A stretch of 64,000 bases of DNA from Desulforamulus ferrireducens (lineage in GTDB: Bacteria > Bacillota > Desulfotomaculia > Desulfotomaculales > Desulfotomaculaceae). This document shows, piece by piece, positions 1-64,000 of this stretch. A program made the position numbers and the translations under genes. The notes under the pieces were generated by a model. The model made no database searches. It was not told the DNA's origin and saw nothing but the letters and a program-made list of their open reading frames with translations. The stretch is from assembly GCF_002005145.1 (NCBI RefSeq), contig NZ_CP019698.1, forward strand, positions 682,001 to 746,000, read 5' to 3'. Each line of letters starts with the position of its first letter. Position 1 is the first letter of the stretch.

Positions 1-1
1 G

Positions 2-628
2 GGGGTTATGCCAGCGGGGTTAAGCGGGCTGAATATCATTGTCTCTGAGCAGGTCATGGATCGCTTGTTGGAGGACCATAAGATAACCGGCGTTCAAACA
101 CAGCTCTTCTTAAAAAGTACTGACCCCATGAAAACACAGCAGCAAATCGAGGAGATGAAAGAGAGCCAGTTGATGATTTACAATGTCTACCGCTCTAGAC
201 AACAGGAAGAGCAAATGCTCTTAATATTGTCGGTGTTTACCTATGGCTTTATCTCACTCATTACGGCCATATCTATCGCTAATATTTTCAATACCATCTC
301 CACCAGCATTGCTCTGCGCAAGCGGGAATTTGCCATGCTAAAGTCCGTGGGCATGACACCAAAGGGTTTTAATAAAATGCTCAACTACGAGAGTATCTTT
401 TATGGCATTAAGACGTTGCTCTATGGCCTGCCACTCAGTATATTGGTGATGTATCTCATCCACCGGTCCTTGATGAACAGCTTTAGCTTTGGTTTCGTCC
501 TGCCTTGGGCCAGTATGTTCTATGTGATTGCTGCTGTGTTTGTCATCGTTACTTCTGCTATGCTGTATTCCAGTGCTAGAGTAAAAAGGGAAAATATTAT
601 AGATGTTTTAAAGCAAGAGAGTATCTAG
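2..628 (+). CDS. FtsX-like ABC transporter permease, C-terminal part (5' end outside window)
   Basis: The frame is open from the first bases, so this is the 3' end of a longer gene, and the ATG at position 8 is probably internal. The visible 200-odd residues hold a hydrophobic segment around residues 70-95 (LLILSVFTYGFISLITAISI), the conserved FtsX loop (LRKREFAMLKSVGMTPKGF), and two further membrane segments before a short basic tail. This is the C-terminal domain of MacB/FtsX-type permeases, which work with an ABC ATPase in export, lipoprotein release or peptide-antibiotic resistance. The partner ATPase would lie upstream of the window. A terminator follows directly. Confidence 0.85.
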   Translation, partial: GVMPAGLSGLNIIVSEQVMDRLLEDHKITGVQTQLFLKSTDPMKTQQQIEEMKESQLMIYNVYRSRQQEEQMLLILSVFTYGFISLITAISIANIFNTISTSIALRKREFAMLKSVGMTPKGFNKMLNYESIFYGIKTLLYGLPLSILVMYLIHRSLMNSFSFGFVLPWASMFYVIAAVFVIVTSAMLYSSARVKRENIIDVLKQESI

Positions 629-641
629 GATGTGGATACGA

Positions 642-674
642 GAGGCGGGTGTTTATGCCCGCCTCAATTTTTTT
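642..674 (+). terminator. Rho-independent terminator after the permease gene
   Basis: The inverted repeat GAGGCGGG/CCCGCCTC (642-649 and 657-664) with a 7-nt loop is followed by a run of eight T. Confidence 0.85.
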
Positions 675-958
675 CAGCAACAACAGAAAAGACAAAGCAA
701 TTTGTAAAAAGACATTATTCCAATGGAATCTTATAATTAGTTCACCATATAAAAGCTTTAATTTGCTAAATATTAGAAACAGGTTAGGCCAAGACAAAAT
801 TTTTATAGCCATAACAAAAAAATTTATACCCTACTGACATACAGTTGTCGTACCCAATTGCTAACATAAATTTAGAAAATAAAAAAGGAACTGGTTAACC
901 AAAAACCTTTGCGTTTTATGTGGTGAAAACTTTAGGTTTGCGAAAGTGAGGTAGCCGC
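675..958. other. AT-rich intergenic stretch, no gene seen
   Basis: About 280 bases between the permease terminator and the VWA gene. No frame has a ribosome binding site and a plausible protein. The only structure noted is a loose dyad GACA-N6-TGTC at 836-849, which could be an operator for the following gene but is too short to assign. Confidence 0.5.
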
Positions 959-2347
959 ATGTATTCAAAAATCTGTCCTGCTTGTAGTAACAAATCCTAC
1001 AGTGCTTCGGATAAACAGTGGTTTTGCCCCTATTGTGGCTGTGATTTACAAAAGGAGCCCTGTCAGCCAATTGAATCCCCCAAAACGAGGAGGTTAGCTC
1101 AAATGGAACAAATAAAAATTGATCTGGCTCTGGATAAAACCTATCTGTTGCCTGGCAATAAACAAGTGGCTTATCTGATGGTCAAGCTTACGGCACCGGA
1201 ACAGGTGGACAAGGAAAGGCCGGTGCAGAATTTATCCTTCGTCATCGACCGCAGCGGCAGCATGTCCGGGGAAAAGCTGGACTACACCAAAAGGGCGGTG
1301 GCCTTTGCCGTGAATCATCTTAACTCACAGGATTATTGTTCTGTGGTGGCCTTTGATGACATGGTAACAATGGTAGCCCCGGCCAACAAAGTGGATAATA
1401 AAGATGCCCTAAAGATGGCGGTGGAAAGTATCTATCCCGGCGGCAGTACCAACTTAAGCGGTGGCATGCTGTTAGGCTTAAGGGAGATTAAACTTAATCA
1501 TCAAGCCAATCAGATTAACCGGGTGCTGTTACTGACGGATGGTATGGCCAATGTGGGGGTAAGAGATCACCAGGCTCTGGTGGAAAAAGCCAGAGAAATG
1601 GCAGCGGGCGGAGTTAATCTTTCTACCTTTGGTTTGGGCGAGGATTTTGAGGAGGATTTATTGCAGGCCATGGCGGAGGCCGGTGGGGGGAACTTTTATT
1701 ATATAGAGACACCGGATCAAATTCCGGGTATCTTTGAACAGGAACTCACCGGTTTACTCAATATCGTTGCCCAAAATCTGTCCGTGAGAGTAAAACCGGG
1801 GCAGGGGGTAGCTGTAACCGGGGTGCTGGGTTATCCCTTTACTTCTGGCGAAGGGGTTAGCGTCAATCTGCCAGATATTTATAGCGGGGAAACAAAGATA
1901 CTACTGCTGGAGTTAGTTATATCACCACTGGCTGTGGGTGAACAGCGGCTGCTCAGTGTAGAAGTGGATTATGCAGATGTGCGGGAAAACCTGGCTCTGG
2001 TGAATCTCCAGGCAGAGCTAAGGGTAAAGGTCAGTGCAGAACTTGGCCCTGAACCTGCAGAAAACCTGGAGGTGGTCAAACAGGTGGAACTATTCCGCTG
2101 TGCCCAGGCCAAGGAAGAAGCTATCCGCCTGGCTGATCAGGGGAATTTCCAAGCCAGTCGGCAAATGCTAGAAAATCAATTAGTTACTTTACAGTCTTTG
2201 GGAGCCAGGTTGGATTCCCCTGAGGTTGATATGGAAGTTAAGGAATTACTGGAAGAGCTTAACTTCATGTCCGAGGCAAGTTATGATCGGGCATTCCGTA
2301 AAAAGATATCCTTTAAGGCTTACCAACGTAAGAAAGGCAGAAAGTAG
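959..2347 (+). CDS. VWA-domain protein with N-terminal zinc ribbon
   Basis: The 462-residue product starts with a small zinc ribbon (two CxxC pairs, Cys6/9 and Cys23/26), then an inter-alpha-trypsin-inhibitor-like segment and a von Willebrand A domain. The MIDAS metal site is complete: DRSGS at residues 97-101, the Thr in GGSTNLSGG, and the Asp in LLTDGMANVG. The C-terminal 200 residues are a beta-rich plus helical region typical of soluble bacterial VWA proteins such as YfbK. Such proteins bind protein partners through the metal; the partner here is unknown. A weak ribosome site (GAGGT) precedes ATG 959. A much better one (AGGAGGT, 1088-1094) precedes an in-frame ATG at 1103 that would remove exactly the zinc ribbon, so two isoforms are possible. 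Confidence 0.85.
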   Translation: MYSKICPACSNKSYSASDKQWFCPYCGCDLQKEPCQPIESPKTRRLAQMEQIKIDLALDKTYLLPGNKQVAYLMVKLTAPEQVDKERPVQNLSFVIDRSGSMSGEKLDYTKRAVAFAVNHLNSQDYCSVVAFDDMVTMVAPANKVDNKDALKMAVESIYPGGSTNLSGGMLLGLREIKLNHQANQINRVLLLTDGMANVGVRDHQALVEKAREMAAGGVNLSTFGLGEDFEEDLLQAMAEAGGGNFYYIETPDQIPGIFEQELTGLLNIVAQNLSVRVKPGQGVAVTGVLGYPFTSGEGVSVNLPDIYSGETKILLLELVISPLAVGEQRLLSVEVDYADVRENLALVNLQAELRVKVSAELGPEPAENLEVVKQVELFRCAQAKEEAIRLADQGNFQASRQMLENQLVTLQSLGARLDSPEVDMEVKELLEELNFMSEASYDRAFRKKISFKAYQRKKGRK

Positions 2348-2441
2348 TGACTAATCAAGGCTGATACTGGAGGTTTTTGTGATATCCCGCCGAACTTAGA
2401 TACAAACAATCTTATTAGAATTAGGGCGGGAGGTTCTGCTA

Positions 2442-3458
2442 ATGAATAGACGGACAAAGAAGGATATCACCAAGGGCTTGAGACTTAATATGATGATCGA
2501 TTTTATTAATAGAAAGACTCCCTATGGTGGGGTGACTGTTAAAGAGTTAGTGGATAAGTTTGAGGTTTCTGAGCGGCAAATTTTACGGGACATAGAAAAC
2601 ATTATCTACAACATGAAGGTTCCCCTGGTCAAACGAGAGCGGCTTATTGGAGGGATGAAGAAAACCTGTTATTGCCTGGAGGTTGGCTATTTACCCAGCC
2701 TCAGTCCGGAGAAGGCTACGGTGTTGTTTTTAAGTTTATTACAGCAAAAGGGCTCTGCCCTTAGTGGGCACTTAAATGAGCTAAAGGATGCCCTGGTTTC
2801 CACTTTATTTAAATATCATTACAACCCCAGGGAATTAGCGGTGGAAAGGCTGCAGAATCGTATCCATCTGGTGGAAGAAACCCTGGTGGAGCCGGAACAG
2901 GTGGGTGAGTTGTTCACTAAGCTGGTCCAGGCCTTAAAGGATTGCTACAGGGTTAAAATTATCTATTTTGTCACTCACAGCCAGCAAGAGACAGAGCGAG
3001 TGGTGGAGCCCTACGGTCTGATTTGTAAAAGGCAAAATTGGTATTTAGTTGGTTACTGCTTAGAACGTCAGGCCATTCGAGTATTTCGGGTGGATCAAAT
3101 TAGAGATGTGTTTTCCTACACTTCGGAGACCTTTCAGTATCCTGCTGATTTTAATTTAAAGGAATATATGGCCCACAGCTGGGGTGTAATCAATGATGGA
3201 GAGGTGTGCCAGATTAAATTGAAATTTACCAACCATGTAGCTCACCGGGTGAAAAATTTGATCTACCACCCCTCCCAGAAGTTGGAGGAGGAGTTGCCGG
3301 ACGGTTCAATTATTGTTTCCTTTAGGGTCTGCGGTATTAAAGAAATGAAGACCTGGCTGGTTCAGTGGGGAGATACCATGGAAGTACTGGAGCCAGGCTG
3401 GTTAAGGGAAGAAATGTGTAAACTGGCCGAGGAGATTTTACAGGTCTACCGTAATTAG
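2442..3458 (+). CDS. WYL-domain transcriptional regulator (HTH plus WYL)
   Basis: The 338-residue protein has an N-terminal winged helix-turn-helix of the DeoR/HTH_11 kind (about residues 12-70, with VSERQILRDIENI as recognition region). The WYL domain follows, with the literal Trp200-Tyr201-Leu202 motif, and a C-terminal WCX-like extension completes it. WYL proteins are ligand-sensing regulators, often of DNA-repair, defence or metabolic genes; the ligand here is unknown. Start ATG 2442 is set by CGGGAGGT just upstream. A CCCGCC/GGCGGG pair (2386-2391 and 2425-2430) could fold over part of that ribosome site. The gene lies 94 bases after the VWA gene on the same strand, so the two may be cotranscribed. 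Confidence 0.88.
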   Translation: MNRRTKKDITKGLRLNMMIDFINRKTPYGGVTVKELVDKFEVSERQILRDIENIIYNMKVPLVKRERLIGGMKKTCYCLEVGYLPSLSPEKATVLFLSLLQQKGSALSGHLNELKDALVSTLFKYHYNPRELAVERLQNRIHLVEETLVEPEQVGELFTKLVQALKDCYRVKIIYFVTHSQQETERVVEPYGLICKRQNWYLVGYCLERQAIRVFRVDQIRDVFSYTSETFQYPADFNLKEYMAHSWGVINDGEVCQIKLKFTNHVAHRVKNLIYHPSQKLEEELPDGSIIVSFRVCGIKEMKTWLVQWGDTMEVLEPGWLREEMCKLAEEILQVYRN

Positions 3459-3507
3459 TATTTGTTCAAATTGTTGTAGCGGTCTTGGTTTAATATGTAA
3501 GGACAAG

Positions 3508-3541
3508 ACACCCTGGGACAGCGAAAAGCCAGGGTGTTTTA
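3508..3541 (+). terminator. Terminator after the WYL regulator
   Basis: The perfect 9-bp stem ACACCCTGG/CCAGGGTGT (3508-3516, 3529-3537) is followed by four T. It sits between convergent genes and directly abuts the stop codon of the minus-strand hydrolase. Confidence 0.8.
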
Positions 3542-4144
3542 CTTATGTTGCTTTAATGAAAGGAAGCTAAACATTTCCCCATAGGCTTGTTGTGCGGCTT
3601 GGGCGCAGTATTTTTCAGAATAGGGATCGGCAAAGCCGTGTTTGCCAGGGTATATTTTAGCGTTAACCAGAGGGTGCTTATTTAGTAAATTGACCAAGGT
3701 AGAAACCTCAAAGGATTTTTCCTCAGAGGGGAAAAGGAGTAATACGGGAACAGCAGGCTCGATATGAAGATAATCCCGGATGCGAGAACCATAAAAACCA
3801 ATCACACCATCGCACAAACCCGGTTCTGCGCAACACAGCCAGGCAATGGTTGCACCTACGCTAAAGCCTGTGATGTAAATATATTGGTAGTGGTCCCTGG
3901 TGGTACGAAGTAATTCTATTAGCCGAGAAGCTGCCTCTGGAAGGCCGACCTGCTTAAAAAAATATTGATAGGCCAGCTCTTCCTGGTCGTAACTAAAGGG
4001 TTCCCTGCCTAAAAGATTTGGACACAGCACATCTATTCCTTGGGCCGATATTTTTTCGCAAAAATCCTTAATATGGTCGTTGATGCCATATATTTCATGG
4101 GCAACTATCATCACCGTGTTAGAGTTGTTTTGATAGGTTAGCAT
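3539..4144 (-). CDS. Dienelactone hydrolase family protein (alpha/beta hydrolase)
   Basis: The 201-residue protein is slightly short for the family. It opens with the strand VMIVAHEIYG, whose HE pair is typical of dienelactone hydrolases. The nucleophile elbow is GFSVG (Ser95, where classical dienelactone hydrolase has Cys), and the catalytic His is in GKHGF (about residue 169). The acid residue is less clear: FPSEEKSFEV takes the place of the usual Asp loop. Substrate unknown; these enzymes hydrolyse lactones or esters in the cytoplasm. The gene stands alone on the minus strand, with its own promoter and a GAGGG ribosome site before ATG. Confidence 0.82.
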   Translation of the reverse strand: MLTYQNNSNTVMIVAHEIYGINDHIKDFCEKISAQGIDVLCPNLLGREPFSYDQEELAYQYFFKQVGLPEAASRLIELLRTTRDHYQYIYITGFSVGATIAWLCCAEPGLCDGVIGFYGSRIRDYLHIEPAVPVLLLFPSEEKSFEVSTLVNLLNKHPLVNAKIYPGKHGFADPYSEKYCAQAAQQAYGEMFSFLSLKQHK

Positions 4145-4173
4145 TTATTTACCCTCACTATATATTGTTCATT

Positions 4174-4201
4174 ATTATATTATCTGTGACTGGGCGGACA
4201 A
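4174..4201 (-). promoter_or_regulatory. Sigma-A type promoter of the dienelactone hydrolase gene
   Basis: On the minus strand TTGTCC (4201-4196) and TATAAT (4179-4174) are 16 bases apart, about 30 bases upstream of the hydrolase start. Minus 10 is perfect and minus 35 matches 4 of 6. Confidence 0.6.
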
Positions 4202-4335
4202 TGTCTACCTTTGCCTATCAGCTACTGCAAAATAACTCAGCCCGATAAAAGCAGGATGAACATTACCTGATAAATCATCATACAAATGTAAAAATACAAA
4301 AATTGCTTGTGGCTAATTATGCCAGGCCATTAGGG

Positions 4336-5244
4336 GTGACTGTCATAAAGGTTTCAATTATAACGGTCTGTAAAAATGAGGGTGCTAATGTCAAAATGAC
4401 GGTGGATTCCATCTTGGAAACAACCACTGACACCGAAGTAATCGTTGTCAATGATGGATCGCTGGATGACTCATGCCATTTCTTACAGGAGTGCCAGGCA
4501 TATAAAGGTATTAAGTATCTTGCCACCCCCGGCTTAGGTACTGCCCAGGCCAGAAACTTGGGAGCCAGCCAAGCCAGCGGGGAAATTTTTGTTTTCTGTG
4601 ATTGTCACATGTTATTTCCTCCTAACTGGTTAGCAGGCATGTGCAGTACCATGTCCATTCCCGCGGTGGGGATTGCCATGCCCATCATTGGCCTGCTTCA
4701 AGATCCGCAGCATCCTGGCTATGCTGGTATGCAGGTAAATAAACGCCTTGATGCCATGTGGCTACCTGCCGGAAATAACAGCCCTGACCCCTTTGAAATC
4801 CCCTTAACCCCCAGCACCTGTATGGTTATGAAGGCAGAGGTTTTTCAGCGGGTGGGTGGTTTTTGTGAATTGTTTAAGCCCTACGGGCATGAAGATTTGG
4901 AGCTATCCCTGCGAACCAGCCTAATGGGTTATAACATGCTGGTGAATCCACAGGTTAAGGTATTACACCTCTTCCGGGGTTGGCAGAGGGACAGACCTTA
5001 TAAAATAGTTTTGGAAGAACACCGCTATAATGTCCTGCTCATGGCCTATTTACATTTAAGCAGAGCAAGAATAAAGGATGTTTACCAGGGAATTATTCAT
5101 GATTTAGGGATAGAGAAGGCTATGTTAATAGAAAAGGAATTGTTTATGACCGATGTTTTTCGCCAAAGAACCATCTTGGCTAAGATAAGAAAACGTAATG
5201 ATAACTGGTTTTTTAGTAAGTTTCCTATGTATGATTCTTCCTAA
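4336..5244 (+). CDS. Family 2 glycosyltransferase
   Basis: The product has the GT-A fold signature: VSIITVCKNEG at the N-terminus, VVNDGSLDDS as nucleotide loop, FCDCHM in the position of the metal-binding DxD, and GHEDLELSLR as the acceptor-side ED motif seen in GalNAc-transferase-like and cellulose-synthase-like members. There is no membrane anchor, so it is probably a cytoplasmic or peripheral enzyme transferring a sugar from a nucleotide donor. Donor and acceptor are unknown. The start is uncertain: GTG 4336 gives the usual GT2 N-terminus, while the same frame can also begin at TTG 4303. Neither has a strong ribosome site. No other polysaccharide genes are adjacent. Confidence 0.8.
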   Translation: MTVIKVSIITVCKNEGANVKMTVDSILETTTDTEVIVVNDGSLDDSCHFLQECQAYKGIKYLATPGLGTAQARNLGASQASGEIFVFCDCHMLFPPNWLAGMCSTMSIPAVGIAMPIIGLLQDPQHPGYAGMQVNKRLDAMWLPAGNNSPDPFEIPLTPSTCMVMKAEVFQRVGGFCELFKPYGHEDLELSLRTSLMGYNMLVNPQVKVLHLFRGWQRDRPYKIVLEEHRYNVLLMAYLHLSRARIKDVYQGIIHDLGIEKAMLIEKELFMTDVFRQRTILAKIRKRNDNWFFSKFPMYDSS

Positions 5245-5303
5245 GCCTGTTTTTTTCGAGAGCTTTAGGGTAATATAAATTTAACAACGTTTGGAAGTTC
5301 AGC

Positions 5304-5330
5304 AACCGGCCTGGGGGTCGGTTTTCTTTA
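5304..5330 (+). terminator. Terminator after the glycosyltransferase
   Basis: The stem AACCGGCC/GGTCGGTT (one G-T pair), with loop TGGG, is followed by TTTTCTTT. Confidence 0.75.
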
Positions 5331-5354
5331 TTAATTATCGGAGGAGGCGTTGTT

Positions 5355-6296
5355 ATGTACCGTGAGAAAGTACTGGGCGGCATGCTGGGCGTTGTGGTGG
5401 GGGATGCCCTGGGTTTACCGGTTCAGTTTTTATCTAGGGAGGAGGTGCGGCAAAATCCTATCCATGGCATGACCGGGTATGGTACCTTTAATACTCCCCC
5501 TGGTACTTGGTCGGATGACACCTCCCTAACCCTCTGCCTGGCGGAAAGTCTAAGTAGCAAGGGTTATCAACCGGAGGATATAGCCCTGCGTTTTTTACGC
5601 TGGTACCGGGAGGGATACTGGACACCCTTTGGAGAAGCCTTTGATATTGGCGGAGCCACCCGGGAGGCCATGGAACAGCTAATGGCTGGCATTCCGCCCC
5701 TGGAAGCAGGACCAAACCATGAACGAAGTAACGGCAATGGCTCCCTGATGCGGATTTTACCAGCAGTTCTTTACTTTGCCCATGCCCCTGAGTCAGAGAT
5801 GCTGCAGAGGGTCTGTGAGGTTAGCCGCATCACCCACGGTCACCCCCGCAGTCAATTGGCTTGTTGTTTATATGCCTTATTGGTTAAGGAATTGCTGGCA
5901 GGCAAGGCTCCCCTGGAAGCCTACCGGGAAATGCGGGACAAGGAGTCTATCTTTATCGGGACACCCATGGAAAAAGAGCTGCCGCATTTTCAGCGGCTCT
6001 TAAGCGGTCTCCTACCCAGCTTACCCGAAGGGGCCATAAAATCAGGTGGTTATGTGGTGGATACCTTGGAAGCAGCCATTTGGTGTTTATTAAATCATAC
6101 CGATTTCAGGAGTACCCTACTGGCCGCTGTTAATCTGGGAGAGGATACAGATACAGTTGGTGCTGTAACTGGTGGACTGGCCGGCGTGCTCTATGGCAAA
6201 TCAGCTATACCGGCAGAATGGTTGGCAGTCATCAGTGGGTACCAAGATATTGAAGCGTTATGCCGGCGGTTTCTTAACTGTTTGCCCTGGCAGTAG
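5355..6296 (+). CDS. ADP-ribosylglycohydrolase family protein
   Basis: The 313-residue protein is full length for the DraG/ARH family. Metal-binding signatures are visible: GDALGLPVQF near the N-terminus, WSDDTSLTL around residue 50 and GEDTDTVGAVTGGLAG near the C-terminus, supplying the Asp/Thr ligands of the dinuclear magnesium centre. Members remove ADP-ribose from arginine or other acceptors, or hydrolyse related nucleosides. No ADP-ribosyltransferase or nitrogenase gene is in the window, so the target is open. A strong GGAGGAGG ribosome site precedes ATG. Confidence 0.88.
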   Translation: MYREKVLGGMLGVVVGDALGLPVQFLSREEVRQNPIHGMTGYGTFNTPPGTWSDDTSLTLCLAESLSSKGYQPEDIALRFLRWYREGYWTPFGEAFDIGGATREAMEQLMAGIPPLEAGPNHERSNGNGSLMRILPAVLYFAHAPESEMLQRVCEVSRITHGHPRSQLACCLYALLVKELLAGKAPLEAYREMRDKESIFIGTPMEKELPHFQRLLSGLLPSLPEGAIKSGGYVVDTLEAAIWCLLNHTDFRSTLLAAVNLGEDTDTVGAVTGGLAGVLYGKSAIPAEWLAVISGYQDIEALCRRFLNCLPWQ

Positions 6297-6384
6297 GATT
6301 ATCTCCCTTTATCGCGAATCTTTTTAGGTATGAAAAAATGTCCCCAAGCCTTGGCAAAAGTTTGAACTGGAAAGGGAATAACAT

Positions 6385-6552
6385 ATGACTGAGGAAAAAC
6401 CTATCTGCTCTAAATGCAAGCATTTTTATATCACCTGGGACACCAGATTTCCCAATGGTTGCAGGGCCTACCGCATCAAGTCAAGGTATCTGCCCTCCCT
6501 GGAGGTATTAAGGGCAACAGGCAAAGGTTGTCTGGTTTTTGAGAAAAAATAA
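6385..6552 (+). CDS. Small conserved Cys protein, 55 residues
   Basis: A short gene between two enzymes. The product begins MTEEKPICSKCKHFYITWD and contains four Cys (CSKC, NGCRAY, KGCLVF), spaced like a minimal metal-binding knuckle, with many aromatic and basic residues. Small proteins of this kind recur in Desulfotomaculum-like genomes and are sometimes mislabelled uracil-DNA glycosylase; that is from memory, not a search. The ribosome site AAAGGGA lies about 8 bases before ATG 6385. It is followed 30 bases later by the MBL-fold gene and is probably in one transcript with it. Function unknown; zinc or Fe-S binding is only inference. Confidence 0.7.
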   Translation: MTEEKPICSKCKHFYITWDTRFPNGCRAYRIKSRYLPSLEVLRATGKGCLVFEKK

Positions 6553-6582
6553 AGGATTTAAGCAGCGCGGAGGTTTCAACCA

Positions 6583-7365
6583 TTGAGATTATGCAGCCTT
6601 TCTTCTTGTAGCTATGCCAACAGTGTGGTAATTCAAGATGACCATACCTGTATTCTGGTCGATTGTGGCTTACGGAAAAGAGACATCAAGCCCTTTCTTA
6701 ATCACCTGGGACTAACACCAGGGGATATCGATGCGGTACTGGTTACGCACTGCCACGTCGATCATACCTATGGTTTAAATTACCTGTTAGCTGAAAAGGA
6801 TGTACCAATTTATTCTACCACAGCAGTATTAAGGGAACTTACCGCCTGCTACCGGTTTAAAAAAGACCCTCTCCTGCGGGTTTTGAAAAGGGAGCAGGCA
6901 GAAACCATTAATACCCTGCAGGTGATACCGTATCAATTGTCTCACGATGTAAATACCATTGGTTTTCTCATTAGTGATGGCTCCGAAACCCTGGGCTATA
7001 TTACCGATACCGGCTATGTACCGGAACCATGCTTAACTGCTTTTCAATCAGTTGACTATCTTTACATAGAAGCCAATCATGATTTAGAAATGTACCAGCA
7101 TTCCCGTAAACCCTATTTCGTGAAAAAGCGTAATTTAGGTCCCCAGGGCCACTTGTCTAACGTCCAGTGTAGGGAAGCATTAACCGCCATGGGCTTATCA
7201 CGATGCAAATTGGTTATCCTGGCCCACCTTAGTGAAGAAGATAACCTACCAGAGCTGGCCTTGAACACTGTTCGCCCTAGCTTAGGGACAGCCACCAAAC
7301 TTGTTACCGCTCCCGCCCGTTCCCCAGGGAAGTGGAGTCAGTTAATTCTAGGGGAATTTAGATAG
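6583..7365 (+). CDS. MBL-fold metal-dependent hydrolase (YycJ-like)
   Basis: A 260-residue metallo-beta-lactamase-fold protein. The metal motif THCHVDH (around residue 65) and the N-terminal pattern CSLSSCSYANSVVI resemble the CSLGSGSSGNS start of YycJ/WalJ-type hydrolases, although the usual Ser-Gly-rich loop is altered. A YITDTG strand, a NHD ligand (about residue 166) and GPQGHLSN supply the other metal ligands. YycJ-like enzymes are linked to DNA metabolism (5'-exonuclease type). The start is TTG 6583, fixed by CGGAGG ten bases upstream. A terminator belonging to a dispersed repeat follows. Confidence 0.85.
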   Translation: MRLCSLSSCSYANSVVIQDDHTCILVDCGLRKRDIKPFLNHLGLTPGDIDAVLVTHCHVDHTYGLNYLLAEKDVPIYSTTAVLRELTACYRFKKDPLLRVLKREQAETINTLQVIPYQLSHDVNTIGFLISDGSETLGYITDTGYVPEPCLTAFQSVDYLYIEANHDLEMYQHSRKPYFVKKRNLGPQGHLSNVQCREALTAMGLSRCKLVILAHLSEEDNLPELALNTVRPSLGTATKLVTAPARSPGKWSQLILGEFR

Positions 7366-7434
7366 GGTTGGAAAAGTGCTCCCCGATGGGGAAATGTTTT
7401 GTTTGGGAAATGGCTGAAGTCTAGTAAGTCAATG

Positions 7435-7582
7435 GGAAGTGTCGCATCTACGGTAATGCGGCGCTTCTCTTTTTTGGGACCTTAGACCATAACCCGTAAG
7501 CTTAGGCTTAAAAGATTGGCCTTTGGTCGTTAGCTTTTGGCCATCAGCCATCGGCCGTCGGCCAATACGCATCATCCCTTTT
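7435..7582 (+). repeat. Mosaic intergenic repeat, copy A (short form), with terminator hairpin
   Basis: The left end is a stem-loop, GGAAGTGTCGCAT (7435-7447) pairing with ATGCGGCGCTTC (7456-7467), followed by a T-rich run that serves as terminator for the MBL gene. Next come GACCTTAGACCATAA, several GGCC-flanked words (GGCCATCAGCCATCGGCC and variants, 7539-7564), and the right end AATACGCATCATCCCTTTT. The same end sequences recur at 13096-13405, 48397-48740 (inverted) and 53888-54204. This copy lacks the internal CCCCTC module. Confidence 0.8.
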
Positions 7583-7618
7583 CTTGCCGGTCTCATAATT
7601 TAAGGTGTTACAGTTAAA

Positions 7619-7659
7619 TCTTAAGAAAGTCTTAAGTATTATGCTGGCTGGATATTAAG
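7619..7659 (+). promoter_or_regulatory. Tandem TCTTAAG repeats, probable response-regulator operator
   Basis: TCTTAAG occurs at 7619-7625 and 7630-7636 (11 bases apart), with a third related TATTAAG at 7653-7659. Direct repeats with helical-turn spacing are the usual target of OmpR/PhoB-family dimers. A TATAAT box at 7670-7675 lies downstream. The site precedes the response regulator gene by 45-85 bases, which suggests autoregulation. Confidence 0.55.
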
Positions 7660-7704
7660 AATTACGCCTTATAATATGGTTAGTCTGGTAGGAGGTTGTG
7701 AACA

Positions 7705-8397
7705 ATGGATAATTACTTTGTGTTGGTAGTAGATGACGACAAAGAAATTCGTGACGCCATAGAGATTTATCTTAAGAATGAAGGCATCACCGTAATCAAG
7801 GCCAAGGATGGTATTGAGGCCATAGAAAAATTGCATGAGCATACCATCCATTTAATTATTCTAGATATCATGATGCCCCGTTTGGATGGTATTGCCACCA
7901 CCTTTAAAATTCGCGAGAAGCAGAATATCCCCATTATCATCCTCAGTGCCAAAAGTGAGGATACGGATAAAATTCTCGGTTTACAAGTGGGGGCGGATGA
8001 TTATGTGACCAAGCCCTTTAATCCCCTGGAGCTTATTGCCAGGGTCAAGTCTCAACTGAGAAGATACGTCACCCTGGGTACCTATGAAGGGAATAATAAA
8101 ATTATTAATATCAGGGGACTCACCTTGGACCAGGCTGCCAAGGAGGTTACTCTTAACGGTGAAGTGGTCAAATTAACCCCCACCGAGTATAAGATTGTTG
8201 AATTATTAATGACCAACGCCGGTCGAGTGTTTTCCATTAATGAAATCTACGAGCGGGCCTGGAAGGAACCGGGCTACAATCCGGAAAACACAGTGGCGGT
8301 GCATATCCGTAAAATTCGCGAGAAAATTGAGATTGATCCAAAGAATCCAAGATATTTGAAGGTGGTGTGGGGCATTGGCTACAAAATGGAAAAATAG
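7705..8397 (+). CDS. OmpR/PhoB-family response regulator (VanR-like)
   Basis: The 230-residue protein has a receiver domain with acidic pocket Asp10-12, phospho-acceptor Asp54 (LIILDIMMP) and Lys in VTKPF. It is followed by a winged-helix DNA-binding domain ending GIGYKMEK. It overlaps the sensor kinase gene by 23 bases, so the pair is translationally coupled. The family acts as a phosphorylation-dependent transcription factor binding direct repeats; such repeats stand just upstream. The signal is unknown. Ribosome site TAGGAGGTTG precedes ATG. Confidence 0.92.
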   Translation: MDNYFVLVVDDDKEIRDAIEIYLKNEGITVIKAKDGIEAIEKLHEHTIHLIILDIMMPRLDGIATTFKIREKQNIPIIILSAKSEDTDKILGLQVGADDYVTKPFNPLELIARVKSQLRRYVTLGTYEGNNKIINIRGLTLDQAAKEVTLNGEVVKLTPTEYKIVELLMTNAGRVFSINEIYERAWKEPGYNPENTVAVHIRKIREKIEIDPKNPRYLKVVWGIGYKMEK

Positions 8398-10600
8398 GGC
8401 CTCTTTGCTGGCCTGGCTGTTGCTGCTTACCTTTGGTCTCAGTGGAACTTTAGCTGCCCTGACCCAGGGTGATCATTATTGGCAAAGGGATTATTTTCAA
8501 ACCGAACAGTTTGCCAGCCGGCTTGATGAATTTACCGATTATCTAGCTATGTTTGAGCTAAATTATCTGCCCCCCGAAGAAATGAAACAGAGGATAACTG
8601 TTACCGCTGAAGAGATTGAAGAGCATCGCTATCGTTATGGAGATCTGCCAGAGCAGATAAAGGATATCAATAACCAGTATGAATATAAAATTCAAGAGGC
8701 TCAACAAAGCCAAAATAAAGAACTGTTAGAGTTTTATACTTCGGAAAGGGACAAGAAAATAGAGGATATCACCAACAACTTTAAAAGTGACGAGCATGTA
8801 AAGGTAAAGATAGTTGCCGAGAAAGAAAAAAGGGTTGATGAGTACTACCGCAACCTGGAAAAACATCGTAGTTATTTTGCTAGCTTAAAAACAGGGTTTA
8901 TCTACTACTTAAAGGACACCGCCACCGGAGATATTTATACCAATATAAGCGCCGGAAGTGAGACTGAAGTCAACCAGCTCTTTAACAGTAAAAATGTATT
9001 ATTTTTGCGCAGCTATCCTTCAGCCCAACAAGGGTATCTTCCCGGGACTAATAACCATTATCGAGTGGAAAAATCGGAAATCATAGACGACATCCTGGCT
9101 AATCAAAGGGAGAAGGTGTTTGAAGGCAAGATTGCCGTACCCAAAACATTACCAGCCTCCAGCGTGTTGTTAGCCGACTATCGGCATTATCAGGAAAAGC
9201 AAAGAATTTATATCATCTATACCCTTAGTGCCCTGGGGGCGCTGCTGCTAAGCTTATTTGTTTATAAGAAAACCGAGCTTGTACCAATAAATGCCCTGGC
9301 TCAGTGGCAAGCCGGCTATAACCGTATCCCCCTGGATGTAAGTGCCTTGGCCTTGTTTTTTTCAGGTCTGATTACCCTAATCCTGCTAACCGGCAATAGA
9401 TTCCTGTACTATTATGATTACTCCTATGTTTTTATTAGAGATATCCTAATTAACTTGTTTTTTACAGCCTTTTTGATAGTGGTCACCTTTATACAGGGTA
9501 GGCTCTTTTTAGCAAGGGTCAAGGATTGTTCTAGCGTCCAGGCGGCCTGGTCCACAAGTTTACTGGCCAGGTTCTGTCAGGGCATCAAAGAAGCCTTTCT
9601 CAACCGTAGCGTGGGTACCCAGGTTTTGCTTATTTTATCGGTGGCCTTTGCCTTTGGTTTAGGAGCGGCTGTGGTGGTTGTGGAGCCTGAATTTATTCTG
9701 CTTTACGCACCGGCATTTTTGGTCATTGGCTTGCCGATACTTATGCTAATTGTCAAACGCACAGGCTATTTTAACCGGATTGTCCGCCATACCACGGAAT
9801 TAGCCCAGGGCAACCTGGAACCGGATTTGCCGGTGGTTGGCAAATCGGCTTTGGCAACCCTGGCCAGTAATGTCAATACTCTCAAGTATGGCGTGAAGGC
9901 TTCCCGTAGGGCACAGGCCAAAAGCGAGCGATTAAAAACCGAGCTTATTACCAATGTCAGTCACGATTTGCGTACACCCTTAACCTCCATCATATCCTAT
10001 ACAGAACTTTTAAAAACCCCGGATTTATCCGAGGAGGATCGTGAATCCTATGTGCAAATTATCGATCGGAAAGCCAAACGTTTAAAGGTGCTCATCGATG
10101 ATTTATTTGAGGCTTCCAAAATGGCCAGCGGCAGTATTGAACTGATGAAGGAAAGGGTAGATTTGGTCCAGTTGTTGGAGCAAACCCTGGCAGAGCACAA
10201 CGAAGCCATTTCTCAATCCACTTTGCAATTTCGGGTGACCAAGCCGGACAAACCTGTTTATGCCATTGTGGATGGTCAAAAGCTGTGGCGGGTATTTGAT
10301 AATCTGATTGTCAATATCCTCAAATACTCGCTGGAAAACACCCGGGTATATATATCATTGAAATCTCAGCCGGGTCAAGCCATCATGGTATTTAAGAATG
10401 TGACGAAATATGAACTGGGAGAGGATATTGAAGAGTTGTTTGAACGCTTCAAGCGGGGCGACACCTCCCGGCATACAGAGGGCTCGGGTTTGGGGTTAGC
10501 CATTGCTAAATCCATAGTGGATCTCCATGACGGTGATTTAGCCCTCGATTTGGATGGAGATTTGTTTAAGATAACTATAACACTTCCCACGCGGGATTAA
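8375..10600 (+). CDS. Membrane sensor histidine kinase with polytopic N-terminus
   Basis: The 741-residue kinase starts at TTG 8375 inside the end of the response regulator gene. Order of parts: membrane segment about 10-30; a long charged extracytoplasmic region 35-275 rich in Glu/Lys (likely coiled coil, MKQRITVTAEEIEEHR onwards); five further hydrophobic segments between about 280 and 460; a HAMP-like linker; dimerisation domain with His530 (NVSHDLRTPLTSI); N box VFDNLIVNILKY; G box GSGLGLAIAKS. All catalytic motifs are present. Several membrane segments between sensor and kinase are more than a simple two-TM VanS-type kinase has, suggesting membrane-embedded sensing. A terminator follows. 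Confidence 0.9.
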   Translation: MATKWKNRASLLAWLLLLTFGLSGTLAALTQGDHYWQRDYFQTEQFASRLDEFTDYLAMFELNYLPPEEMKQRITVTAEEIEEHRYRYGDLPEQIKDINNQYEYKIQEAQQSQNKELLEFYTSERDKKIEDITNNFKSDEHVKVKIVAEKEKRVDEYYRNLEKHRSYFASLKTGFIYYLKDTATGDIYTNISAGSETEVNQLFNSKNVLFLRSYPSAQQGYLPGTNNHYRVEKSEIIDDILANQREKVFEGKIAVPKTLPASSVLLADYRHYQEKQRIYIIYTLSALGALLLSLFVYKKTELVPINALAQWQAGYNRIPLDVSALALFFSGLITLILLTGNRFLYYYDYSYVFIRDILINLFFTAFLIVVTFIQGRLFLARVKDCSSVQAAWSTSLLARFCQGIKEAFLNRSVGTQVLLILSVAFAFGLGAAVVVVEPEFILLYAPAFLVIGLPILMLIVKRTGYFNRIVRHTTELAQGNLEPDLPVVGKSALATLASNVNTLKYGVKASRRAQAKSERLKTELITNVSHDLRTPLTSIISYTELLKTPDLSEEDRESYVQIIDRKAKRLKVLIDDLFEASKMASGSIELMKERVDLVQLLEQTLAEHNEAISQSTLQFRVTKPDKPVYAIVDGQKLWRVFDNLIVNILKYSLENTRVYISLKSQPGQAIMVFKNVTKYELGEDIEELFERFKRGDTSRHTEGSGLGLAIAKSIVDLHDGDLALDLDGDLFKITITLPTRD

Positions 10601-10604
10601 GAGA

Positions 10605-10632
10605 AAGGGGTTAGCAACTTTGCCAACCCCTT
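10605..10632. terminator. Bidirectional terminator-like hairpin
   Basis: AAGGGGTT (10605-10612) pairs with AACCCCTT (10625-10632), between convergent genes. The T-run is poor on the plus strand and modest (TTTCTCTT) on the minus strand. Confidence 0.6.
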
Positions 10633-10638
10633 AACTAA

Positions 10639-10875
10639 TTAAAACCTGTAATCCTTTTTCAAGCTGGAATGGTTCATTAGCCAGTAAATAAACATTCCAC
10701 CCACAGGCAGAATCAGGGAGATGGAAAACCACAGGAAGGGAGAAATGCCCAACGCAGACCGGGCAAGTGTTTTGGCATCCTGTAATACGATAACCGAGAC
10801 AGCTAAATGGGCAGCAAAAGCCAGGATTAGCCAAGCCCAAAAGATGCCGAGAGAAAAAGCTTCCAAGCCCACCAT
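10639..10875 (-). CDS. Small membrane protein, PLD nuclease N-terminal-like
   Basis: A 78-residue protein with two hydrophobic segments (about 5-32 and 45-67) and the pattern FLWFSISLILPVGGMFIYWLM. That pattern resembles the PLDc_N domain found in small bacterial membrane proteins and at the N-terminus of cardiolipin synthases. Function unknown. AAGGGGGT lies before the ATG. It may be expressed together with the overlapping upstream ORF on the same strand. Confidence 0.6.
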   Translation of the reverse strand: MVGLEAFSLGIFWAWLILAFAAHLAVSVIVLQDAKTLARSALGISPFLWFSISLILPVGGMFIYWLMNHSSLKKDYRF

Positions 10876-11063
10876 GTCGACCCCCTTAAAATACTGGTAA
10901 CTATAATTACTCTAAGGACCTTAGAAAAACCTTTTTTTGGTGGCAAGATGATACCGGGTCTAAGGTTCTTTTCTAAACCCAGGGCAGAAGTAAGCAAGGC
11001 CTTAACACCCAGACTAAAGGGCAAAACAGGAACCAGGTGTATGCCACCGTCAGTTTGCTGCAT
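10827..11063 (-). CDS. Doubtful small ORF, 78 residues
   Basis: A frame beginning with ATG behind a very good ribosome site (GGGAGGT, 8 bases upstream) and overlapping the next gene by 49 bases. The product (starting MQQTDGGIHLVPVL) has no recognised domain. The strong ribosome site is the only support; the region could instead be the leader of the PLDc_N-like gene or a decayed membrane gene, since another frame here is hydrophobic (YTWFLFCPLVWVL). Confidence 0.3.
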   Translation of the reverse strand: MQQTDGGIHLVPVLPFSLGVKALLTSALGLEKNLRPGIILPPKKGFSKVLRVIIVTSILRGSTWWAWKLFLSASFGLG

Positions 11064-11164
11064 TTTTCGCTACCTCCCAGGTGGATTTGGTCAATTTTTA
11101 GATGGTATAATGTAACTTGCAAATTGTCAAGGGATGTTCCCTGAGTAGGAGGTAATTTATAAGT

Positions 11165-11584
11165 ATGTATGTTTCGGAAAAAGAAATACAAATCCTCTAT
11201 GCGGATACAGATATGATGGGTGTAATCTACCATGCCAATTATCTCAAATGGTTTGAATTAGGCCGGACGCAGCTAATTATTGATGTGGGCTATGATTACT
11301 TGGAGATGGAAAGGCAGGGCTATTATGCGCCTGTTTATAATATTGAAATTACCTATAAGCGGGCAATTCGTTATGGGGAAAGGGCAGTGGTAAGGACCTG
11401 GGTAGAGAAAAATGATGGATTGCGAACCGTTTACGGCTATCAGATTGTCAATGGCGAGGGAGAAATATGTGTGGAAGGAACCTCCACCCATATTATTGTG
11501 CGGAAAGAGGATTTTAGGCCAGTCCAGTTCAAAAAAGTATTTCCGGCATGGTTTCAAAAGTATGAAGAAATTAAGAGGAAATAA
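11165..11584 (+). CDS. YbgC/FadM-type acyl-CoA thioesterase
   Basis: A 139-residue hot-dog-fold protein, full length for the 4HBT family. The catalytic region YADTDMMGVIYHANYLKWFE carries Asp16 at the start of the long helix. The second strand set, ITYKRAIRYGERAVVRTWVEK, is typical. YbgC-like enzymes hydrolyse short acyl-CoA or acyl-ACP thioesters in the cytoplasm. TAGGAGGT precedes ATG 11165, and a TATAAT box lies at 11106-11111 with a poor minus 35. It is a single-gene unit closed by a terminator. Confidence 0.88.
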   Translation: MYVSEKEIQILYADTDMMGVIYHANYLKWFELGRTQLIIDVGYDYLEMERQGYYAPVYNIEITYKRAIRYGERAVVRTWVEKNDGLRTVYGYQIVNGEGEICVEGTSTHIIVRKEDFRPVQFKKVFPAWFQKYEEIKRK

Positions 11585-11588
11585 ATGC

Positions 11589-11620
11589 TGCGGCACAACG
11601 CTAAGTTGTGTCGCATTTTT
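11589..11620 (+). terminator. Terminator after the thioesterase gene
   Basis: The 10-bp stem GCGGCACAAC/GTTGTGTCGC (one G-T pair), with loop GCTAA, is followed by ATTTTT. Confidence 0.88.
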
Positions 11621-11728
11621 CTAAAAAGCGCAATAATAAGAGAAATTAAGTTTTGAGCTGTCAAACAAACTCCTTTTGTAGTAGAATTTTCTTTGTGTCA
11701 TGAAGATAGCTCTTGATTGGGGGACTGG

Positions 11729-13069
11729 ATGATGATTATTGACAAAAGCAGTAATTTTAATGAAAAAGAGCTCAATTTTGATGAAATAGATCAGGGCTTT
11801 ACTACCAAGGAGGCCATTGCAGAAGCCAGACGTTGCTTAAACTGCAGCAAGCCCCAGTGTCGCACAGGCTGCCCCATTGATAATAATATTCCGGCCTTTA
11901 TTCAGGCCCTCTCCAAAGGGAATATTGGCGAAGCCAGGGAAATTATTGCTGAACGGAGCAACTTGCCGGCGGTTTGTGGACGGGTTTGCCCTCACGAGAA
12001 GCAGTGTGAGGGTCACTGTATTTTAAATAAAAAACAACAGGGTATCAAAATAGGCAAACTGGAAAGATTTATTGCTGATTTTGATGCGGAAATGGATCTT
12101 TCTAAGGAGAAAATGCCGGCCAAAACCAAAGGCAAGGTGGCAGTAATAGGTTCCGGCCCCGCAGGATTAACAGTGGCCGGGGATCTGGCTAAGGAAGGTT
12201 TTAATGTGGTGGTCTATGAAGCGGAAAGTGAACCAGGTGGTGTATTGCTCTATGGTATTCCCGAGTACCGCCTGCCCAAGGAGGTGGTGCGTCAAGAGAC
12301 CGAGCGTATCGCCAGTTTGGGAGTAACCTTCATTACCAACTGCCTGGTGGGGGAAAGCATCACCCTGGACCAGATGTTTGCCCAAGGGTTTGATGCTGTT
12401 TTTATCGGCACAGGTACTGCCTTGGCCAAGGATTTAACCTTACCAGGCAGAGAACTACATGGTATTGTTCAAGCCACTTACTTCCTACGTACCGTTACCC
12501 TATATAACCAGGGTAACCTTGACCGTAAAGAAGTGCCCGTGAATGAGGGGGATAAGGTACTGTTAATAGGAGCCGGCAATGTAGCCATGGACGCAGCCCG
12601 CACGGCTTTGCGCCTGGGAGCCAGTGAGGTAACCGTTGTTTATCGCCGTCAAGAAAGCGAAATACCCGCCTTAAGAGCTGAGTATGAGGGCGCTGTAGCA
12701 GAAGGCGTAAAATTTAGCTGGCAAACCTCACCCCTGGCCTTTGTGGGGGAAGGTGGGGTGCTTACCGGCTTGGAGGTGGCAAGTCCGGCGGGTAAAACCG
12801 TCCTCAAGGCGGATAAAATCCTGCTAGCCATCGGTTCCCGCCCCGCCGCGCGTATTGTTTCAACCACCACTGGCATTGAGGTAAATCCCGCGGGCTATGT
12901 CATAACCAAAGAGCGTCCCTACGGCATGACTACCCGTAAAGGTGTTTTTGCAGGCGGTGATGTGGTCCATCAACCTGCTACCGTGGTCCTGGCCATGAAG
13001 GAAGCCAAGCTGGTAGCCAAGGGCATCGCAGCCTATGTGGAGGCCAAGAAGCTGCTGGAGGAATGCTAG
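11729..13069 (+). CDS. NAD(P)-dependent glutamate synthase small-subunit-like flavoprotein (GltD/NfnB/SudA family)
   Basis: The roughly 446-residue protein has an N-terminal Fer4_20 domain (CLNCSKPQCRTGCP, then GRVCPHEKQCEGHC) that binds two [4Fe-4S] clusters. An FAD fold (VAVIGSGPAGLTVAGDL) and an NAD(P)H fold (VLLIGAGNVAMDAARTAL) follow. Members deliver electrons from NADPH to glutamate synthase, or act as the large subunit of NADH-dependent ferredoxin:NADP oxidoreductase or sulfide dehydrogenase. No large GltB or NfnA/SudB gene is adjacent, so the partner is unknown. The true start is one of two ATGs, 11729 or 11732, behind TTGGGGG. A terminator follows. Confidence 0.88.
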   Translation: MMIIDKSSNFNEKELNFDEIDQGFTTKEAIAEARRCLNCSKPQCRTGCPIDNNIPAFIQALSKGNIGEAREIIAERSNLPAVCGRVCPHEKQCEGHCILNKKQQGIKIGKLERFIADFDAEMDLSKEKMPAKTKGKVAVIGSGPAGLTVAGDLAKEGFNVVVYEAESEPGGVLLYGIPEYRLPKEVVRQETERIASLGVTFITNCLVGESITLDQMFAQGFDAVFIGTGTALAKDLTLPGRELHGIVQATYFLRTVTLYNQGNLDRKEVPVNEGDKVLLIGAGNVAMDAARTALRLGASEVTVVYRRQESEIPALRAEYEGAVAEGVKFSWQTSPLAFVGEGGVLTGLEVASPAGKTVLKADKILLAIGSRPAARIVSTTTGIEVNPAGYVITKERPYGMTTRKGVFAGGDVVHQPATVVLAMKEAKLVAKGIAAYVEAKKLLEEC

Positions 13070-13095
13070 GCTGATTATTAGGAACATAGATTAAA

Positions 13096-13135
13096 GGGAA
13101 GTGTAGTAAAACTGCATGCTACACTTCCCTTTTTT
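13096..13135 (+). terminator. Terminator after the GltD-like gene
   Basis: The perfect 11-bp stem GGGAAGTGTAG/CTACACTTCCC (13096-13106, 13119-13129) is followed by TTTTTT. It also forms the left end of mosaic repeat copy B. Confidence 0.92.
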
Positions 13136-13405
13136 GTCATTGGCCGTCGGCCTTCAGCCATCGGCCGTTGGTTTGGTTGGATTAAAACCTGGTACTTGTA
13201 TCACATTCTTCTGGCAATAAGATTATAGGAGCCCCCTCGCTGAGGGGGCTGTCGCGAAGCGACTGGGGGAGTTATGCTTTTGGGTCCAACTCCCTCCGTC
13301 GGCTTCGCCGACACCTCACTCGCCGAGGGAGGTTCTCAAAAAGGCCTATGGCCAATTATTTAAAGCCGAGGCCGACGGCCAGTTCGCATCATCCCTTTAT
13401 TATGT
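13096..13405 (+). repeat. Mosaic intergenic repeat, copy B (long form)
   Basis: Order of parts: terminator hairpin; GGCC words (13141-13169); a GGTTGGATTAAAACCTGG segment; then the CCCCTC module; a further GGCC block; and the right end GTTCGCATCATCCCTTT. The module holds stem-loops AGCCCCCTC/GAGGGGGCT (13230-13250), GTCGC/GCGAC (13251-13263), GTCGGC/GCCGAC (13298-13312) and ACCTCACTC/GAGGGAGGT (13313-13333). These surround a long-range stem GGGGGAGTT/AACTCCCTC. This explains the whole 369-base gap between the GltD-like gene and hcp; no gene is present. Confidence 0.85.
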
Positions 13406-13438
13406 AACAGTCACTTCCCTCATATAAGCCTCAGTAAG

Positions 13439-14818
13439 CTACTTGCTTTCCCCCAACATACGGGCTAGATCAGCTTGGGGATCGCCACTGATGAGATTGA
13501 GGTTAAAGTTTTGCTGCAGCACTTCTACTACACTGGGGTGCATAAACTCTGGCAGTTTGGGGCCGATGGTGATGTTTTTGACACCAAGACTCAGCAGACC
13601 CAGCAGAATAGCCACTGCCTTTTGCTCGAACCAGGACAAGACAATGCTTAAAGGTAAATCATTAACAGTCACGCCAAAGGCCTCAGCCAGGGCCTGGGCA
13701 ATGTGCACCGAGGATATGGAGTTGTTGCACTGACCCAGATCGATATAACGGGGAATATCCGTACCCTCGATATTACCATATTCCACATCGTTAAATCTAA
13801 ATTTACCGCAAGAAGTGGAGATAATGATACAATCCTTAGGAATGGAGATGGCCAGTTCCCTAAAGTAATCTCTACCTTTGGTAGGAGCATCGCAGCCAGC
13901 CACCACAAAGAAGCGTCTAATCTTACCTGCCTTAACGGCATCCACAATTAGAGGAGCCATAGGTAAGACATTCTGGTGGTGGAAGCCGGTGAGCAGGGTT
14001 TCCTGGGAGTCGATATTGGCCTCCGGCAAGGAAAGGGCTTTTTCGATAATGGGTTTAAAATCCTTGTTCTTAAGCTTGGTTGCTCCCTCAACGCCGGCCA
14101 CTAGATAGGTAAACATGCGGTCTCCGTAGGTTTTGTTGCGAATGGGCATGACACAGTTGGTGGTGGCCAGGATGGCACCAGGGAATTTTTCAAAGACTTC
14201 CCGCTGATCGTACCAGGCTTTACCAACATTACCCTTCAGGTGGGGGTATTTATGCAATTCAGGATAACCGTGGGCGGGCAGCATCTCTGAATGGGTATAA
14301 ACATTGATACCCTTGCCTTCGGTTTGTTTTAATAATTCTTTTAAGGCCAACAAATCGTGGCCGGTAACCAGTATGCAATGACCTTCTACTTTGTTGTTGG
14401 TTACCCGCACCGGCTTGGGGATACCAAGTTCCGAGGTGTGGGCCTGATCCAACAGATCCATCACCTTAACACAAGCGCTACCAACCTTAAGGCACATATC
14501 AATATGATCCTGCAGGTGGAAGTTGGAGTTAGTCAGTGTTAAAAACAAGGCTTCGTGGGTGATGGCATTAACCTCGGGGCTTTCATGCCCCAATTCCCGG
14601 GCGTGTACCGCATAGGCAGCCACACCCTTTAAACCAAGAATAATGGTATCCTGCAGGCTGGCAATGGTAGGGTCTTTGCCGCATACCCCAACTTGGGTGC
14701 AGCCGCCGGGAGGCGCATATTCGCACTGATGGCAGTGCATTTTGGTTGTTTTTTCAACCTCGGGTTTATTGGCGTCTTTTTCTCGACCAAATAGTTTGTC
14801 TAATACCACATTAAACAC
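13439..14818 (-). CDS. hcp: Hybrid cluster protein (hydroxylamine reductase), short class III-like form
   Basis: The 459-residue protein is about 90 residues shorter than classical Hcp. The N-terminal cluster ligands are Cys29, 32, 40 and 46 (C-x2-C-x7-C-x5-C). The hybrid-cluster ligands lie in TGHD, ATTNCVMP, VVAGCDAPTKGRDYF, STSCGKFRFND and LGQCNNSISS. The second helical domain between cluster and core is missing, as in the short Hcp class of thermophiles and archaea. Hcp acts in nitric-oxide and hydroxylamine stress. It lies downstream of asrABC on the same strand, separated by a strong terminator, with ribosome site AGAGGAG. A GTTA-N5-TAAC dyad (14837-14849) in its promoter region could bind a regulator. 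Confidence 0.92.
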   Translation of the reverse strand: MFNVVLDKLFGREKDANKPEVEKTTKMHCHQCEYAPPGGCTQVGVCGKDPTIASLQDTIILGLKGVAAYAVHARELGHESPEVNAITHEALFLTLTNSNFHLQDHIDMCLKVGSACVKVMDLLDQAHTSELGIPKPVRVTNNKVEGHCILVTGHDLLALKELLKQTEGKGINVYTHSEMLPAHGYPELHKYPHLKGNVGKAWYDQREVFEKFPGAILATTNCVMPIRNKTYGDRMFTYLVAGVEGATKLKNKDFKPIIEKALSLPEANIDSQETLLTGFHHQNVLPMAPLIVDAVKAGKIRRFFVVAGCDAPTKGRDYFRELAISIPKDCIIISTSCGKFRFNDVEYGNIEGTDIPRYIDLGQCNNSISSVHIAQALAEAFGVTVNDLPLSIVLSWFEQKAVAILLGLLSLGVKNITIGPKLPEFMHPSVVEVLQQNFNLNLISGDPQADLARMLGESK

Positions 14819-14889
14819 TCCTCTTAGGCTGTTTTTGTTAGTATTTAACGCAGTTGAATATCCATACCTACCTTTATATATTTCTATAT

Positions 14890-14935
14890 AAAACTAGCAG
14901 CCGCATCCCCTTTGCCAGATGCGGCTGCTAGTTTT
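14890..14935 (-). terminator. Strong terminator after asrABC
   Basis: A perfect 18-bp inverted repeat, 14890-14907 with 14918-14935 (core CTAGCAGCCGCATC), 10-nt loop. On the minus strand it ends in TTTT. It separates asrC from hcp. Confidence 0.88.
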
Positions 14936-14949
14936 AACTTTTCATCATG

Positions 14950-15936
14950 TTACTCTAAATGTATGTTGCGATCGTACATATAACCCCCAAAATCAATAAA
15001 GCTGGCTACCCTGGCCTGCGGGGGCAGTATGACATCCTTTAAAACTTCTTCTTTAAATATATTCAGCCCGGTACGATCCACAATATAGCCCACATGTTCC
15101 TTGGGCAGAGTTCGGTCAATATATTTATCAATGTAGCTATAAAGGTTGGCACAGACCTTTAAAACGGTCTCCCGGTCGACCCATTCTAGGAAACTGCGGG
15201 CAATGCGGGGGTTTTTCTTGCCGGTACGTCCCATGATTACCACCCGGAAATATTGGCCACCCCTGGTCCAAGCAGCGGTGGGACATTTCAGGACACACTC
15301 ACCGCAGCCAATACAACGCTTAGGGTCTCGTTTCACCCGATAGTTGTCAAAGGTAAGGGCACCGGTGGACACCTTCTGGCAGTTTTTCACACAGGCCTGG
15401 CAGCCAATACAGCGGTAAGATTCATACAGGGGTTCCACCTGTCCGATAATACCGATATCCTGCATATGTGCCTTAATGCAATCGTTGGGGCAGCCGGTAA
15501 TGGCAATCTTTACATGGGGATCGTTGGGGTAAATGGTTTTTTCCACATCCCAGGCCAAAGAGGTTGTGTCGAAGACTGCATTGGGGCACACCCGGTTGCC
15601 AATACAAGCAGAGACATTGCGTGTTCCTGCGGCTGGATAACCTAGGGAAGGATCAGTAAGGGAAACACCCTTGTCGATTTCCAACTCCTGCAGCAGGGGA
15701 ACCAGCAGAGCATTAATCTCTGCCATCTTGGAAAAGGGTATATCCGGCACCTCAAAACCCTGACGGGTGGTGAGATGAACGGTACCATTGCCATAACGCT
15801 CGGCAATTTCCTGCACAAGTGGCAGGAATTTTACCGGCAGGTGACCACCGGGCACACGGATGCGCAGACAGGTAAGATCCCGATGCTTGGTAATCCGCCA
15901 AGCATTTTTCATAACTTTTTTGGTATTCAGAGACAC
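14950..15936 (-). CDS. asrC: Anaerobic sulfite reductase subunit C (siroheme subunit)
   Basis: The 328-residue catalytic subunit of the Asr-type siroheme sulfite reductase, which reduces sulfite to sulfide in the cytoplasm. Siroheme/[4Fe-4S] ligands lie in CIGNRVCPNAV and CPNDCIKAHMQDIG. Two ferredoxin-type clusters follow: CIGCQACVKNCQK and CIGCGECVLKCPTAAW. The start is GTG 15936, because GGAGGTGATTAT precedes it and the protein then begins VSLNTKKVMKNAW, as AsrC proteins do; a longer frame reaching 16017 runs back into asrB and is not needed. It is the last gene of asrABC, 13 bases after asrB. Confidence 0.92.
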   Translation of the reverse strand: MSLNTKKVMKNAWRITKHRDLTCLRIRVPGGHLPVKFLPLVQEIAERYGNGTVHLTTRQGFEVPDIPFSKMAEINALLVPLLQELEIDKGVSLTDPSLGYPAAGTRNVSACIGNRVCPNAVFDTTSLAWDVEKTIYPNDPHVKIAITGCPNDCIKAHMQDIGIIGQVEPLYESYRCIGCQACVKNCQKVSTGALTFDNYRVKRDPKRCIGCGECVLKCPTAAWTRGGQYFRVVIMGRTGKKNPRIARSFLEWVDRETVLKVCANLYSYIDKYIDRTLPKEHVGYIVDRTGLNIFKEEVLKDVILPPQARVASFIDFGGYMYDRNIHLE

Positions 15937-15949
15937 ATAATCACCTCCG

Positions 15950-16753
15950 TTAATCCAGTAAGCTCTTGGCTTGGCTATAGTTAAAGACCGGGCCTTCCAG
16001 GCAAACATAGGTTGCATCTATCTTACAATGGCCGCATTTACCAATGCCGCAGCACATCTTTCGCTCGAAGGAAACCCAAATGTGTTCCTCGGCAACTCCC
16101 CGTTTCAAAAACTCCAGGGCGGCGTATTTCATCATGACCGGTGGTCCCACAATAACCACCCGCAGGTCCTCCGGATTGTCCATGGGTATTTCCGGTATCC
16201 ATTTGGTCAGCAAGCCCTCTCGATAAGGGCTGGGACTTGCCGCATGCGGCAGTTGATCAACTGTCACCAACAGGTTGAATTGCTTGGACCACTGGGCCAT
16301 TTCTTCCTTAAAGAGGACATCCTGCGGACTTTTAAAACCTGCCAGCACATCCAGTCGGGTAACTAAATCCGGCTGACGGTAGAAATGATTAATAATACTT
16401 TTTACCGGCGCCAGTCCGGTACCCCCTGCGGCAATAACTAAATGTTTATTGGTAAATTCAGGCACCGGAAAACCGTGGCCATAGGGACCGCGCAGAAAGA
16501 GATGATCTGTTTCATCCAACAAATGTATAACACTGGTTACTTTACCCACCCGCCGGATGGTCATTTCAATATAACCGGGGCCAAAATCACTGATGGAAAG
16601 GGGACACTCACCGACACCCGGTAAGGATACTTCCATAAATTGTCCCCACTGAGGCTTAATATCACAGGCCAAGCGGTAGGTCCAATCAATGGCTGTTTGC
16701 TTGACCACGCTAATTATTTCGGCTTTAAAAGGCAGATAGGGATTATTAATCAT
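15950..16753 (-). CDS. asrB: Anaerobic sulfite reductase subunit B (FAD/NAD(P)-binding reductase)
   Basis: A 267-residue ferredoxin-NADP-reductase-like protein. It carries an FAD-binding barrel, the NAD-binding core AAGGTGLAPVKSIINHF, and the C-terminal iron-sulfur motif CCGIGKCGHCKI...VCLEGPVF, as in dihydroorotate dehydrogenase electron-transfer subunits. It passes electrons from NAD(P)H to AsrA/AsrC. Its ATG overlaps the end of asrA by 8 bases (ATGATTAA), and its ribosome site GGAGGTGA lies inside asrA, so translation is coupled. Confidence 0.92.
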   Translation of the reverse strand: MINNPYLPFKAEIISVVKQTAIDWTYRLACDIKPQWGQFMEVSLPGVGECPLSISDFGPGYIEMTIRRVGKVTSVIHLLDETDHLFLRGPYGHGFPVPEFTNKHLVIAAGGTGLAPVKSIINHFYRQPDLVTRLDVLAGFKSPQDVLFKEEMAQWSKQFNLLVTVDQLPHAASPSPYREGLLTKWIPEIPMDNPEDLRVVIVGPPVMMKYAALEFLKRGVAEEHIWVSFERKMCCGIGKCGHCKIDATYVCLEGPVFNYSQAKSLLD

Positions 16754-17768
16754 GCTGTTTCACCTCCTGCAGGGCAGTAGTCAGTTTATTAACACAGTTG
16801 GCAAAGGAGATATATTCCGGACAGACATCGTCACAGCGGCCACACCCCACACACATGGGCAAGCCAAAGCGCTTCTCAAAATCATAGACCTTATGCATCA
16901 CCTTAAACCGCATCCGCTGTCCCTTATCCTGGCGGAAGCTATGGCCGCCGGCCATGTCGGTAAAACCGTCCACCTGGCAACTGGCCCAAACACGACGCCT
17001 TTCACCACACGCAGGGTTATCCTCATAGAACAAATCTTGCATGGTAAAACAGCTACAGGTAGGACAGGAGGTATTACACCGTCCACAGGCAATGCAGCGG
17101 GTTTTGTATTCCTCCCACAGGTTATGGGTGATAATGGAGGCAACTTGCTCCTCCGTAATTTTAGGTAGGGCAACCGTGATGTCATTTTGCTGGACAAAGA
17201 GAGGGGTAACTTCCCAAGGCTCTCCCAGGGAGGCGAAAAGTCCCTCTATATCTTCCTTGACATCACATAGATAGGCCCCATTTTCCGGGCGGAGGGAGAA
17301 GGAATAATTCTCTGCATGTTGGGTACCCATGGAGACACAGAAACAATTTGTAAAACTGCTGGGACAGTCTAGCAGCACAAATTTCAATTTATTTCTCAGT
17401 TGTAAGTAATAAGTGTCCGGGTAAGGTCCGTTTTCCAGCATGATTTTGTCCAGACGGGCTACTGCATGGATATCACAGGAGCGACAAAAGAGGATAATAC
17501 CCCTGTTATCTAGCTGGGGCTCCCGATATTCACCCGGGCTGAAATAAAACAGGGTTTGGGTAATGGGATAAAAAACTTCTTTGGGGGAGAAGTAAGATTT
17601 GCGGTCAAATACTACCTCTTCGATATCATTGATTTCACCATAACCAATCAGATCCGTATCGGAGAAGCGCCCCTTACCTGGTAACAGCATCGGTGCAAAC
17701 ACCCGGTGGTTTTTCTTTAAGGCTTGAAGAAGTTTGTTCATTTCCTCACGTAAAAGCCGATAGCCCAC
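16746..17768 (-). CDS. asrA: Anaerobic sulfite reductase subunit A (ferredoxin-like)
   Basis: The 340-residue iron-sulfur subunit of Asr, in the 4Fe-4S dicluster/DUF4 family. Cluster motifs are CIACGRCNTSCPTCSCFTM and CVGCGRCDDVCPEYI near the C-terminus. The N-terminus MGYRLLREEMNKLLQALKK is typical. The start is GTG 17768 behind GAGGGATG; an ATG nine codons later has a closer GAGG. First gene of asrABC, downstream of a Crp/Fnr-type palindrome. In a dissimilatory sulfate reducer, Asr would add to, not replace, DsrAB, which is not in this window. Confidence 0.92.
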   Translation of the reverse strand: MGYRLLREEMNKLLQALKKNHRVFAPMLLPGKGRFSDTDLIGYGEINDIEEVVFDRKSYFSPKEVFYPITQTLFYFSPGEYREPQLDNRGIILFCRSCDIHAVARLDKIMLENGPYPDTYYLQLRNKLKFVLLDCPSSFTNCFCVSMGTQHAENYSFSLRPENGAYLCDVKEDIEGLFASLGEPWEVTPLFVQQNDITVALPKITEEQVASIITHNLWEEYKTRCIACGRCNTSCPTCSCFTMQDLFYEDNPACGERRRVWASCQVDGFTDMAGGHSFRQDKGQRMRFKVMHKVYDFEKRFGLPMCVGCGRCDDVCPEYISFANCVNKLTTALQEVKQHD

Positions 17769-17799
17769 CTACATCCCTCACTTTCCAAAAATTTTACTA

Positions 17800-17841
17800 A
17801 TATTAACACAGCAGCTAGGCAGGCACAGTGATATATCTCAC
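17800..17841 (-). promoter_or_regulatory. Crp/Fnr-type operator and promoter of asrABC
   Basis: GTGATATATCTCAC (17828-17841) is a perfect dyad of the GTGA-N6-TCAC type bound by Crp/Fnr-family regulators. On the minus strand a TAATAT box (17805-17800) would place transcription start near 17793, putting the dyad centre at about minus 41.5. This is the classical position for direct activation. Which family member binds is not visible. Confidence 0.65.
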
Positions 17842-17860
17842 GCATACAGCTTTAAACACA

Positions 17861-17898
17861 TAAAAAGGCTTATCCAAGCCCCAAGGCCTAGATAAGCC
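17861..17898 (-). terminator. Terminator after the UspA gene
   Basis: GGCTTATC/GATAAGCC (17867-17874, 17891-17898) pair, and on the minus strand TTTTTAT follows. Confidence 0.78.
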
Positions 17899-17919
17899 AA
17901 AACTTTGTTAAACAATATG

Positions 17920-18351
17920 CTACTTTACTAAAGTAACAGGACAGTGCGACCGTTGCAACACTCGCTGACTAACGCTACCCAAAACCAGACTTTGGAGATT
18001 TGTTAATCCCCTGGTACCTAATACAATATGACTAAAGTCATTCAATTTAGCAAACTCTGCTATTTCATCAGCGGGATTACCGTTAAGTAGTTGTGTCTTA
18101 ACGGGGATGCCCAGTTTACGAAAGGCGGCAGTTTGCTCCTCGAGTATTTGCCAACCCCGGGCAATAACTTCCTTTTCGATCTGTGCAATTTCAGTGGAAG
18201 AATTGGCCATTTTGCCCATCTCTTTTTTTATATTAACCACATGGATCACGGTGATATCTAAATCGCTCCGTAACTTGGTGAGGTTGGCCAGATAATGAAC
18301 AGCTCTCGTGGCATTTTCGGACTCATCCACAGCCAGCAGGTATTTAAACAT
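17920..18351 (-). CDS. Universal stress protein, UspA family
   Basis: A 143-residue single-domain Usp. The nucleotide-binding signature GTRGLTNLQSLVLGSVSQRV...CPVTLVK (G-x2-G-x9-G-S) is intact, so ATP binding is likely. The N-terminal strand YLLAVDESENATRAV is typical. Role: stress survival, partner unknown. AAGGGGG lies 8 bases before ATG. It lies 31 bases after the rarD gene on the same strand, so the two may be cotranscribed. Confidence 0.9.
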   Translation of the reverse strand: MFKYLLAVDESENATRAVHYLANLTKLRSDLDITVIHVVNIKKEMGKMANSSTEIAQIEKEVIARGWQILEEQTAAFRKLGIPVKTQLLNGNPADEIAEFAKLNDFSHIVLGTRGLTNLQSLVLGSVSQRVLQRSHCPVTLVK

Positions 18352-18382
18352 CTGTTTTCCCCCTTAAATTTTTAGCGTACTA

Positions 18383-19342
18383 CTAACTTCCCAGGTGCGT
18401 TTCTTTGGTTTTGGAAAATAGCTTTTTTACCAGTAGAGCCTCTAATTGAAGTAAGTACTTGTTCTTAGCCAAAGAGAACAGCAGCAAAGCCGTCCATATA
18501 AAGCAGAAGGAGACCAAGTGTGTATGGGTAAAGGATTCATTATAAATAAATACCCCTAACAGTAGAGCAATGGTTGGCGCAATATACTGCAGCAGTCCGA
18601 TAATGGTTAATGGCAGTCGCTGGGCGCCTCTGGCAAACAGAACCAGGGGTACTGCTGTCACCACACCGGCCCCCATTAATAAAAGAGAGGCGGGGGATAA
18701 GGAAAAAGTATAAGAACCTATACCTTGGTTTTCCAGCATCACCAAATAAATCAGGGCAATGGGGCAGACCAGCAGTGTTTCTGTGGCAATTCCTGAAATG
18801 GCCCCTAACTTAACGGTTTTTTTGACCAGGCCGTAAAGACCAAAGCTTATGGCCAAAGTTAAAGCTATCCAAGGGACTGAGCCGAAATGAACGGTCATAT
18901 TTAAAACACCGATAAAGGCCAGGCAGATGGCCACACCTTGCCACAGAGAGAGCTTTTCTTTGAGCACTATGATACCCAGCATGACACTAACTAAGGGATT
19001 AATGTAATAGCCTATGGTGGTTTCAATAATGTGATTATTATTGACGGCCCAAATGTAGGTACACCAGTTAGCGCTAATTAAAACCGAGGCCAGTACCATG
19101 CTAAACAATCGCTTCCGATGATGAATTATATCCTTAAGCTCGCTGAGATAGGACTTAGCTTGCCCGGTACATAATAACAGGGCCACGGTAAAGACAAAGG
19201 CCCACAGAATGCGATGGGCCAAGATTTCAAAGGCAGGGATTTCCTCAATTAGCTTCCAATAGACTGGCAACAAACCCCAGATAATATAGGCCAGGGTGGC
19301 GGCCAGCATACCACTTTGTTGGTTATTTTTTTCTAGTCTCAT
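18383..19342 (-). CDS. rarD: RarD/EamA-family transporter
   Basis: The roughly 319-residue membrane protein has about ten hydrophobic segments in two EamA repeats. The N-terminus is MLAATLAYIIWGLLPVYWKL, close to the RarD signature GxxxxxxAYxxWGxxPxYWK. RarD proteins are drug/metabolite-superfamily exporters with uncertain substrate. The start chosen is ATG 19342 with GGGGATG upstream; a longer frame to 19420 adds 26 residues without homology to the family start. Confidence 0.85.
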   Translation of the reverse strand: MRLEKNNQQSGMLAATLAYIIWGLLPVYWKLIEEIPAFEILAHRILWAFVFTVALLLCTGQAKSYLSELKDIIHHRKRLFSMVLASVLISANWCTYIWAVNNNHIIETTIGYYINPLVSVMLGIIVLKEKLSLWQGVAICLAFIGVLNMTVHFGSVPWIALTLAISFGLYGLVKKTVKLGAISGIATETLLVCPIALIYLVMLENQGIGSYTFSLSPASLLLMGAGVVTAVPLVLFARGAQRLPLTIIGLLQYIAPTIALLLGVFIYNESFTHTHLVSFCFIWTALLLFSLAKNKYLLQLEALLVKKLFSKTKETHLGS

Positions 19343-19501
19343 TTTTTCATCCCCATAAGTTTTATCAATAAAATTAATTCTAGTAACATTCAGCCTAAAA
19401 TGCAACCGGGTCAATGACATGTTTTTACCGGATAACCACTGTTGTACTCATCACAGACTAGGTTATAGTCAATGGCTTATACTATTGGTGAGGTGAATTA
19501 C

Positions 19502-20221
19502 ATGTTATTTGCTATACCTAAGGAACACGGGGCCTGGGCTATGCTGGTGGTGCCATTGGTACTGGGTGCCGGCCTCAGTGGCATTAATTGGCTGCATCTG
19601 CCGCTGTTCGGCGGGATTTTCTTTTTTTATCTTAGCTCCTTTTCCTTCCTAATGATAGTACGTAATAAATTACAAAAACAATTTTATCAGAAGTGGCTGA
19701 TTATTTACCTGTTGTTAGCCTTCGGCCTGTTGACCATACCCTTGTCTTATCATCCGCAATTAGTTCTGCTCTCGCTACCGTTGTTACCATGTCTGATTAT
19801 AAATCTATATTTTGCCCGGGCTCGGCAAGAACGTAGTTTAATTAATAATTTTGTGGCAATTGTTGGTTTATCTTTAGGTGCTGTGGCCAGTGGTTATGTG
19901 GGCTATGGCAGGTGGTCCGATGATTTGCTAATGGTATGGCTGTTATGTGTGTTATTTTTTATGAGCAGTGTGTTCTTTGTGAAAACTTTGATCCGGGAAA
20001 AAAATAATGCTACTTTTCGCTATCTTTCCTGGATTTATCATCTCGCTATGATAGTACTGGTTTATCTAATCTTTGACAGGATGGTGGCCTTAGCTTTTCT
20101 TACCAGCCTGCTGCGGGCCTTTGCGCTGGCAGGACGGCAGCTTACCCCACTACAGATTGGTCTGGTGGAGATAGTTAATAGTCTTCTCTTTACAGTTATT
20201 GTAGTTACGTTTCTTGCCTAA
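19502..20221 (+). CDS. YwiC-like integral membrane protein
   Basis: A 239-residue polytopic protein with seven to eight hydrophobic segments and the YwiC-family N-terminus MLFAIPKEHGAWAMLVVPL. In Bacillus, ywiC lies near nitrate/anaerobiosis genes but its activity is unknown. The EHGAW motif resembles the UbiA superfamily only loosely. Start ATG 19502 is set by GTGAGGTGA; an upstream in-frame ATG at 19472 has no ribosome site. Confidence 0.82.
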   Translation: MLFAIPKEHGAWAMLVVPLVLGAGLSGINWLHLPLFGGIFFFYLSSFSFLMIVRNKLQKQFYQKWLIIYLLLAFGLLTIPLSYHPQLVLLSLPLLPCLIINLYFARARQERSLINNFVAIVGLSLGAVASGYVGYGRWSDDLLMVWLLCVLFFMSSVFFVKTLIREKNNATFRYLSWIYHLAMIVLVYLIFDRMVALAFLTSLLRAFALAGRQLTPLQIGLVEIVNSLLFTVIVVTFLA

Positions 20222-20257
20222 ACAAAGAAGCCGGGCTATTTTGCCGGCCTCTTTGTT
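20221..20257 (+). terminator. Terminator after the YwiC-like gene
   Basis: AACAAAGA-A-GCCGG pairs with CCGGC-C-TCTTTGTT (one mismatch). The stem includes the last base of the stop codon. The T content after the stem is low. Confidence 0.75.
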
Positions 20258-20306
20258 AAATGCCATTGACATTATATGGAAAAATGTCCCGAAATAAATC
20301 GACAAC

Positions 20307-20359
20307 AGTGGATAAAAATGTGTATAACTCTGTGGATAAGGAGCTTTATGTGTGGATAA
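20307..20359 (+). promoter_or_regulatory. Cluster of four DnaA boxes
   Basis: Two perfect boxes TGTGGATAA (20331-20339 and 20351-20359) and two with one mismatch (AGTGGATAA 20307-20315; TGTGTATAA 20319-20327) stand in the same orientation within 53 bases, between the YwiC-like gene and the 3' end of the PilZ gene. No dnaA/dnaN genes are near, so this is not the canonical origin. It could be a DnaA-titrating or DnaA-regulated site. Confidence 0.75.
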
Positions 20360-20405
20360 TTGCTAGCAAGGGTTTGTATTTTCCAATAATTGTAAATTAA
20401 TAAGG

Positions 20406-21016
20406 TTATTTCCTTTCCGTAAATCGTACCGATAACAGGGCCAAGGCTCCCTGTACTTGGGGGCTGAGGTTAGTGAACTGAAAACCAACAAAGGGAATAT
20501 TATCATATTTTTTTTGCCAGGCTAACTTGACATCCAAATCAAAGGAAAAATCATCAATTTCAACCTGAGCTTTTATGGGCTGGCCGGAGTGCAGCATTTC
20601 TTCCAGTTTGGGAACCAGATAAACCATCATCCCCCCGGCAGAAAAATTAACCAGGGCACTTTGCACCTTTGAGTCACCGGCGCTGAACAGCACATTGGTA
20701 TAATGGTTGGCCCGGATAAATCTTCTTTCCTGGGAATTTAATAATTCCTCTGGCATGAGAAGACCGTAGAATTTATTGTTTTCTGTGCCCAGTGCGCCCA
20801 CCATAGTTTCTGCCTGGTAAAACCCCTGGTGTGTAGAAACACCTATTTTAATCCGTTGGTTTTTTTGCAAGACCAGTACCTGGTTTCCTTCCCTGGGTAA
20901 GTTAACCCAAAAAAATTTGGCTCTACCTCGGTTACCATGGCCGTAAAGGATGGCTGAAATTCAGACTGTATTACAATTTTCTGATTAGGGGTAATAAGTT
21001 CCTTGACTGTCGACAT
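20406..21016 (-). pseudogene. PilZ-domain (YcgR-like) protein gene with a one-base frameshift
   Basis: Two overlapping minus-strand frames together encode one YcgR-like protein. The N-terminal part (starting MSTVKELI, ATG 21016) carries the YcgR N-domain up to EPNFF. The C-terminal part (from about WVNLPREGNQVLVLQKN) carries the rest and a PilZ domain (RRFIRANHYTNV, VNFSAGGMMV: the RxxxR and D/NxSxxG c-di-GMP motifs, with N in place of D). The frames switch at a run of seven A (plus strand 20909-20915); one more base would restore a single protein of about 200 residues. It may be a true mutation, a phase-variable tract, slippage or a sequence error. YcgR proteins link c-di-GMP to flagellar motility. 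Confidence 0.8.
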
Positions 21017-21215
21017 AATTCCCACCGCCCTTGTTAACATCTTTAAAAAATTAATTTCTAAATTTATGGATAGGGTTTAATTTAATCATAACAGAAACCC
21101 GTAGGTTAAAAAACTTGTTAAAAGAAAAAAACTTAAATATCTAATTGCAGGAGTTTGGATTATTTTGTCAAAGATAATCACTATCCGACTTATAATGGAT
21201 TTTGGAGGATAAGGC

Positions 21216-21917
21216 ATGGTAAACGGAACGATCCTAGTTGCAGATGACGACAGACGTATTGTTAAAATCGTCACCCATAGTTTAGAGCAGGAAGGTTATA
21301 AAGTAATAGCTGCCCAAGATGGCGAAGAAGCTGTCAGATTGGCAACCACCATGAATCCTGATTTAGTAATTATGGATATCATGATGCCTAAACTGGACGG
21401 CCTTGAGGCATCACAAAAAATAAAGGCCAAGGTGGATGTACCCATCATTATCCTGTCAGCCAAGGATGATGTGGTGGATAAAATTGTTGGTTTCAAAATG
21501 GGAATTGACGATTACCAGACCAAGCCCTTCAGTCCGGCAGAATTGGCTCTGCGGGTAAAGGCAGTTTTGCGGCGAAGTAAAGGTAGCTTTGAGCAAAAGA
21601 GAAATAAAGAGGTTTTAGAATATCCCAATGTTTTCATAGAATATGCCACTCGCCTGGTTCGTATCAGAGGACAAGAAATTAGCCTCACTGCTAAGGAATT
21701 TGATATGCTGTGGCTAATGGCTTCTCATCCCAATCAAATCTTCTCCCGTCTACAATTGTTAGAGAAAATTTGGGAGAGTCACTATGAAGGGGACGAGGAT
21801 ACTGTGACAGTCCATATTAGGAGGCTGCGCCGGAAAATAGAAAAGGATGCTGCTAAACCTGAACTTATTAAAACAGTTTGGGGAGTTGGCTATAAATTTG
21901 AAGCCCCTAAACAGTAA
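21216..21917 (+). CDS. OmpR/PhoB-family response regulator, orphan
   Basis: The 233-residue protein has a receiver domain (Asp10-12 pocket, phospho-acceptor Asp54 in VIMDIMMP, Lys in TKPFSP) and a winged-helix output domain ending TVWGVGYKFE. GGAGG precedes ATG. No histidine kinase is adjacent: the next genes run the other way. It must therefore be served by a distant kinase or act without one. The receiver is similar in layout to the regulator at 7705 but clearly a different paralogue. Confidence 0.9.
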   Translation: MVNGTILVADDDRRIVKIVTHSLEQEGYKVIAAQDGEEAVRLATTMNPDLVIMDIMMPKLDGLEASQKIKAKVDVPIIILSAKDDVVDKIVGFKMGIDDYQTKPFSPAELALRVKAVLRRSKGSFEQKRNKEVLEYPNVFIEYATRLVRIRGQEISLTAKEFDMLWLMASHPNQIFSRLQLLEKIWESHYEGDEDTVTVHIRRLRRKIEKDAAKPELIKTVWGVGYKFEAPKQ

Positions 21918-21947
21918 AGCACCCTCCAAACTAAAAAGCCATGAAAA

Positions 21948-21972
21948 AGAGACTTCAAACTGCGAAGTCTCT
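21948..21972. terminator. Shared terminator between convergent genes
   Basis: The perfect 9-bp stem AGAGACTTC/GAAGTCTCT is followed on the minus strand by TTTTTC. It ends the ylbF transcript and probably also the response regulator transcript. Confidence 0.82.
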
Positions 21973-21988
21973 CTTAATGTTTGTCCAC

Positions 21989-22375
21989 CTATTCGGTTTC
22001 TTCTAAGTCGTCATCATCAATAGGTAGTGTTTCCTCGGAAGCGCGAATACCCGAGCGAATCTTTGCGCTTATAAGGGTCATAACACCTTGAAACTTTTCG
22101 TGTGCTTCGAAAGAAGCTTTAACTATAGGATTCTCTATGGCCCTGGCTTCAGCTTCCTCCATATTCTTTTTATCTACATCGGATAAAGGAATGCCGGCTA
22201 ACTTTTTCTTTTGGACATCCATCTGCAGTTGTTGCAGTCCTTCTACCAGTCGGCGCGCCTCTTGATCATGCAGCAGAGCAGTCTCTGCTTTTCTCATGTT
22301 TTGGTATTCTTCGGTTTCCGAAAGGATCTTACCCAATTGAACACAGAGATCTAATGCTTCATCGATTTTTGCCAA
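21989..22375 (-). CDS. YlbF/YmcA (RicF-like) family regulator
   Basis: The roughly 128-residue helical protein carries the Com_YlbF domain (MRKAETALLHDQEARRLVEGLQQLQ). In Bacillus such proteins form the Ric complex with YaaT, which affects RNase Y, competence and sporulation. The acidic tail LPIDDDDLEETE is typical of linear disordered ends. TTG 22375 is preferred as start: AGGAGG lies eight bases upstream. A GTG at 22384 overlaps that ribosome site and cannot use it. Confidence 0.82.
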   Translation of the reverse strand: MAKIDEALDLCVQLGKILSETEEYQNMRKAETALLHDQEARRLVEGLQQLQMDVQKKKLAGIPLSDVDKKNMEEAEARAIENPIVKASFEAHEKFQGVMTLISAKIRSGIRASEETLPIDDDDLEETE

Positions 22376-22438
22376 ATTTTTCACCTCCTAACACATATCT
22401 TCTCCAAATTATTGCAAAATCCTTTCACTAAGAAACCA

Positions 22439-23173
22439 CTAAAACTGGAAAGCAATGGCCTTTTCAATAAAACCATTTAACATTTCTTTATTACCATTAT
22501 CACAGAACTGCTTCATTACTTTAATCTTGCGTGCCCTGACACCGCTGCCTAACACTGTGTTGCATAGGTGAACGGGGTAGGGGAGCAGTGTGCCTTCTTG
22601 ATCTACCAGTTCTTGGGGAAAGAAGGTATAGTCCAGCGCACCAATTTGAGCAGCCAGGCCGGCTAAGGTTGATTTAGATTCATAGCCCCGGGGGGAGACT
22701 ACCTTACCACACCAAGGCAAGTCGTAATTGACAATTTCCTCCGGGATGGTAATGTCATATTCTTCTTTAAACTTCTTGGCTAATTGTTTTAAACCACGAT
22801 CACCAATGGCAAAGTCCTCCTTGGACAATAATCCATATGCACGACAGGAGAAGGGTCGAACTTCATAAATAGAGCATTTGTTATCTTGACCTAAAAATGG
22901 GCAGGTCTGCTGGGTATCTACTAATTCCAGATAATAATACTCAGTAGATCTCCTTAGTAGCTCTTGCCACTTATCTTTCATATTATCCCGCACATATTTA
23001 TACATGTTTAGATATTCAACAAAGAAAGCCGGGGGACTACCCCATTTGCAACATGTTGCACAACCTGTACAGGTGGTTTGGGGCAACATGGCATAAGCAG
23101 TTTTGAGCTTGGCAAAAAGCTCGTTTTGTTCAGCCTTTCCCAGGGCAGAATAAAGCTCGACCTGTTGCAACAT
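22439..23173 (-). CDS. YkgJ-family cysteine-cluster protein
   Basis: The 244-residue protein has the conserved Cys pattern of the CxxCxxxCC family: TGCATCCKWG near residue 37, CPFLGQDNKCSIYEVRPFSCRAYG near residue 110, and a late Cys in DLPWC. These Cys are thought to bind zinc or an Fe-S cluster; the biochemical role is unknown. AAGGAGATG precedes ATG. It lies divergent from hdrC across a 500-base regulatory region and is followed by ylbF on the same strand. Confidence 0.8.
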   Translation of the reverse strand: MLQQVELYSALGKAEQNELFAKLKTAYAMLPQTTCTGCATCCKWGSPPAFFVEYLNMYKYVRDNMKDKWQELLRRSTEYYYLELVDTQQTCPFLGQDNKCSIYEVRPFSCRAYGLLSKEDFAIGDRGLKQLAKKFKEEYDITIPEEIVNYDLPWCGKVVSPRGYESKSTLAGLAAQIGALDYTFFPQELVDQEGTLLPYPVHLCNTVLGSGVRARKIKVMKQFCDNGNKEMLNGFIEKAIAFQF

Positions 23174-23397
23174 TTAGGCTCATCTCCTTCAAGTTAATAA
23201 CTGTACCAGCTAAGTACTAATTATAACAAATATCCGGTTAACTGGCGACAGATTCGGCCATAAAAAATAACTGCATATTAAAGGGAGTAACTGTATAAAT
23301 TGATAACAAGAGTTTGTCACAACAAAAAATAATTTTTCTAGCCAAGGTGCAGGATTATAGGACAAGATAGCGAATAAAGTTAAATTAAGCACAAGCA

Positions 23398-23513
23398 TTT
23401 GTCGTTGTCCCGACAAAATATGCATAATAACAACCAATCGATAATACTTGTCAACTAAAAATAGTAATGATATATTTAGTTTAAACATTATTTTGTCAAG
23501 TAGTTGATAAAAT
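23398..23513 (+). promoter_or_regulatory. TTGTC/GACAA inverted repeats upstream of hdrC
   Basis: Two dyads stand in the AT-rich region between the divergent YkgJ and hdrC genes: TTTGTCG-N6-CGACAAA (23398-23417) and ATTTTGTCAA-GTAG-TTGATAAAAT (23490-23513, one mismatch per arm). The second has the 7-4-7 geometry of Rex operators (TTGTNAA-N4-TTNACAA), though its sequence is not a perfect match. Further TTGTCA words occur at about 23313 and 23448. The region has no gene. Confidence 0.5.
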
Positions 23514-23587
23514 AGCTGATTTATGATAATAATTTACACCCTAACATAAGGAGGTGTCGGGGGGAACATTGCGTTAGTTCGTGTGCG

Positions 23588-23615
23588 GATATTCACAAGC
23601 CAAACAGTGAATATC
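23588..23615 (+). promoter_or_regulatory. Inverted repeat in the hdrC leader
   Basis: A perfect 9-bp dyad GATATTCAC/GTGAATATC with a 10-base spacer lies 65-90 bases before the hdrC start. A second hairpin, GCAG...CTGC with inner GGCC/GGCC, follows at 23621-23645. Either a protein site or leader RNA structure. Confidence 0.5.
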
Positions 23616-23679
23616 GGTTAAGCAGTTTGGCCAGGGGCCGGCTGCATGGAAGAATGCCCGAAGGGAAGTGAGAGAGTAA

Positions 23680-24282
23680 ATGTCTGAAGCTACGGCAAAG
23701 GATAAGGCAACGGTAACCTACGATTCGGAATTTACAAAAAAGGTTTATGAGATGGAGAATGGGAAATGGGTAAAGATGTGCATGCAGTGTGGCATTTGTC
23801 CCACAACCTGTGCGCTGAAAGAAAAAATGGATCTTTCGCCCAGACGCATTATTCAGCTCATTAGGGCCGGTCGTAAAGATGAAGTGCTAAAAGCTAATAC
23901 CATGTGGTTATGTACTTCATGCTACACATGTGCCTGTCGTTGTCCCCGCGGGGTTCCAATGATGGATGTAATGCATGACCTCCGTCACTTGGCCGTGGAG
24001 AATGGAATCAAACATAATTCCCAGTCTATGGCCGAAGTTTATGAAAAAGATGTTTCTAAACGCGGACGTGTTTGGGAAGGTGGACTTACATTACAATACG
24101 GCTTACGAATCGGTTTAGGAAACGCCATTAAAATGGCTATGGATATGCAAGATGTTGGTAAAGGCTTAATGCTCCATGGTCGTTTGCCGTTTTTACCACC
24201 AAAGGGTGTCAAAAATCCTGGAAAATTACGTGAAGTTTTAAAACGAGCTGCTGAAATTGCTAAAAAGGAGGGTGGTCACTAG
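23680..24282 (+). CDS. hdrC: HdrC-like iron-sulfur subunit
   Basis: The 200-residue protein has two [4Fe-4S] motifs: CMQCGICPTTCALKEKM and CTSCYTCACRCPRGVPM. This is the HdrC/QmoC N-terminal ferredoxin unit without membrane segments. With HdrB it probably replaces QmoC in the complex that connects AprBA to electron carriers. It starts at ATG 23680 behind a purine-rich GGGAAGTGAGAG, not a classic ribosome site. It is followed one base after its stop by the hdrB start, and heads the sulfate-reduction cluster. Confidence 0.92.
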   Translation: MSEATAKDKATVTYDSEFTKKVYEMENGKWVKMCMQCGICPTTCALKEKMDLSPRRIIQLIRAGRKDEVLKANTMWLCTSCYTCACRCPRGVPMMDVMHDLRHLAVENGIKHNSQSMAEVYEKDVSKRGRVWEGGLTLQYGLRIGLGNAIKMAMDMQDVGKGLMLHGRLPFLPPKGVKNPGKLREVLKRAAEIAKKEGGH

Positions 24283-24283
24283 C

Positions 24284-25153
24284 ATGAAGTATACATTTTA
24301 CCCCGGATGTTCCAGTGAAGGAACTGCTAAAAGTTACCATCACTCTGCAGTGGAAGTAGCTAAAAAATTAGGTTTGGAGCTTAAAGAAATCGAGGACTGG
24401 AACTGCTGTGGCTCCACGGTTTTGTCCAGTGTTACCGGTCAGTTTGCTGCTGACGTATTGGCATCCAGGAACCTGGCTCTGGCACAAAAGATGGGTCAAG
24501 AGGATGTAGTTGCGACCTGTAGTTCTTGCTACGCCATCCTGGGTAATGTCAATAAGAAATTTGCCGATGAAAAGTTTAAAAATAATGCCAATGACGCACT
24601 GAGTAAAGATAGCCTTAGCTATGACGGTAATCTGAGAGTGCGTATGCTGCTGGATGTTATGGTATCCGATGTTGGCTTGGAGAAGATTGCCAATGCGGTA
24701 GTCAAGCCATTAAAGGGACTAAAAGTGGCTGGTTATGTAGGGTGCCAAACCGTAAGATCCCTGAGAGAATTCGATAATTGTGAAAATCCTACTTTTCTCG
24801 ACGATCTTCTCAGAGCCCTGGGAGCAGAACCTGTAGATTTTTCTCACAAGCTTAAATGCTGCACAGGTATTATGGCCATGACTTCACCGGAAATCACCAT
24901 TTCGGCCTTATATCCCATCTTGAAGAGTGCCTACGAATCAGGAGCAGACTTAATTGCCACTCCCTGTCCGCTCTGTCAGATGAACCTGGACGCTTTCCAG
25001 GTTAAGGTTAACAAAAACTATGGCACTAATTACAATATACCCGTTCTGTTCTTTACCCAATTGATGGCCCTGGCCTATGGCTTGGATCGCAAAGCTGCGG
25101 GCTTGGATTATTGCATCGTATCTCCTAATAATGTTCTTAAACAGTGGGCATAA
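24284..25153 (+). CDS. hdrB: HdrB-like subunit (CCG-domain protein)
   Basis: The 289-residue protein has two Cys-rich CCG domains: YPGCSSEGT...WNCCGSTV...TCSSCY and GYVGCQTV...LKCCTGIM...CPLCQMN. In methanogen heterodisulfide reductase these bind noncubane [4Fe-4S] clusters that do disulfide chemistry. Start ATG 24284 has AAGGAGGG upstream; a longer frame (24257) would overlap hdrC and is unlikely. In this setting the subunit probably takes electrons to or from QmoAB; its natural substrate here is unknown. Confidence 0.92.
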   Translation: MKYTFYPGCSSEGTAKSYHHSAVEVAKKLGLELKEIEDWNCCGSTVLSSVTGQFAADVLASRNLALAQKMGQEDVVATCSSCYAILGNVNKKFADEKFKNNANDALSKDSLSYDGNLRVRMLLDVMVSDVGLEKIANAVVKPLKGLKVAGYVGCQTVRSLREFDNCENPTFLDDLLRALGAEPVDFSHKLKCCTGIMAMTSPEITISALYPILKSAYESGADLIATPCPLCQMNLDAFQVKVNKNYGTNYNIPVLFFTQLMALAYGLDRKAAGLDYCIVSPNNVLKQWA

Positions 25154-25532
25154 AAATCCCGGTAAAAAATAACTATTATAACAAATACTTTTTTGCACAA
25201 ATTCATAATAATTTTATTAATACAAGCAGGAAATCCAAAATCTAGGTAGAATATGTAGCTTAAGTCACAAACTCATGCATATGCAATACCAACTGGCACC
25301 TGCTTAGATAGAGAGGGCAGGGGTGCTCGTTAACATCGGATGACTCAAGTGAATAAGAGCACATACAAAATGATGTGACAGCTCCTGGGTCAGTTACCAA
25401 AAACCTCGGCAGGGTATTGGTTAGTTGACAATCTGATGTAAACGCGTGCCGGCCATATGGTATGAGACGATAGTTGTTAGTATTCACAAAAATAGGACGA
25501 CAGTCCAAAAAATTCAAGGAGGCGTATTGTCA
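25154..25532 (+). promoter_or_regulatory. Long sat leader with inverted repeats
   Basis: 379 bases without a gene. A possible promoter is TTGCAC (25193-25198), 16 bases, TATTAA (25215-25220). Inverted sequences follow: TGCATATGCA (25276-25285), GTGCTC/GAGCAC (25323-25328, 25357-25362) and an imperfect long hairpin around 25389-25429. AAGGAGG stands before the sat ATG. The length of the presumed leader (about 300 nt) suggests RNA-level or operator control. Confidence 0.45.
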
Positions 25533-26702
25533 ATGGCATTAGTTCAACCCCACGGTGGCAAACTAACTCCCGTACTAGTACCTAGGGAACAACGGGACGA
25601 GTGGAAAGCAAAAGCCGAAAAATTACCTGTAGTTCGCATGAGCTCCCGTGAATCTTCCGACTGCTTAATGATCGGTATGGGTGCTTTCTCACCTCTGACT
25701 GGCTTTATGAACAAAGCCGACTATGAAAGCGTACTTGACAACATGCACCTGGCCAATGGTTTAGCTTGGCCTCTGCCTGTAACCCTGGCTGTTACCAAAG
25801 AGCAAGCTGAAACCATCAAATTAGGCGATGAACTAGCCCTGGTTGACGATGAAAGCGGTATTTATGTTGGTATCATCACCGTTTCCGACAAATACGAATA
25901 CGACAAAGTAAAAGAGTGCAAAGCTGCCTTCTTTACCGATGATCCCGAGCATCCCGGTGTGCAAAAAGTTATGGCTCAAGGCGATGTATACCTCGGTGGC
26001 GACATCGTAACCTTCTCCGAAATGGGCTATGCTACCAAGTATGCCGGTTACTATGCTCACCCAGCCGAAACCCGTGCTCTGTTTGAGTCCAAAGGCTGGA
26101 AAACCGTATGTGCATTCCAAACCCGTAACCCCTTGCACCGTTCCCACGAGTTCCTGTGCAAGATCGGTAACGAAGTTTGCGATGGTTTGTTCCTGCATCC
26201 CATCGTTGGTAAACTGAAGAAGGGTGATATCCCTGCTGAAGTACGTTTCGAGTGCTACAAAGCCCATATGGAAAACTACTTCAACCCTGCTACCATCGAA
26301 ATGCGTGTATATCCTATGGAAATGCGCTATGCTGGTCCTAAGGAAGCTATCCTGCATGCTATCTTCCGTCAAAACTTCGGTTGCTCCCACATCCTAATTG
26401 GTCGTGACCATGCTGGTGTTGGCAGCTACTATACTCCTTACCAAGCACAAGAAATCTTTGATCAATTCAAGCCCGGCGAAATTCTCTGCCAGCCCATTAA
26501 AGTAACTGCAGCTTACTACTGCAAGAAGTGCATGGGTATGGCTACTGAGAAGACTTGCCCACACGGCAAAGAAGATCGCATTGCCATCAGTGGCACCAAA
26601 GTTCGCGAAATGTTTAGCAGAGGCGAACTGCCCCCGCTGGAATTCGGACGTAAAGAAGTTCTGGAAATCCTCACTAGATACTATCAGAGTCTGGAGAAGT
26701 AA
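25533..26702 (+). CDS. sat: Sulfate adenylyltransferase (ATP sulfurylase), dissimilatory type
   Basis: The 389-residue homo-oligomeric enzyme makes APS and pyrophosphate from ATP and sulfate. Active-site motifs: QTRNPLHRSHE (about 190-200), GRDHAGVGSYY (about 290) and the ATP-binding ISGTKVREM near the end. A C-terminal Cys set (CKKCMGM...CPHG) fits the structural zinc site known from dissimilatory enzymes. Start ATG 25533 has AAGGAGGCG; an upstream ATG at 25446 would add 29 unrelated residues. Codon use is strongly restricted (GCT, GGT, CGT, AAA), as in highly expressed genes. Confidence 0.97.
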   Translation: MALVQPHGGKLTPVLVPREQRDEWKAKAEKLPVVRMSSRESSDCLMIGMGAFSPLTGFMNKADYESVLDNMHLANGLAWPLPVTLAVTKEQAETIKLGDELALVDDESGIYVGIITVSDKYEYDKVKECKAAFFTDDPEHPGVQKVMAQGDVYLGGDIVTFSEMGYATKYAGYYAHPAETRALFESKGWKTVCAFQTRNPLHRSHEFLCKIGNEVCDGLFLHPIVGKLKKGDIPAEVRFECYKAHMENYFNPATIEMRVYPMEMRYAGPKEAILHAIFRQNFGCSHILIGRDHAGVGSYYTPYQAQEIFDQFKPGEILCQPIKVTAAYYCKKCMGMATEKTCPHGKEDRIAISGTKVREMFSRGELPPLEFGRKEVLEILTRYYQSLEK

Positions 26703-26842
26703 TTGTACTTGGAACCCCTGCTAGCATGTAGAATATCTAAAACTTAATATTGCTTAAACATAAAATATTCTACAATGCTCGACAAAATAATTCTGTCTGC
26801 TAATTGACAATTTAATCTTAGTGTTAGAAAAACAGGAAATGC

Positions 26843-26884
26843 GTTGATATAGTGTGGCTTTTCTTAAGCCCACACTATATCAAC
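26843..26884 (+). terminator. Long stable hairpin after sat (attenuator or terminator without T-run)
   Basis: Stem GTTGATATAGTGTGG with its perfect complement, extended inward by CTT/AAG past one bulged base. AGGACATA follows instead of a T-run, so termination would be inefficient, or the hairpin may protect the sat mRNA 3' end. Confidence 0.5.
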
Positions 26885-27102
26885 AGGACATACCCCTTAA
26901 CTGCTGGCGAAAACCAGAGCAGAGGAGGTGGTTGGGTCCCTGAAGAGTATTGCCTAAATTGCTCTAAGATTAAGTCAATAAAACCCTTTCGGAGTGTTCC
27001 GAAATAATGATTAAGGAATAAATTTTGCCGGCAGCAGGGAGACAAGTTCTATTACAAAGACGTCATAAATCTTTCGTTAATTCTGCATTAATTAACTTTG
27101 GC

Positions 27103-27122
27103 TTAAAGACATATGTCTTTAA
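27103..27122. promoter_or_regulatory. Perfect 20-bp palindrome before aprB
   Basis: TTAAAGACAT followed by its exact complement, centred on 27112/27113, 11 bases before the GGGAGGT ribosome site of aprB. Suits binding of a dimeric regulator or a short mRNA hairpin close to the start. Confidence 0.6.
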
Positions 27123-27146
27123 AATTAGCAATAGGGAGGTAAAAAA

Positions 27147-27590
27147 ATGCCTAGTTTTGTAATTGCTGAAAAGTGCGATGGTTGCAAGGGTCAGGACAAA
27201 ACCGCTTGCATGTACATCTGCCCCAATGACCTGATGGTTCTGGACAAAGAAAAAATGAAAGCCGTTAACCGTGACGTATCCCAATGCTGGGAATGCTACT
27301 GCTGTGTTAAGATTTGCCCACAACAGGCTATCGACGTTCGTGGTTATGCTGACTTTGTTCCCATGGGCGCTAGCTGCGTACCTCTCAGAAGCTCCGACAG
27401 CATTATGTGGACCGTTAAGTTCCGTAATGGCATGCTGAAGCGCTTCAAATTCCCCATCCGTACCACTGCTGAAGGTACTGCTGAACCCGCCGGTGGCTTT
27501 ACCTGCGACCAAGAAGATCTGAACAGCCCATTATTGTTCACCGAGCCTTATTCCATCGGTACTACTGAACTGCCTGGCTTAAAGAAATAA
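27147..27590 (+). CDS. aprB: APS reductase beta subunit
   Basis: The 147-residue ferredoxin-like subunit of dissimilatory adenylylsulfate reductase. Cluster ligands: CDGCKGQDKTACMYICPND (the insertion typical of AprB) and CWECYCCVKICPQ. The C-terminal tail that wraps around AprA (after FVPMGASCVP) is present at normal length. It passes electrons from the Qmo complex to the AprA FAD. GGGAGGT precedes ATG; aprA follows after 49 bases. Confidence 0.96.
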   Translation: MPSFVIAEKCDGCKGQDKTACMYICPNDLMVLDKEKMKAVNRDVSQCWECYCCVKICPQQAIDVRGYADFVPMGASCVPLRSSDSIMWTVKFRNGMLKRFKFPIRTTAEGTAEPAGGFTCDQEDLNSPLLFTEPYSIGTTELPGLKK

Positions 27591-27593
27591 TTT

Positions 27594-27609
27594 ATAGTTA
27601 ATTAACTAT
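27594..27609. promoter_or_regulatory. Perfect 16-bp palindrome between aprB and aprA
   Basis: ATAGTTAATTAACTAT lies four bases after the aprB stop. An ACTATCG repeat follows (27605-27611 and 27618-27624). Could be an mRNA processing/stability hairpin that sets the AprA:AprB ratio, or a protein site. Confidence 0.45.
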
Positions 27610-27639
27610 CGTTATCAACTATCGGAGGAGGTTTATATA

Positions 27640-29514
27640 ATGCCGAATTTTGAAACTGTTATAGTGAATACCGATATTCTTATCCTCGGTGGCGGTATGG
27701 CAGCTTGCGGCGCAGCCGTTGAAGCATCTTACTGGGCCAAGAAACATGGTTTAAAAGTTACTCTGGTTGACAAAGCTGCTATGGACCGTTCCGGTGCTGT
27801 TGCTATGGGTCTGTCTGCTATCAACCAATACCTCGGTATCGCTAAAGGCGAAAACACCGTTGAAGATTATGTAAAATACGTTAAGAACGACTTAATGGGC
27901 ATCGCTCGTGATGACCAAGTCGCTGATATTGCCCGTCACGTTGACTCTTCCGTTCACCTGTTCGAAAAGTGGGGCCTCCCCATCTGGAAGAACGAAGAAG
28001 GCAACTATGTACGCGGTGGCCGTTGGCAGATCATGTTAAACGGTGAATCCTACAAGGTAATCGTTGCTGAAGCTGCTAAGAACGCTCTTGGCACCGAAAA
28101 CATTTACGAGCGCGTTTACATCTGCGAACCCATCATGGATGGCGACAGAATCGCTGGTGCTATCGGTTTCAGCACCCGTGAAGAAAAAGTTTATGTATTC
28201 AAGGCTAAAGCTGTACTGGCTGCTATGGGCGGCGCAGTAGGCGTATTCAAGCCTCGTTCCACCGGTGAAGGTCTTGGCCGTTCCTGGTATCCTCCATTCA
28301 GCTCCGGTTCCTCTGCTTACTTTACAATGGCAGCTGGCGCTGAAATGACTTGCCAAGAAGTTCGCTTCATTCCTGTACGCTTTAAGGATGCTTACGGTCC
28401 TGTAGGCGCTTGGTTCCTACTCTTCAAATCCCGCGCTACCAACGCTCTGGGTGAAGAATATATGGTAACCCGTCGCGCTGAATTAGAAAACTGGGGTCCC
28501 TATGGCAAGGTTAAGCCTATCCCCGCTAACCTGCGTAACTACCTCGGTATGTTAGATACCAGCGCTGGCTTAGGTCCTATCTACATGCAGACCGACGAAG
28601 CTATCGCTAACTTAGCTAAGAAATACGAAGACGATCCCAAGGCCTTCAAGAAGAAAATGAAGGAACTGGAAAGCGAAGCTTGGGAAGACTTCCTCGATAT
28701 GACTGTATCTCAAGCTCTGCTGTGGGCAGCTTGCAACATCGCTCCCGAAGAGAAACACTCTGAAATCGCCGCTGCTGAACCTTACTTCATCGGTTCTCAC
28801 TCCGGTGCTTCCGGTGCTTGGGTATCTGGTCCTGCCGATATCGCTCCTCCGGAATATCAGTGGGGTTACACCAACATGACCACCGTTAAGGGTCTGTTCG
28901 CTGCTGGCGACGCTTCCGGTGCTTCCAGCCACAAGTTCTCCTCCGGCTCCCACGCTGAAGGTCGTATCGCTGGTAAGTCCATGGTTCGCTTCGTAGTAGA
29001 AAACAACCAAGAACCCAACATTGACGATGCTAAGATCGAAGAACTGAAGGCTAAAATCCTCAAGCCTCTGGCTGTTTGGGAAGAATTCAGTGGCTTCACC
29101 ACCGATCCTGATGTTAACCCCAACTACATCCTGCCCAAGATGTACATGTTCCGTCTCCAGAAGATGATGGACGAGTACGCTGGCGGTGTTGTTGCTAACT
29201 TCACCACTTCCAAGGCTCTGCTGGAAACCGGTTTAGAGTACCTGATGATGCTGAAAGAAGACAGCGAAAAACTGGCTGCTCGCAACCTGCACGAGTTAAT
29301 GAGAGCTTGGGAAAACAAACACAGAACTCTGCAAGCTGAAGCTCATATCCGCACCGTTCTGTTCCGTGAAGAAACCCGTTGGCCCGGCTACTACTTCCGT
29401 GCTGACGAGCCCAAGATGAAGGAAGAATGGGAAGTATTCTGCAACTGCAAGTACGATGCAGCTACCGGTGAATGGGAAATGATTAAACGCCCCATCATCC
29501 GTCTGGTTGACTAA
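27640..29514 (+). CDS. aprA: APS reductase alpha subunit
   Basis: The 624-residue FAD flavoprotein of the fumarate reductase fold that reduces APS to AMP and sulfite. FAD binding: ILGGGMAACGAAVEA and VDKAAMDRSGAVAMGLSAINQYLG. The substrate region contains PVRFKDAYGPVGAWFLLFKSRA and SSHKFSSGSHAEGRI. The C-terminus FREETRWPGYYFRADEPK is typical. Full length. Very strong codon bias matches high expression. GGAGGAGGT precedes ATG 27640. Confidence 0.97.
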   Translation: MPNFETVIVNTDILILGGGMAACGAAVEASYWAKKHGLKVTLVDKAAMDRSGAVAMGLSAINQYLGIAKGENTVEDYVKYVKNDLMGIARDDQVADIARHVDSSVHLFEKWGLPIWKNEEGNYVRGGRWQIMLNGESYKVIVAEAAKNALGTENIYERVYICEPIMDGDRIAGAIGFSTREEKVYVFKAKAVLAAMGGAVGVFKPRSTGEGLGRSWYPPFSSGSSAYFTMAAGAEMTCQEVRFIPVRFKDAYGPVGAWFLLFKSRATNALGEEYMVTRRAELENWGPYGKVKPIPANLRNYLGMLDTSAGLGPIYMQTDEAIANLAKKYEDDPKAFKKKMKELESEAWEDFLDMTVSQALLWAACNIAPEEKHSEIAAAEPYFIGSHSGASGAWVSGPADIAPPEYQWGYTNMTTVKGLFAAGDASGASSHKFSSGSHAEGRIAGKSMVRFVVENNQEPNIDDAKIEELKAKILKPLAVWEEFSGFTTDPDVNPNYILPKMYMFRLQKMMDEYAGGVVANFTTSKALLETGLEYLMMLKEDSEKLAARNLHELMRAWENKHRTLQAEAHIRTVLFREETRWPGYYFRADEPKMKEEWEVFCNCKYDAATGEWEMIKRPIIRLVD

Positions 29515-29552
29515 TTCCCATCTATACAACATTAAATAGCTGAATTTACAGC

Positions 29553-29590
29553 AGGCCCGTGGCCAACTACGGCCACGGGCCTCTTAATTT
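29553..29590 (+). terminator. Terminator after aprBA
   Basis: The perfect 12-bp stem AGGCCCGTGGCC/GGCCACGGGCCT with a 6-base loop is followed by CTTAATTT. Confidence 0.82.
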
Positions 29591-29618
29591 AGATGCAACG
29601 GCCTTTAGGGCCCATTAG

Positions 29619-29653
29619 ACCAGGTGGCCTGAAAGGGCACCTGGTTAATTTTT
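29619..29653 (+). terminator. Second hairpin with T-run upstream of qmoA
   Basis: ACCAGGTGGCC (29619-29629) pairs with GGGCACCTGGT (29635-29645), one mismatch, followed by TAATTTTTG. With the preceding terminator it makes a double stop or attenuator between aprA and qmoA. Confidence 0.65.
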
Positions 29654-29752
29654 GTGCCTGGCAGGGAAAGACATTATTCGTATATTTTTCTGGTTATTGA
29701 ACACCTATCCAATGGCTACAGTTTACCCACAACTGGACTAGGGAGTGAGAAA

Positions 29753-31000
29753 ATGGCAAATAAAAGCATATTAGTAGTTGGTGGCGGTATTAGTGGTATC
29801 ACCGCTGCTGTGGAAGCTGCCGAAGTGGGTTATGAAGTATTCTTGGTAGAAAAGAATGCTTACCTGGGCGGTAAAGTTTCTCAAATCAATGAGTATTTTC
29901 CTAAGCTTTGTCCGCCGAACTGCGGTTTAGAGATTAACTTCCAAAGAATTAGAAAAAATCCTAAGATTAGAGTTCTGACCATGGCTGAGGTAGAAAATAT
30001 CTCCGGTCAGGAAGGTAACTTTGACGTTACTATTAAATTAAACCCCCGTTATATTACTGACGGCTGTACTGGTTGCGGTAAGTGCGCTGAAGTATGCCCT
30101 GTTGAAAGAGCTGACGCTTTCAACTTTGGCTTAAATAAAACTAAAGCAGCTTATTTACCACAACCCTTTGCCTTCCCCATGAAGTACGTTATTGACAACA
30201 CTGTTTGTACCGGTGCTTCCTGCGGTAAATGTGTGGAAGCTTGTGAAGTAAAGGCTGTTGATTTGGGTATGGCTGCTAAGACCATGAACCTAAATGTTGG
30301 CGCAATTATCTGGGCCACTGGTTGGGATTCCTACCCCGTAGAAAAATTGGCCAACTATGGTAGTGGCACCGTTACCAACGCCATCACCAACATCATGATG
30401 GAAAGATTAGCTGCCCTTACCGGTCCCACCAATGGTAAAATTATCCGTCCTTCTGACGGTAAAGAACCCAAAAACATTGCCTTTGTACAATGTGCCGGTT
30501 CCCGTGATGAAAACCATCAAAAGGCTTGTTCTTCCGTCTGCTGTATGGCTACTCTCAAGCAAATCAGCTATGTGAAGAAACAATATCCCGATGCCAAGGT
30601 AACTATTTACTATATGGATATCCGGGCTATGGGTAAACATGAAGACTTCTATAATAAGATTAAAGAATATGATATCATCATGATTAAGGGCAAACCTTCC
30701 GAAATTAGGGAAGATGCCGAAACTAAAGATGTCATCGTATTGGCTGAAAACCAGATTACCCAGGAAATTACCGAACTGAAATACGACCTAGTTGTTCTGG
30801 CGACTGGTATGGCTCCAGCCACTGCTACCGATAAGGTTCCTGCTGACGTAAGTTATGATGTAGATGGCTTTGTATTGAGTGGCTCTGTACCAGGTATTAT
30901 TGCTGCCGGTTGTGTTGCCAAGCCTGGCGATGTAGCTTCCTCAGTCCAGGGTGCAACTGCCGCAGTAATTAAAGCCATTCAATCTACAGTGAGGGGGTAA
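29753..31000 (+). CDS. qmoA: QmoA, HdrA-like flavoprotein
   Basis: A 415-residue FAD protein of the Qmo (quinone-interacting membrane-bound oxidoreductase) complex. FAD motif ILVVGGGISGITAAVEAAE; conserved KLCPPNCGLEINFQRI; [4Fe-4S] ligands CTGCGKCAEVCPV and CTGASCGKCVEACEV; NQCAGS-like FVQCAGSRDENH. Qmo proteins supply electrons to APS reductase. ATG 29753 with GGGAGTGAG is chosen; a longer frame begins inside the upstream hairpin region and lacks family similarity. qmoB starts 4 bases after the stop. Confidence 0.94.
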   Translation: MANKSILVVGGGISGITAAVEAAEVGYEVFLVEKNAYLGGKVSQINEYFPKLCPPNCGLEINFQRIRKNPKIRVLTMAEVENISGQEGNFDVTIKLNPRYITDGCTGCGKCAEVCPVERADAFNFGLNKTKAAYLPQPFAFPMKYVIDNTVCTGASCGKCVEACEVKAVDLGMAAKTMNLNVGAIIWATGWDSYPVEKLANYGSGTVTNAITNIMMERLAALTGPTNGKIIRPSDGKEPKNIAFVQCAGSRDENHQKACSSVCCMATLKQISYVKKQYPDAKVTIYYMDIRAMGKHEDFYNKIKEYDIIMIKGKPSEIREDAETKDVIVLAENQITQEITELKYDLVVLATGMAPATATDKVPADVSYDVDGFVLSGSVPGIIAAGCVAKPGDVASSVQGATAAVIKAIQSTVRG

Positions 31001-31004
31001 GACA

Positions 31005-33191
31005 ATGGCTAAAAAACTTGGATTTTTCCTTTGCACAGGTTGCGGCATTGGCGAAGCCCTCGATGCAGCGGCTTTAACAAAAGTGGCAGCCAAAGAATAT
31101 AAAGTGCCTGTTTGTCATGAGCATGGTTACCTCTGCTCGGCAGAAGGTGTACAGTTAATTAAATCCGAAATTGAAGCACAGGGTGTAGATGGCCTGGTAA
31201 TTGCTGCATGTTCTAACCGTGTAAATGGCGACGTCTTTAACTTCCCTGGCGTGTTTGTGGATCGTGTAAACCTGCGCGAACAAGTAATTTGGGTACACGA
31301 AGCCGACGACGAAGATACACAAATGCTGGCAGAAGACCAGATTCGTATGGGTATAGAAAAGATCAAAGCGGGCGAAGTTCCTGTGCCCTATATTGGTGAG
31401 AACCTGTCCAAGGCCGTTTTAGTGGTAGGCGGTGGCTTGGCTGGTATGACAGCAGCTCTGGAAGCAGCTAAAGCCGGCTATCCTGTAGTGCTGGTAGAAA
31501 AAGAAGCTACCCTGGGTGGTTGGTTAAACAAAGTTTATAAAACCACACCCATGGCCGCACCCTTTAATGCCCCGGAAGACCCCAATGTTGCTGGTCGGAT
31601 AGCTGAAATAGAGGCTAATCCCAATATTAAGGTCTTCACCGGTGCAGTAATCGAAAAAATTTCCGGCGGTCCTGGCATGTTCGATGCTGAAATTAATCAG
31701 GGCGGCAACATTGTGGCTGAAAGAGTAGGTGCCATAATTTTGGCTACTGGCTCTAAGCCCAATGAAGATAAGTTGGATTACCTGGGCTATGGTAAATATC
31801 CCAATGTCATTACCCATGCTGAATTTGAAGCCAGGGCTAAGGCCGGTCAAATCGGTGCTCAGAAGGTTGCCTTTATCCAGTGTGCCGGTTCCCGTGATGC
31901 CGAGCGTTTGCCCTATTGCTCTGCAGCCTGCTGCATTGAGACATTAAAACAAACCATTATCCTTAAAGAACTGGCTCCGGAAGCTATGGCTTACGTCTTC
32001 TATAAAGATATCCGTAGCTCTGGACAATATGAACACTTCTATAAGGCTGCTCAGGAAACCGGTGCTGTCTTTATTAAGGGTGAAATTACCGGTATTTCTG
32101 AAGCTGGTGGCAAGTTAGTTGTAGAATCTGAAGATATTTTACTGGGCGGCAACGCCAAAGTAGAAGACATCGATTTAGTAGTACTGGCCAATGGTATGAT
32201 CCCCAGCAACAAAGCTACAGAAGCAATCGTAGCTGCTGCTGGTGAGGGTGACGCTGCCAGTGAAGCCGCTGCTACTCAGGAAGCCGCGGAGAAGATCCTG
32301 AATTTGCAATACAGACAGGGACCTGAACTGCCCAACCTGAAATATGGTTTCCCGGATTCACACTTTATTTGCTTCCCCTATGAAACACGCCGTACCGGTA
32401 TTTATGCCTGCGGTAGTGTAAGAGCTCCTATGGATATGGCCAAGGCTGTGGGCGATGCCACCGGTGCTGCCCTGAAGGCTATCCAAGCTGTGGAAGCCAC
32501 TGCTGGCGGTGCTGCCGTGCATCCAAGAAGCGGCGACCTGTCCTATCCTGAGTTTGCTTTACAACGCTGCACCCAGTGCAAGAGATGTACTGAAGAGTGT
32601 CCCTTTGGTGCCATTAACGAAGATGAAAAGGGCAACCCGCTACCCAACCCCACCCGTTGCAGAAGATGTGGTACCTGTATGGGTGCTTGCCCCGAACGTA
32701 TTATTTCCTTCAAGAACTACTCTGTGGGCATGATTGGTAACATGGTTAAAGCAGTGGAAGTTCCTGAGGAAGATGAAGAAAAGCCAAGAATCCTTGTTCT
32801 GGCTTGCGAAAATGATGCTATGCCTGCCCTGGATATGGCTGGTATCAACCGCCTGAAGTACAATTCCTGGGTGCGTATTGTACCTGTTAGATGTCTAGGC
32901 TCCTTGAACTTGGTCTGGATTGCTGATTCCATGTCCAAGGGCTTTGATGGTGTATTGCTGTTAGGCTGCAAACATGGCGACGACTATCAATGCCACTTTA
33001 TGAAGGGCTCCGAGTTAGCTGAAATCCGTCTGTCCAAGGTTTCTGAGACTCTGGATCGCTTGGGCCTGGAATCCGAGCGGGTGCGCATGATCCAGATTAA
33101 CATTATGGATTATGCTGAGCTACCCAAGATCATCGACAAGTTTGCCGAGGATCTCGAAGAGTTTGGCCCCAACCCGATGAAGGGCTTCTAA
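31005..33191 (+). CDS. qmoB: QmoB, HdrA/MvhD-like flavoprotein
   Basis: The 728-residue protein has, in order: an N-terminal Cys domain (LCTGCGIGEALD, CHEHGYLCSAEG); an FAD fold (VLVVGGGLAGMTAALEAAK) with FIQCAGSRDAERLPYCS; a ferredoxin domain with two [4Fe-4S] motifs (CTQCKRCTEECPFGAI, CRRCGTCMGACPERII); and an MvhD-like [2Fe-2S] domain (LACENDAMPALD, VRCLGSLNL, GCKHGDDYQCHF). It is the electron-distributing subunit of Qmo. No qmoC follows: the next element is a terminator. The membrane-bound partner must be encoded elsewhere or be replaced by HdrBC. Confidence 0.94.
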   Translation: MAKKLGFFLCTGCGIGEALDAAALTKVAAKEYKVPVCHEHGYLCSAEGVQLIKSEIEAQGVDGLVIAACSNRVNGDVFNFPGVFVDRVNLREQVIWVHEADDEDTQMLAEDQIRMGIEKIKAGEVPVPYIGENLSKAVLVVGGGLAGMTAALEAAKAGYPVVLVEKEATLGGWLNKVYKTTPMAAPFNAPEDPNVAGRIAEIEANPNIKVFTGAVIEKISGGPGMFDAEINQGGNIVAERVGAIILATGSKPNEDKLDYLGYGKYPNVITHAEFEARAKAGQIGAQKVAFIQCAGSRDAERLPYCSAACCIETLKQTIILKELAPEAMAYVFYKDIRSSGQYEHFYKAAQETGAVFIKGEITGISEAGGKLVVESEDILLGGNAKVEDIDLVVLANGMIPSNKATEAIVAAAGEGDAASEAAATQEAAEKILNLQYRQGPELPNLKYGFPDSHFICFPYETRRTGIYACGSVRAPMDMAKAVGDATGAALKAIQAVEATAGGAAVHPRSGDLSYPEFALQRCTQCKRCTEECPFGAINEDEKGNPLPNPTRCRRCGTCMGACPERIISFKNYSVGMIGNMVKAVEVPEEDEEKPRILVLACENDAMPALDMAGINRLKYNSWVRIVPVRCLGSLNLVWIADSMSKGFDGVLLLGCKHGDDYQCHFMKGSELAEIRLSKVSETLDRLGLESERVRMIQINIMDYAELPKIIDKFAEDLEEFGPNPMKGF

Positions 33192-33201
33192 TTAAAATAA
33201 C

Positions 33202-33228
33202 AAAAAACCCCGCCAAGCGGGGTTTTTT
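33202..33228 (+). terminator. Terminator of the sulfate-reduction cluster
   Basis: AAAAAACCCCGC/GCGGGGTTTTTT, a perfect 12-bp stem with a 3-base loop, works in either direction. Confidence 0.95.
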
Positions 33229-33269
33229 GTATCTTTCAGATAATCATGCCGCTGGGGCTGAACCATCAG

Positions 33270-33340
33270 TGAATGAAAATTATTCAGTATCTTTAGGAAA
33301 CTAAGACTTACGCCTGCATCCTAAAAGACTTGGTGTAAGC
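33270..33340 (+). repeat. Dispersed repeat E, copy 1
   Basis: TGAATGAAAATTATTC (33270-33285) and, after about 18 bases, AGACTTACGCCTGCATCC continuing to GGTGTAAGC (33304-33340). Both blocks recur in the same order in inverted orientation at 42275-42352. The second block can fold as CTTACGCC/GGTGTAAG. Confidence 0.7.
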
Positions 33341-33368
33341 ATTAGTTTTCTTTTTACTAAATCTAGTC

Positions 33369-33515
33369 TTATGCCTCTGGTTGTTCCTCCTCACGACCTA
33401 TGGCAAAAAATTTTTTCATAATTTCTACCATCACTTTACTGGTTTCAATTTCATTGTGAACATTACATTTATCCATTTCTTCCTGAGCCCAGGCAGCAAA
33501 TTCATTCATAGTCAT
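33369..33515 (-). CDS. Small conserved-looking protein, 48 residues
   Basis: A short minus-strand gene. The product begins MTMNEFAAWAQEEMDKCNVH and ends in an acidic tail. It is soluble and helical, with one Cys-x2-His pair. A good ribosome site (GGAGGG, 7 bases before ATG 33515) and a TATAAT box on the minus strand (33540-33535) support expression. It is oriented against qmoB, beyond the cluster terminator. Function unknown. Confidence 0.65.
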   Translation of the reverse strand: MTMNEFAAWAQEEMDKCNVHNEIETSKVMVEIMKKFFAIGREEEQPEA

Positions 33516-33692
33516 AATAAATCCCTCCATGGTTATTATAGATGCGGGGTTACAAAACGGGACGTTTAGGAAAATGTAGCAGGTGTTTAACGCATGACAA
33601 ACAGCTCTTGAGCCTTATGACAAAATTGCAAGGCTTTATAACGTACAGAGCAACACCTCCTAAATTTATTATAAAAATTCCCCAGAAACCCC

Positions 33693-33721
33693 TTGCGTAT
33701 ATACCCCGTTAGTGCTACAAT
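33693..33721 (+). promoter_or_regulatory. Strong sigma-A-like promoter without a following gene
   Basis: TTGCGT (33693-33698), 17-base spacer, TACAAT (33716-33721). Predicted start near 33728. No gene follows before a terminator at 33931. Confidence 0.6.
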
Positions 33722-33727
33722 AACCAT

Positions 33728-33978
33728 GAAGGTAGTGACAACTTTCGGTTGTCATAAGTGTTATTGTAAAGCACTATATGTTTTTTATATACCGAGGCAG
33801 AGTATTGTCTTGGTTACATTTGTTGGCCGGGAATTTGTCATGATACTAGCATAAATTCTTAATTACTTCAATCCCCAAAGAAACACTTAGACCAAAGAAT
33901 ATTATGTCAAAAATTAATATAGAAAGTGACAAAACCCTCCCCGTATACCATACAAAAACGAGGAGGGTTTTCGTATTT
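33728..33978 (+). ncRNA. Candidate structured small RNA of about 250 nt
   Basis: Between a good promoter and a terminator lie two hairpins: TGACAAC/GTTGTCA with loop TTTCG (33736-33754) and ACCGAGGCA/TGTCTTGGT (33791-33814, two G-U pairs). The terminator is AAAACCCTCC/GGAGGGTTTT (33931-33940, 33962-33971) with an inner CGT/ACG, ending TTTTCGTATTT. No open frame with a ribosome site is contained; a 42-codon frame from ATG 33726 has none. The RNA family was not recognised. Confidence 0.45.
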
Positions 33979-34163
33979 ATGAGTTATATAAAGATTACTT
34001 AAATTTTGACGATTATAATATCAAGTAGTTAACATAATCAGCAAAAAACATTAGCGTTCAACAGAGTTCGATATCTCTCGTAAAAAATTGTGGAAAGTTA
34101 GATGCAGGAATATTACGGTAAAAGTAGAATAATTTATAATCTGAAAACTTTTTGGAGGTTAAC
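33979..34163 (+). promoter_or_regulatory. Promoter region of the HD-GYP gene
   Basis: AT-rich. TTGTGG (34088-34093), 17 bases, TATTAC (34111-34116) is a plausible promoter. A TTTATAAT at about 34133-34140 is an alternative minus 10. GGAGGT precedes the gene. Confidence 0.45.
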
Positions 34164-35285
34164 ATGAGGCGGGTTGCAATAGATAACTTAAGGCCAGGTA
34201 TGAAGGTAGGTCGCGCTATTCAAAATAGCAGCGGCTACACGCTTTTAAATGCTGGTGTAATCCTAAATGAGAAATACATAGCTCGCCTGAGACTGTTGGG
34301 TATTCCATCACTATATATCGATGATGGTTTTTTACCTGATATACATGTTGAGGATGTAATATCAGATCAAATCAGGCTTAAAGCTGTTAGACAAGTTAAA
34401 GAGATTCTGCAAAAGCACTCCAATTCCATGGGTGAAAGTAACTGGGAAACGGAAAAACTTTATAATACCATCAGTGAGATGATTGACCAATTGCTCAGTG
34501 ATCCACAGCTGATTGTAGAACTAACTGATATTCGCTCCATGGATGACTACGTTTTTGCTCACTCTGTAAATGTATGTGTGTTGGCCTTGATGACAGGAAT
34601 TTCCATGGGATATGAGCGCCCCAAGCTACACCATCTGGGGATGGGTGCCTTGTTACATGATATAGGCAAGATTTTGGTGCCAAAACAAATTTTAAACAAG
34701 CCGGGAGCCCTAACCGAAGAAGAATACAGTATAGTTAAGAAACATCCGGAGTTTGGGCTACAGATATTGAAAAATAATACCCAGGTTAGCAGTTTGTCTA
34801 AGTTGGTGGTTTACCAACATCATGAACGTTACAGCGGGGAAGGTTACCCTCAGGGTTTAAAGGATATTGAAATACATGAATTTGCCCAAATCACCGGCAT
34901 GGTGGATATGTATGACGCGCTAACATCTGATAGAGTCTATCGGAAGGCTTTTCTACCTCACGAAGCCTATGAAATGATATCTGGCGCCGGGGATTATCTA
35001 TTCTCCTATCACCTTATAGAACCATTTCTTTCCAATATCGCTGCTTATCCTGCCGGTACACCGGTAGAACTGAGCAGCGGTGAGATAGCGGTGGTGGTGG
35101 GTACCAAGAAGGGCTATTCCCTCTACCCAAGGGTTAGGTTGTTATACGACAAAAAAAGGCGCCCAGTAACTTCGGTAGAAGAGATCGATCTCATGGATCA
35201 CCGTAGCTTGGTTATTATTCGGGTTTTAGATGACATAGATGAATTCACTAGTAACCAGGATAAATCTAATAATATTAATGGATAA
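34164..35285 (+). CDS. HD-GYP domain protein, probable c-di-GMP phosphodiesterase
   Basis: The 373-residue protein has an N-terminal DUF3391-like region, then an HD-GYP domain: HSVNVCVLAL, LLHDIGKILVP, KHPEFG, HHERYSGEGYPQGL and MVDMYDALTSDRVYRKA. The HD pair and the GYP triad are complete, so hydrolysis of c-di-GMP is likely. No receiver or membrane domain. Start ATG 34164 is set by TTGGAGGT, which itself could be read as an in-frame TTG start but is the ribosome site. A terminator overlaps the stop codon. Confidence 0.9.
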   Translation: MRRVAIDNLRPGMKVGRAIQNSSGYTLLNAGVILNEKYIARLRLLGIPSLYIDDGFLPDIHVEDVISDQIRLKAVRQVKEILQKHSNSMGESNWETEKLYNTISEMIDQLLSDPQLIVELTDIRSMDDYVFAHSVNVCVLALMTGISMGYERPKLHHLGMGALLHDIGKILVPKQILNKPGALTEEEYSIVKKHPEFGLQILKNNTQVSSLSKLVVYQHHERYSGEGYPQGLKDIEIHEFAQITGMVDMYDALTSDRVYRKAFLPHEAYEMISGAGDYLFSYHLIEPFLSNIAAYPAGTPVELSSGEIAVVVGTKKGYSLYPRVRLLYDKKRRPVTSVEEIDLMDHRSLVIIRVLDDIDEFTSNQDKSNNING

Positions 35286-35315
35286 AACATCCTGGCTTGC
35301 TAGGATGTTTTATAT
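35284..35315 (+). terminator. Terminator after the HD-GYP gene
   Basis: The perfect 10-bp stem AAAACATCCT/AGGATGTTTT with an 8-base loop, then TATATTTTG. Confidence 0.85.
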
Positions 35316-35355
35316 TTTGTATATGGGAATAATAATAATATCGGGGGTTGATAGA

Positions 35356-36510
35356 ATGACAAAGTGGAAAAAAATGGTAACCGGACTTACAGTCTTTTTG
35401 GTAGTCTTGTCTGTCTTAGTTTTCACACCAGGCTGTTCTTTAATCAAAGAAATAAATCCCCAGACACAACAGCAAAGCAATGAGCAGCCGCGGGGAGGAG
35501 TAGCCAATGCCGGTTTACCTGGTGTGGGTCCGGATACCATTGCCAATATTGTGGAACAAGCCAGTCCGGCAGTGGTAAAGATCACTACTGTAGTGAAGGT
35601 GGGTGGCTATACCAACAACCCATATTTTAACGATCCGCTATTTCGTCAGTTCTTTGGCTTCGGCCTTGAGCCCCAGTATGAAAATGGTTTAGGTTCAGGA
35701 TTTTTAATTTCTAAGGATGGCTATATTCTGACCAACTCACATGTGGTGGAAGGAGCCCAGAGTATAAGTGTTCTGATTAAAAATCACCAAAAACCTTACC
35801 AGGCAAAATTAGTGGGTGCTGATCCTTCCTTGGACTTGGCAGTATTAAAAATTGAAGGAGATAATTTTCCTACCCTTCCTTTAGGGGATTCTAATAAAAT
35901 TAGAGTTGGCAACTGGGTAATTGCCATTGGCAGTCCCTTTGGCTTAGAAGATACTGTGACCATTGGTGTTATTAGTGCTAAAGAACGACCGCTGGAGATT
36001 AATGGCCGTACCTTTGAACATTTACTGCAGACTGATGCCTCCATTAACCCTGGCAACAGCGGTGGTCCTCTGCTGAACCTCAATGGTGAAGTAATTGGTA
36101 TTAATACGGCCATTAATGCCCAGGCCCAGGGCATTGGTTTTGCCATTCCCACCAGCACAGTGAAAGAAGTATTGGATGACCTTATCCAAAAGGGCAAAGT
36201 GGTACGTCCCTGGATTGGTGTGCAAATTCAACAGGTGACTCCGGATATAGCTAATTTCCTGGGTTATGATGGATCTGAGGGGGCCGTAATTTACGGTGTT
36301 GTCGCCGGTGGTCCGGCCGCTAAAGCAGGCATGAAAGAAGGGGACATCGTCTTATCCATTGATGGCAGCAAAATCGCATCACCCGATGAATTAATCAAAG
36401 TATTGCAGAAAAAGAAAGTAGGAGTAGAATTGGAGATTGAAGTATTCCGTCAGGGGAAAACCATTAAAATTAAAGTAACCACAGCGGAAAGGCCCGGCAA
36501 TATTAAGTAA
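35356..36510 (+). CDS. HtrA/DegP-like serine protease with PDZ domain, probable lipoprotein
   Basis: The 384-residue protein has an N-terminal signal with basic start and hydrophobic core ending VLVFTPGCSL. The Cys there fits a lipobox, so it may be anchored outside the membrane. Trypsin-like domain: catalytic His in TNSHVVEGA, Asp in DPSLDLAVLKI, Ser in NPGNSGGPL. One PDZ domain (about 285-375). HtrA proteins degrade or refold misfolded exported proteins. Start ATG 35356 is preferred over in-frame upstream starts that overlap the HD-GYP gene. Confidence 0.92.
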   Translation: MTKWKKMVTGLTVFLVVLSVLVFTPGCSLIKEINPQTQQQSNEQPRGGVANAGLPGVGPDTIANIVEQASPAVVKITTVVKVGGYTNNPYFNDPLFRQFFGFGLEPQYENGLGSGFLISKDGYILTNSHVVEGAQSISVLIKNHQKPYQAKLVGADPSLDLAVLKIEGDNFPTLPLGDSNKIRVGNWVIAIGSPFGLEDTVTIGVISAKERPLEINGRTFEHLLQTDASINPGNSGGPLLNLNGEVIGINTAINAQAQGIGFAIPTSTVKEVLDDLIQKGKVVRPWIGVQIQQVTPDIANFLGYDGSEGAVIYGVVAGGPAAKAGMKEGDIVLSIDGSKIASPDELIKVLQKKKVGVELEIEVFRQGKTIKIKVTTAERPGNIK

Positions 36511-36514
36511 GGTC

Positions 36515-36546
36515 AAGCAGGACATGGCGTCCTGCTTATTTTTTTG
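36515..36546 (+). terminator. Terminator after htrA
   Basis: AAGCAGGAC/GTCCTGCTT with loop ATGGC, then ATTTTTTTT. Confidence 0.93.
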
Positions 36547-36612
36547 CCCGGGTAAAGAATATAATAGTGAAAATCAAACCTAACCTGGGCAAACTAGGGC
36601 TGGAGGTGCGAG

Positions 36613-37884
36613 ATGGAATTTTTAATTCCCTATGGCAAAACTGTGTTACCCATAAGCTTAGACAAAGAAAATGTGGCAGACTGCATAGCTTTACCCAAAG
36701 ATTTAACCACTCAGGGGCAAGAGATAGTAGCTGCTGCCCTGAGTACCCCCATAGAAAGTCCTAAATTACAAAAACTAGCCCAACAAAAAAAGCATGGGCC
36801 GGTGATTATTCTTGTTACTGATGTTTCCCGCCCCATTCCATATCACGATGTATTGCCGCCTGTTCTCCAAGAGCTAAAAAAGGGAGGCATTACCGACCAG
36901 GAAATAAAGTTTATCATTGCCACCGGAGCCCACCGCCCTAATACAGCAGCAGAAAACCGACAGGTATTTGCTAGCCTGGTAGACCAATACCCCTTTGTTA
37001 ACCATGATTGTGACAATAACCTGAAAAACCTGGGTACGCTAACCGATGGGGTAGAACTGCAAATCAATGCCGAGGTAGCCGATGCCGGTCTTTTGCTTAC
37101 CATCGGCTGTATCATGCCCCATAATCTGGCTGGTTTTTCCGGTGGACCAAAGATGATCTTGCCAGGTGTAGCTGGTAGAAAAACCATCGAAGCAAACCAC
37201 AGTTTGCTCAATCAGCGGCATGTAGGACCGGGTGAAATAGAAAACAACCCCATATCACAGCAAATGCTGGAGGCGCTACGTTTGACAGGGGTAGCTTTTA
37301 GCCTCAATGTTATACTAAACTCCCAAAATAAGATTATCCGGGCCTATGCCGGACATCCGGTTGTAGCCTGGCAAGTTGGCTGTCAGCACTGTCGACAACT
37401 ATATCAGTTGGCTTTGCCGGCACCGGCAGAGGTGGTCATAGTAGGTGGCGGGGGCTACCCCAGGGATGCCAACCTCTACCAAGCGGTCAAGGCACTGGTG
37501 AATGGAAGCCGCTTTGTCAAGGAGGGAGGAACCATTGTTCTCTTGGCTAAATGTCAAGAGGGCATGGGGGAACCACTCTTTAAGCAATGGATGCAGGAGG
37601 CTAAAAATCCTGAAGAAGTATTGGCACGCTTTAAAGCTACAGGTTTTCAATTAGGTGCCCACAAGGCTTATATACTTTGTAAAATATTAAAAAATAAAGA
37701 AGTGATTCTTGTTTCCGATCTGGCCAATACAGACCAACAAGTACCACTTCTAAAAAATGCAGCAAACTGGGAAAGTGCTGCCAAATTCATTGTTGAAAAA
37801 CACGGAGCAAACTACCGAGCCTTAATCTTGCCCCTGGCAGGGTTGGTATTTCCACTCTCTGGCCAAGAAATACCATCTAAATAA
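36613..37884 (+). CDS. LarA-family nickel-pincer lactate racemase-like enzyme
   Basis: The 423-residue protein keeps the key LarA residues at the right distances: Asp70 and Arg73 (TDVSRP), His107 (ATGAHRP), His170 and Lys180 (PHNLAGFSGGPK; Lys180 corresponds to the cofactor-bound Lys) and His196 (EANHSLL, nickel ligand). LarA enzymes use a nickel pincer nucleotide made by LarB/C/E, which are not in the window. The homologue may act on lactate or another 2-hydroxyacid; lactate is a common substrate of sulfate reducers. Its last 73 bases overlap the convergent deacetylase gene. GGAGGTG precedes ATG. Confidence 0.88.
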   Translation: MEFLIPYGKTVLPISLDKENVADCIALPKDLTTQGQEIVAAALSTPIESPKLQKLAQQKKHGPVIILVTDVSRPIPYHDVLPPVLQELKKGGITDQEIKFIIATGAHRPNTAAENRQVFASLVDQYPFVNHDCDNNLKNLGTLTDGVELQINAEVADAGLLLTIGCIMPHNLAGFSGGPKMILPGVAGRKTIEANHSLLNQRHVGPGEIENNPISQQMLEALRLTGVAFSLNVILNSQNKIIRAYAGHPVVAWQVGCQHCRQLYQLALPAPAEVVIVGGGGYPRDANLYQAVKALVNGSRFVKEGGTIVLLAKCQEGMGEPLFKQWMQEAKNPEEVLARFKATGFQLGAHKAYILCKILKNKEVILVSDLANTDQQVPLLKNAANWESAAKFIVEKHGANYRALILPLAGLVFPLSGQEIPSK

Positions 37885-39152
37885 CGCTGCAACAGCTCCT
37901 TTTTGGAGATAACTACCTTTTTCGGTACTAATTTATGCCACTGACGTCTTACATGGGAGAGACCGCCGGGGTGTAGCAGGAACATCAGCCAGCGCTGGTA
38001 CCAGGTAACCAGCGGACGCAGCAGGGGGGGCAGATCGTAAACAGTAAAGCCTAATTGCTTAGTGCCCCGGTGAATCATAGTGATACCCATTATCGCCTTA
38101 ATACCTTGATAATTAGGCTCGGATGAGATGACCTTGGCCAGCAGGGGTAAAGAACGCCGTGTTTCCCGTAACAGCATAATGCCCACCGATTCTAAGGAAC
38201 GGGCAGTTGAAGCTATATGCTGCAGCAAATGATTATTAAAGTGCAGTTCCAGTACCTTATCCCCCGGCGTTACCAGTGTTCCGTCTGTCAGCCTCATCTC
38301 ACTACCCCGGTAATTTCGGACAGCCAGACGAAACAGCTGATTTTCGCCTTCGGCCAAAGGTTTTAAACCCGCCAGTCGCTCAAAACAAAGTTCCCAAATT
38401 TGCCATAGGTTTTGCAGGCCTTTTTTTATTAGACCCATTTCACGGTACAAATACAATTCTTCCAAGGTAACCGGTTGTAACCCCCGGGCCTGTAGCTGTT
38501 GTAGTATCTGTGGCAATGCCTCTAACATCTGTTGGGGGCCCTGGGCTGCGGCACCTGGTCCGGTGCTGCGGTCATGGAAAACAATAATAGAGCCGGCTTT
38601 TACCTTGCGCATAACTAATTCTACCATGCGCTGAGAGGTGATTCGGCCAGACCAGTCCCAACTCATAAAGGACCAAAGTACGGTTGTATATCTTTGTTTC
38701 CATAAATAAAGCAGGGAACAAAGATTAAATATGCCCCAGGAAGGACGAAAAAAATGGCATTTTTCACCGGTAACAGCTTCAATGCTTGCCAGTCCTTGTT
38801 TTATCTCCCTCAGGGAAGCCAGTGGACCCTGCAGCCAGCAAAAACAGTGCCCCTCACCGTGGCTTCCGATGGTATGGCCCTCTGAATTAATTCTTTGTAC
38901 TAATTCCGGATGCTCCTTGGCGTACTGCCCCACCAGGAAAAAGCTAGCCTTAGCCTGATGGGCTTTTAAAATATCCAGTACTTGACCGGTATAATGGGGG
39001 TCTGGGCCATCATCAAAGGTTAATGCTACCCTGCCGGAAAATTTATTGCCACTGGCAAAAATACCCAAATGGAGACAGCGTGTCAGGAATGTTGGCGGTA
39101 GGGTGTAAATAGCCACCAGCAAGCCAGCGAGCTTTAAAATGTCTAACCACAT
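37812..39152 (-). CDS. Polysaccharide deacetylase (NodB-fold) with C-terminal extension
   Basis: The 446-residue protein has a membrane-spanning N-terminus (LAGLLVAIYTLPPTFL), then a NodB domain: VALTFDDGPDP (metal Asp pair), EGHTIGSHGEGH (His ligands), FRPSWG and IIVFHD. About 230 more residues follow without a recognised domain. It probably removes N-acetyl or related groups from a cell-wall or exopolysaccharide. Its ATG overlaps the MFS gene end by 10 bases, behind GGGGTGAT. The C-terminal coding end overlaps larA tail to tail. Confidence 0.88.
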   Translation of the reverse strand: MWLDILKLAGLLVAIYTLPPTFLTRCLHLGIFASGNKFSGRVALTFDDGPDPHYTGQVLDILKAHQAKASFFLVGQYAKEHPELVQRINSEGHTIGSHGEGHCFCWLQGPLASLREIKQGLASIEAVTGEKCHFFRPSWGIFNLCSLLYLWKQRYTTVLWSFMSWDWSGRITSQRMVELVMRKVKAGSIIVFHDRSTGPGAAAQGPQQMLEALPQILQQLQARGLQPVTLEELYLYREMGLIKKGLQNLWQIWELCFERLAGLKPLAEGENQLFRLAVRNYRGSEMRLTDGTLVTPGDKVLELHFNNHLLQHIASTARSLESVGIMLLRETRRSLPLLAKVISSEPNYQGIKAIMGITMIHRGTKQLGFTVYDLPPLLRPLVTWYQRWLMFLLHPGGLSHVRRQWHKLVPKKVVISKKELLQRYLDGISWPESGNTNPARGKIKAR

Positions 39153-40336
39153 TTTTTATCACCCCTGGTTGTGTAGAAGCCTGCAAAGGAATAACAGCAA
39201 TAAAAGATGCCCATGCCTGCTAGAATGAAGGCACTTAAATAAATCGTCCCCACCGGATGCAGCCATTTAGCAATGGCCCCGCCCAGCAGTGGACCGGTGG
39301 CAATGCCGAGCCCCTCCAGAGTGGTAAAAACCCCCCAACCGGTGGCTTGCTGTTCGGCAGGAATGGCTTTAGCCAGCAAGTTGTTCCAGGCTGGCAGGAT
39401 TAGGGCATAGGAAAGACCTATAAACATAACCAACCCAAAAAGGGCGCTGATCTCCTTAACCCAGGGCAGGAGGGCAAGAAAAAAAGCACTTAAACCAAAA
39501 CCCGTGGTTAAAACTTTTTTTAAGGGTAGACGATCCACTAATTTGCCCATGGGCACCAGACCAATAACCGTGGCAGCGCCGCCTGCTGTTAACAACAAGC
39601 CGTATTGCTCCGCGGTTAGACCCAGGGTTTTGGTGGCATATAGCGGCAGGATGGGTAATAGCAAGCTGGCGGCCATGGTTTGTAAAAACATACCGGGCAG
39701 TAAAACCTTAATCACCATTTGGTCAGAAACCATCTTTTTTAGTTGCTTAGAAATAGAAATAGTCTCCATATTTGTCTTGACGGTAAAGGGTATCGAGAGA
39801 CCAATCAATAAAGCTAATCCCCAAATAATAATTAATAGTAAAAAGGTCTGCTGGTAACCTAAGGGCAGCAAAAAGGTGACGCCCACCGGACCTGCACCGG
39901 CTCCCAGTAGCCAGGCGGAAAAAACCAGACCAATTTTAGCCGCCCTTCTGGGATGTTCTACGGGAGCTACATTACTGACCACTGCTAACCACACGGGAGC
40001 AAAGCCTAAGCCAAAAATGGCTGCCAGCAGGACTGTGATTAGCCCCGAGGGCTGTTGATAAATTCCTATCAGGGCCAGTAAACTAATTAATAAACCAAAG
40101 GTTAGCACCGGACGACCATATCGATCCAGTTGGTAACCGGCAAAGGTTTTAAAAAGGGTCTCGGAAAAGTAATGAGCAGAAACCATGGCGCCTGCCAGAG
40201 CAGTGGAAAAGTACAAAATATCAGCCGCATAAAGCGGCCAAAAGGTAAGGAAAAAGGCACTTCTACTTAGTTCGGCAACAAACAGTAACACAATAAAGGC
40301 CAGTTCCTTGGGGGTTATATCTAATGTCTTAAACAA
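39143..40336 (-). CDS. Major facilitator superfamily transporter
   Basis: A roughly 397-residue protein with twelve hydrophobic segments and the loop motif YQLDRYGRPVLTFG (the RxGR motif between TM2 and TM3). A similar half-repeat MGKLVDRLPLKKVLT appears later. Substrate unknown; the surrounding operon (YuiD, deacetylase) suggests an envelope-related export role. TTG 40336 is favoured because AAGGAG lies 9 bases upstream; an earlier TTG at 40360 lies inside the yuiD end with no ribosome site. Confidence 0.85.
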   Translation of the reverse strand: MFKTLDITPKELAFIVLLFVAELSRSAFFLTFWPLYAADILYFSTALAGAMVSAHYFSETLFKTFAGYQLDRYGRPVLTFGLLISLLALIGIYQQPSGLITVLLAAIFGLGFAPVWLAVVSNVAPVEHPRRAAKIGLVFSAWLLGAGAGPVGVTFLLPLGYQQTFLLLIIIWGLALLIGLSIPFTVKTNMETISISKQLKKMVSDQMVIKVLLPGMFLQTMAASLLLPILPLYATKTLGLTAEQYGLLLTAGGAATVIGLVPMGKLVDRLPLKKVLTTGFGLSAFFLALLPWVKEISALFGLVMFIGLSYALILPAWNNLLAKAIPAEQQATGWGVFTTLEGLGIATGPLLGGAIAKWLHPVGTIYLSAFILAGMGIFYCCYSFAGFYTTRGDKKCG

Positions 40337-40349
40337 ATAAATCTTCTCC

Positions 40350-40808
40350 TTAGAACACAACTGCAGCCATGATGATACCTAATACAGCCCCGGCTGCCAC
40401 TTCCGCCGGTGTGTGACCAATAAGTTCCTTTAAGGCTTTGACATTTTGCTGTCCATCCGGGCGACCCATCTCCTCCATAATTTGATTGAGAATTTTGGCA
40501 TGGGTACCTGCAGCCCGCCGAACGCCCATGGCATCGTACATGACAATAATGGCAAAGATAGCTGTAATGGTAAATAATGAGGAGGACCAGCCATACATCA
40601 GGCCAGAGGCCGTTGCCAGAGCTGTGACCATGGCGGAATGGGAACTGGGCATACCACCTGCTTCAAAAAACCTGCGCCATTGCCAGGTGCGGCTTTTAAA
40701 GGTATCTAACAGTCCCTTGGTTAGCTGGGCTATTAAAAAAGCCGACAGAGGAGCAAAAAGTACCTTATTTAAATATAACCAGTAATATATTTCAGCCAAA
40801 CCATTCAC
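40350..40808 (-). CDS. YuiD/DUF212 divergent PAP2 family protein
   Basis: A 152-residue membrane protein with four to five hydrophobic segments. The signature AGGMPSSHSAMVTALA and YDAMGVRRAAGTHA are the phosphatase-type motifs of the divergent PAP2 family, suggesting phosphatase activity on a lipid or prenyl phosphate. First gene of a three-gene leftward operon with the MFS transporter and deacetylase. AGGAGTG precedes ATG. Confidence 0.88.
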   Translation of the reverse strand: MNGLAEIYYWLYLNKVLFAPLSAFLIAQLTKGLLDTFKSRTWQWRRFFEAGGMPSSHSAMVTALATASGLMYGWSSSLFTITAIFAIIVMYDAMGVRRAAGTHAKILNQIMEEMGRPDGQQNVKALKELIGHTPAEVAAGAVLGIIMAAVVF

Positions 40809-41164
40809 TCCTAAAATTATTCAAAGAATAAGACGACTCAATGGTTTAATTCGTATCGAGTATTACAAAACTTATTCCTGCCATCAATTATTTTAAGCTT
40901 AGGCGGTTAGAGGTCCATATATTTGTGCTTGCCCTTGGTCCCTTGTTATTTTTTATCAGAATAACCTGTAAAAAGTATATATTCTCTGTATCCTAGATAA
41001 ATCCTTGCTAAAAAGCAATAGTCAGAAATCTGCTATTAAACAAATTATTTATATTATATCAACTATTAACAGGAATGGTAAAAATATTGGTCTTCATTTA
41101 TGAGAACTCTTCCTGGTATCATTTATAAAGGGGCAAGCCCTAATAACAACCTACAGGAGGAGTT
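40809..41164 (+). other. Divergent promoter region, no gene seen
   Basis: 356 AT-rich bases between the leftward yuiD operon and the rightward GH18 gene. A GGGGCAAGCCC hairpin at 41130-41140 and AGGAGGAG before the GH18 ATG are the only clear signals. No riboswitch was recognised. Confidence 0.5.
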
Positions 41165-42205
41165 ATGACAAAGAAACGTTGGACAACCCTGGGTTTCCTT
41201 CTAATTTACCTTGTCACTTCAGTGTTCGTAATGCTGCCTACACCAGCTGATGCCGCTCAAAGGGATCCTATTGTATTGGGGTACTATACAAAGGATTGGT
41301 ATACGGATAAGCTTTCCTATGATTCATTAAACAAGTATTACCGGCATTTGGATTATGTTGCCACTTTCACCGCCCGTATGGATGCCAATGGTGGATTGAT
41401 AGTTGATTATTCACCTGACGAAGGAATAAAACTGGCTAAGCAGAAGGGGGTAAAACCCTTGCTGGTAGTACATAACATGCATAATGGCATGGATTCCGCC
41501 TCTGCTTCAGCAGTCCTCAGCAATCCACAGAAACGTTGGAAATTGGCGAATAATATTGTCTCGTTAGTTAAGAAATATGGTTATGCTGGTGTAAATATTG
41601 ACATGGAAGCTGTCCCCGCCTGGAACAGGGAAGATTATAGTAAATTCCTTTGGGAATTAAAAGGCCTTTTAAAATCCGGCAATTACCTGCTGACTGTAGC
41701 AGTACCGGCTAAGAACGGTGATACCAATGACAATTGGTCCGGGGCTTACGATTATAAGGAATTAGGTAAAGTATGTGATTACATTATGCTTATGACCTAT
41801 GATGAACACTGGTTTGGCGGGAAAGCAGGCTCCATTGCATCCTTACCCTGGGTGCAAAGTGTTTTAGATTATGCGGTAAAACAAATGCCTTCCCAAAAGA
41901 TTTTGCTTGGCTTGGCAGCCTACGGCTATGATTGGTCTTCCGCTAAGACCAGCTCAGTAAAATGGAATACAGTTAATCAAATAGTACAAAGCACCGGTGC
42001 CCAGGTACGTTGGGACAATAAAAGCTCCACCCCTTATTTTTATTATTGGAAGGGAAGCGAAAAACACGAGGTGTGGTTTGAAAACAAATACAGCCTGGGT
42101 ATTAAATTGGGTTTGGTTAAATCCTATAAGCTGGCAGGTGTAGGTATGTGGCGCCTGGGTTTTGAGGATCAAGCTTTCTGGAATACAATTAGCAGTAAAC
42201 TCTAA
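41165..42205 (+). CDS. Secreted glycoside hydrolase family 18 enzyme (spore cortex hydrolase-like)
   Basis: The 346-residue protein has a Sec signal peptide (KKRWTTLGFLLIYLVTSVFVML...ADA-AQ) and a GH18 barrel. The catalytic strand is YAGVNIDMEAVP, with Glu as acid/base, then YIMLMTYDEHWFG and GVGMWRLGFED. The fold and lack of LysM domains resemble the catalytic part of YaaH/YdhD spore-germination hydrolases. Likely target: N-acetylglucosamine linkages in peptidoglycan or cortex. CAGGAGGAG precedes ATG. Confidence 0.9.
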   Translation: MTKKRWTTLGFLLIYLVTSVFVMLPTPADAAQRDPIVLGYYTKDWYTDKLSYDSLNKYYRHLDYVATFTARMDANGGLIVDYSPDEGIKLAKQKGVKPLLVVHNMHNGMDSASASAVLSNPQKRWKLANNIVSLVKKYGYAGVNIDMEAVPAWNREDYSKFLWELKGLLKSGNYLLTVAVPAKNGDTNDNWSGAYDYKELGKVCDYIMLMTYDEHWFGGKAGSIASLPWVQSVLDYAVKQMPSQKILLGLAAYGYDWSSAKTSSVKWNTVNQIVQSTGAQVRWDNKSSTPYFYYWKGSEKHEVWFENKYSLGIKLGLVKSYKLAGVGMWRLGFEDQAFWNTISSKL

Positions 42206-42209
42206 GCCT

Positions 42210-42234
42210 AAAGGGAGGCGGTTAGCCTCCCTTT
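42210..42234 (+). terminator. Terminator-like hairpin after the GH18 gene
   Basis: The perfect 10-bp stem AAAGGGAGGC/GCCTCCCTTT with loop GGTTA. Only a weak T-rich tail follows. Confidence 0.75.
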
Positions 42235-42274
42235 CACCTTTTGTGCCTCTGAAGCATAAAATTAGAAAAACTTG

Positions 42275-42352
42275 GCTTACGCCAAGCACTTTAGGATGCA
42301 GGAGGAAGTCTGTTCTATCCTGATAATTGGTTCTAAGAATAATTTTCATTCA
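42275..42352 (-). repeat. Dispersed repeat E, copy 2 (inverted)
   Basis: On the minus strand this reads TGAATGAAAATTATTC (42352-42337) and then AGACTTCCTCCTGCATCC to GGCGTAAGC (42311-42275), the same two blocks as at 33270-33340. It lies between the GH18 terminator and feoA. A CTTGGC/GCCAAG hairpin forms at its left edge. Confidence 0.7.
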
Positions 42353-42452
42353 GTTAGCTGGTGCTGCGACAGCAGCATAAAAGTTTATACTTTCTTAAAT
42401 GTATAAACAAAAACGTCTTGCGTTAAGCAAGACGCCAATATATAATTGAATT

Positions 42453-42471
42453 GACACTGAGAACCATTATC
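42453..42471 (+). promoter_or_regulatory. Fur-box-like site upstream of feoA (first Feo locus)
   Basis: GACACTGAGAACCATTATC matches the 19-base Fur consensus GATAATGATAATCATTATC at 15 positions. It ends 14 bases before the feoA ATG and overlaps the promoter/ribosome-site region, fitting iron-dependent repression. Confidence 0.68.
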
Positions 42472-42485
42472 TTTGGAGGGTTTCT

Positions 42486-42707
42486 ATGACACTGGACAAA
42501 TGCAAGAGAGGACAAAGGCTGCAAATTACGAGTATTCCTGATGAGGTGGTTAGAGCTCAGGCTATCCGTTTTGGGATTGCCGAAGGTTCTGTTGTTACCT
42601 GCGAAGAGGTTGTCCCTGCAGGTCCTGTGGTTTTAAGTATGTTTAAACAACAAATTGCCATTGGACGGCAATTGGCTAAAAGTATAACTGTTTTACCGGT
42701 TAACTAA
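42486..42707 (+). CDS. feoA: FeoA ferrous-iron transport accessory protein
   Basis: A 73-residue SH3-like FeoA domain (CKRGQRLQITSIPDEVVRAQAIRFGIAEGSVVTCEEVVPAGPVVL). FeoA is a small cytoplasmic partner of the FeoB transporter. TTGGAGGG precedes ATG. feoB follows after 96 bases, which contain a TTAAGG/CCTTAA hairpin (42763-42778). Confidence 0.93.
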   Translation: MTLDKCKRGQRLQITSIPDEVVRAQAIRFGIAEGSVVTCEEVVPAGPVVLSMFKQQIAIGRQLAKSITVLPVN

Positions 42708-42803
42708 AGACCACAATTTTCAGCGGCTTTGCCGCCCCTCTGAGATAAGTTTTATGATGCCGTTAAGGCATTCCTTAACTAATAAAATATAAGAGGTACT
42801 TAC

Positions 42804-44741
42804 ATGGAAAACAACAATTCTCAGCGGGAGTGTATAACCGGCAAAAATATTGTGCTGGTGGGAAATCCCAATGTGGGAAAATCCGTGTTTTTTAATTATT
42901 TAACCGGGCGCTACGTGGATGTAGCGAATTTTCCCGGTACAACCACCAACGTTATATGTGGTCGCTGCGGCGACGATGCAATTACAGACACCCCGGGAAT
43001 TTACGGCATTTCCTCATTTAATGAGGAAGAGAAAATTACCCGGGATATTGTTTTACATGGAGATATTTTGGTAAATATTGTTGATGCCGTTCATTTGGAA
43101 AGGGATTTGTTCTTAACCCAACAACTTATCGATACCGGTTTGCCTGTGGTAGTTGTTTTGAATATGATGGATGAGGCACAGCGTCAGGGTATCAAGATAG
43201 ATCTTAAGGTGTTAAGGGAACTTTTAGGAGTACCTGTTCTGTCTACGGTGGCTGTAGATGGCCGTGGCATGGACAAATTGAAAGAGACCATTTGTCAGGC
43301 TAAAGTGGGTCGGGTGCTGCCCTTGGTGGCAGAAAAGCTAACAGAACTCCCGGCTCATATCAGGCGTTCGGAAAAGCTCTTAATTTTAGAGGGTGACCAA
43401 CTTGTGGCGGCCAGAAACGGTCTGCCGCCGGGTGCCTACCGGGAGCAAATCTATGGTGCCAGACGTCGCTGGATCAACGATGTGGTTGCTATGGCTGTCA
43501 AGGAGAGCAGCAGGCAGGAGACATGGACCGCAGTATTGGGACGCTGGATGATTCAACCCATCACCGGCATACCCCTGTTAGCCTTAACCTTATGGGGACT
43601 GTACCAGTTAGTTGGCGTTTTTGTAGCTCAGACAGTGGTGGGTTTTACGGAAGAAATTCTTATGGGAGAGTATTTTGAGCCAACTGCCCGAGCTATAGTA
43701 GGGCAACTGTTTGCCCCGGATTCTACCATTAGTCAAATTTTAGTGGGTCATTTTGGGGTAATTACCATGACCGTGACCTATTTGCTGGGTTTGCTGTTCC
43801 CGCTGGTACTGGGCTTTAACTTGGTATTAGCAGTGTTGGAGGATACAGGCTACCTGCCCAGAATTGCTACCTTGCTGGATCGACTGTTAATGTCCTTTGG
43901 GCTGAATGGCCAGGCTGTTATTCCCCTGGTGTTGGGTTTTGGCTGTGTAACCATGGCGCTGATGTCCACCCGTTTACTGGGCACCGACAGAGAACGGCGT
44001 ATTGCCACCATTATCCTGGCATTAACGGTTCCCTGTTCTGCTCAGTTAGCTATCATTGCTACCATGTTAGCCGGTTTAGGACCAGAATTTGCTTTGGTCT
44101 ATGTACTCATCATAATTAGCGTATTTGTTATGGGCGGCACCCTATTAAATCGCCTGATACCGGGACAATCTTCCTCGCTGTGGATTGATTTACCCCCCTT
44201 AAGACTGCCACGCCTGGCTAACGTATTGAAAAAAAGTTGGAATAAAAGTTTTGAATTTATTAGAGAAGCCGCCCCGCTATTTGCCTTAGGGGCTCTTTGC
44301 CTGGGGTTACTGGAAGTCTCGGGTTCACTGGAAAAAATTGAGAATACCCTGGTGCCTTTGACTGTTCATTGGCTGGGCCTGCCTAAAGAAGCAGCCAGTG
44401 GCTTTATTATGGGCGTTATTCGCAGAGAATTTGGTACAGCGGGATTGTTTTCTTTTCCCATGAGTGATGTACAAAAACTGGTGGCTCTTACCACCATCAC
44501 ATTATTTGTTCCTTGTATTGCCTCAGCTATGGTAATCTATAAGGAAAGGGGTTGGCAAGAGGGCACTGCCATTTGGTTAGGAGTCATTGGTATAGCCTTC
44601 GTCATAGGTGGACTTATTAATCAACTATTAGGCTTTTTTAGCAGCAACCTGTCAGCCACCTCCCCCATTATCATGCTGGCCGGGGTCATTTTATTAACCA
44701 TGGTTGGTGTACTAGGAATCACTGTCAGAAGTGAACGGTAA
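42804..44741 (+). CDS. feoB: FeoB ferrous-iron transporter, first copy
   Basis: The 645-residue protein has an N-terminal G domain: P-loop GNPNVGKSVFF, switch I PGTTTN, DTPGIYG, and NMMD for guanine. A helical linker and the polytopic transport domain with two Gate regions (LLFPLVLGFNLVLAVLEDTGYLPR; VTLFVPC-type TLFVPCIASAMV) follow. It transports Fe(II) under anoxic conditions. Unlike the second copy it has no N-terminal CxxC. AGAGGT precedes ATG. dacF and a fur-family gene follow on the same strand. Confidence 0.94.
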   Translation: MENNNSQRECITGKNIVLVGNPNVGKSVFFNYLTGRYVDVANFPGTTTNVICGRCGDDAITDTPGIYGISSFNEEEKITRDIVLHGDILVNIVDAVHLERDLFLTQQLIDTGLPVVVVLNMMDEAQRQGIKIDLKVLRELLGVPVLSTVAVDGRGMDKLKETICQAKVGRVLPLVAEKLTELPAHIRRSEKLLILEGDQLVAARNGLPPGAYREQIYGARRRWINDVVAMAVKESSRQETWTAVLGRWMIQPITGIPLLALTLWGLYQLVGVFVAQTVVGFTEEILMGEYFEPTARAIVGQLFAPDSTISQILVGHFGVITMTVTYLLGLLFPLVLGFNLVLAVLEDTGYLPRIATLLDRLLMSFGLNGQAVIPLVLGFGCVTMALMSTRLLGTDRERRIATIILALTVPCSAQLAIIATMLAGLGPEFALVYVLIIISVFVMGGTLLNRLIPGQSSSLWIDLPPLRLPRLANVLKKSWNKSFEFIREAAPLFALGALCLGLLEVSGSLEKIENTLVPLTVHWLGLPKEAASGFIMGVIRREFGTAGLFSFPMSDVQKLVALTTITLFVPCIASAMVIYKERGWQEGTAIWLGVIGIAFVIGGLINQLLGFFSSNLSATSPIIMLAGVILLTMVGVLGITVRSER

Positions 44742-44796
44742 AGGATATTACTGTGGCTTCCTTTGACGTTTTTATTAATGCTTATAAGGTGATATT

Positions 44797-46023
44797 GTGC
44801 GTAATAGACTATTATGTATGCTTCTGTTCCTAATACTTCCGGCCTTTTTAGTAACTCCCGCCGCAGCTGAGGAACCTCAGGTGGTGGGGGAAACAGCGGC
44901 TTTAATTGATGCTCAAAGCGGTATGCTGCTTTATGGTAAAGAGCCTCATAAAAAAATGTATCCTGCCAGCACCACCAAAGTATTAACTGCCCTGGTGGCA
45001 TTGGAGAAGGCGAAAATGACTGATCTAGTGACCATTGGGGCTAATCCCATTCATGCTGGGGGTACCTCCATCTGGTTGGCTGAGGGGGAAAAATTATCAT
45101 TAGAGGAACTGCTCTATGCCCTTATGCTAAATTCTGCCAATGACGCCGGAGTGGCCATTGCGGAGCACGTGGCTGGTTCAGTAGAGGAATTTACTAAACT
45201 CTTAAACCAAAAAGCCTTGCAGTTAGGAGCTAAGAACACTCATTTTGTAAATCCCCATGGCATGCCTAACGAAAATCATTATTCCACTGCCTACGATTTA
45301 GCGCTTATTGGGCGAGAGGCCCTGAAGAATCAGGAGTTACGAAAAATTGTCACCACAGTACATCATGAAATTCCAAGAGCGGACCCAGAAGCACAAAAGT
45401 ATTTGTTTAACCATAACAAGTTACTTTGGAGTAAAACCTTCGGCTATGAGGGTGCCACAGGCTTAAAAACAGGTTATACCGTTGAGGCTGGACAATGTAT
45501 AATCGCCTCTGCAAAGCGGGATGGAAGGGAACTAATAGCTGTAGTACTGCGTACCGAAGGAAATAACCTGTGGTATGATGCCAGTAAACTATTGGATTAT
45601 GGCTTTAATAATTTTCAAAATCGCCAACTGGTTCAGCGCGGTAAGGTTATGGCCAATGTACCAGTTAAATATGGTAAGTCCAATGTTAATTTGGTAGCCA
45701 GTGAAGATTACATCCACACCTTTCCCAAAGAGAGCATCAAGGACTTGCAGATAATTACTGAACCAGCGACAGAGATTGAAGCACCGGTGACTAAAGGGCA
45801 GGTGCTGGGTAAGGTTATTATCAAAGATGGGGTAAAACAGGTAGCTATGGTAAACCTGGTGGCAGCTGAAGATATACCGAAGGATTGGTTAGCCATCTGC
45901 AAAACCCTACTTTATTGGGGACTACCTCCTTTTTTATTTATACTATGGCTGAGAAGGAAAAGACGCCTGCGTAGAATTCGCCAACAAAGACTGGCCAGAC
46001 GTCGTAAATATGCTGAATTTTAA
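44797..46023 (+). CDS. D-alanyl-D-alanine carboxypeptidase (DacF/PBP5 family)
   Basis: The 408-residue protein has a signal peptide (LLCMLLFLILPAFLVTPAAA) and penicillin-binding active-site motifs: S58-TTK (PASTTKV), SAN (LNSANDAG) and KTG (LKTGYT). The PBP5 C-terminal beta domain follows, with a C-terminal membrane segment and a strongly basic tail (RRKRRLRRIRQQ). It trims the terminal D-Ala of peptidoglycan, possibly also in sporulation. Start GTG 44797 is behind AAGGTGAT. It lies 55 bases after feoB and just before the fur-family gene. Confidence 0.93.
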   Translation: MRNRLLCMLLFLILPAFLVTPAAAEEPQVVGETAALIDAQSGMLLYGKEPHKKMYPASTTKVLTALVALEKAKMTDLVTIGANPIHAGGTSIWLAEGEKLSLEELLYALMLNSANDAGVAIAEHVAGSVEEFTKLLNQKALQLGAKNTHFVNPHGMPNENHYSTAYDLALIGREALKNQELRKIVTTVHHEIPRADPEAQKYLFNHNKLLWSKTFGYEGATGLKTGYTVEAGQCIIASAKRDGRELIAVVLRTEGNNLWYDASKLLDYGFNNFQNRQLVQRGKVMANVPVKYGKSNVNLVASEDYIHTFPKESIKDLQIITEPATEIEAPVTKGQVLGKVIIKDGVKQVAMVNLVAAEDIPKDWLAICKTLLYWGLPPFLFILWLRRKRRLRRIRQQRLARRRKYAEF

Positions 46024-46096
46024 TCATCATAACCCAATTGACACTCAAAAGAAAAAGAAATATACTGGAAAAAAGATTTCAGGTGGTGTGGTTGGG

Positions 46097-46543
46097 TTGA
46101 AGAGAATTATCAACGAAGTTGGAGACAAGCTCAAGGCCAATGATTATAAGTTAACAACCCAGCGGCAGCAAATCCTCGAGGTTTTGTTGGAGAGTAAGGA
46201 TCAACACCTCAGCGCAGAGGATATCTATACACTGGTGAAAAAAAAGGCACCGGATGTGGGCTTGGCCACGGTTTACAGAACCTTAGAGCTGTTTTTGGAA
46301 CACGATATTATTCATAGTGTGAATTTTGGTGATGGACGTAAACGTTACGAATATGGACATAGTTCCTCCGGCCACCACCATCATCATGCGATTTGTCTTA
46401 ATTGCGGCAAGATTATCGAGATCAACGAGGACTTGTTGGAAGAATTGGAAAAACAGGTTGGCATTGATTATAACTTTACGGTTACTGATCACGAGTTAAA
46501 GATATATGGCTATTGTGGAGAATGTAACCAAAATAATAAGTAA
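46097..46543 (+). CDS. Fur-family metal-responsive repressor
   Basis: The roughly 148-residue protein has a winged helix (YKLTTQRQQILEVLLES...DVGLATVYRTLELF) and dimerisation domain with a His-rich metal site (HHHHHAICLNCGKIIE) and the second structural Cys pair (CGEC). Fur rather than PerR or Zur is likely from the nearby Feo genes with Fur-box-like sites; this is inference. TTG 46097 is favoured (AGGTGG ten bases upstream). A longer in-frame start at ATG 46010 overlaps dacF without a ribosome site. Confidence 0.88.
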   Translation: MKRIINEVGDKLKANDYKLTTQRQQILEVLLESKDQHLSAEDIYTLVKKKAPDVGLATVYRTLELFLEHDIIHSVNFGDGRKRYEYGHSSSGHHHHHAICLNCGKIIEINEDLLEELEKQVGIDYNFTVTDHELKIYGYCGECNQNNK

Positions 46544-46548
46544 CACAG

Positions 46549-46575
46549 GGGACTGCTCAAACAGTCCCTTTTTGT
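46549..46575 (+). terminator. Terminator after the fur-family gene
   Basis: GGGACTG/CAGTCCC with a 6-base loop, followed by TTTTTG. Confidence 0.88.
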
Positions 46576-46663
46576 TTTTATGCGAAAAAGTGACCTAATT
46601 CTAACACGTAAATTCCCTGGAATGATATAATAAGATTACCCACTACCTAAGGGGTGTTGCGGG

Positions 46664-48346
46664 ATGTTGGAAAAGTTAATTTATAACCAGCGCATACGAA
46701 CTTCTATACTTTTTGGATTTATTTTATTTATTATTGTGCCTACTTTGCTGGTAGGGATATTTAGCTTTGTGCAGAGTATACAGGTGATCGAACGCTCTGT
46801 TTTTCAGACGTTGGAATACCTCTCCACATCCCAGGAAAATACCATCAACACTTGGGTTAAAGATCGCAAAACCTTTATTGAGGGGTTAGCCCAAGATAAT
46901 CAATTAACTGATCCGGAAGCTCAAGATGTAGCTAATCTCTTATTGACTGCCCTGAAGATGGATAGCAATTTTCTTACTTTGGTGCTGGTGGACAAGGATG
47001 GTGTTATTAAGGTTGACCCCACCAACCAAGCCATGGGGAGAGAGGTGGAGGCCTCAGTTATTGACCGGGAGTATTTTCAGCAGGCCCTAATTGGCCATAC
47101 CTATGTTAGCGAAGTACTGCTAAGCCGTAGTAATAACGAACCGGTAATGTTTTTTGCCACCCCGATAAGGAAAAACGAGGAAATTGTGGGCGTACTCTTT
47201 GGCGTGGTACATATTGAGGCTATTACTCAGTTAGTGCAGCATAACTATCCGGGCGACTATGGGGAATCCTATTTAGTAAGTGAAACAGGCTTAATGCTAA
47301 GTCAATCCAAATTTACCGAGCAACCTACAGCCTTTCGGTTGCAAATGAAAGAAGTGCCCATTGAAGTTATTGTCAAAGGTGGTGCTGGGAAGTCAATTTA
47401 CCAAAATTACCTGGATAAAAGGGTTTTTGGTGTATATCGGTGGCTACCTGAAATCCAAATGGGACTGGTAGTAGAAAAAGAGTACACCAGGGCATTATTG
47501 GAGTATGGTTTGACAACCTACATTAAAGTGGCCATTTCCTCCATACTGATTATTAGCTTGTTTATTCTATATGCCATGTATTATTCACGGCGACTAAGCC
47601 AACCCATTGAACTCTTAGTAGATGAAGTGAACCACATCGCCGAGGGCAGTTATCGATCCATTATTGATCTTCCGGCCAACAAGGAATTAAAAGAACTGGC
47701 CAGAGCCATTAATCATATGTCCAACAGCCAGTTGGAGAACAAGAATCAGTTAAATAGCTTAATACAGCGGTTGGAGCAGGATGCGGAAAGTCTTTACGAG
47801 GAGAAAAATAAACTTGCTAGAATTTCTATCACGGATGAATTAACAGGATTACACAATAGAAGGTATTTAAGGCAAGAGCTACATCGCCTAACTCATCTCA
47901 GTAAATCTTTACAAAAGAATATCTCTGTCTTGAGTCTAGACTTAGACCGTTTTAAAGTTGTTAATGACACCTATGGTCATGACACCGGTGATATAGTATT
48001 AAAGGAATTTGCTAATCTGCTGCGCTCTTCCCAACGGGGCACCGATGTGGTGGGGCGTTTTGGTGGAGAAGAATTTATTGTCATCATTCCCTTTGTTGGT
48101 GGCAGGCAGGTCAAAGAAATCGCTGAGCGAATAAGACAGGCAGTGAGTGATTTTACCTTTGATGCCAATCACAACAATATTCATGTGACGGTAAGTATAG
48201 GTGTGGTAACCCTTATCCCTTCTCCTGACGAACCAACTCAAAAGGTAGTTGAGCAATTACTAAAAGAAGCAGATAAAGGTCTTTACCAAGCTAAAAATTC
48301 AGGCAGAAATAAAGTAATTCACATAGATTTAACTAACGGCAATTAA
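46664..48346 (+). CDS. Membrane diguanylate cyclase with extracytoplasmic sensor
   Basis: The 560-residue protein has TM1 at about 15-37 and an extracytoplasmic dCache-like sensor of about 240 residues (VDKDGVIKVDP, DREYFQQAL, VFFATPIRKNEEIVGVLFG). TM2 lies at about 290-308, followed by a HAMP linker and a GGDEF domain. The active-site motif is GGEEF (about residue 466), and an RxxD inhibitory site (RGTD) lies five residues before it. It should make c-di-GMP in response to an external small ligand. AGGGGTG precedes ATG; TATAAT lies at about 46627. Confidence 0.92.
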   Translation: MLEKLIYNQRIRTSILFGFILFIIVPTLLVGIFSFVQSIQVIERSVFQTLEYLSTSQENTINTWVKDRKTFIEGLAQDNQLTDPEAQDVANLLLTALKMDSNFLTLVLVDKDGVIKVDPTNQAMGREVEASVIDREYFQQALIGHTYVSEVLLSRSNNEPVMFFATPIRKNEEIVGVLFGVVHIEAITQLVQHNYPGDYGESYLVSETGLMLSQSKFTEQPTAFRLQMKEVPIEVIVKGGAGKSIYQNYLDKRVFGVYRWLPEIQMGLVVEKEYTRALLEYGLTTYIKVAISSILIISLFILYAMYYSRRLSQPIELLVDEVNHIAEGSYRSIIDLPANKELKELARAINHMSNSQLENKNQLNSLIQRLEQDAESLYEEKNKLARISITDELTGLHNRRYLRQELHRLTHLSKSLQKNISVLSLDLDRFKVVNDTYGHDTGDIVLKEFANLLRSSQRGTDVVGRFGGEEFIVIIPFVGGRQVKEIAERIRQAVSDFTFDANHNNIHVTVSIGVVTLIPSPDEPTQKVVEQLLKEADKGLYQAKNSGRNKVIHIDLTNGN

Positions 48347-48396
48347 GTTTGAAAGTAATGGATTAGATTACTGAAGGGGATGTTGCGCGATTAGGT

Positions 48397-48740
48397 GATG
48401 ATGCGTATTGGCCATCAGCCATCAGCCTTCGGCTTTTTGACCTTAGGTCATAGACCATAAGCCATTGGCCTTTTTTGACCTCCCTCTTTGAGGGAGGTGG
48501 CGGCACAGCCGCCGGAGGGAGTTGGACCCAAAATTAACTCCCCCAGTCGCTTCGCGACGCGGCCCCCGACCCCTCGGCGAGGGGTCTATTTTATTCCCTC
48601 TCCCCATGGGAATGTGCTACGAGTACCAGGTTTAATCCAACTAAGCCAATGGCTAATATTTAGCCGACGGCCGATGGCCGATGGCTGACGGCCTAAAAAA
48701 AGGAAGTGTCACATTACCGTAGTAATGCAACACTACCTTA
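48397..48740 (-). repeat. Mosaic intergenic repeat, copy C (inverted, long form)
   Basis: Read on the minus strand: hairpin AAGGTAGTGT...ACACTTCCTT followed by seven T (terminator for the second feo operon); GGCC words (48662-48694); the GGATTAAACCTGGTACT segment; the CCCCTC module; a GACCTAAGGTC block; GGCC words; and the right end AATACGCATCATC. The module's stem-loops are ACCTCCCTC/GAGGGAGGT (48478-48498), GGCGGC/GCCGCC (48500-48514) and GTCGC/GCGAC (48546-48558). It fills the gap between convergent genes; no other gene is present. Confidence 0.82.
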
Positions 48741-48748
48741 CTGTATTT

Positions 48749-48907
48749 CTACTTTTCCTTGCTTTGGCCGCATTTGGAGCAATTCCCGGAACAGCCGCTG
48801 GGAATGGGTTCCCGGCATCTGGGACAAACCAGAGTTAGCATCTCCACGGGACAGTGACAACGGGGACAGGTTTTTTTATGCTGGCATGTTTTTTCTGTTA
48901 CTTTCAT
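48749..48907 (-). CDS. Cys-rich 52-residue protein coupled to feoB
   Basis: The start codon overlaps the feoB stop by one base (TAATG), so translation is coupled. The product (start MKVTEKTCQHKKTCPRCHC) has nine Cys in 52 residues, arranged as three CxxC pairs (CPRC, CPRC, CSKC) with additional Cys, like a double zinc ribbon. It has no membrane segment. FeoC-type or Cys-rich FeoB partners are known in other bacteria, but this is not the classical FeoC winged helix nor the membrane-anchored Cys-rich form. A metal- or redox-sensing partner of FeoB is an inference. Confidence 0.75.
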   Translation of the reverse strand: MKVTEKTCQHKKTCPRCHCPVEMLTLVCPRCREPIPSGCSGNCSKCGQSKEK

Positions 48908-50892
48908 TATGCCACACCGCCTGATTTAGAACTGTCGGACAGAGGAGTTTTTTTCGTGAAACGAACCAACAGTATGGTTAAGGCCGCCAAAGTCCAAACA
49001 GCGCCAATCACAGACACCACTTCAAAGGGTGTGGAAACACCCAGCCATTGGGATAACTTAGCCACCATACCGCCGATCAAGAAGGCGATGACCCAGGTAC
49101 TTAACCACATAATGGCTGCCTCCTTTTTAGTACGTTCCTTAAACATGACCAGGACAGAGGCAATGCAAGGGACGAAGAGGGTAATGGTTGTTAAGGATAC
49201 TACCACTTGGATTGGTGTTAAGGTCATATCTGCTAAGCCTGCGGCGCCGAAGTCCCGACGGACAACCCCCATAATAAAGGCGGTGGCTGCTTCCTTGGGT
49301 AAACCGAGCCAACCCACGGTCAGGGGAGCCAGGGCATTTTGCAAAAATGTCAATATTCCAGTGACCTGGAAAACGCTAATTAGCAGGGCACCCAGGGCAA
49401 AGAGGGGAAAGGCCTCTTTGAGAAATTGGTAAGACTTAATACCTGTTTTGGTTAACACGTTATTTAATCTAGGAAAACGTAAGGGTGGCAGATCAATTAA
49501 TAGGTTGGAAGATTGTCCTGGCAGTAGGGCGTTCATGAGGGTACCCACCACCACTAGCACTGCCAAAATTACCAAGGCGTAGAGGGCCACAAAGGCAGGT
49601 CCCACCGCTGCTAACATACCGGCAATAACACCCAATTGAGCCGAACAGGGGATAGCCAAGCCCAAGAGGAAAATAGCAATTCTTCTTTCCCTTTCAGAAC
49701 CCAGCAGTCTGGTAGTAATGGTGGCCATGGTGACACAGCCAAGACCCAGAATTAAAGGTATCACAGCTCGTCCGTTGAGGCCGATACCGGTAAGAACACG
49801 GTCCACCAGGGTAGCCAGACGGGGCAGATAGCCGGAATCCTCAAACAGCGAAAGGAAGAAGTAAAAACCTACCACCAGAGGCATTAAAAGTCCTAAAACA
49901 TAGGTAAAGGTCATAGTCAAGACGCCAAACTCGCCAATTAGAATAGTTCCTAAAATGCTATCTTCACTAATGATGCTGCCTACCAAGCTTCTCACAGCAG
50001 GTTCATAGTGGCCAATCATGATGGTTTCTTCAGTTATACCCACCACAGTACCGGCCACAAATATACCAATGATTTGGTACATGGCATAGAGGGCAACCAG
50101 CAGAATGGGTATACCGGTAAGGGGTTTGATCATCATCCGGCTAAGGCTGTTGGCAAAGGAGGTAGCTTTGCTGGTTTCTTTGAGTACTTGCCCAACTATC
50201 CGGTTAACCCTTTGGCGCCGCTGCAGATAAATGGCTTCCCGCTGATCCAAAGGCTGCAGGCCATGTCTTTCGGCTACGGCAGCGTCCCCTTCCAGAATTA
50301 ACAGGGCTTCACCGCGACTACCCACTCTGTTTATCAGTTTATCCAACTCCTGCTGCAAATGTCCGTCGGTATGCCCCCGACGAGCCTGGGACAGTTGTTG
50401 TTTAACTTCCTCCAAGCCTTGCTTTTGCACAGCCACAGTGGGAATAACCGGTACACCCAGCAGTTGACTTAATAATTGATGATCCACCTGAATGCCCTGT
50501 TTAGTTGCTTCATCTACCATATTGAGGGCTACCAATACCGGTACGCCTGTGTCAATAATTTGTTGGGTCAGAAATAAATCCCGTTCCAAATAAACTGCAT
50601 TGACCACATTAATCACCACATCGGCGGTGAGGATAACATCCCGGGCTACTCTTTCCTCATCGTTAAAGGAAGATATGCCGTAAACTCCAGGGGTGTCTAC
50701 AACCACATCCTTTTCCCAACGACCGTAGGATATTTCCAGGGTGGTGCCGGGGTAATTGGAAACATCCACATACATGCCGGTAAGGTAATTAAAAAATACC
50801 GATTTTCCGGCATTGGGGTTACCGGCCAGCACAATCCGCCGTGCCCCTTCGGGAATATCTATTTTTACACTACATCCATGACAGTGGGACAT
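48907..50892 (-). CDS. feoB: FeoB ferrous-iron transporter, second copy
   Basis: The 661-residue protein begins with a Cys-x2-Cys motif (MSHCHGCSVKI) before the G domain (GNPNAGKSVFFNYL, PGTTLE, DTPGVYG, NMVDE). The helical linker and polytopic transport core follow, with Gate motifs (LLMPLVVGFYFFLSLFEDSGYLPR, TLFVPCIASVLV). It is clearly a paralogue of the copy at 42804. ATG 50892 has AAGGAG nine bases upstream; a GTG three codons earlier is too close to it. Operon order: feoA, feoB, Cys-rich protein. Confidence 0.94.
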   Translation of the reverse strand: MSHCHGCSVKIDIPEGARRIVLAGNPNAGKSVFFNYLTGMYVDVSNYPGTTLEISYGRWEKDVVVDTPGVYGISSFNDEERVARDVILTADVVINVVNAVYLERDLFLTQQIIDTGVPVLVALNMVDEATKQGIQVDHQLLSQLLGVPVIPTVAVQKQGLEEVKQQLSQARRGHTDGHLQQELDKLINRVGSRGEALLILEGDAAVAERHGLQPLDQREAIYLQRRQRVNRIVGQVLKETSKATSFANSLSRMMIKPLTGIPILLVALYAMYQIIGIFVAGTVVGITEETIMIGHYEPAVRSLVGSIISEDSILGTILIGEFGVLTMTFTYVLGLLMPLVVGFYFFLSLFEDSGYLPRLATLVDRVLTGIGLNGRAVIPLILGLGCVTMATITTRLLGSERERRIAIFLLGLAIPCSAQLGVIAGMLAAVGPAFVALYALVILAVLVVVGTLMNALLPGQSSNLLIDLPPLRFPRLNNVLTKTGIKSYQFLKEAFPLFALGALLISVFQVTGILTFLQNALAPLTVGWLGLPKEAATAFIMGVVRRDFGAAGLADMTLTPIQVVVSLTTITLFVPCIASVLVMFKERTKKEAAIMWLSTWVIAFLIGGMVAKLSQWLGVSTPFEVVSVIGAVWTLAALTILLVRFTKKTPLSDSSKSGGVA

Positions 50893-50964
50893 AAAGGTCA
50901 CTCCTTAGTTGTAATAATTCCGTGAACGCCCTTTCCCAAATGCTTGGGTTTCATAATCAGCTAG

Positions 50965-51183
50965 CTAGTTAAGACTTATACTAATCTCCTTGGCTAACTG
51001 ACGACCCATGGCGATTTGCTGGCGATTTTTACGAATAACAATGGGACCGGCGGGAACTACCTCCTCGCAGGTAAGCCATTCTCCCTCAGCAATACCAAAA
51101 CGAATGGCTTGGGAACGCACGGTTTCGTTATCAATGCGATTAATCTTAAAGCACTGGCCTCTTTTAATAAGATCTAAAGTCAT
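50965..51183 (-). CDS. feoA: FeoA ferrous-iron transport accessory protein, second copy
   Basis: A 72-residue FeoA domain (IKRGQCFKINRIDNETVRSQAIRFGIAEGEWLTCEEVVPAGPIVI), closely similar to the FeoA at 42486, which points to duplication of the feoAB pair. AAGGAGTG precedes ATG. It lies downstream of two Fur-box-like sites and 72 bases before feoB. Confidence 0.93.
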   Translation of the reverse strand: MTLDLIKRGQCFKINRIDNETVRSQAIRFGIAEGEWLTCEEVVPAGPIVIRKNRQQIAMGRQLAKEISISLN

Positions 51184-51202
51184 AAGGACACCACTCCTTC
51201 TT

Positions 51203-51221
51203 GAATATGATAATCATTATC
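51203..51221 (-). promoter_or_regulatory. Fur box upstream of the second feoA
   Basis: GAATATGATAATCATTATC matches the Fur consensus at 17 of 19 positions and contains the perfect core GATAATCATTATC. It lies 20 bases before the feoA start on the minus strand. Confidence 0.85.
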
Positions 51222-51297
51222 AATAAGTAATTAGATCAGTGCATATCCGCTGGGAAAAAACTATTTCATTAAAGTGGATTTATACACCTTGATAATT

Positions 51298-51316
51298 GTA
51301 AATGAAAATCATTATC
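51298..51316. promoter_or_regulatory. Second Fur-box-like site in the feoA/TyrR-like divergent region
   Basis: GTAAATGAAAATCATTATC matches the Fur consensus at 16 of 19 positions. It lies about 115 bases upstream of feoA and 124 bases upstream of the divergent sigma-54 activator, so it could serve either. Confidence 0.7.
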
Positions 51317-51439
51317 ATTTCTGATTTCAGTATATGTCTTACCCATGTGAATGTCAATCCCTTTTCCGGAAAATTTTTGGTCAGCAGGATGAGTTTGTTT
51401 TTATGTCGAAATCTCATCTTTAAGAATTGAGGTGGTGCT

Positions 51440-53011
51440 GTGGAAACCTTGCGATTGCGACTTGAGTTTCACGATCGGGTGGGCATGGTCTATGACGTAT
51501 CCCAGGTAGTATCGCCCAAAAACATCAACATCATATCCTTACAGGTCTTACCAAACAACATGTTTTTGGAGATTGAGGCCCTGGCTAAGCGGGAGGAGGA
51601 AGCTCTCCTGGATGAGCTCAGGAGAATTCCTGGTGTCGAACAGGTGGAGACCATTGAAGTAATGCCCTATGAAGAAAGGGAAAGGCAGTTAAAAGCTGTC
51701 TTGGACTCTGTTAGCGACGGCATCATTGCGGTGGACCGTAAGGGGCAAATTACTGTCTTTAACCCGGGATGTGAAAAAATTTTACGCATTCCTGCGGAAA
51801 AGGCTATTGGACGAAATGTGGCCGAAGTAATTTCCCATGATATTCCTATGATTAATGGTTTAAAAAATGGTGAAGGCTACGATAACAAAGAAATAATGAT
51901 TACCTCGCCCAGAGGCAGGCATCATTATTTGAGTACCGGGCGTCCTGTTAAGGATGAAGCAGGTAGAATCATAGGTATGGTAGCCGCCCTGAAAGATATG
52001 AATCAGGTGCGAGATTTGGTTTACTCCATGACCAAACCCTCGATGGTTACCTTTGATGATATTATTTATGGTAGCGAGGCCATGGAAAAGGTATTAGCCA
52101 TGGCCAGGCGGGTGGCTAAAAGCGATTCAACAGTGGTAATTCGCGGCGAGAGTGGTACTGGCAAGGAATTGTTTGCCAGGGCCATCCACATGGAAAGTGT
52201 GCGGCGGCATAAACCCTTTGTCCCCTTGAACTGTGCTGCCTTACCAGACTCCTTGCTGGAAAGCGAATTATTTGGATATGCCGATGGTGCTTTTACCGGC
52301 GCTAAAAAGGGTGGCAAACAGGGGCTGTTTGAATTTGCCCACGAAGGAACCCTGTTTTTGGATGAAATAGGTGAGCTTTCGCCTCACCTACAGGCCAAAC
52401 TGCTGCGGGTATTACAGGATGGCAAGGTAAGGAGAATTGGCGATAGTGATGAAACCCCGGTTAATGTAAGGGTAATAGCAGCAACTAACCGTAATCTGGA
52501 AGAAATGATCACCCAGGGGCAGTTTAGAAGGGATTTATACTATCGTTTAAATGTATTTCCCCTGCGCCTGCCACCTTTGCGTGAACGTCCCGAGGATATT
52601 CCTTTTTTAGTACAGCACTTTTTGAAAAAGTACAATTCTCATCCCGATAAAAAAATTACCGGGATTTCTGCCGGGGCCCTGCGTATACTGACGAAAAATC
52701 GCTGGAACGGTAATGTGCGTGAATTAGAGAATGTCATAGAAAGAGCCATCAATCTGGTGGAGAACGGTGAAATACAACCAGAGCATATTGTATTTGACGA
52801 AGCCAGTATGGGTCTCAAGAAGCCTGGAACTTCGCCGGAGGAAACTTTGGTGGCCACCAGTCTGAAGGCGACCGCCGCCCAGGCAGAGTTAGATGCGCTG
52901 CAACTGGCCCTGAAAACCTATGGTTCAGCCCGCAAGGCGGCAAAGGCTCTGGGTGTATCCCATACCACCGTGATCAATAAGATGAAGAAGTTTGGTCTAA
53001 CCTTAAAGTAA
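51440..53011 (+). CDS. TyrR-like sigma-54-dependent activator (ACT-PAS-AAA-HTH)
   Basis: The 523-residue protein has an N-terminal ACT domain (LRLEFHDRVGMVYDVSQVV, residues 1-75), a PAS domain (about 85-185) and an AAA+ domain: Walker A GESGTGKELFARAIH, the intact GAFTGA loop for sigma-54, Walker B TLFLDEIGEL, and an arginine finger region. A Fis-type HTH follows at the end (YGSARKAAKALGVSHTTVINKM). ACT plus PAS is the TyrR layout, so an aromatic or other amino acid is the likely ligand. Start GTG 51440 is behind GAGGTGG. No sigma-54 promoter was identified nearby. Confidence 0.92.
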   Translation: METLRLRLEFHDRVGMVYDVSQVVSPKNINIISLQVLPNNMFLEIEALAKREEEALLDELRRIPGVEQVETIEVMPYEERERQLKAVLDSVSDGIIAVDRKGQITVFNPGCEKILRIPAEKAIGRNVAEVISHDIPMINGLKNGEGYDNKEIMITSPRGRHHYLSTGRPVKDEAGRIIGMVAALKDMNQVRDLVYSMTKPSMVTFDDIIYGSEAMEKVLAMARRVAKSDSTVVIRGESGTGKELFARAIHMESVRRHKPFVPLNCAALPDSLLESELFGYADGAFTGAKKGGKQGLFEFAHEGTLFLDEIGELSPHLQAKLLRVLQDGKVRRIGDSDETPVNVRVIAATNRNLEEMITQGQFRRDLYYRLNVFPLRLPPLRERPEDIPFLVQHFLKKYNSHPDKKITGISAGALRILTKNRWNGNVRELENVIERAINLVENGEIQPEHIVFDEASMGLKKPGTSPEETLVATSLKATAAQAELDALQLALKTYGSARKAAKALGVSHTTVINKMKKFGLTLK

Positions 53012-53066
53012 AAGAGAAAGCAGACTTGTTTTCAGAATATTGGTACTGCAAAAAGGAGAATATTAT

Positions 53067-53870
53067 ATGCTGGTGGATTACCATATTCATACCTTTAGAA
53101 GTGGCCATGGGGTGGGCACTGTGGAAGAATATGTAGAGGCGGCCCGCAAGAAGGGTATAAGGGAGTTAGGCTTTTCCGAGCATTTACCCCTTTACTGGTT
53201 ACCGGAATCGCGTCGCAATTCGGAATTAGCTATGCCTTTCTCCGACCTGCCTTTATATATTAGCGAGGTACAGCAGGCTCAACAAAAACACCCGGATTTA
53301 GCCATTAAATTAGGGGTGGAGGCAGACTATATTCCCGGTTATGAAGAAGAACTGAAAAAAATACTTCTATCCTTGCCGCTGGATCATGTACTTGGCTCGG
53401 TACACTTTCTGGGGAACTGGGCCTTTGACGATCCGGCCCAAAGGGAAGAATACCAGAGCAGAAGCATTGATGAACTGTATAACAGCTACTTTACCCTGGT
53501 CCAACAGGCCGCTGCCACGGGTTTGTTTGACATCATGTCCCACCCGGACTTAATCAAAAAGTTTGGCTACAAACCCAGCGTCCCTGTGACGGAACTGTAT
53601 CGGAAAACCGTCCAGGTTTTTAAAGAACATGATGTCTGTGTAGATGTCAATGCTGCGGGCTGGCGCTACCCCTGTGCGGAACTTTACCCGGCGCCGGAAT
53701 TTCTTAAACTATGCCTGGAATACGGTGTTCCGGTAACCCTGGGGTCCGATGCCCATAAACCGGAATTGGTAGGGGAAGGCTTACCACGGGCAGCGGAATT
53801 ATTAAAGGACATTGGCTTCCGACAGGTGGCGGTTTTTGAGAAGAGAAAGCGGTCGCTGGTGGAGCTGTAA
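53067..53870 (+). CDS. PHP-family phosphatase, histidinol-phosphatase-like
   Basis: The 267-residue PHP-fold protein carries metal motifs DYHIHTFRSGHG at the N-terminus, GFSEHLPLY, GVEADYIPGYEE, GSVHFL, SHPDLIKKFG, DVNAAGWRYP and GSDAHKPELVG. This is the HisK-type monofunctional histidinol-phosphatase pattern; a related phosphoesterase is possible because no other his genes are near. ATG 53067 has AAAAGGAG. Placed 55 bases after the TyrR-like activator, so it may be its target or operon partner. Confidence 0.85.
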   Translation: MLVDYHIHTFRSGHGVGTVEEYVEAARKKGIRELGFSEHLPLYWLPESRRNSELAMPFSDLPLYISEVQQAQQKHPDLAIKLGVEADYIPGYEEELKKILLSLPLDHVLGSVHFLGNWAFDDPAQREEYQSRSIDELYNSYFTLVQQAAATGLFDIMSHPDLIKKFGYKPSVPVTELYRKTVQVFKEHDVCVDVNAAGWRYPCAELYPAPEFLKLCLEYGVPVTLGSDAHKPELVGEGLPRAAELLKDIGFRQVAVFEKRKRSLVEL

Positions 53871-53887
53871 AATAACCCTTCTGTTTC

Positions 53888-54204
53888 AAAGGAAGTGTCG
53901 CATTACTTTAGTTTTGCGACGCTTCCTTTTTTGGGCCATCGGCCTTCAGTCTTCGGCCGTCGGCTTTTTGGCCTTAGGCCATAGGCTGTAAGCTTTTGGC
54001 TTAATAGATTGTTCATCGGCTTTTTGAATTATACGGTACTTGTAGATATTCCCTAGCGTGGGGACTTTATAGTAGCCCCCTCAGTGAGGGGGCTGTCGCG
54101 AAGCGACTGGGGGAGTTTTGCAGGTTTTTGTTCCCAACTCCCTCCGTCGGCGAAGCCGAAGGCTGATGGCCGATGGCCGAAGGCCAGTTGCATATCATCC
54201 ATCA
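53888..54204 (+). repeat. Mosaic intergenic repeat, copy D (module truncated on the right)
   Basis: The left terminator hairpin AAAGGAAG-T-GTCGC/GCGAC-G-CTTCCTTT (53888-53929) plus T-run ends the PHP transcript. Next come GGCC words, a GGTACTTGTAG segment and the module AGCCCCCTC/GAGGGGGCT (54074-54094), GTCGC/GCGAC (54095-54107) and GTCGGC/GCCGA (54146-54160). The module then breaks off into GGCCGATGGCCGAAGGCC and the right end CATATCATCC. The last module hairpin seen in copies B and C is missing. Confidence 0.82.
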
Positions 54205-54286
54205 ATTGCGCCACAGCCTATTTTTTTCCCAAAAATATCAAAAAGTACCGTAGGCAGGAAGGAATTCTCTGTAAGTTAGCGAATAA

Positions 54287-54332
54287 GTGGTGTAAAGTGG
54301 TACATAGTGGTAGAATATACCCACAAAGTGGA
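54287..54332 (+). promoter_or_regulatory. MraZ operator: tandem GTGGT boxes
   Basis: GTGGT occurs at 54287-54291, 54297-54301 and 54307-54311, each exactly ten bases apart, with a fourth GTGGA at 54328-54332. MraZ is known to bind three direct repeats separated by 5 bases upstream of its own gene. A TAGAAT minus-10-like box overlaps at 54311-54316, so binding would block transcription of the dcw cluster. Confidence 0.85.
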
Positions 54333-54342
54333 GCATGATAAC

Positions 54343-54771
54343 ATGTTTATGGGGGAATTCCAACACAATATCGACCCCAAAGGTCGCCTGATAATTCCAG
54401 CCCGTTTCCGTGAAGGCCTGGGTGACCGGTTTATTGTCACTAAAGGACTGGACCACTGTCTTTTTGTTTATCCTTTGCAAGAATGGGCAGAGGTAGAACA
54501 AAAGCTCAAGTCGCTGCCCTTTACCAGGGCAGATGCCCGGGCCTTTGTACGTTTTTTCTTTTCTGGAGCCACTGAATGTGAAGTAGACAAACAGGGGCGT
54601 ATTTTGCTGCCCAATAATCTGAGGGAATATGCTAGGCTGGACAAGGAAACAATGGTGGTTGGAGTATCTACCCGTGTAGAAATATGGTCTAAGGAAGAAT
54701 GGGATCGTTACAATACACAGGCTGAAGCCTCTTTTGAAGAATTGGCAGAGAAAATAGTTGATCTACTATAA
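54343..54771 (+). CDS. mraZ: Transcriptional regulator MraZ
   Basis: A 142-residue AbrB-like protein with two MraZ repeats ([43 protein letters not shown], both with the DxKGR/DxQGR DNA-binding signature). It represses or modulates the division and cell wall cluster and associates with RsmH. Start ATG 54343 has GGAG eight bases upstream. A GTG start at 54307 would fall in its own operator and is rejected. Confidence 0.94.
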
Positions 54772-54910
54772 TCAAGTCTTAAAGAACGGGAAACAGCAAA
54801 CAGTATTGAACTTTACAGAAAGGTTAACAATATATCAAGGATGACATTACTCTAATAACTTACCGATCATAGTCTGATTAATAGCAAAAAACTCCTTGAA
54901 AGGCGAACAA

Positions 54911-55852
54911 ATGGAATTTAAACATATATCAGTACTATTGCATGAATCGATTGAAGGTTTAAATATTAAACCCCAGGGCATCTATGTGGACTGTACCCTT
55001 GGGGGAGCGGGACACAGTTTGGAAATATTGCGCAAGTTAGGGCCGGAGGGACGACTGATTGGTATTGACCAGGACCCGGCAGCCATAAAAAATGCTGCTG
55101 AACGTCTTCAGAGTTTCGCCGGTCAGTTTCGTGCCGTTAAAAGAAATTTTTACCAATTAAAACATGTTTTGGAGGAGCTGGGGATTCAGAGGGTGGATGG
55201 TGTGCTCTTTGACCTGGGTGTATCCTCCTACCAGTTGGACACACCGGACCGTGGTTTTAGTTATATGCACGATGCGGAATTGGATATGCGCATGTCGCCG
55301 GACAGCGCTGTTAGTGCCAAAGACTTAGTGAACAAGCTCTCAGAGCGAGAGTTAACAGATATCATCCGTAAATACGGTGAAGAAAAGTGGGCTAAAAGAA
55401 TCGCTGCCTTTATTGTTAAAGAGCGGGCCAAGCAACCTATTACCACCACCGGTAAATTGGTGGAGGTGATTAAAGCTGCGGTACCGGCAGCAGCCCGCCG
55501 AGATGGTCCACATCCTGCCAAAAGAACCTTTCAAGCCTTACGTATTGCGGTTAATCATGAATTGGATATTCTCAACCAAACTATGAAAGATGCTGTGGAT
55601 GTACTAAATCCAGGGGGCCGAGTGGTTGTCATTACCTTTCACTCCCTGGAAGACCGTATCATTAAGGAGACCTTTAAGGAATTAGCCAACCCTTGTACTT
55701 GTCCGCCAACCTTCCCTGTATGTGCCTGCGGTAAAAAACCACAGATAAAAATCATCACCAATAAGCCCATTGAACCATCTCCGGCAGAGGTGGCAAGCAA
55801 TCCCAGGGCCCGCAGTGCCAAGCTCAGGGTGGCGGAGAAATTAAACGTGTAA
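54911..55852 (+). CDS. rsmH: 16S rRNA (cytosine1402-N4)-methyltransferase
   Basis: The 313-residue SAM-dependent methyltransferase has [15 protein letters not shown], the SAM loop [27 protein letters not shown], and the C-terminal [12 protein letters not shown] followed by CxCPPxxPVCxCG. It methylates C1402 in the ribosomal P site. Position after mraZ is standard. ATG 54911 has AAAGGCG. A CCTTGGC/GCCAAGG hairpin lies between it and ftsL (55864-55890). Confidence 0.95.
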
Positions 55853-55973
55853 AACTAGCTGGCCCTTGGCTAAAAAGCCCATGGCCAAGGACGATGACAG
55901 TTTATTTGTTCACCAACCTTGCAGCAGTTATTTAGCAAAACAAGGTTCTATATAGAATGGTAGGTGCATAAGC

Positions 55974-56501
55974 TTGAGTGTAGCACAGGAAAATTTTAGT
56001 TACCTGCAACAGCAGGAGGTACAGCAAGTTCAAAGGAAAGCAGCTCCTCGGTTGTCTCAGAGAGCTGTACGCAGAGGAAAACTCCTGTTAACTGGCTGCA
56101 TTTTAGCATTGTTTATGATGGGTGTTACCGTAGCCTATTATTTTGCCCAGTTATCTTCTGTAGGTTATCAAATTAGTCAACTGCAAAGCCAGTTGGCAGC
56201 TTTAGAGACCGAACAGGAATACCTGGAAACACAGGCTAATCAGTTGATGTCGCTACAAAGAATTGAGGCCATTGCCACCACTAAATTGGGTATGGTAAAA
56301 CCGGATCCCCAAGAAGTGGTTCTGGTAGCCGCCTTGCCCACGGTTCCCGATGAGGGATCGCCCAAGTCAACCAGTGAAAAAGTGTCCCAAGGGACTGAAG
56401 ATAATGTTGCCAAAGCGAAGGACAGACATGGGGAGACAAACTCTTCAAGTCCGGTGATAGAGGCCTTTGTGGGACTGGTTAATCGTTGGGGAAAATCCTA
56501 G
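55974..56501 (+). CDS. ftsL: FtsL-like division protein
   Basis: A 175-residue bitopic protein: basic cytoplasmic head (residues 1-40), one membrane segment (LLLTGCILALFMMGVTVAYYF), a coiled coil with heptads (QISQLQSQLAALETEQEYLETQANQL), the DivIC/FtsL motif IEAIATTKLGMVKP, and a Ser/Lys-rich tail. It forms the FtsL-DivIC-DivIB divisome subcomplex. Start TTG 55974 has TAGGTG. Assigned from domain layout and position between rsmH and the PBP. Confidence 0.88.
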   Translation: MSVAQENFSYLQQQEVQQVQRKAAPRLSQRAVRRGKLLLTGCILALFMMGVTVAYYFAQLSSVGYQISQLQSQLAALETEQEYLETQANQLMSLQRIEAIATTKLGMVKPDPQEVVLVAALPTVPDEGSPKSTSEKVSQGTEDNVAKAKDRHGETNSSSPVIEAFVGLVNRWGKS

Positions 56502-56539
56502 GGGAGGGGTAATCTAGGCCTGTTAGGGAGGAATCGGGG

Positions 56540-58681
56540 TTGAAGACTACCAATATACTTATCCGCAGGAGAATAACCTGTCTTTTTCTACTGGCCGCCT
56601 TTTTCTTATCCTTAATAATCGTACGTCTCGCCTGGATTCAATTTGTCCGGGGTGATGAACTGCGTGAACGGGGAATTGTGAACAGAATGAGAGATGTCCC
56701 GGTGGAGGCTAAAAGAGGGAGCATCATGGATCGTAACGGCAATGAACTGGTGACCAGTATCAGTGCCGATTCTGTTTACGCCATACCCAATCACATAGAA
56801 AATCCCGATGAAGTAGCCGCCCAGCTAGCGCCTATCCTCTTAATGGATCAAGAGAAAATAAAACAAATTATTACTAAAAAATCTCGCTTTGAATGGCTTA
56901 AACGTAAGGTAGACTTTGAAACCTCAGAGAAAATAAAAGCCTTAAAAATCAAGGGTATAGGTTTTGCCGAAGAAAGCAAGCGTTATTATAAGCAAGAAAC
57001 CCTGGCCCCCCATATTCTTGGTTTTACAGGAACTGATAACCAGGGTCTGATGGGTATGGAAGCCGCCTATAATAAAGAACTAAAAGGGATTCAAGGCCGT
57101 ATTGTGATAGAACATGATGCAGCTGGCCGGGAGATTCCCCAGGCGCTGCACCAATACATCCCACCCACCCAGGGGAACAACCTGGTGCTAACCCTGGATC
57201 AGACCATCCAGCATTTTGTGGAGAGGGAATTAGATAAGATTGTTGCCACATATAACCCCAAAATGGCGGTTATCATAGTCATGGACCCGCAGACCGGCGA
57301 AGTATTGGCTATGGGCAACCGACCCACCTTTAGTCCCAATAAATGGCGGGAAGTGCCACAAAGTGTTTGGGACCGTAACCCGGCGGTTTGGTACAACTAC
57401 GAACCGGGTTCTACCTTTAAGATTATTACTGCTGCCGCTGCTTTAGAGGAAAACGCTGTTAAACCCAGTGACCCTTTCTTTGATCCGGGATATTATCAAA
57501 TAGCTGATCGTAAGATTCGCTGCTGGAAAGACGGTGGCCATGGCAGCCAGAGTTTTGAAGAAGTGGTACAAAACTCCTGTAACCCCGGCTTTATTCAGAC
57601 AGGATTGGATCTGGGTAAAGAGAAGTTTTACAAATACATCCGGGCCTTTGGCTTTGGTCAAACCACCGGCATTGGCTTGCCTGGTGAAGCCAGGGGTATT
57701 ATCATACCGGAGAAAGACGCCACTAACTTAAATATTGGCACCATGTCCATTGGCCAATCCATTGCTGTGACGCCTATTCAACTTATCACAGCGGTCAGTG
57801 CAGTGGCCAATGGCGGTGATTTAATGAAGCCCCAACTGGTAAAGAGAATTGAAGACGCCAAGGGTAATGTGATTAAGGAATTTAAACCTGAGAAGGTTCG
57901 CAAGGTTATCTCCAGTGAAACCGCTGCTTTAACCAATCAATTATTGGAAAACGTAGTCTTTAAGGGTACTGGTAGAAATGCCTTTGTGGATGGCTACCGG
58001 GTGGCCGGTAAAACCGGTACCGCCCAGGTGGTGGCAGAACGGGGTGGTTATGCCAGCGGCAAATATGTAGCCTCCTTTGCTGGTTATGCCCCGGTAAATG
58101 ACCCTAAAATCTCGGTGCTGATTATGATTGCGGAGCCCCAGGGTGGTATTTATTATGGTGGTCAAGTGGCGGCTCCGGTGTTTTCCTCGCTGGCCTTAGA
58201 TGTTCTTCGATATTTGGGTGTACCGGAACAAAAGAACTTACCCAAACCCAAGGTTAATCCCTGGGAAGTAGAGGAAGAAAAAATTGAAGTTACAGTACCC
58301 AATGTAGTTAACTTACCCCTGGAAGATGCCCAGAAATTACTTCGGGAGGCCGGGCTGGCCTTTGAAACCAGGGGTCAGGGTAAAATGGTATACGGTCAAA
58401 TCCCCGAAAGTGGCGCGCTGGTATTAAGTGGCACCACGGTCATACTGGATTTAAACGGTGGCACAGGACAAAGCAAGCAAGGTGAACAGGTATCTGTACC
58501 AGACCTAAAGGGTAAGACCATTCGGGAAGCGGGTAATTTGCTGGAAAGCTTAGGGCTTAAATTGGAACCTTCCGGCAGTGGTTTAGCCCATACCCAGAGT
58601 CCGGCGGCAGGTACAAAATTAACCCGAGGAAGCACCGTCAAGGTTGAATTTAAACCTCCTTCCTCCAGTCAAAAGACTTGA
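56540..58681 (+). CDS. Class B penicillin-binding protein with two PASTA domains (SpoVD/FtsI family)
   Basis: The 713-residue transpeptidase has a TM anchor (LFLLAAFFLSLIIVRLAW), PBP dimer domain (VPVEAKRGSIMDRNG) and transpeptidase domain with S291-TFK (PGSTFKI), SCN (QNSCNPGF) and KTG (VAGKTGTAQ). Two PASTA domains lie at about 580-640 and 645-710. One or two PASTA domains are found in SpoVD (spore cortex) and in FtsI/PBP2 of Firmicutes. With no second PBP before murE in this cluster, it may do both jobs or be the spore-specific one. Start TTG 56540 has AGGGAGGA. Confidence 0.92.
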   Translation: MKTTNILIRRRITCLFLLAAFFLSLIIVRLAWIQFVRGDELRERGIVNRMRDVPVEAKRGSIMDRNGNELVTSISADSVYAIPNHIENPDEVAAQLAPILLMDQEKIKQIITKKSRFEWLKRKVDFETSEKIKALKIKGIGFAEESKRYYKQETLAPHILGFTGTDNQGLMGMEAAYNKELKGIQGRIVIEHDAAGREIPQALHQYIPPTQGNNLVLTLDQTIQHFVERELDKIVATYNPKMAVIIVMDPQTGEVLAMGNRPTFSPNKWREVPQSVWDRNPAVWYNYEPGSTFKIITAAAALEENAVKPSDPFFDPGYYQIADRKIRCWKDGGHGSQSFEEVVQNSCNPGFIQTGLDLGKEKFYKYIRAFGFGQTTGIGLPGEARGIIIPEKDATNLNIGTMSIGQSIAVTPIQLITAVSAVANGGDLMKPQLVKRIEDAKGNVIKEFKPEKVRKVISSETAALTNQLLENVVFKGTGRNAFVDGYRVAGKTGTAQVVAERGGYASGKYVASFAGYAPVNDPKISVLIMIAEPQGGIYYGGQVAAPVFSSLALDVLRYLGVPEQKNLPKPKVNPWEVEEEKIEVTVPNVVNLPLEDAQKLLREAGLAFETRGQGKMVYGQIPESGALVLSGTTVILDLNGGTGQSKQGEQVSVPDLKGKTIREAGNLLESLGLKLEPSGSGLAHTQSPAAGTKLTRGSTVKVEFKPPSSSQKT

Positions 58682-58694
58682 CCTTAGGCCAACT

Positions 58695-58731
58695 AAACCC
58701 TGGCCTCCCATGCAGGGGGGCCAGGGTTTTT
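58695..58731 (+). terminator. Terminator inside the dcw cluster
   Basis: AAACCCTGGCC/GGCCAGGGTTT (58695-58705, 58719-58729) with CC/GG inner pairs, followed by TTTTT. It divides mraZ-spoVD from murE-murD. Confidence 0.9.
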
Positions 58732-58738
58732 GTGGCAA

Positions 58739-58767
58739 CCGGTTTAAGCATAAATGCTAGATATAAT
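58739..58767 (+). promoter_or_regulatory. Probable murE promoter
   Basis: TATAAT at 58762-58767 stands between the terminator and murE. The minus 35 region is weak (CCGGTTTAAG). The terminator makes a separate promoter necessary. Confidence 0.4.
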
Positions 58768-58811
58768 TGGCAAGAATAGGTAATAAAATGGTAGTTTATG
58801 GGGGGATTTGC

Positions 58812-60281
58812 TTGATTCTTAAGGACTTACTGGAGAAGATAGAGGTTATTTCTGTCCACGGTAATGTAGCGATAAACATAGAAGGTATTTGTTATGATTC
58901 GCGGCAGGCCAAAGCAGGGGATCTCTTTGTGGCAGTGAAGGGGTATCAAACGGACGGACATAAGTATATAGAGCAGGCTGTGGCAGCCGGGGCTATTGCT
59001 GTGGTGCTGCAAGAGGAGGTTACCGTTGGGGCTGGTGTTACTGTAATTAAGGTGGCCGATAGCAGAGAGGCACTGGCTTTATTGGCAGATGCCTTTTACC
59101 AGTCCCCCTCCGAAGAATTAACCATGGTGGGGGTTACCGGCACCAATGGCAAAACCACCACCACTCATTTAATGGCAGCCATTTGGCGCCAAGCCGGGCT
59201 AAAACCGGGGATTATCGGCACCATTCATAACCTGGTAGGTGACCAGGTACTACCGGTTACCAACACTACGCCGGAATCCCTAGATTTACAAAGGTTGCTA
59301 AGACAAATGGTTGATGCCGGGGTAAGTTGTGTGGCCATGGAAGTTTCCTCCCACGCACTGGCTCTCAAGCGGGTGGCCGGAGTTAATTACCGCACGGCGA
59401 TATTCACTAATTTAACCCAGGATCACCTGGATTTTCATGGCACCATGGAAGAATACTTGGCAGCCAAAGCAAAACTATTTCAAACTAACATTGAATATGC
59501 TATTATCAATGCCGATGATAAGGCAGCAAGAGAATTAATCCAGGTTAGCCAGGGTAAAGTATATACCTATGGCATCGAACAACCTGCCGATGTGCTGGCC
59601 AAGGATATTAAGGTCACTCCCCAGGGGGTTAGTTACACAGTTCAGGGTCCCTGGGGGGAACATCAACTGGCTTTAAGATTAACCGGTCGTTTTAATGTTT
59701 ATAACAGTCTGGCTGCCTACACCGCTGCCATGGCCATGGGCTTTGAAGCTGAAATTGTTATTGGGGCGTTAAATCAAGTGCCCGGGGTAGCCGGACGCTT
59801 TGAGTTGGTGGATCGGGGACAGAACTTTGCCGTGGTGGTGGACTATGCCCATACACCAGACGGACTGGAGAATATTCTCACCACCGCCCGTCAGATTACC
59901 AGTGGCAGGTTAATCACGGTATTTGGCTGCGGTGGCGACCGGGACCGCACCAAACGTCCTATCATGGGGGAAATTGCTGCCCGCTATAGTGATTTGGCGG
60001 TGGTTACCTCTGATAACCCGCGTACAGAAGAGCCCAATGCCATCATTCAAGATGTGCTGGTGGGTGTACAAAGGGTGGCTGCCTCTGACCAGGATTACTT
60101 GATCATTGCAGACCGTCGGGAAGCCATTCGGCGAGCCATTATGTTAGCCCAGGAGGGAGATGTGGTGGTTATTGCCGGCAAGGGTCATGAAGATTATCAA
60201 ATTATCGGCAAAACGAAATACCCCTTCGATGATCGCTTGGTAGCTGCCGAGGCTTTAGAAGAGCGGGGGTACAAGGGATAG
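58812..60281 (+). CDS. murE: UDP-MurNAc-tripeptide synthetase, meso-DAP type
   Basis: A 489-residue Mur ligase: N-terminal UDP-binding domain (GICYDSRQAKAGDLFVAVKG), ATP loop [26 protein letters not shown], and the specificity motif DNPRTEEP, whose DNPR marks meso-diaminopimelate-adding enzymes. It adds the third residue of the peptidoglycan stem. TTG 58812 is chosen because GGGGGG lies six bases upstream and the protein then begins MILKDLLEKI; an ATG at 58788 has no ribosome site. Confidence 0.94.
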   Translation: MILKDLLEKIEVISVHGNVAINIEGICYDSRQAKAGDLFVAVKGYQTDGHKYIEQAVAAGAIAVVLQEEVTVGAGVTVIKVADSREALALLADAFYQSPSEELTMVGVTGTNGKTTTTHLMAAIWRQAGLKPGIIGTIHNLVGDQVLPVTNTTPESLDLQRLLRQMVDAGVSCVAMEVSSHALALKRVAGVNYRTAIFTNLTQDHLDFHGTMEEYLAAKAKLFQTNIEYAIINADDKAARELIQVSQGKVYTYGIEQPADVLAKDIKVTPQGVSYTVQGPWGEHQLALRLTGRFNVYNSLAAYTAAMAMGFEAEIVIGALNQVPGVAGRFELVDRGQNFAVVVDYAHTPDGLENILTTARQITSGRLITVFGCGGDRDRTKRPIMGEIAARYSDLAVVTSDNPRTEEPNAIIQDVLVGVQRVAASDQDYLIIADRREAIRRAIMLAQEGDVVVIAGKGHEDYQIIGKTKYPFDDRLVAAEALEERGYKG

Positions 60282-60357
60282 AGCTATCAGCCGTCAGTCC
60301 TCATTGGCTAAAGACTAGGGTGCCTGGGGCCAGCAGGTTGCGGGGAGGTAGATGCAG

Positions 60358-61773
60358 ATGATTACTAATAGTATAAAAGAAATCATAGAGGTAGTAGCGG
60401 GAAGATTATTGCAGGGTAACCCCGATGTTTTGGTTGGTGGTGTGGCAACTGATAGCCGTCAGGTAAAACGCGGTGATCTTTTTGTCGCCTTGCCGGGACA
60501 GCAAGTGGATGGTCACCAGTATGCCCCACAGGCTGTGGCAGCTGGCGCGGTGGCTCTGCTGGTTTCCCGTCCCGTAGGGACTGTGCCGCCGGAGGTGCCA
60601 GTCATTCAGACGGCCAATACCTTACAAGCTTTGCAGCAGTTGGCGGCTCACAACCGTTTACAGACCACTATCCCCATTGTGGCTGTGACAGGCAGTAACG
60701 GTAAAACTTCCACCAAGGACATGATTGCCGCTGTTTTAAGTACCCGTTATCATACCCTGAAAACAGAGGGTAACTATAACAATGAACTGGGTTTACCCTT
60801 AACCCTCTTAAAATTAACCCGGCAACATCAGGCTGCGGTGGTGGAGATGGGCATGCGGGGGCTGGGTGAGATTGATTTCCTGGCCAGGCTGGCTAAACCT
60901 ACCGGAGCGGTCATTACGAACATTGGCGAGGCTCATTTGGCACGGCTAGGATCATTAAAAAATATTGCCCAGGCTAAGACAGAAGTACTGGAACACATTG
61001 ATGACGGGGGCTTTGCTATACTTAATGGTGACAGTCCCTTCCTCAGGGAGCTGGCCGGCCGTTGCCGCGGGAGTGTTTGGTTTTATTCCGTAGCAGGGGA
61101 GGCGGATATTGTTGCCCGCCAGATTAGGTCGGAGGGTAACGGTATGCGCTATCAAGTAATCTTTCCTGGGGGAACAGGGGAAATTACCTTGCCTGTACCA
61201 GGGAGTCATAACGTCATGAACAGCCTGGCAGCCATTGGTGTGGGCCTGAGGTTGGGTTTAACCTTTGAGGAGATTGCCAAGGGCTTGGCCCAGGTGGCCT
61301 TAACCCATATGAGACTGGAAATTCTCCGCACCAAGGGGATTACCATTATTAACGACAGCTATAATGCTAATCCTTCCTCCACAAAAGCAGCTCTCGGTGT
61401 ATTACAAGAAACAGCCGGTGCTAGGAAAATAGCGGTCTTGGGCAATATGTTTGAACTGGGAGCAGTGGAGGAAGCCGGCCATCGGGAGGTCGGCGAGGTT
61501 GCGGCCAAGATTGGCGTAGATCATTTGGTGGCTGTGGGTGACCTGGCGCGCTGGATTGCTGAGGGAGGCAGGGAAGGCGGACTGGCACAGGGGCAGGTTC
61601 ACCACTGTGAGAATAATGCCCAGGCCATGGAGGTTCTCCGGGCTATTGTTAAATCCGGCGATACCATTCTGGTGAAAGGTTCCCGGGGTATGAAAATGGA
61701 ACAAATTGTTCAGGAGATTCTAAACAATGATAACTTCTCGCCTACAGACCAGCTGGCAAAGGGGAGGAGCTAA
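60358..61773 (+). CDS. murF: UDP-MurNAc-tripeptide--D-alanyl-D-alanine ligase
   Basis: A 471-residue Mur ligase with ATP loop VAVTGSNGKTSTKDM, the early motif GVATDSRQVKRGDLFVALPG, ITNIGEAHL, and INDSYNANPSSTKAAL. It adds D-Ala-D-Ala to the UDP-MurNAc tripeptide. ATG 60358 is nine bases after GGAGG; ATG 60352 is possible but too close. It ends one base before mraY. Confidence 0.95.
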   Translation: MITNSIKEIIEVVAGRLLQGNPDVLVGGVATDSRQVKRGDLFVALPGQQVDGHQYAPQAVAAGAVALLVSRPVGTVPPEVPVIQTANTLQALQQLAAHNRLQTTIPIVAVTGSNGKTSTKDMIAAVLSTRYHTLKTEGNYNNELGLPLTLLKLTRQHQAAVVEMGMRGLGEIDFLARLAKPTGAVITNIGEAHLARLGSLKNIAQAKTEVLEHIDDGGFAILNGDSPFLRELAGRCRGSVWFYSVAGEADIVARQIRSEGNGMRYQVIFPGGTGEITLPVPGSHNVMNSLAAIGVGLRLGLTFEEIAKGLAQVALTHMRLEILRTKGITIINDSYNANPSSTKAALGVLQETAGARKIAVLGNMFELGAVEEAGHREVGEVAAKIGVDHLVAVGDLARWIAEGGREGGLAQGQVHHCENNAQAMEVLRAIVKSGDTILVKGSRGMKMEQIVQEILNNDNFSPTDQLAKGRS

Positions 61774-61774
61774 C

Positions 61775-62776
61775 ATGGATTATTCGGTAATTTGGTTGGC
61801 GGCAGGGATTAGTTTGCTAGTCACCATCCTTTTAGGGCCCGTGACCATACCGCTGTTGAGAAGGTTAAAATTTGGTCAAACCATCCGGGCAGAAGGGCCC
61901 GCGGCACATATGGCTAAATCCGGTACACCGACCATGGGTGGTATTATGTTTTTAATCGGTATTGCCGTGGCAGGTATCACTATACTATCCTCCGGCGTGC
62001 CCGGTCGGTCCGAGGGATTAGTTGTTTTGGCGGTAACCTTAGGTTATGGTCTAATTGGCTTTATTGACGATTTTATTAAGGTAGTAATGAAAAGAAATCT
62101 TGGTTTAAAAGCCAAGGAAAAAATTCTGGGACAGGTCATTTTAGCTACGGTACTGGCAGTGATTGCTGTATTTCAACTGGGACGAGGGACGGATTATGTA
62201 ATTCCCTTTTCCGGCTTTTTTACCCCCGGCGGCTACAGCTTTGATCTTGGCTGGTGGCCCTTCTTTGCCATTACCCTCATTGTGTTGCTGGGCAGCAGCA
62301 ATGCCGTAAATCTAACTGATGGGTTAGATGGCTTGGCTGCGGGTGCCACAGTTTTTACTGCCTCAGCCTTTGCCCTGTTGGCCCTAGTCAGTGGCAAAGT
62401 GGGTACCGCAGTGGTGATGGCCGCAGTGGCAGGCGGTTGTCTGGGTTTCCTTTTTTACAACCGTCATCCAGCCAAGGTGTTTATGGGTGATACCGGTTCC
62501 CTGGCCCTAGGGGGAGCTTTGGGAGCGGCAGCGGTGGTTACCCGCAACGAATTATTATTGATTGTGATAGGTGGTTTGTACGTTCTGGAAACCCTTTCAG
62601 TAATTATCCAAGTCATTTCCTTTAAGACCACTGGTAAACGAGTATTCCGTATGAGCCCGTTACATCACCACTTTGAACTATCCGGTTGGTCGGAGACCCG
62701 AGTGGTGGTGACCTTCTGGGTGCTGAGCTTTTTGTTTTCAGTGGCAGGGTTGTTATCTATTAAAGGGCTGGGGTAA
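61775..62776 (+). CDS. mraY: Phospho-MurNAc-pentapeptide transferase
   Basis: A 333-residue membrane enzyme with ten hydrophobic segments and the conserved cytoplasmic loops: HMAKSGTPTMGG, GFIDDFIKV, NLTDGLDGLAAG, FMGDTGSLALGG and SPLHHHFELSGWSE. It makes lipid I from UDP-MurNAc-pentapeptide and undecaprenyl phosphate. ATG 61775 lies one base after the murF stop, behind GGGGAGGAG. Confidence 0.96.
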   Translation: MDYSVIWLAAGISLLVTILLGPVTIPLLRRLKFGQTIRAEGPAAHMAKSGTPTMGGIMFLIGIAVAGITILSSGVPGRSEGLVVLAVTLGYGLIGFIDDFIKVVMKRNLGLKAKEKILGQVILATVLAVIAVFQLGRGTDYVIPFSGFFTPGGYSFDLGWWPFFAITLIVLLGSSNAVNLTDGLDGLAAGATVFTASAFALLALVSGKVGTAVVMAAVAGGCLGFLFYNRHPAKVFMGDTGSLALGGALGAAAVVTRNELLLIVIGGLYVLETLSVIIQVISFKTTGKRVFRMSPLHHHFELSGWSETRVVVTFWVLSFLFSVAGLLSIKGLG

Positions 62777-62810
62777 TACGTCAGCTATCAACGGATAAGG
62801 AGCATAGCAA

Positions 62811-64000
62811 GTGAATTTAAAAAATAAACATGTATTAGTTGTGGGAGCAGGTGTCAGTGGCCAAGCAGTCAGCCGGTTTCTGCTGGGCAAGCAGGCCAAG
62901 GTTAGCCTCACTGACTCCCGCACTCAAGAACAAATGGGACCCCTGGCGGATGAACTGGCCGCTCAAGGAATTTCTCTCTATTTGGGAGAAAACCCGGTAA
63001 TTGATCTGGAAAATTGTGATTTACTGGTGGTAAGTCCCGGTGTGCCTTTAACTGTACCGCCGGTGGTGCAGGCACGGCAAAAGGGGATACCGGTAATTGG
63101 TGAGCTGGAACTGAGTTATCATTTTACCAGGTCACCCATCATAGCTATTACCGGTACTAATGGCAAAACCACCACCACCTCCCTTATTGGTCAAATGTTT
63201 CGCGATGCCGGCTACCATACATTGATAGCAGGCAATATCGGCTTGCCCCTAATCAGTGAAGTGGAAAAATATACGGCAGAAGATGTGGTGGTGGCGGAAG
63301 TTTCCAGTTTTCAGTTGGAAACCACCGCACAGTTCAGACCCAAGGTGGCAGTAATCCTCAATATCACGCCGGATCACCTGGACCGCCACGGTAGCATGGC
63401 CGCCTATATAGAGGCCAAAGCACGTATTTTTGCGCAACAACGGGAGGGTGATTGGGTGGTGTTGAATTACGATGATCCCATTACCCGTGATTTGGCCGGG
63501 GCTGCTCAGGACAGAGTCATATTTTTTAGCAGGCAGCATATTCTAGAAAAAGGAAGTTTTATCCAGGGTGATAAAATAATGGTTAGCGATGGGGAAGGTA
63601 GTTGGGCCATTGCCAATACAGCTAGTTTAAGAATTCCCGGTGCCCACAACCTGGAGAATGCTTTGGCTGCCGTGGCTGTAGGCCAGGCCATGGGACTGGC
63701 TCCGGCAAATATTGCTTACACCCTGTCCAGTTTTACGGGGGTTGCCCATCGGTTAGAGTATGTGACCACCATTAATGGTGTAGCTTACATCAACGACTCC
63801 AAAGGAACCAATCCCGATGCTGCCATCAAGGCCTTGGAGGCCTATGATGTTCCCATCGTCCTGATTGCTGGTGGTAAAAATAAAGGGGTTTCCTTTAAGG
63901 ATTTCGCCCAAAAAATTAAGGAAAAAGTTCGTGTCCTTATTACTGTCGGTATGCACGGCTATCAAATTGCGGAGGCTGTCCAGGAACAAGGCTTCACCAA
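62811..64000 (+). CDS. murD: UDP-MurNAc-L-alanine--D-glutamate ligase (3' end outside window)
   Basis: The frame runs open to the window edge (about 396 of roughly 450 residues). Start GTG 62811 has AAGGAG eight bases upstream. Motifs: [93 protein letters not shown]. It adds D-glutamate to UDP-MurNAc-L-Ala. Standard place after mraY. Confidence 0.95.

Follow-up and report, generated by a model that had tools for sequence, protein, structure and literature searches.

A small cysteine-rich protein encoded behind one feoB lineage in Bacillota as a candidate FeoC-like accessory of ferrous iron uptake

Anaerobes take up ferrous iron mainly through the Feo system, and there is still debate over the function of its small accessory proteins. 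One of these, FeoC, binds NFeoB, carries an Fe-S cluster and controls FeoB turnover. FeoC has been proposed to act on FeoB as an oxygen or iron sensor (PMC8749426, PMC10710835), protecting it from FtsH and being itself destroyed through its oxygen-sensitive Fe-S cluster (PMC10710835). The FeoC cysteine motif reads CxxGxCKxCPx4-7C, and that of the PF12669 protein Cx3-5Cx2-3Cx6-8C (PMC8749426). FeoA, FeoB, FeoC and PF12669 are the components named in a study on how Feo evolved, which does not settle how cysteine-rich FeoC-like elements are related (PMC8749426). Here we describe a small cysteine-rich protein, which we name FCR, encoded next to feoB in Desulforamulus ferrireducens. Within the part of the literature covered, we found no description of this protein and no relevant paper that joins FeoB with a zinc-ribbon protein, and a search under the name "FeoD" returned nothing. 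FCR founds an unnamed family that corresponds to no catalogued one and sits behind one feoB lineage in many Bacillota. A third accessory class of this kind would account for what adjoins feoB in many Bacillota without FeoC.

The window, by which we mean the whole stretch of 64,000 nucleotides analyzed (NZ_CP019698.1, positions 682,001 to 746,000), contains two complete feoA-feoB operons on opposite strands (42486-51183), separated by about 4 kb in which a fur gene (46010-46543) lies. FCR is the third and last gene of the minus-strand operon, feoA-feoB-FCR. The first gene encodes FeoA (72 residues, 50965-51183; Pfam FeoA, 9e-11) and the second a 664-residue FeoB (48907-50901; Pfam FeoB_N, Gate and FeoB_C and TIGR00437, all above cut-off) that belongs to what we call the FeoB2 clade; FCR itself occupies 48749-48907. 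A strong intrinsic terminator with a 13-pair stem, a 4-nt loop and a T run (48705-48734, minus strand; fold z-score -4.36) lies directly 3' of FCR. At the other end, a sigma-70-like promoter, TTGACA-17-TATACT (11/12; 51329-51357, minus strand), is followed just 3' of its -10 hexamer by a Fur box with one mismatch (51303-51317) and then, 5' of feoA, by a perfect Fur box, TGATAATCATTATCA (51208-51222). Given the promoter and two Fur boxes upstream and the terminator behind FCR, feoA, feoB and FCR appear to form a single transcription unit under Fur control. Across the FCR family, a Fur box at p<=0.05 (mononucleotide shuffles) was found 5' of feoA at 47 of 62 testable loci, and in many loci a fur gene lies 3' of FCR. 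Searches for Rfam elements near the feo genes and for plasmids found none. Positions 48410-48693 hold an ORF-poor, MITE-like element whose 24-nt inverted-repeat arms are 88% complementary; the genome has about 40 related copies of it at 70-91% identity.

The FCR protein (MKVTEKTCQHKKTCPRCHCPVEMLTLVCPRCREPIPSGCSGNCSKCGQSKEK) has 52 residues, nine of them cysteines, and three CxxC pairs at residues 14-17, 28-31 and 43-46. Seven cysteines (C14, C17, C28, C31, C39, C43 and C46) are family-wide, while C8 and C19 are genus-specific. The FCR start codon and the feoB stop codon have one base in common (TAATG), and the sequence thus bears out the nine-cysteine, 52-residue ORF overlapping feoB that a first-pass annotation of the window had described. 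The strict translational coupling claimed on the strength of that overlap is not a trait of the whole family. FCR may depend on feoB translation but need not, because a weak Shine-Dalgarno (SD)-like AGGCGG stands 9 nt 5' of the ATG; moreover, the overlap is a feature of the genus and not of the family, in which FCR starts lie between -29 and +298 nt relative to the feoB stop (123 members; 0 to 60 nt in 91) and are usually preceded by an SD-like sequence of their own, as judged with a loose pattern and automatically chosen starts.

The nearest named relatives are Desulforamulus aeronauticus and D. putei. In every genome of the genus in which this feoB was found, an FCR orthologue lies directly 3' of it; FCR is missing from two members of the genus that have no match to this FeoB, one genome being 72% complete. 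Codon analysis of the core gave dN/dS values of mostly 0.02-0.17 among the genus orthologues, a sequence signature of purifying selection. In one genus member (L005 in G006, reverse strand near 1489), ATA replaces the ATG of its relatives, in frame and directly after the feoB stop, possibly as an AUA start, a site of readthrough or an error. Small size and this ATA are the points that would favor a chance ORF or one without function, but the dN/dS values and the recurrence of FCR behind feoB, conserved over dozens of families, refute that reading, to which we attach a practically negligible probability.

Divergent small ORFs 3' of FeoB in other families of the order have CxxCG..., [RK]CPRC and CxGxCxxC in common; we built profiles from them (A2 and A3) and ran these against 113 genomes from the order and 398 from the phylum. 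Genomic surroundings were read at 132 profile matches, 125 of which lie at most 400 nt 3' of a same-strand feoB; among the strong matches (E<=1e-6) with read surroundings, 123 of 125 are directly behind feoB. The gene thus occurs beside feoB at more than 120 places, and the absence from this position in other genomes that had been named as a possible refutation was clearly not seen. Family members (median length 54 residues, no other domain) follow the pattern CxxC...CPRC...C-x2/3-C-x2-C with seven cysteines. The CxxC...CxRC core is present in all 123 strong feoB-adjacent members and the C-terminal triad in 121 (CX3CX2C in 90, CX2CX2C in 31), counts that are partly circular as evidence because the profile selects for the cysteine pattern; the position beside feoB is evidence independent of it. 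The two exceptions away from feoB come from the genomes G112 (L089/L229) and G044 (L099/L228), both of which have a FeoB2 without FCR behind it. Both places, L228 and L229, lie near a gene that we take to encode a MidA-type methyltransferase-like protein, and in G044 a presumably DUF456-like gene is adjacent, as it also is behind a linked FCR copy in G013.

The linkage is specific to one FeoB clade. FeoB matches in the order comprise 53 FeoB2-like (about 59-100% identity) and 55 FeoB1-like sequences (about 49-57%), and a hand count over the 113 genomes placed FCR behind 47 of the 53 FeoB2-clade genes and behind none of the 55 FeoB1-clade genes (Fisher 2e-24). Conversely, all 49 FCR genomes in the order have a FeoB2-clade feoB. 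As four genomes have the FeoB2 clade without FCR and two carry FCR elsewhere, FCR is not absolutely required for FeoB2. In a tree of 98 FeoBs, in which copies without FCR linkage were sampled from one order only, FeoB1 forms a single FCR-less clade (SH-aLRT 98) and FCR is spread over most other branches; the FCR label changes 6 times on this tree, compared to 23.1 times in shuffles. The simplest reading of these sequence data is that FCR is old in Bacillota and was lost in the FeoB1 duplicate. Since FCR distinguishes between two paralogous FeoBs within a genome, an accessory effect on FeoB is testable within one cell.

The two FeoBs of the window also differ at their N-termini. FeoB 48907-50901 begins (M)TFMSHCHGC, with MSHCHGC encoded at 50872-50892 (minus strand), whereas the other FeoB (42804-44741) has a single cysteine before the G1 motif (CITGKNIV) and, as the first-pass annotation had noted, no CxxC. 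The N-terminal CxxC to which that annotation had drawn attention is present in the window but not conserved; the clade trait is its HCH part, since FeoB2-clade N-termini share HCH or CH (M-x-HCH). This motif is absent from nearly all FeoB1 proteins and missing in some FCR-linked FeoBs; all six FeoB2-clade copies that have no FCR behind them retain it (one of these, L225, with CC). It is a trait of the FeoB clade and not of the FeoB-FCR pair.

The same motif bears on the main rival to a regulatory role, in which FCR would be an iron acceptor or chaperone whose thiols take Fe(II) from the FeoB pore and pass it to cluster assembly or to Fur, the N-terminal HCH possibly serving as a docking or transfer ligand. 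Seven conserved cysteines, co-regulation by Fur, the operon position and the HCH in FeoBs of the same clade are all compatible with such a role, although the HCH persists in FeoB2-clade copies without FCR and we are aware of no such chaperone in Feo systems. FeoBs without an N-terminal cysteine do tend to be paired with FCRs that have at least four tail cysteines (18/19 vs 25/51; Mann-Whitney p 0.0008), but this trade-off was found after looking at the data, and the apparent cysteine compensation does not hold up once phylogeny is accounted for (median p 0.5 over 5 independent pairs). We consider the chaperone rather unlikely, while noting that linkage to feoB alone cannot separate it from a FeoB regulator. 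A bolder alternative would make FCR the founder of a third, unrelated class of FeoB partners, ancestral in the phylum, whose open three-cysteine site is completed by the FeoB HCH, giving the two proteins a joint metal site for gating or sensing iron import; this we regard as improbable.

Profile searches of Pfam, NCBIfam and PDB placed the window FCR in no family above cut-off; some PDB matches had small E-values, yet no stretch passes alone, and no FeoC structure figured in the list of PDB chains for the FCR profile. None of the FCR places in the 113 genomes matched PF09012 (FeoC) at E<=0.01, a search in which the E. coli control was positive, and none matched PF12669. Hydropathy indicated no membrane helix in FCR (Kyte-Doolittle 19-residue maximum 0.45), and only 1 of 123 members exceeds 1.6. 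These results agree with the earlier view that the protein is neither FeoC nor the membrane cysteine-rich partner, and together with the feoB linkage, the lack of a family match supports the core idea of an undescribed Feo accessory. Zinc-ribbon families matched FCR weakly and below threshold (best E 0.001; DZR on the window FCR, 13 bits vs a cut-off of 27.3). A single-chain AlphaFold model (pLDDT 64, pTM 0.36) and a Foldseek search with it, which found no match better than E 0.3, were too weak to serve as evidence on the fold. A putative zinc ribbon in FCR is therefore suggested by the CxxC pattern and the sub-threshold Pfam matches.

Two further readings build on such a ribbon. FCR might serve constitutively as a structural subunit, its Zn-only ribbon stabilizing a FeoB oligomer or the FeoA-FeoB contact without any sensing. 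The resemblance of CxxC...CPRC to a zinc ribbon and the small, single-domain build of the family would suit this role, but the third cysteine cluster exceeds what one structural Zn needs, unless it is a second Zn site; we judge the structural subunit unlikely, and next in line after the chaperone. Zinc ribbons also often bind DNA or RNA, and FCR carries a net positive charge (10 K+R vs 4 D+E) and has fur downstream in many genomes, as might a protein that regulates the feo or fur genes by binding nucleic acid. That FCR tracks one FeoB clade, with none behind the paralogous FeoB, and that regulation is already explained by the Fur boxes make such a regulator very unlikely.

Based on the operon, its clade-specific linkage and the shared cysteines, we consider FCR a probable metal-binding aid to iron uptake, most likely one that senses metal or redox state in the cytoplasm and acts on FeoB in a FeoC-like manner. 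Our preferred model, which we hold tentatively and at somewhat less than even chances, is that FCR is soluble and cytoplasmic, binds metal and, as an accessory to a single FeoB lineage, exerts FeoC-like, iron- or redox-sensing control of FeoB. The C14/C17 and C28/C31 knuckles would probably form a small structural zinc ribbon, and the C-terminal C-x2/3-C-x2-C triad would probably provide a labile site for iron or Fe-S, through which the iron or redox state of the cytoplasm is reported. When metal-loaded or intact, FCR would bind the cytoplasmic part of FeoB and thereby alter FeoB stability or activity, filling the role of FeoC in enterobacteria with a different fold.

In this comparison, FeoC serves as a functional precedent and not, in our analysis, as a homolog. 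Like FeoC (PF09012), FCR is small, encoded directly 3' of feoB and has a GxCxxC within its cysteine motif; its C-terminal CxGxCxxC often lacks the fourth cysteine of the FeoC motif, however, and the likeness could be convergent. FeoC is a winged-helix domain, whereas no such domain was seen in FCR, with no helix in the low-confidence model, and FCR has two additional CxxC knuckles. With the PF12669 protein, FCR has in common that it is small, cysteine-rich and encoded directly behind feoB in Firmicutes, but the former is a membrane protein and FCR is soluble by hydropathy. One contig of genome G059 (L231) carries both arrangements, a FeoB2 followed by FCR and a distant FeoB followed by a PF12669-like membrane cysteine-rich protein; in this genome, different FeoBs have different small partners. 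Finally, FCR shares the CxxC...CxxC knuckles of the zinc ribbon and double zinc ribbon families (Zn_Ribbon_1, DZR and others) and is set apart from them by its third cluster, C-x2/3-C-x2-C, and by its strict linkage to feoB.
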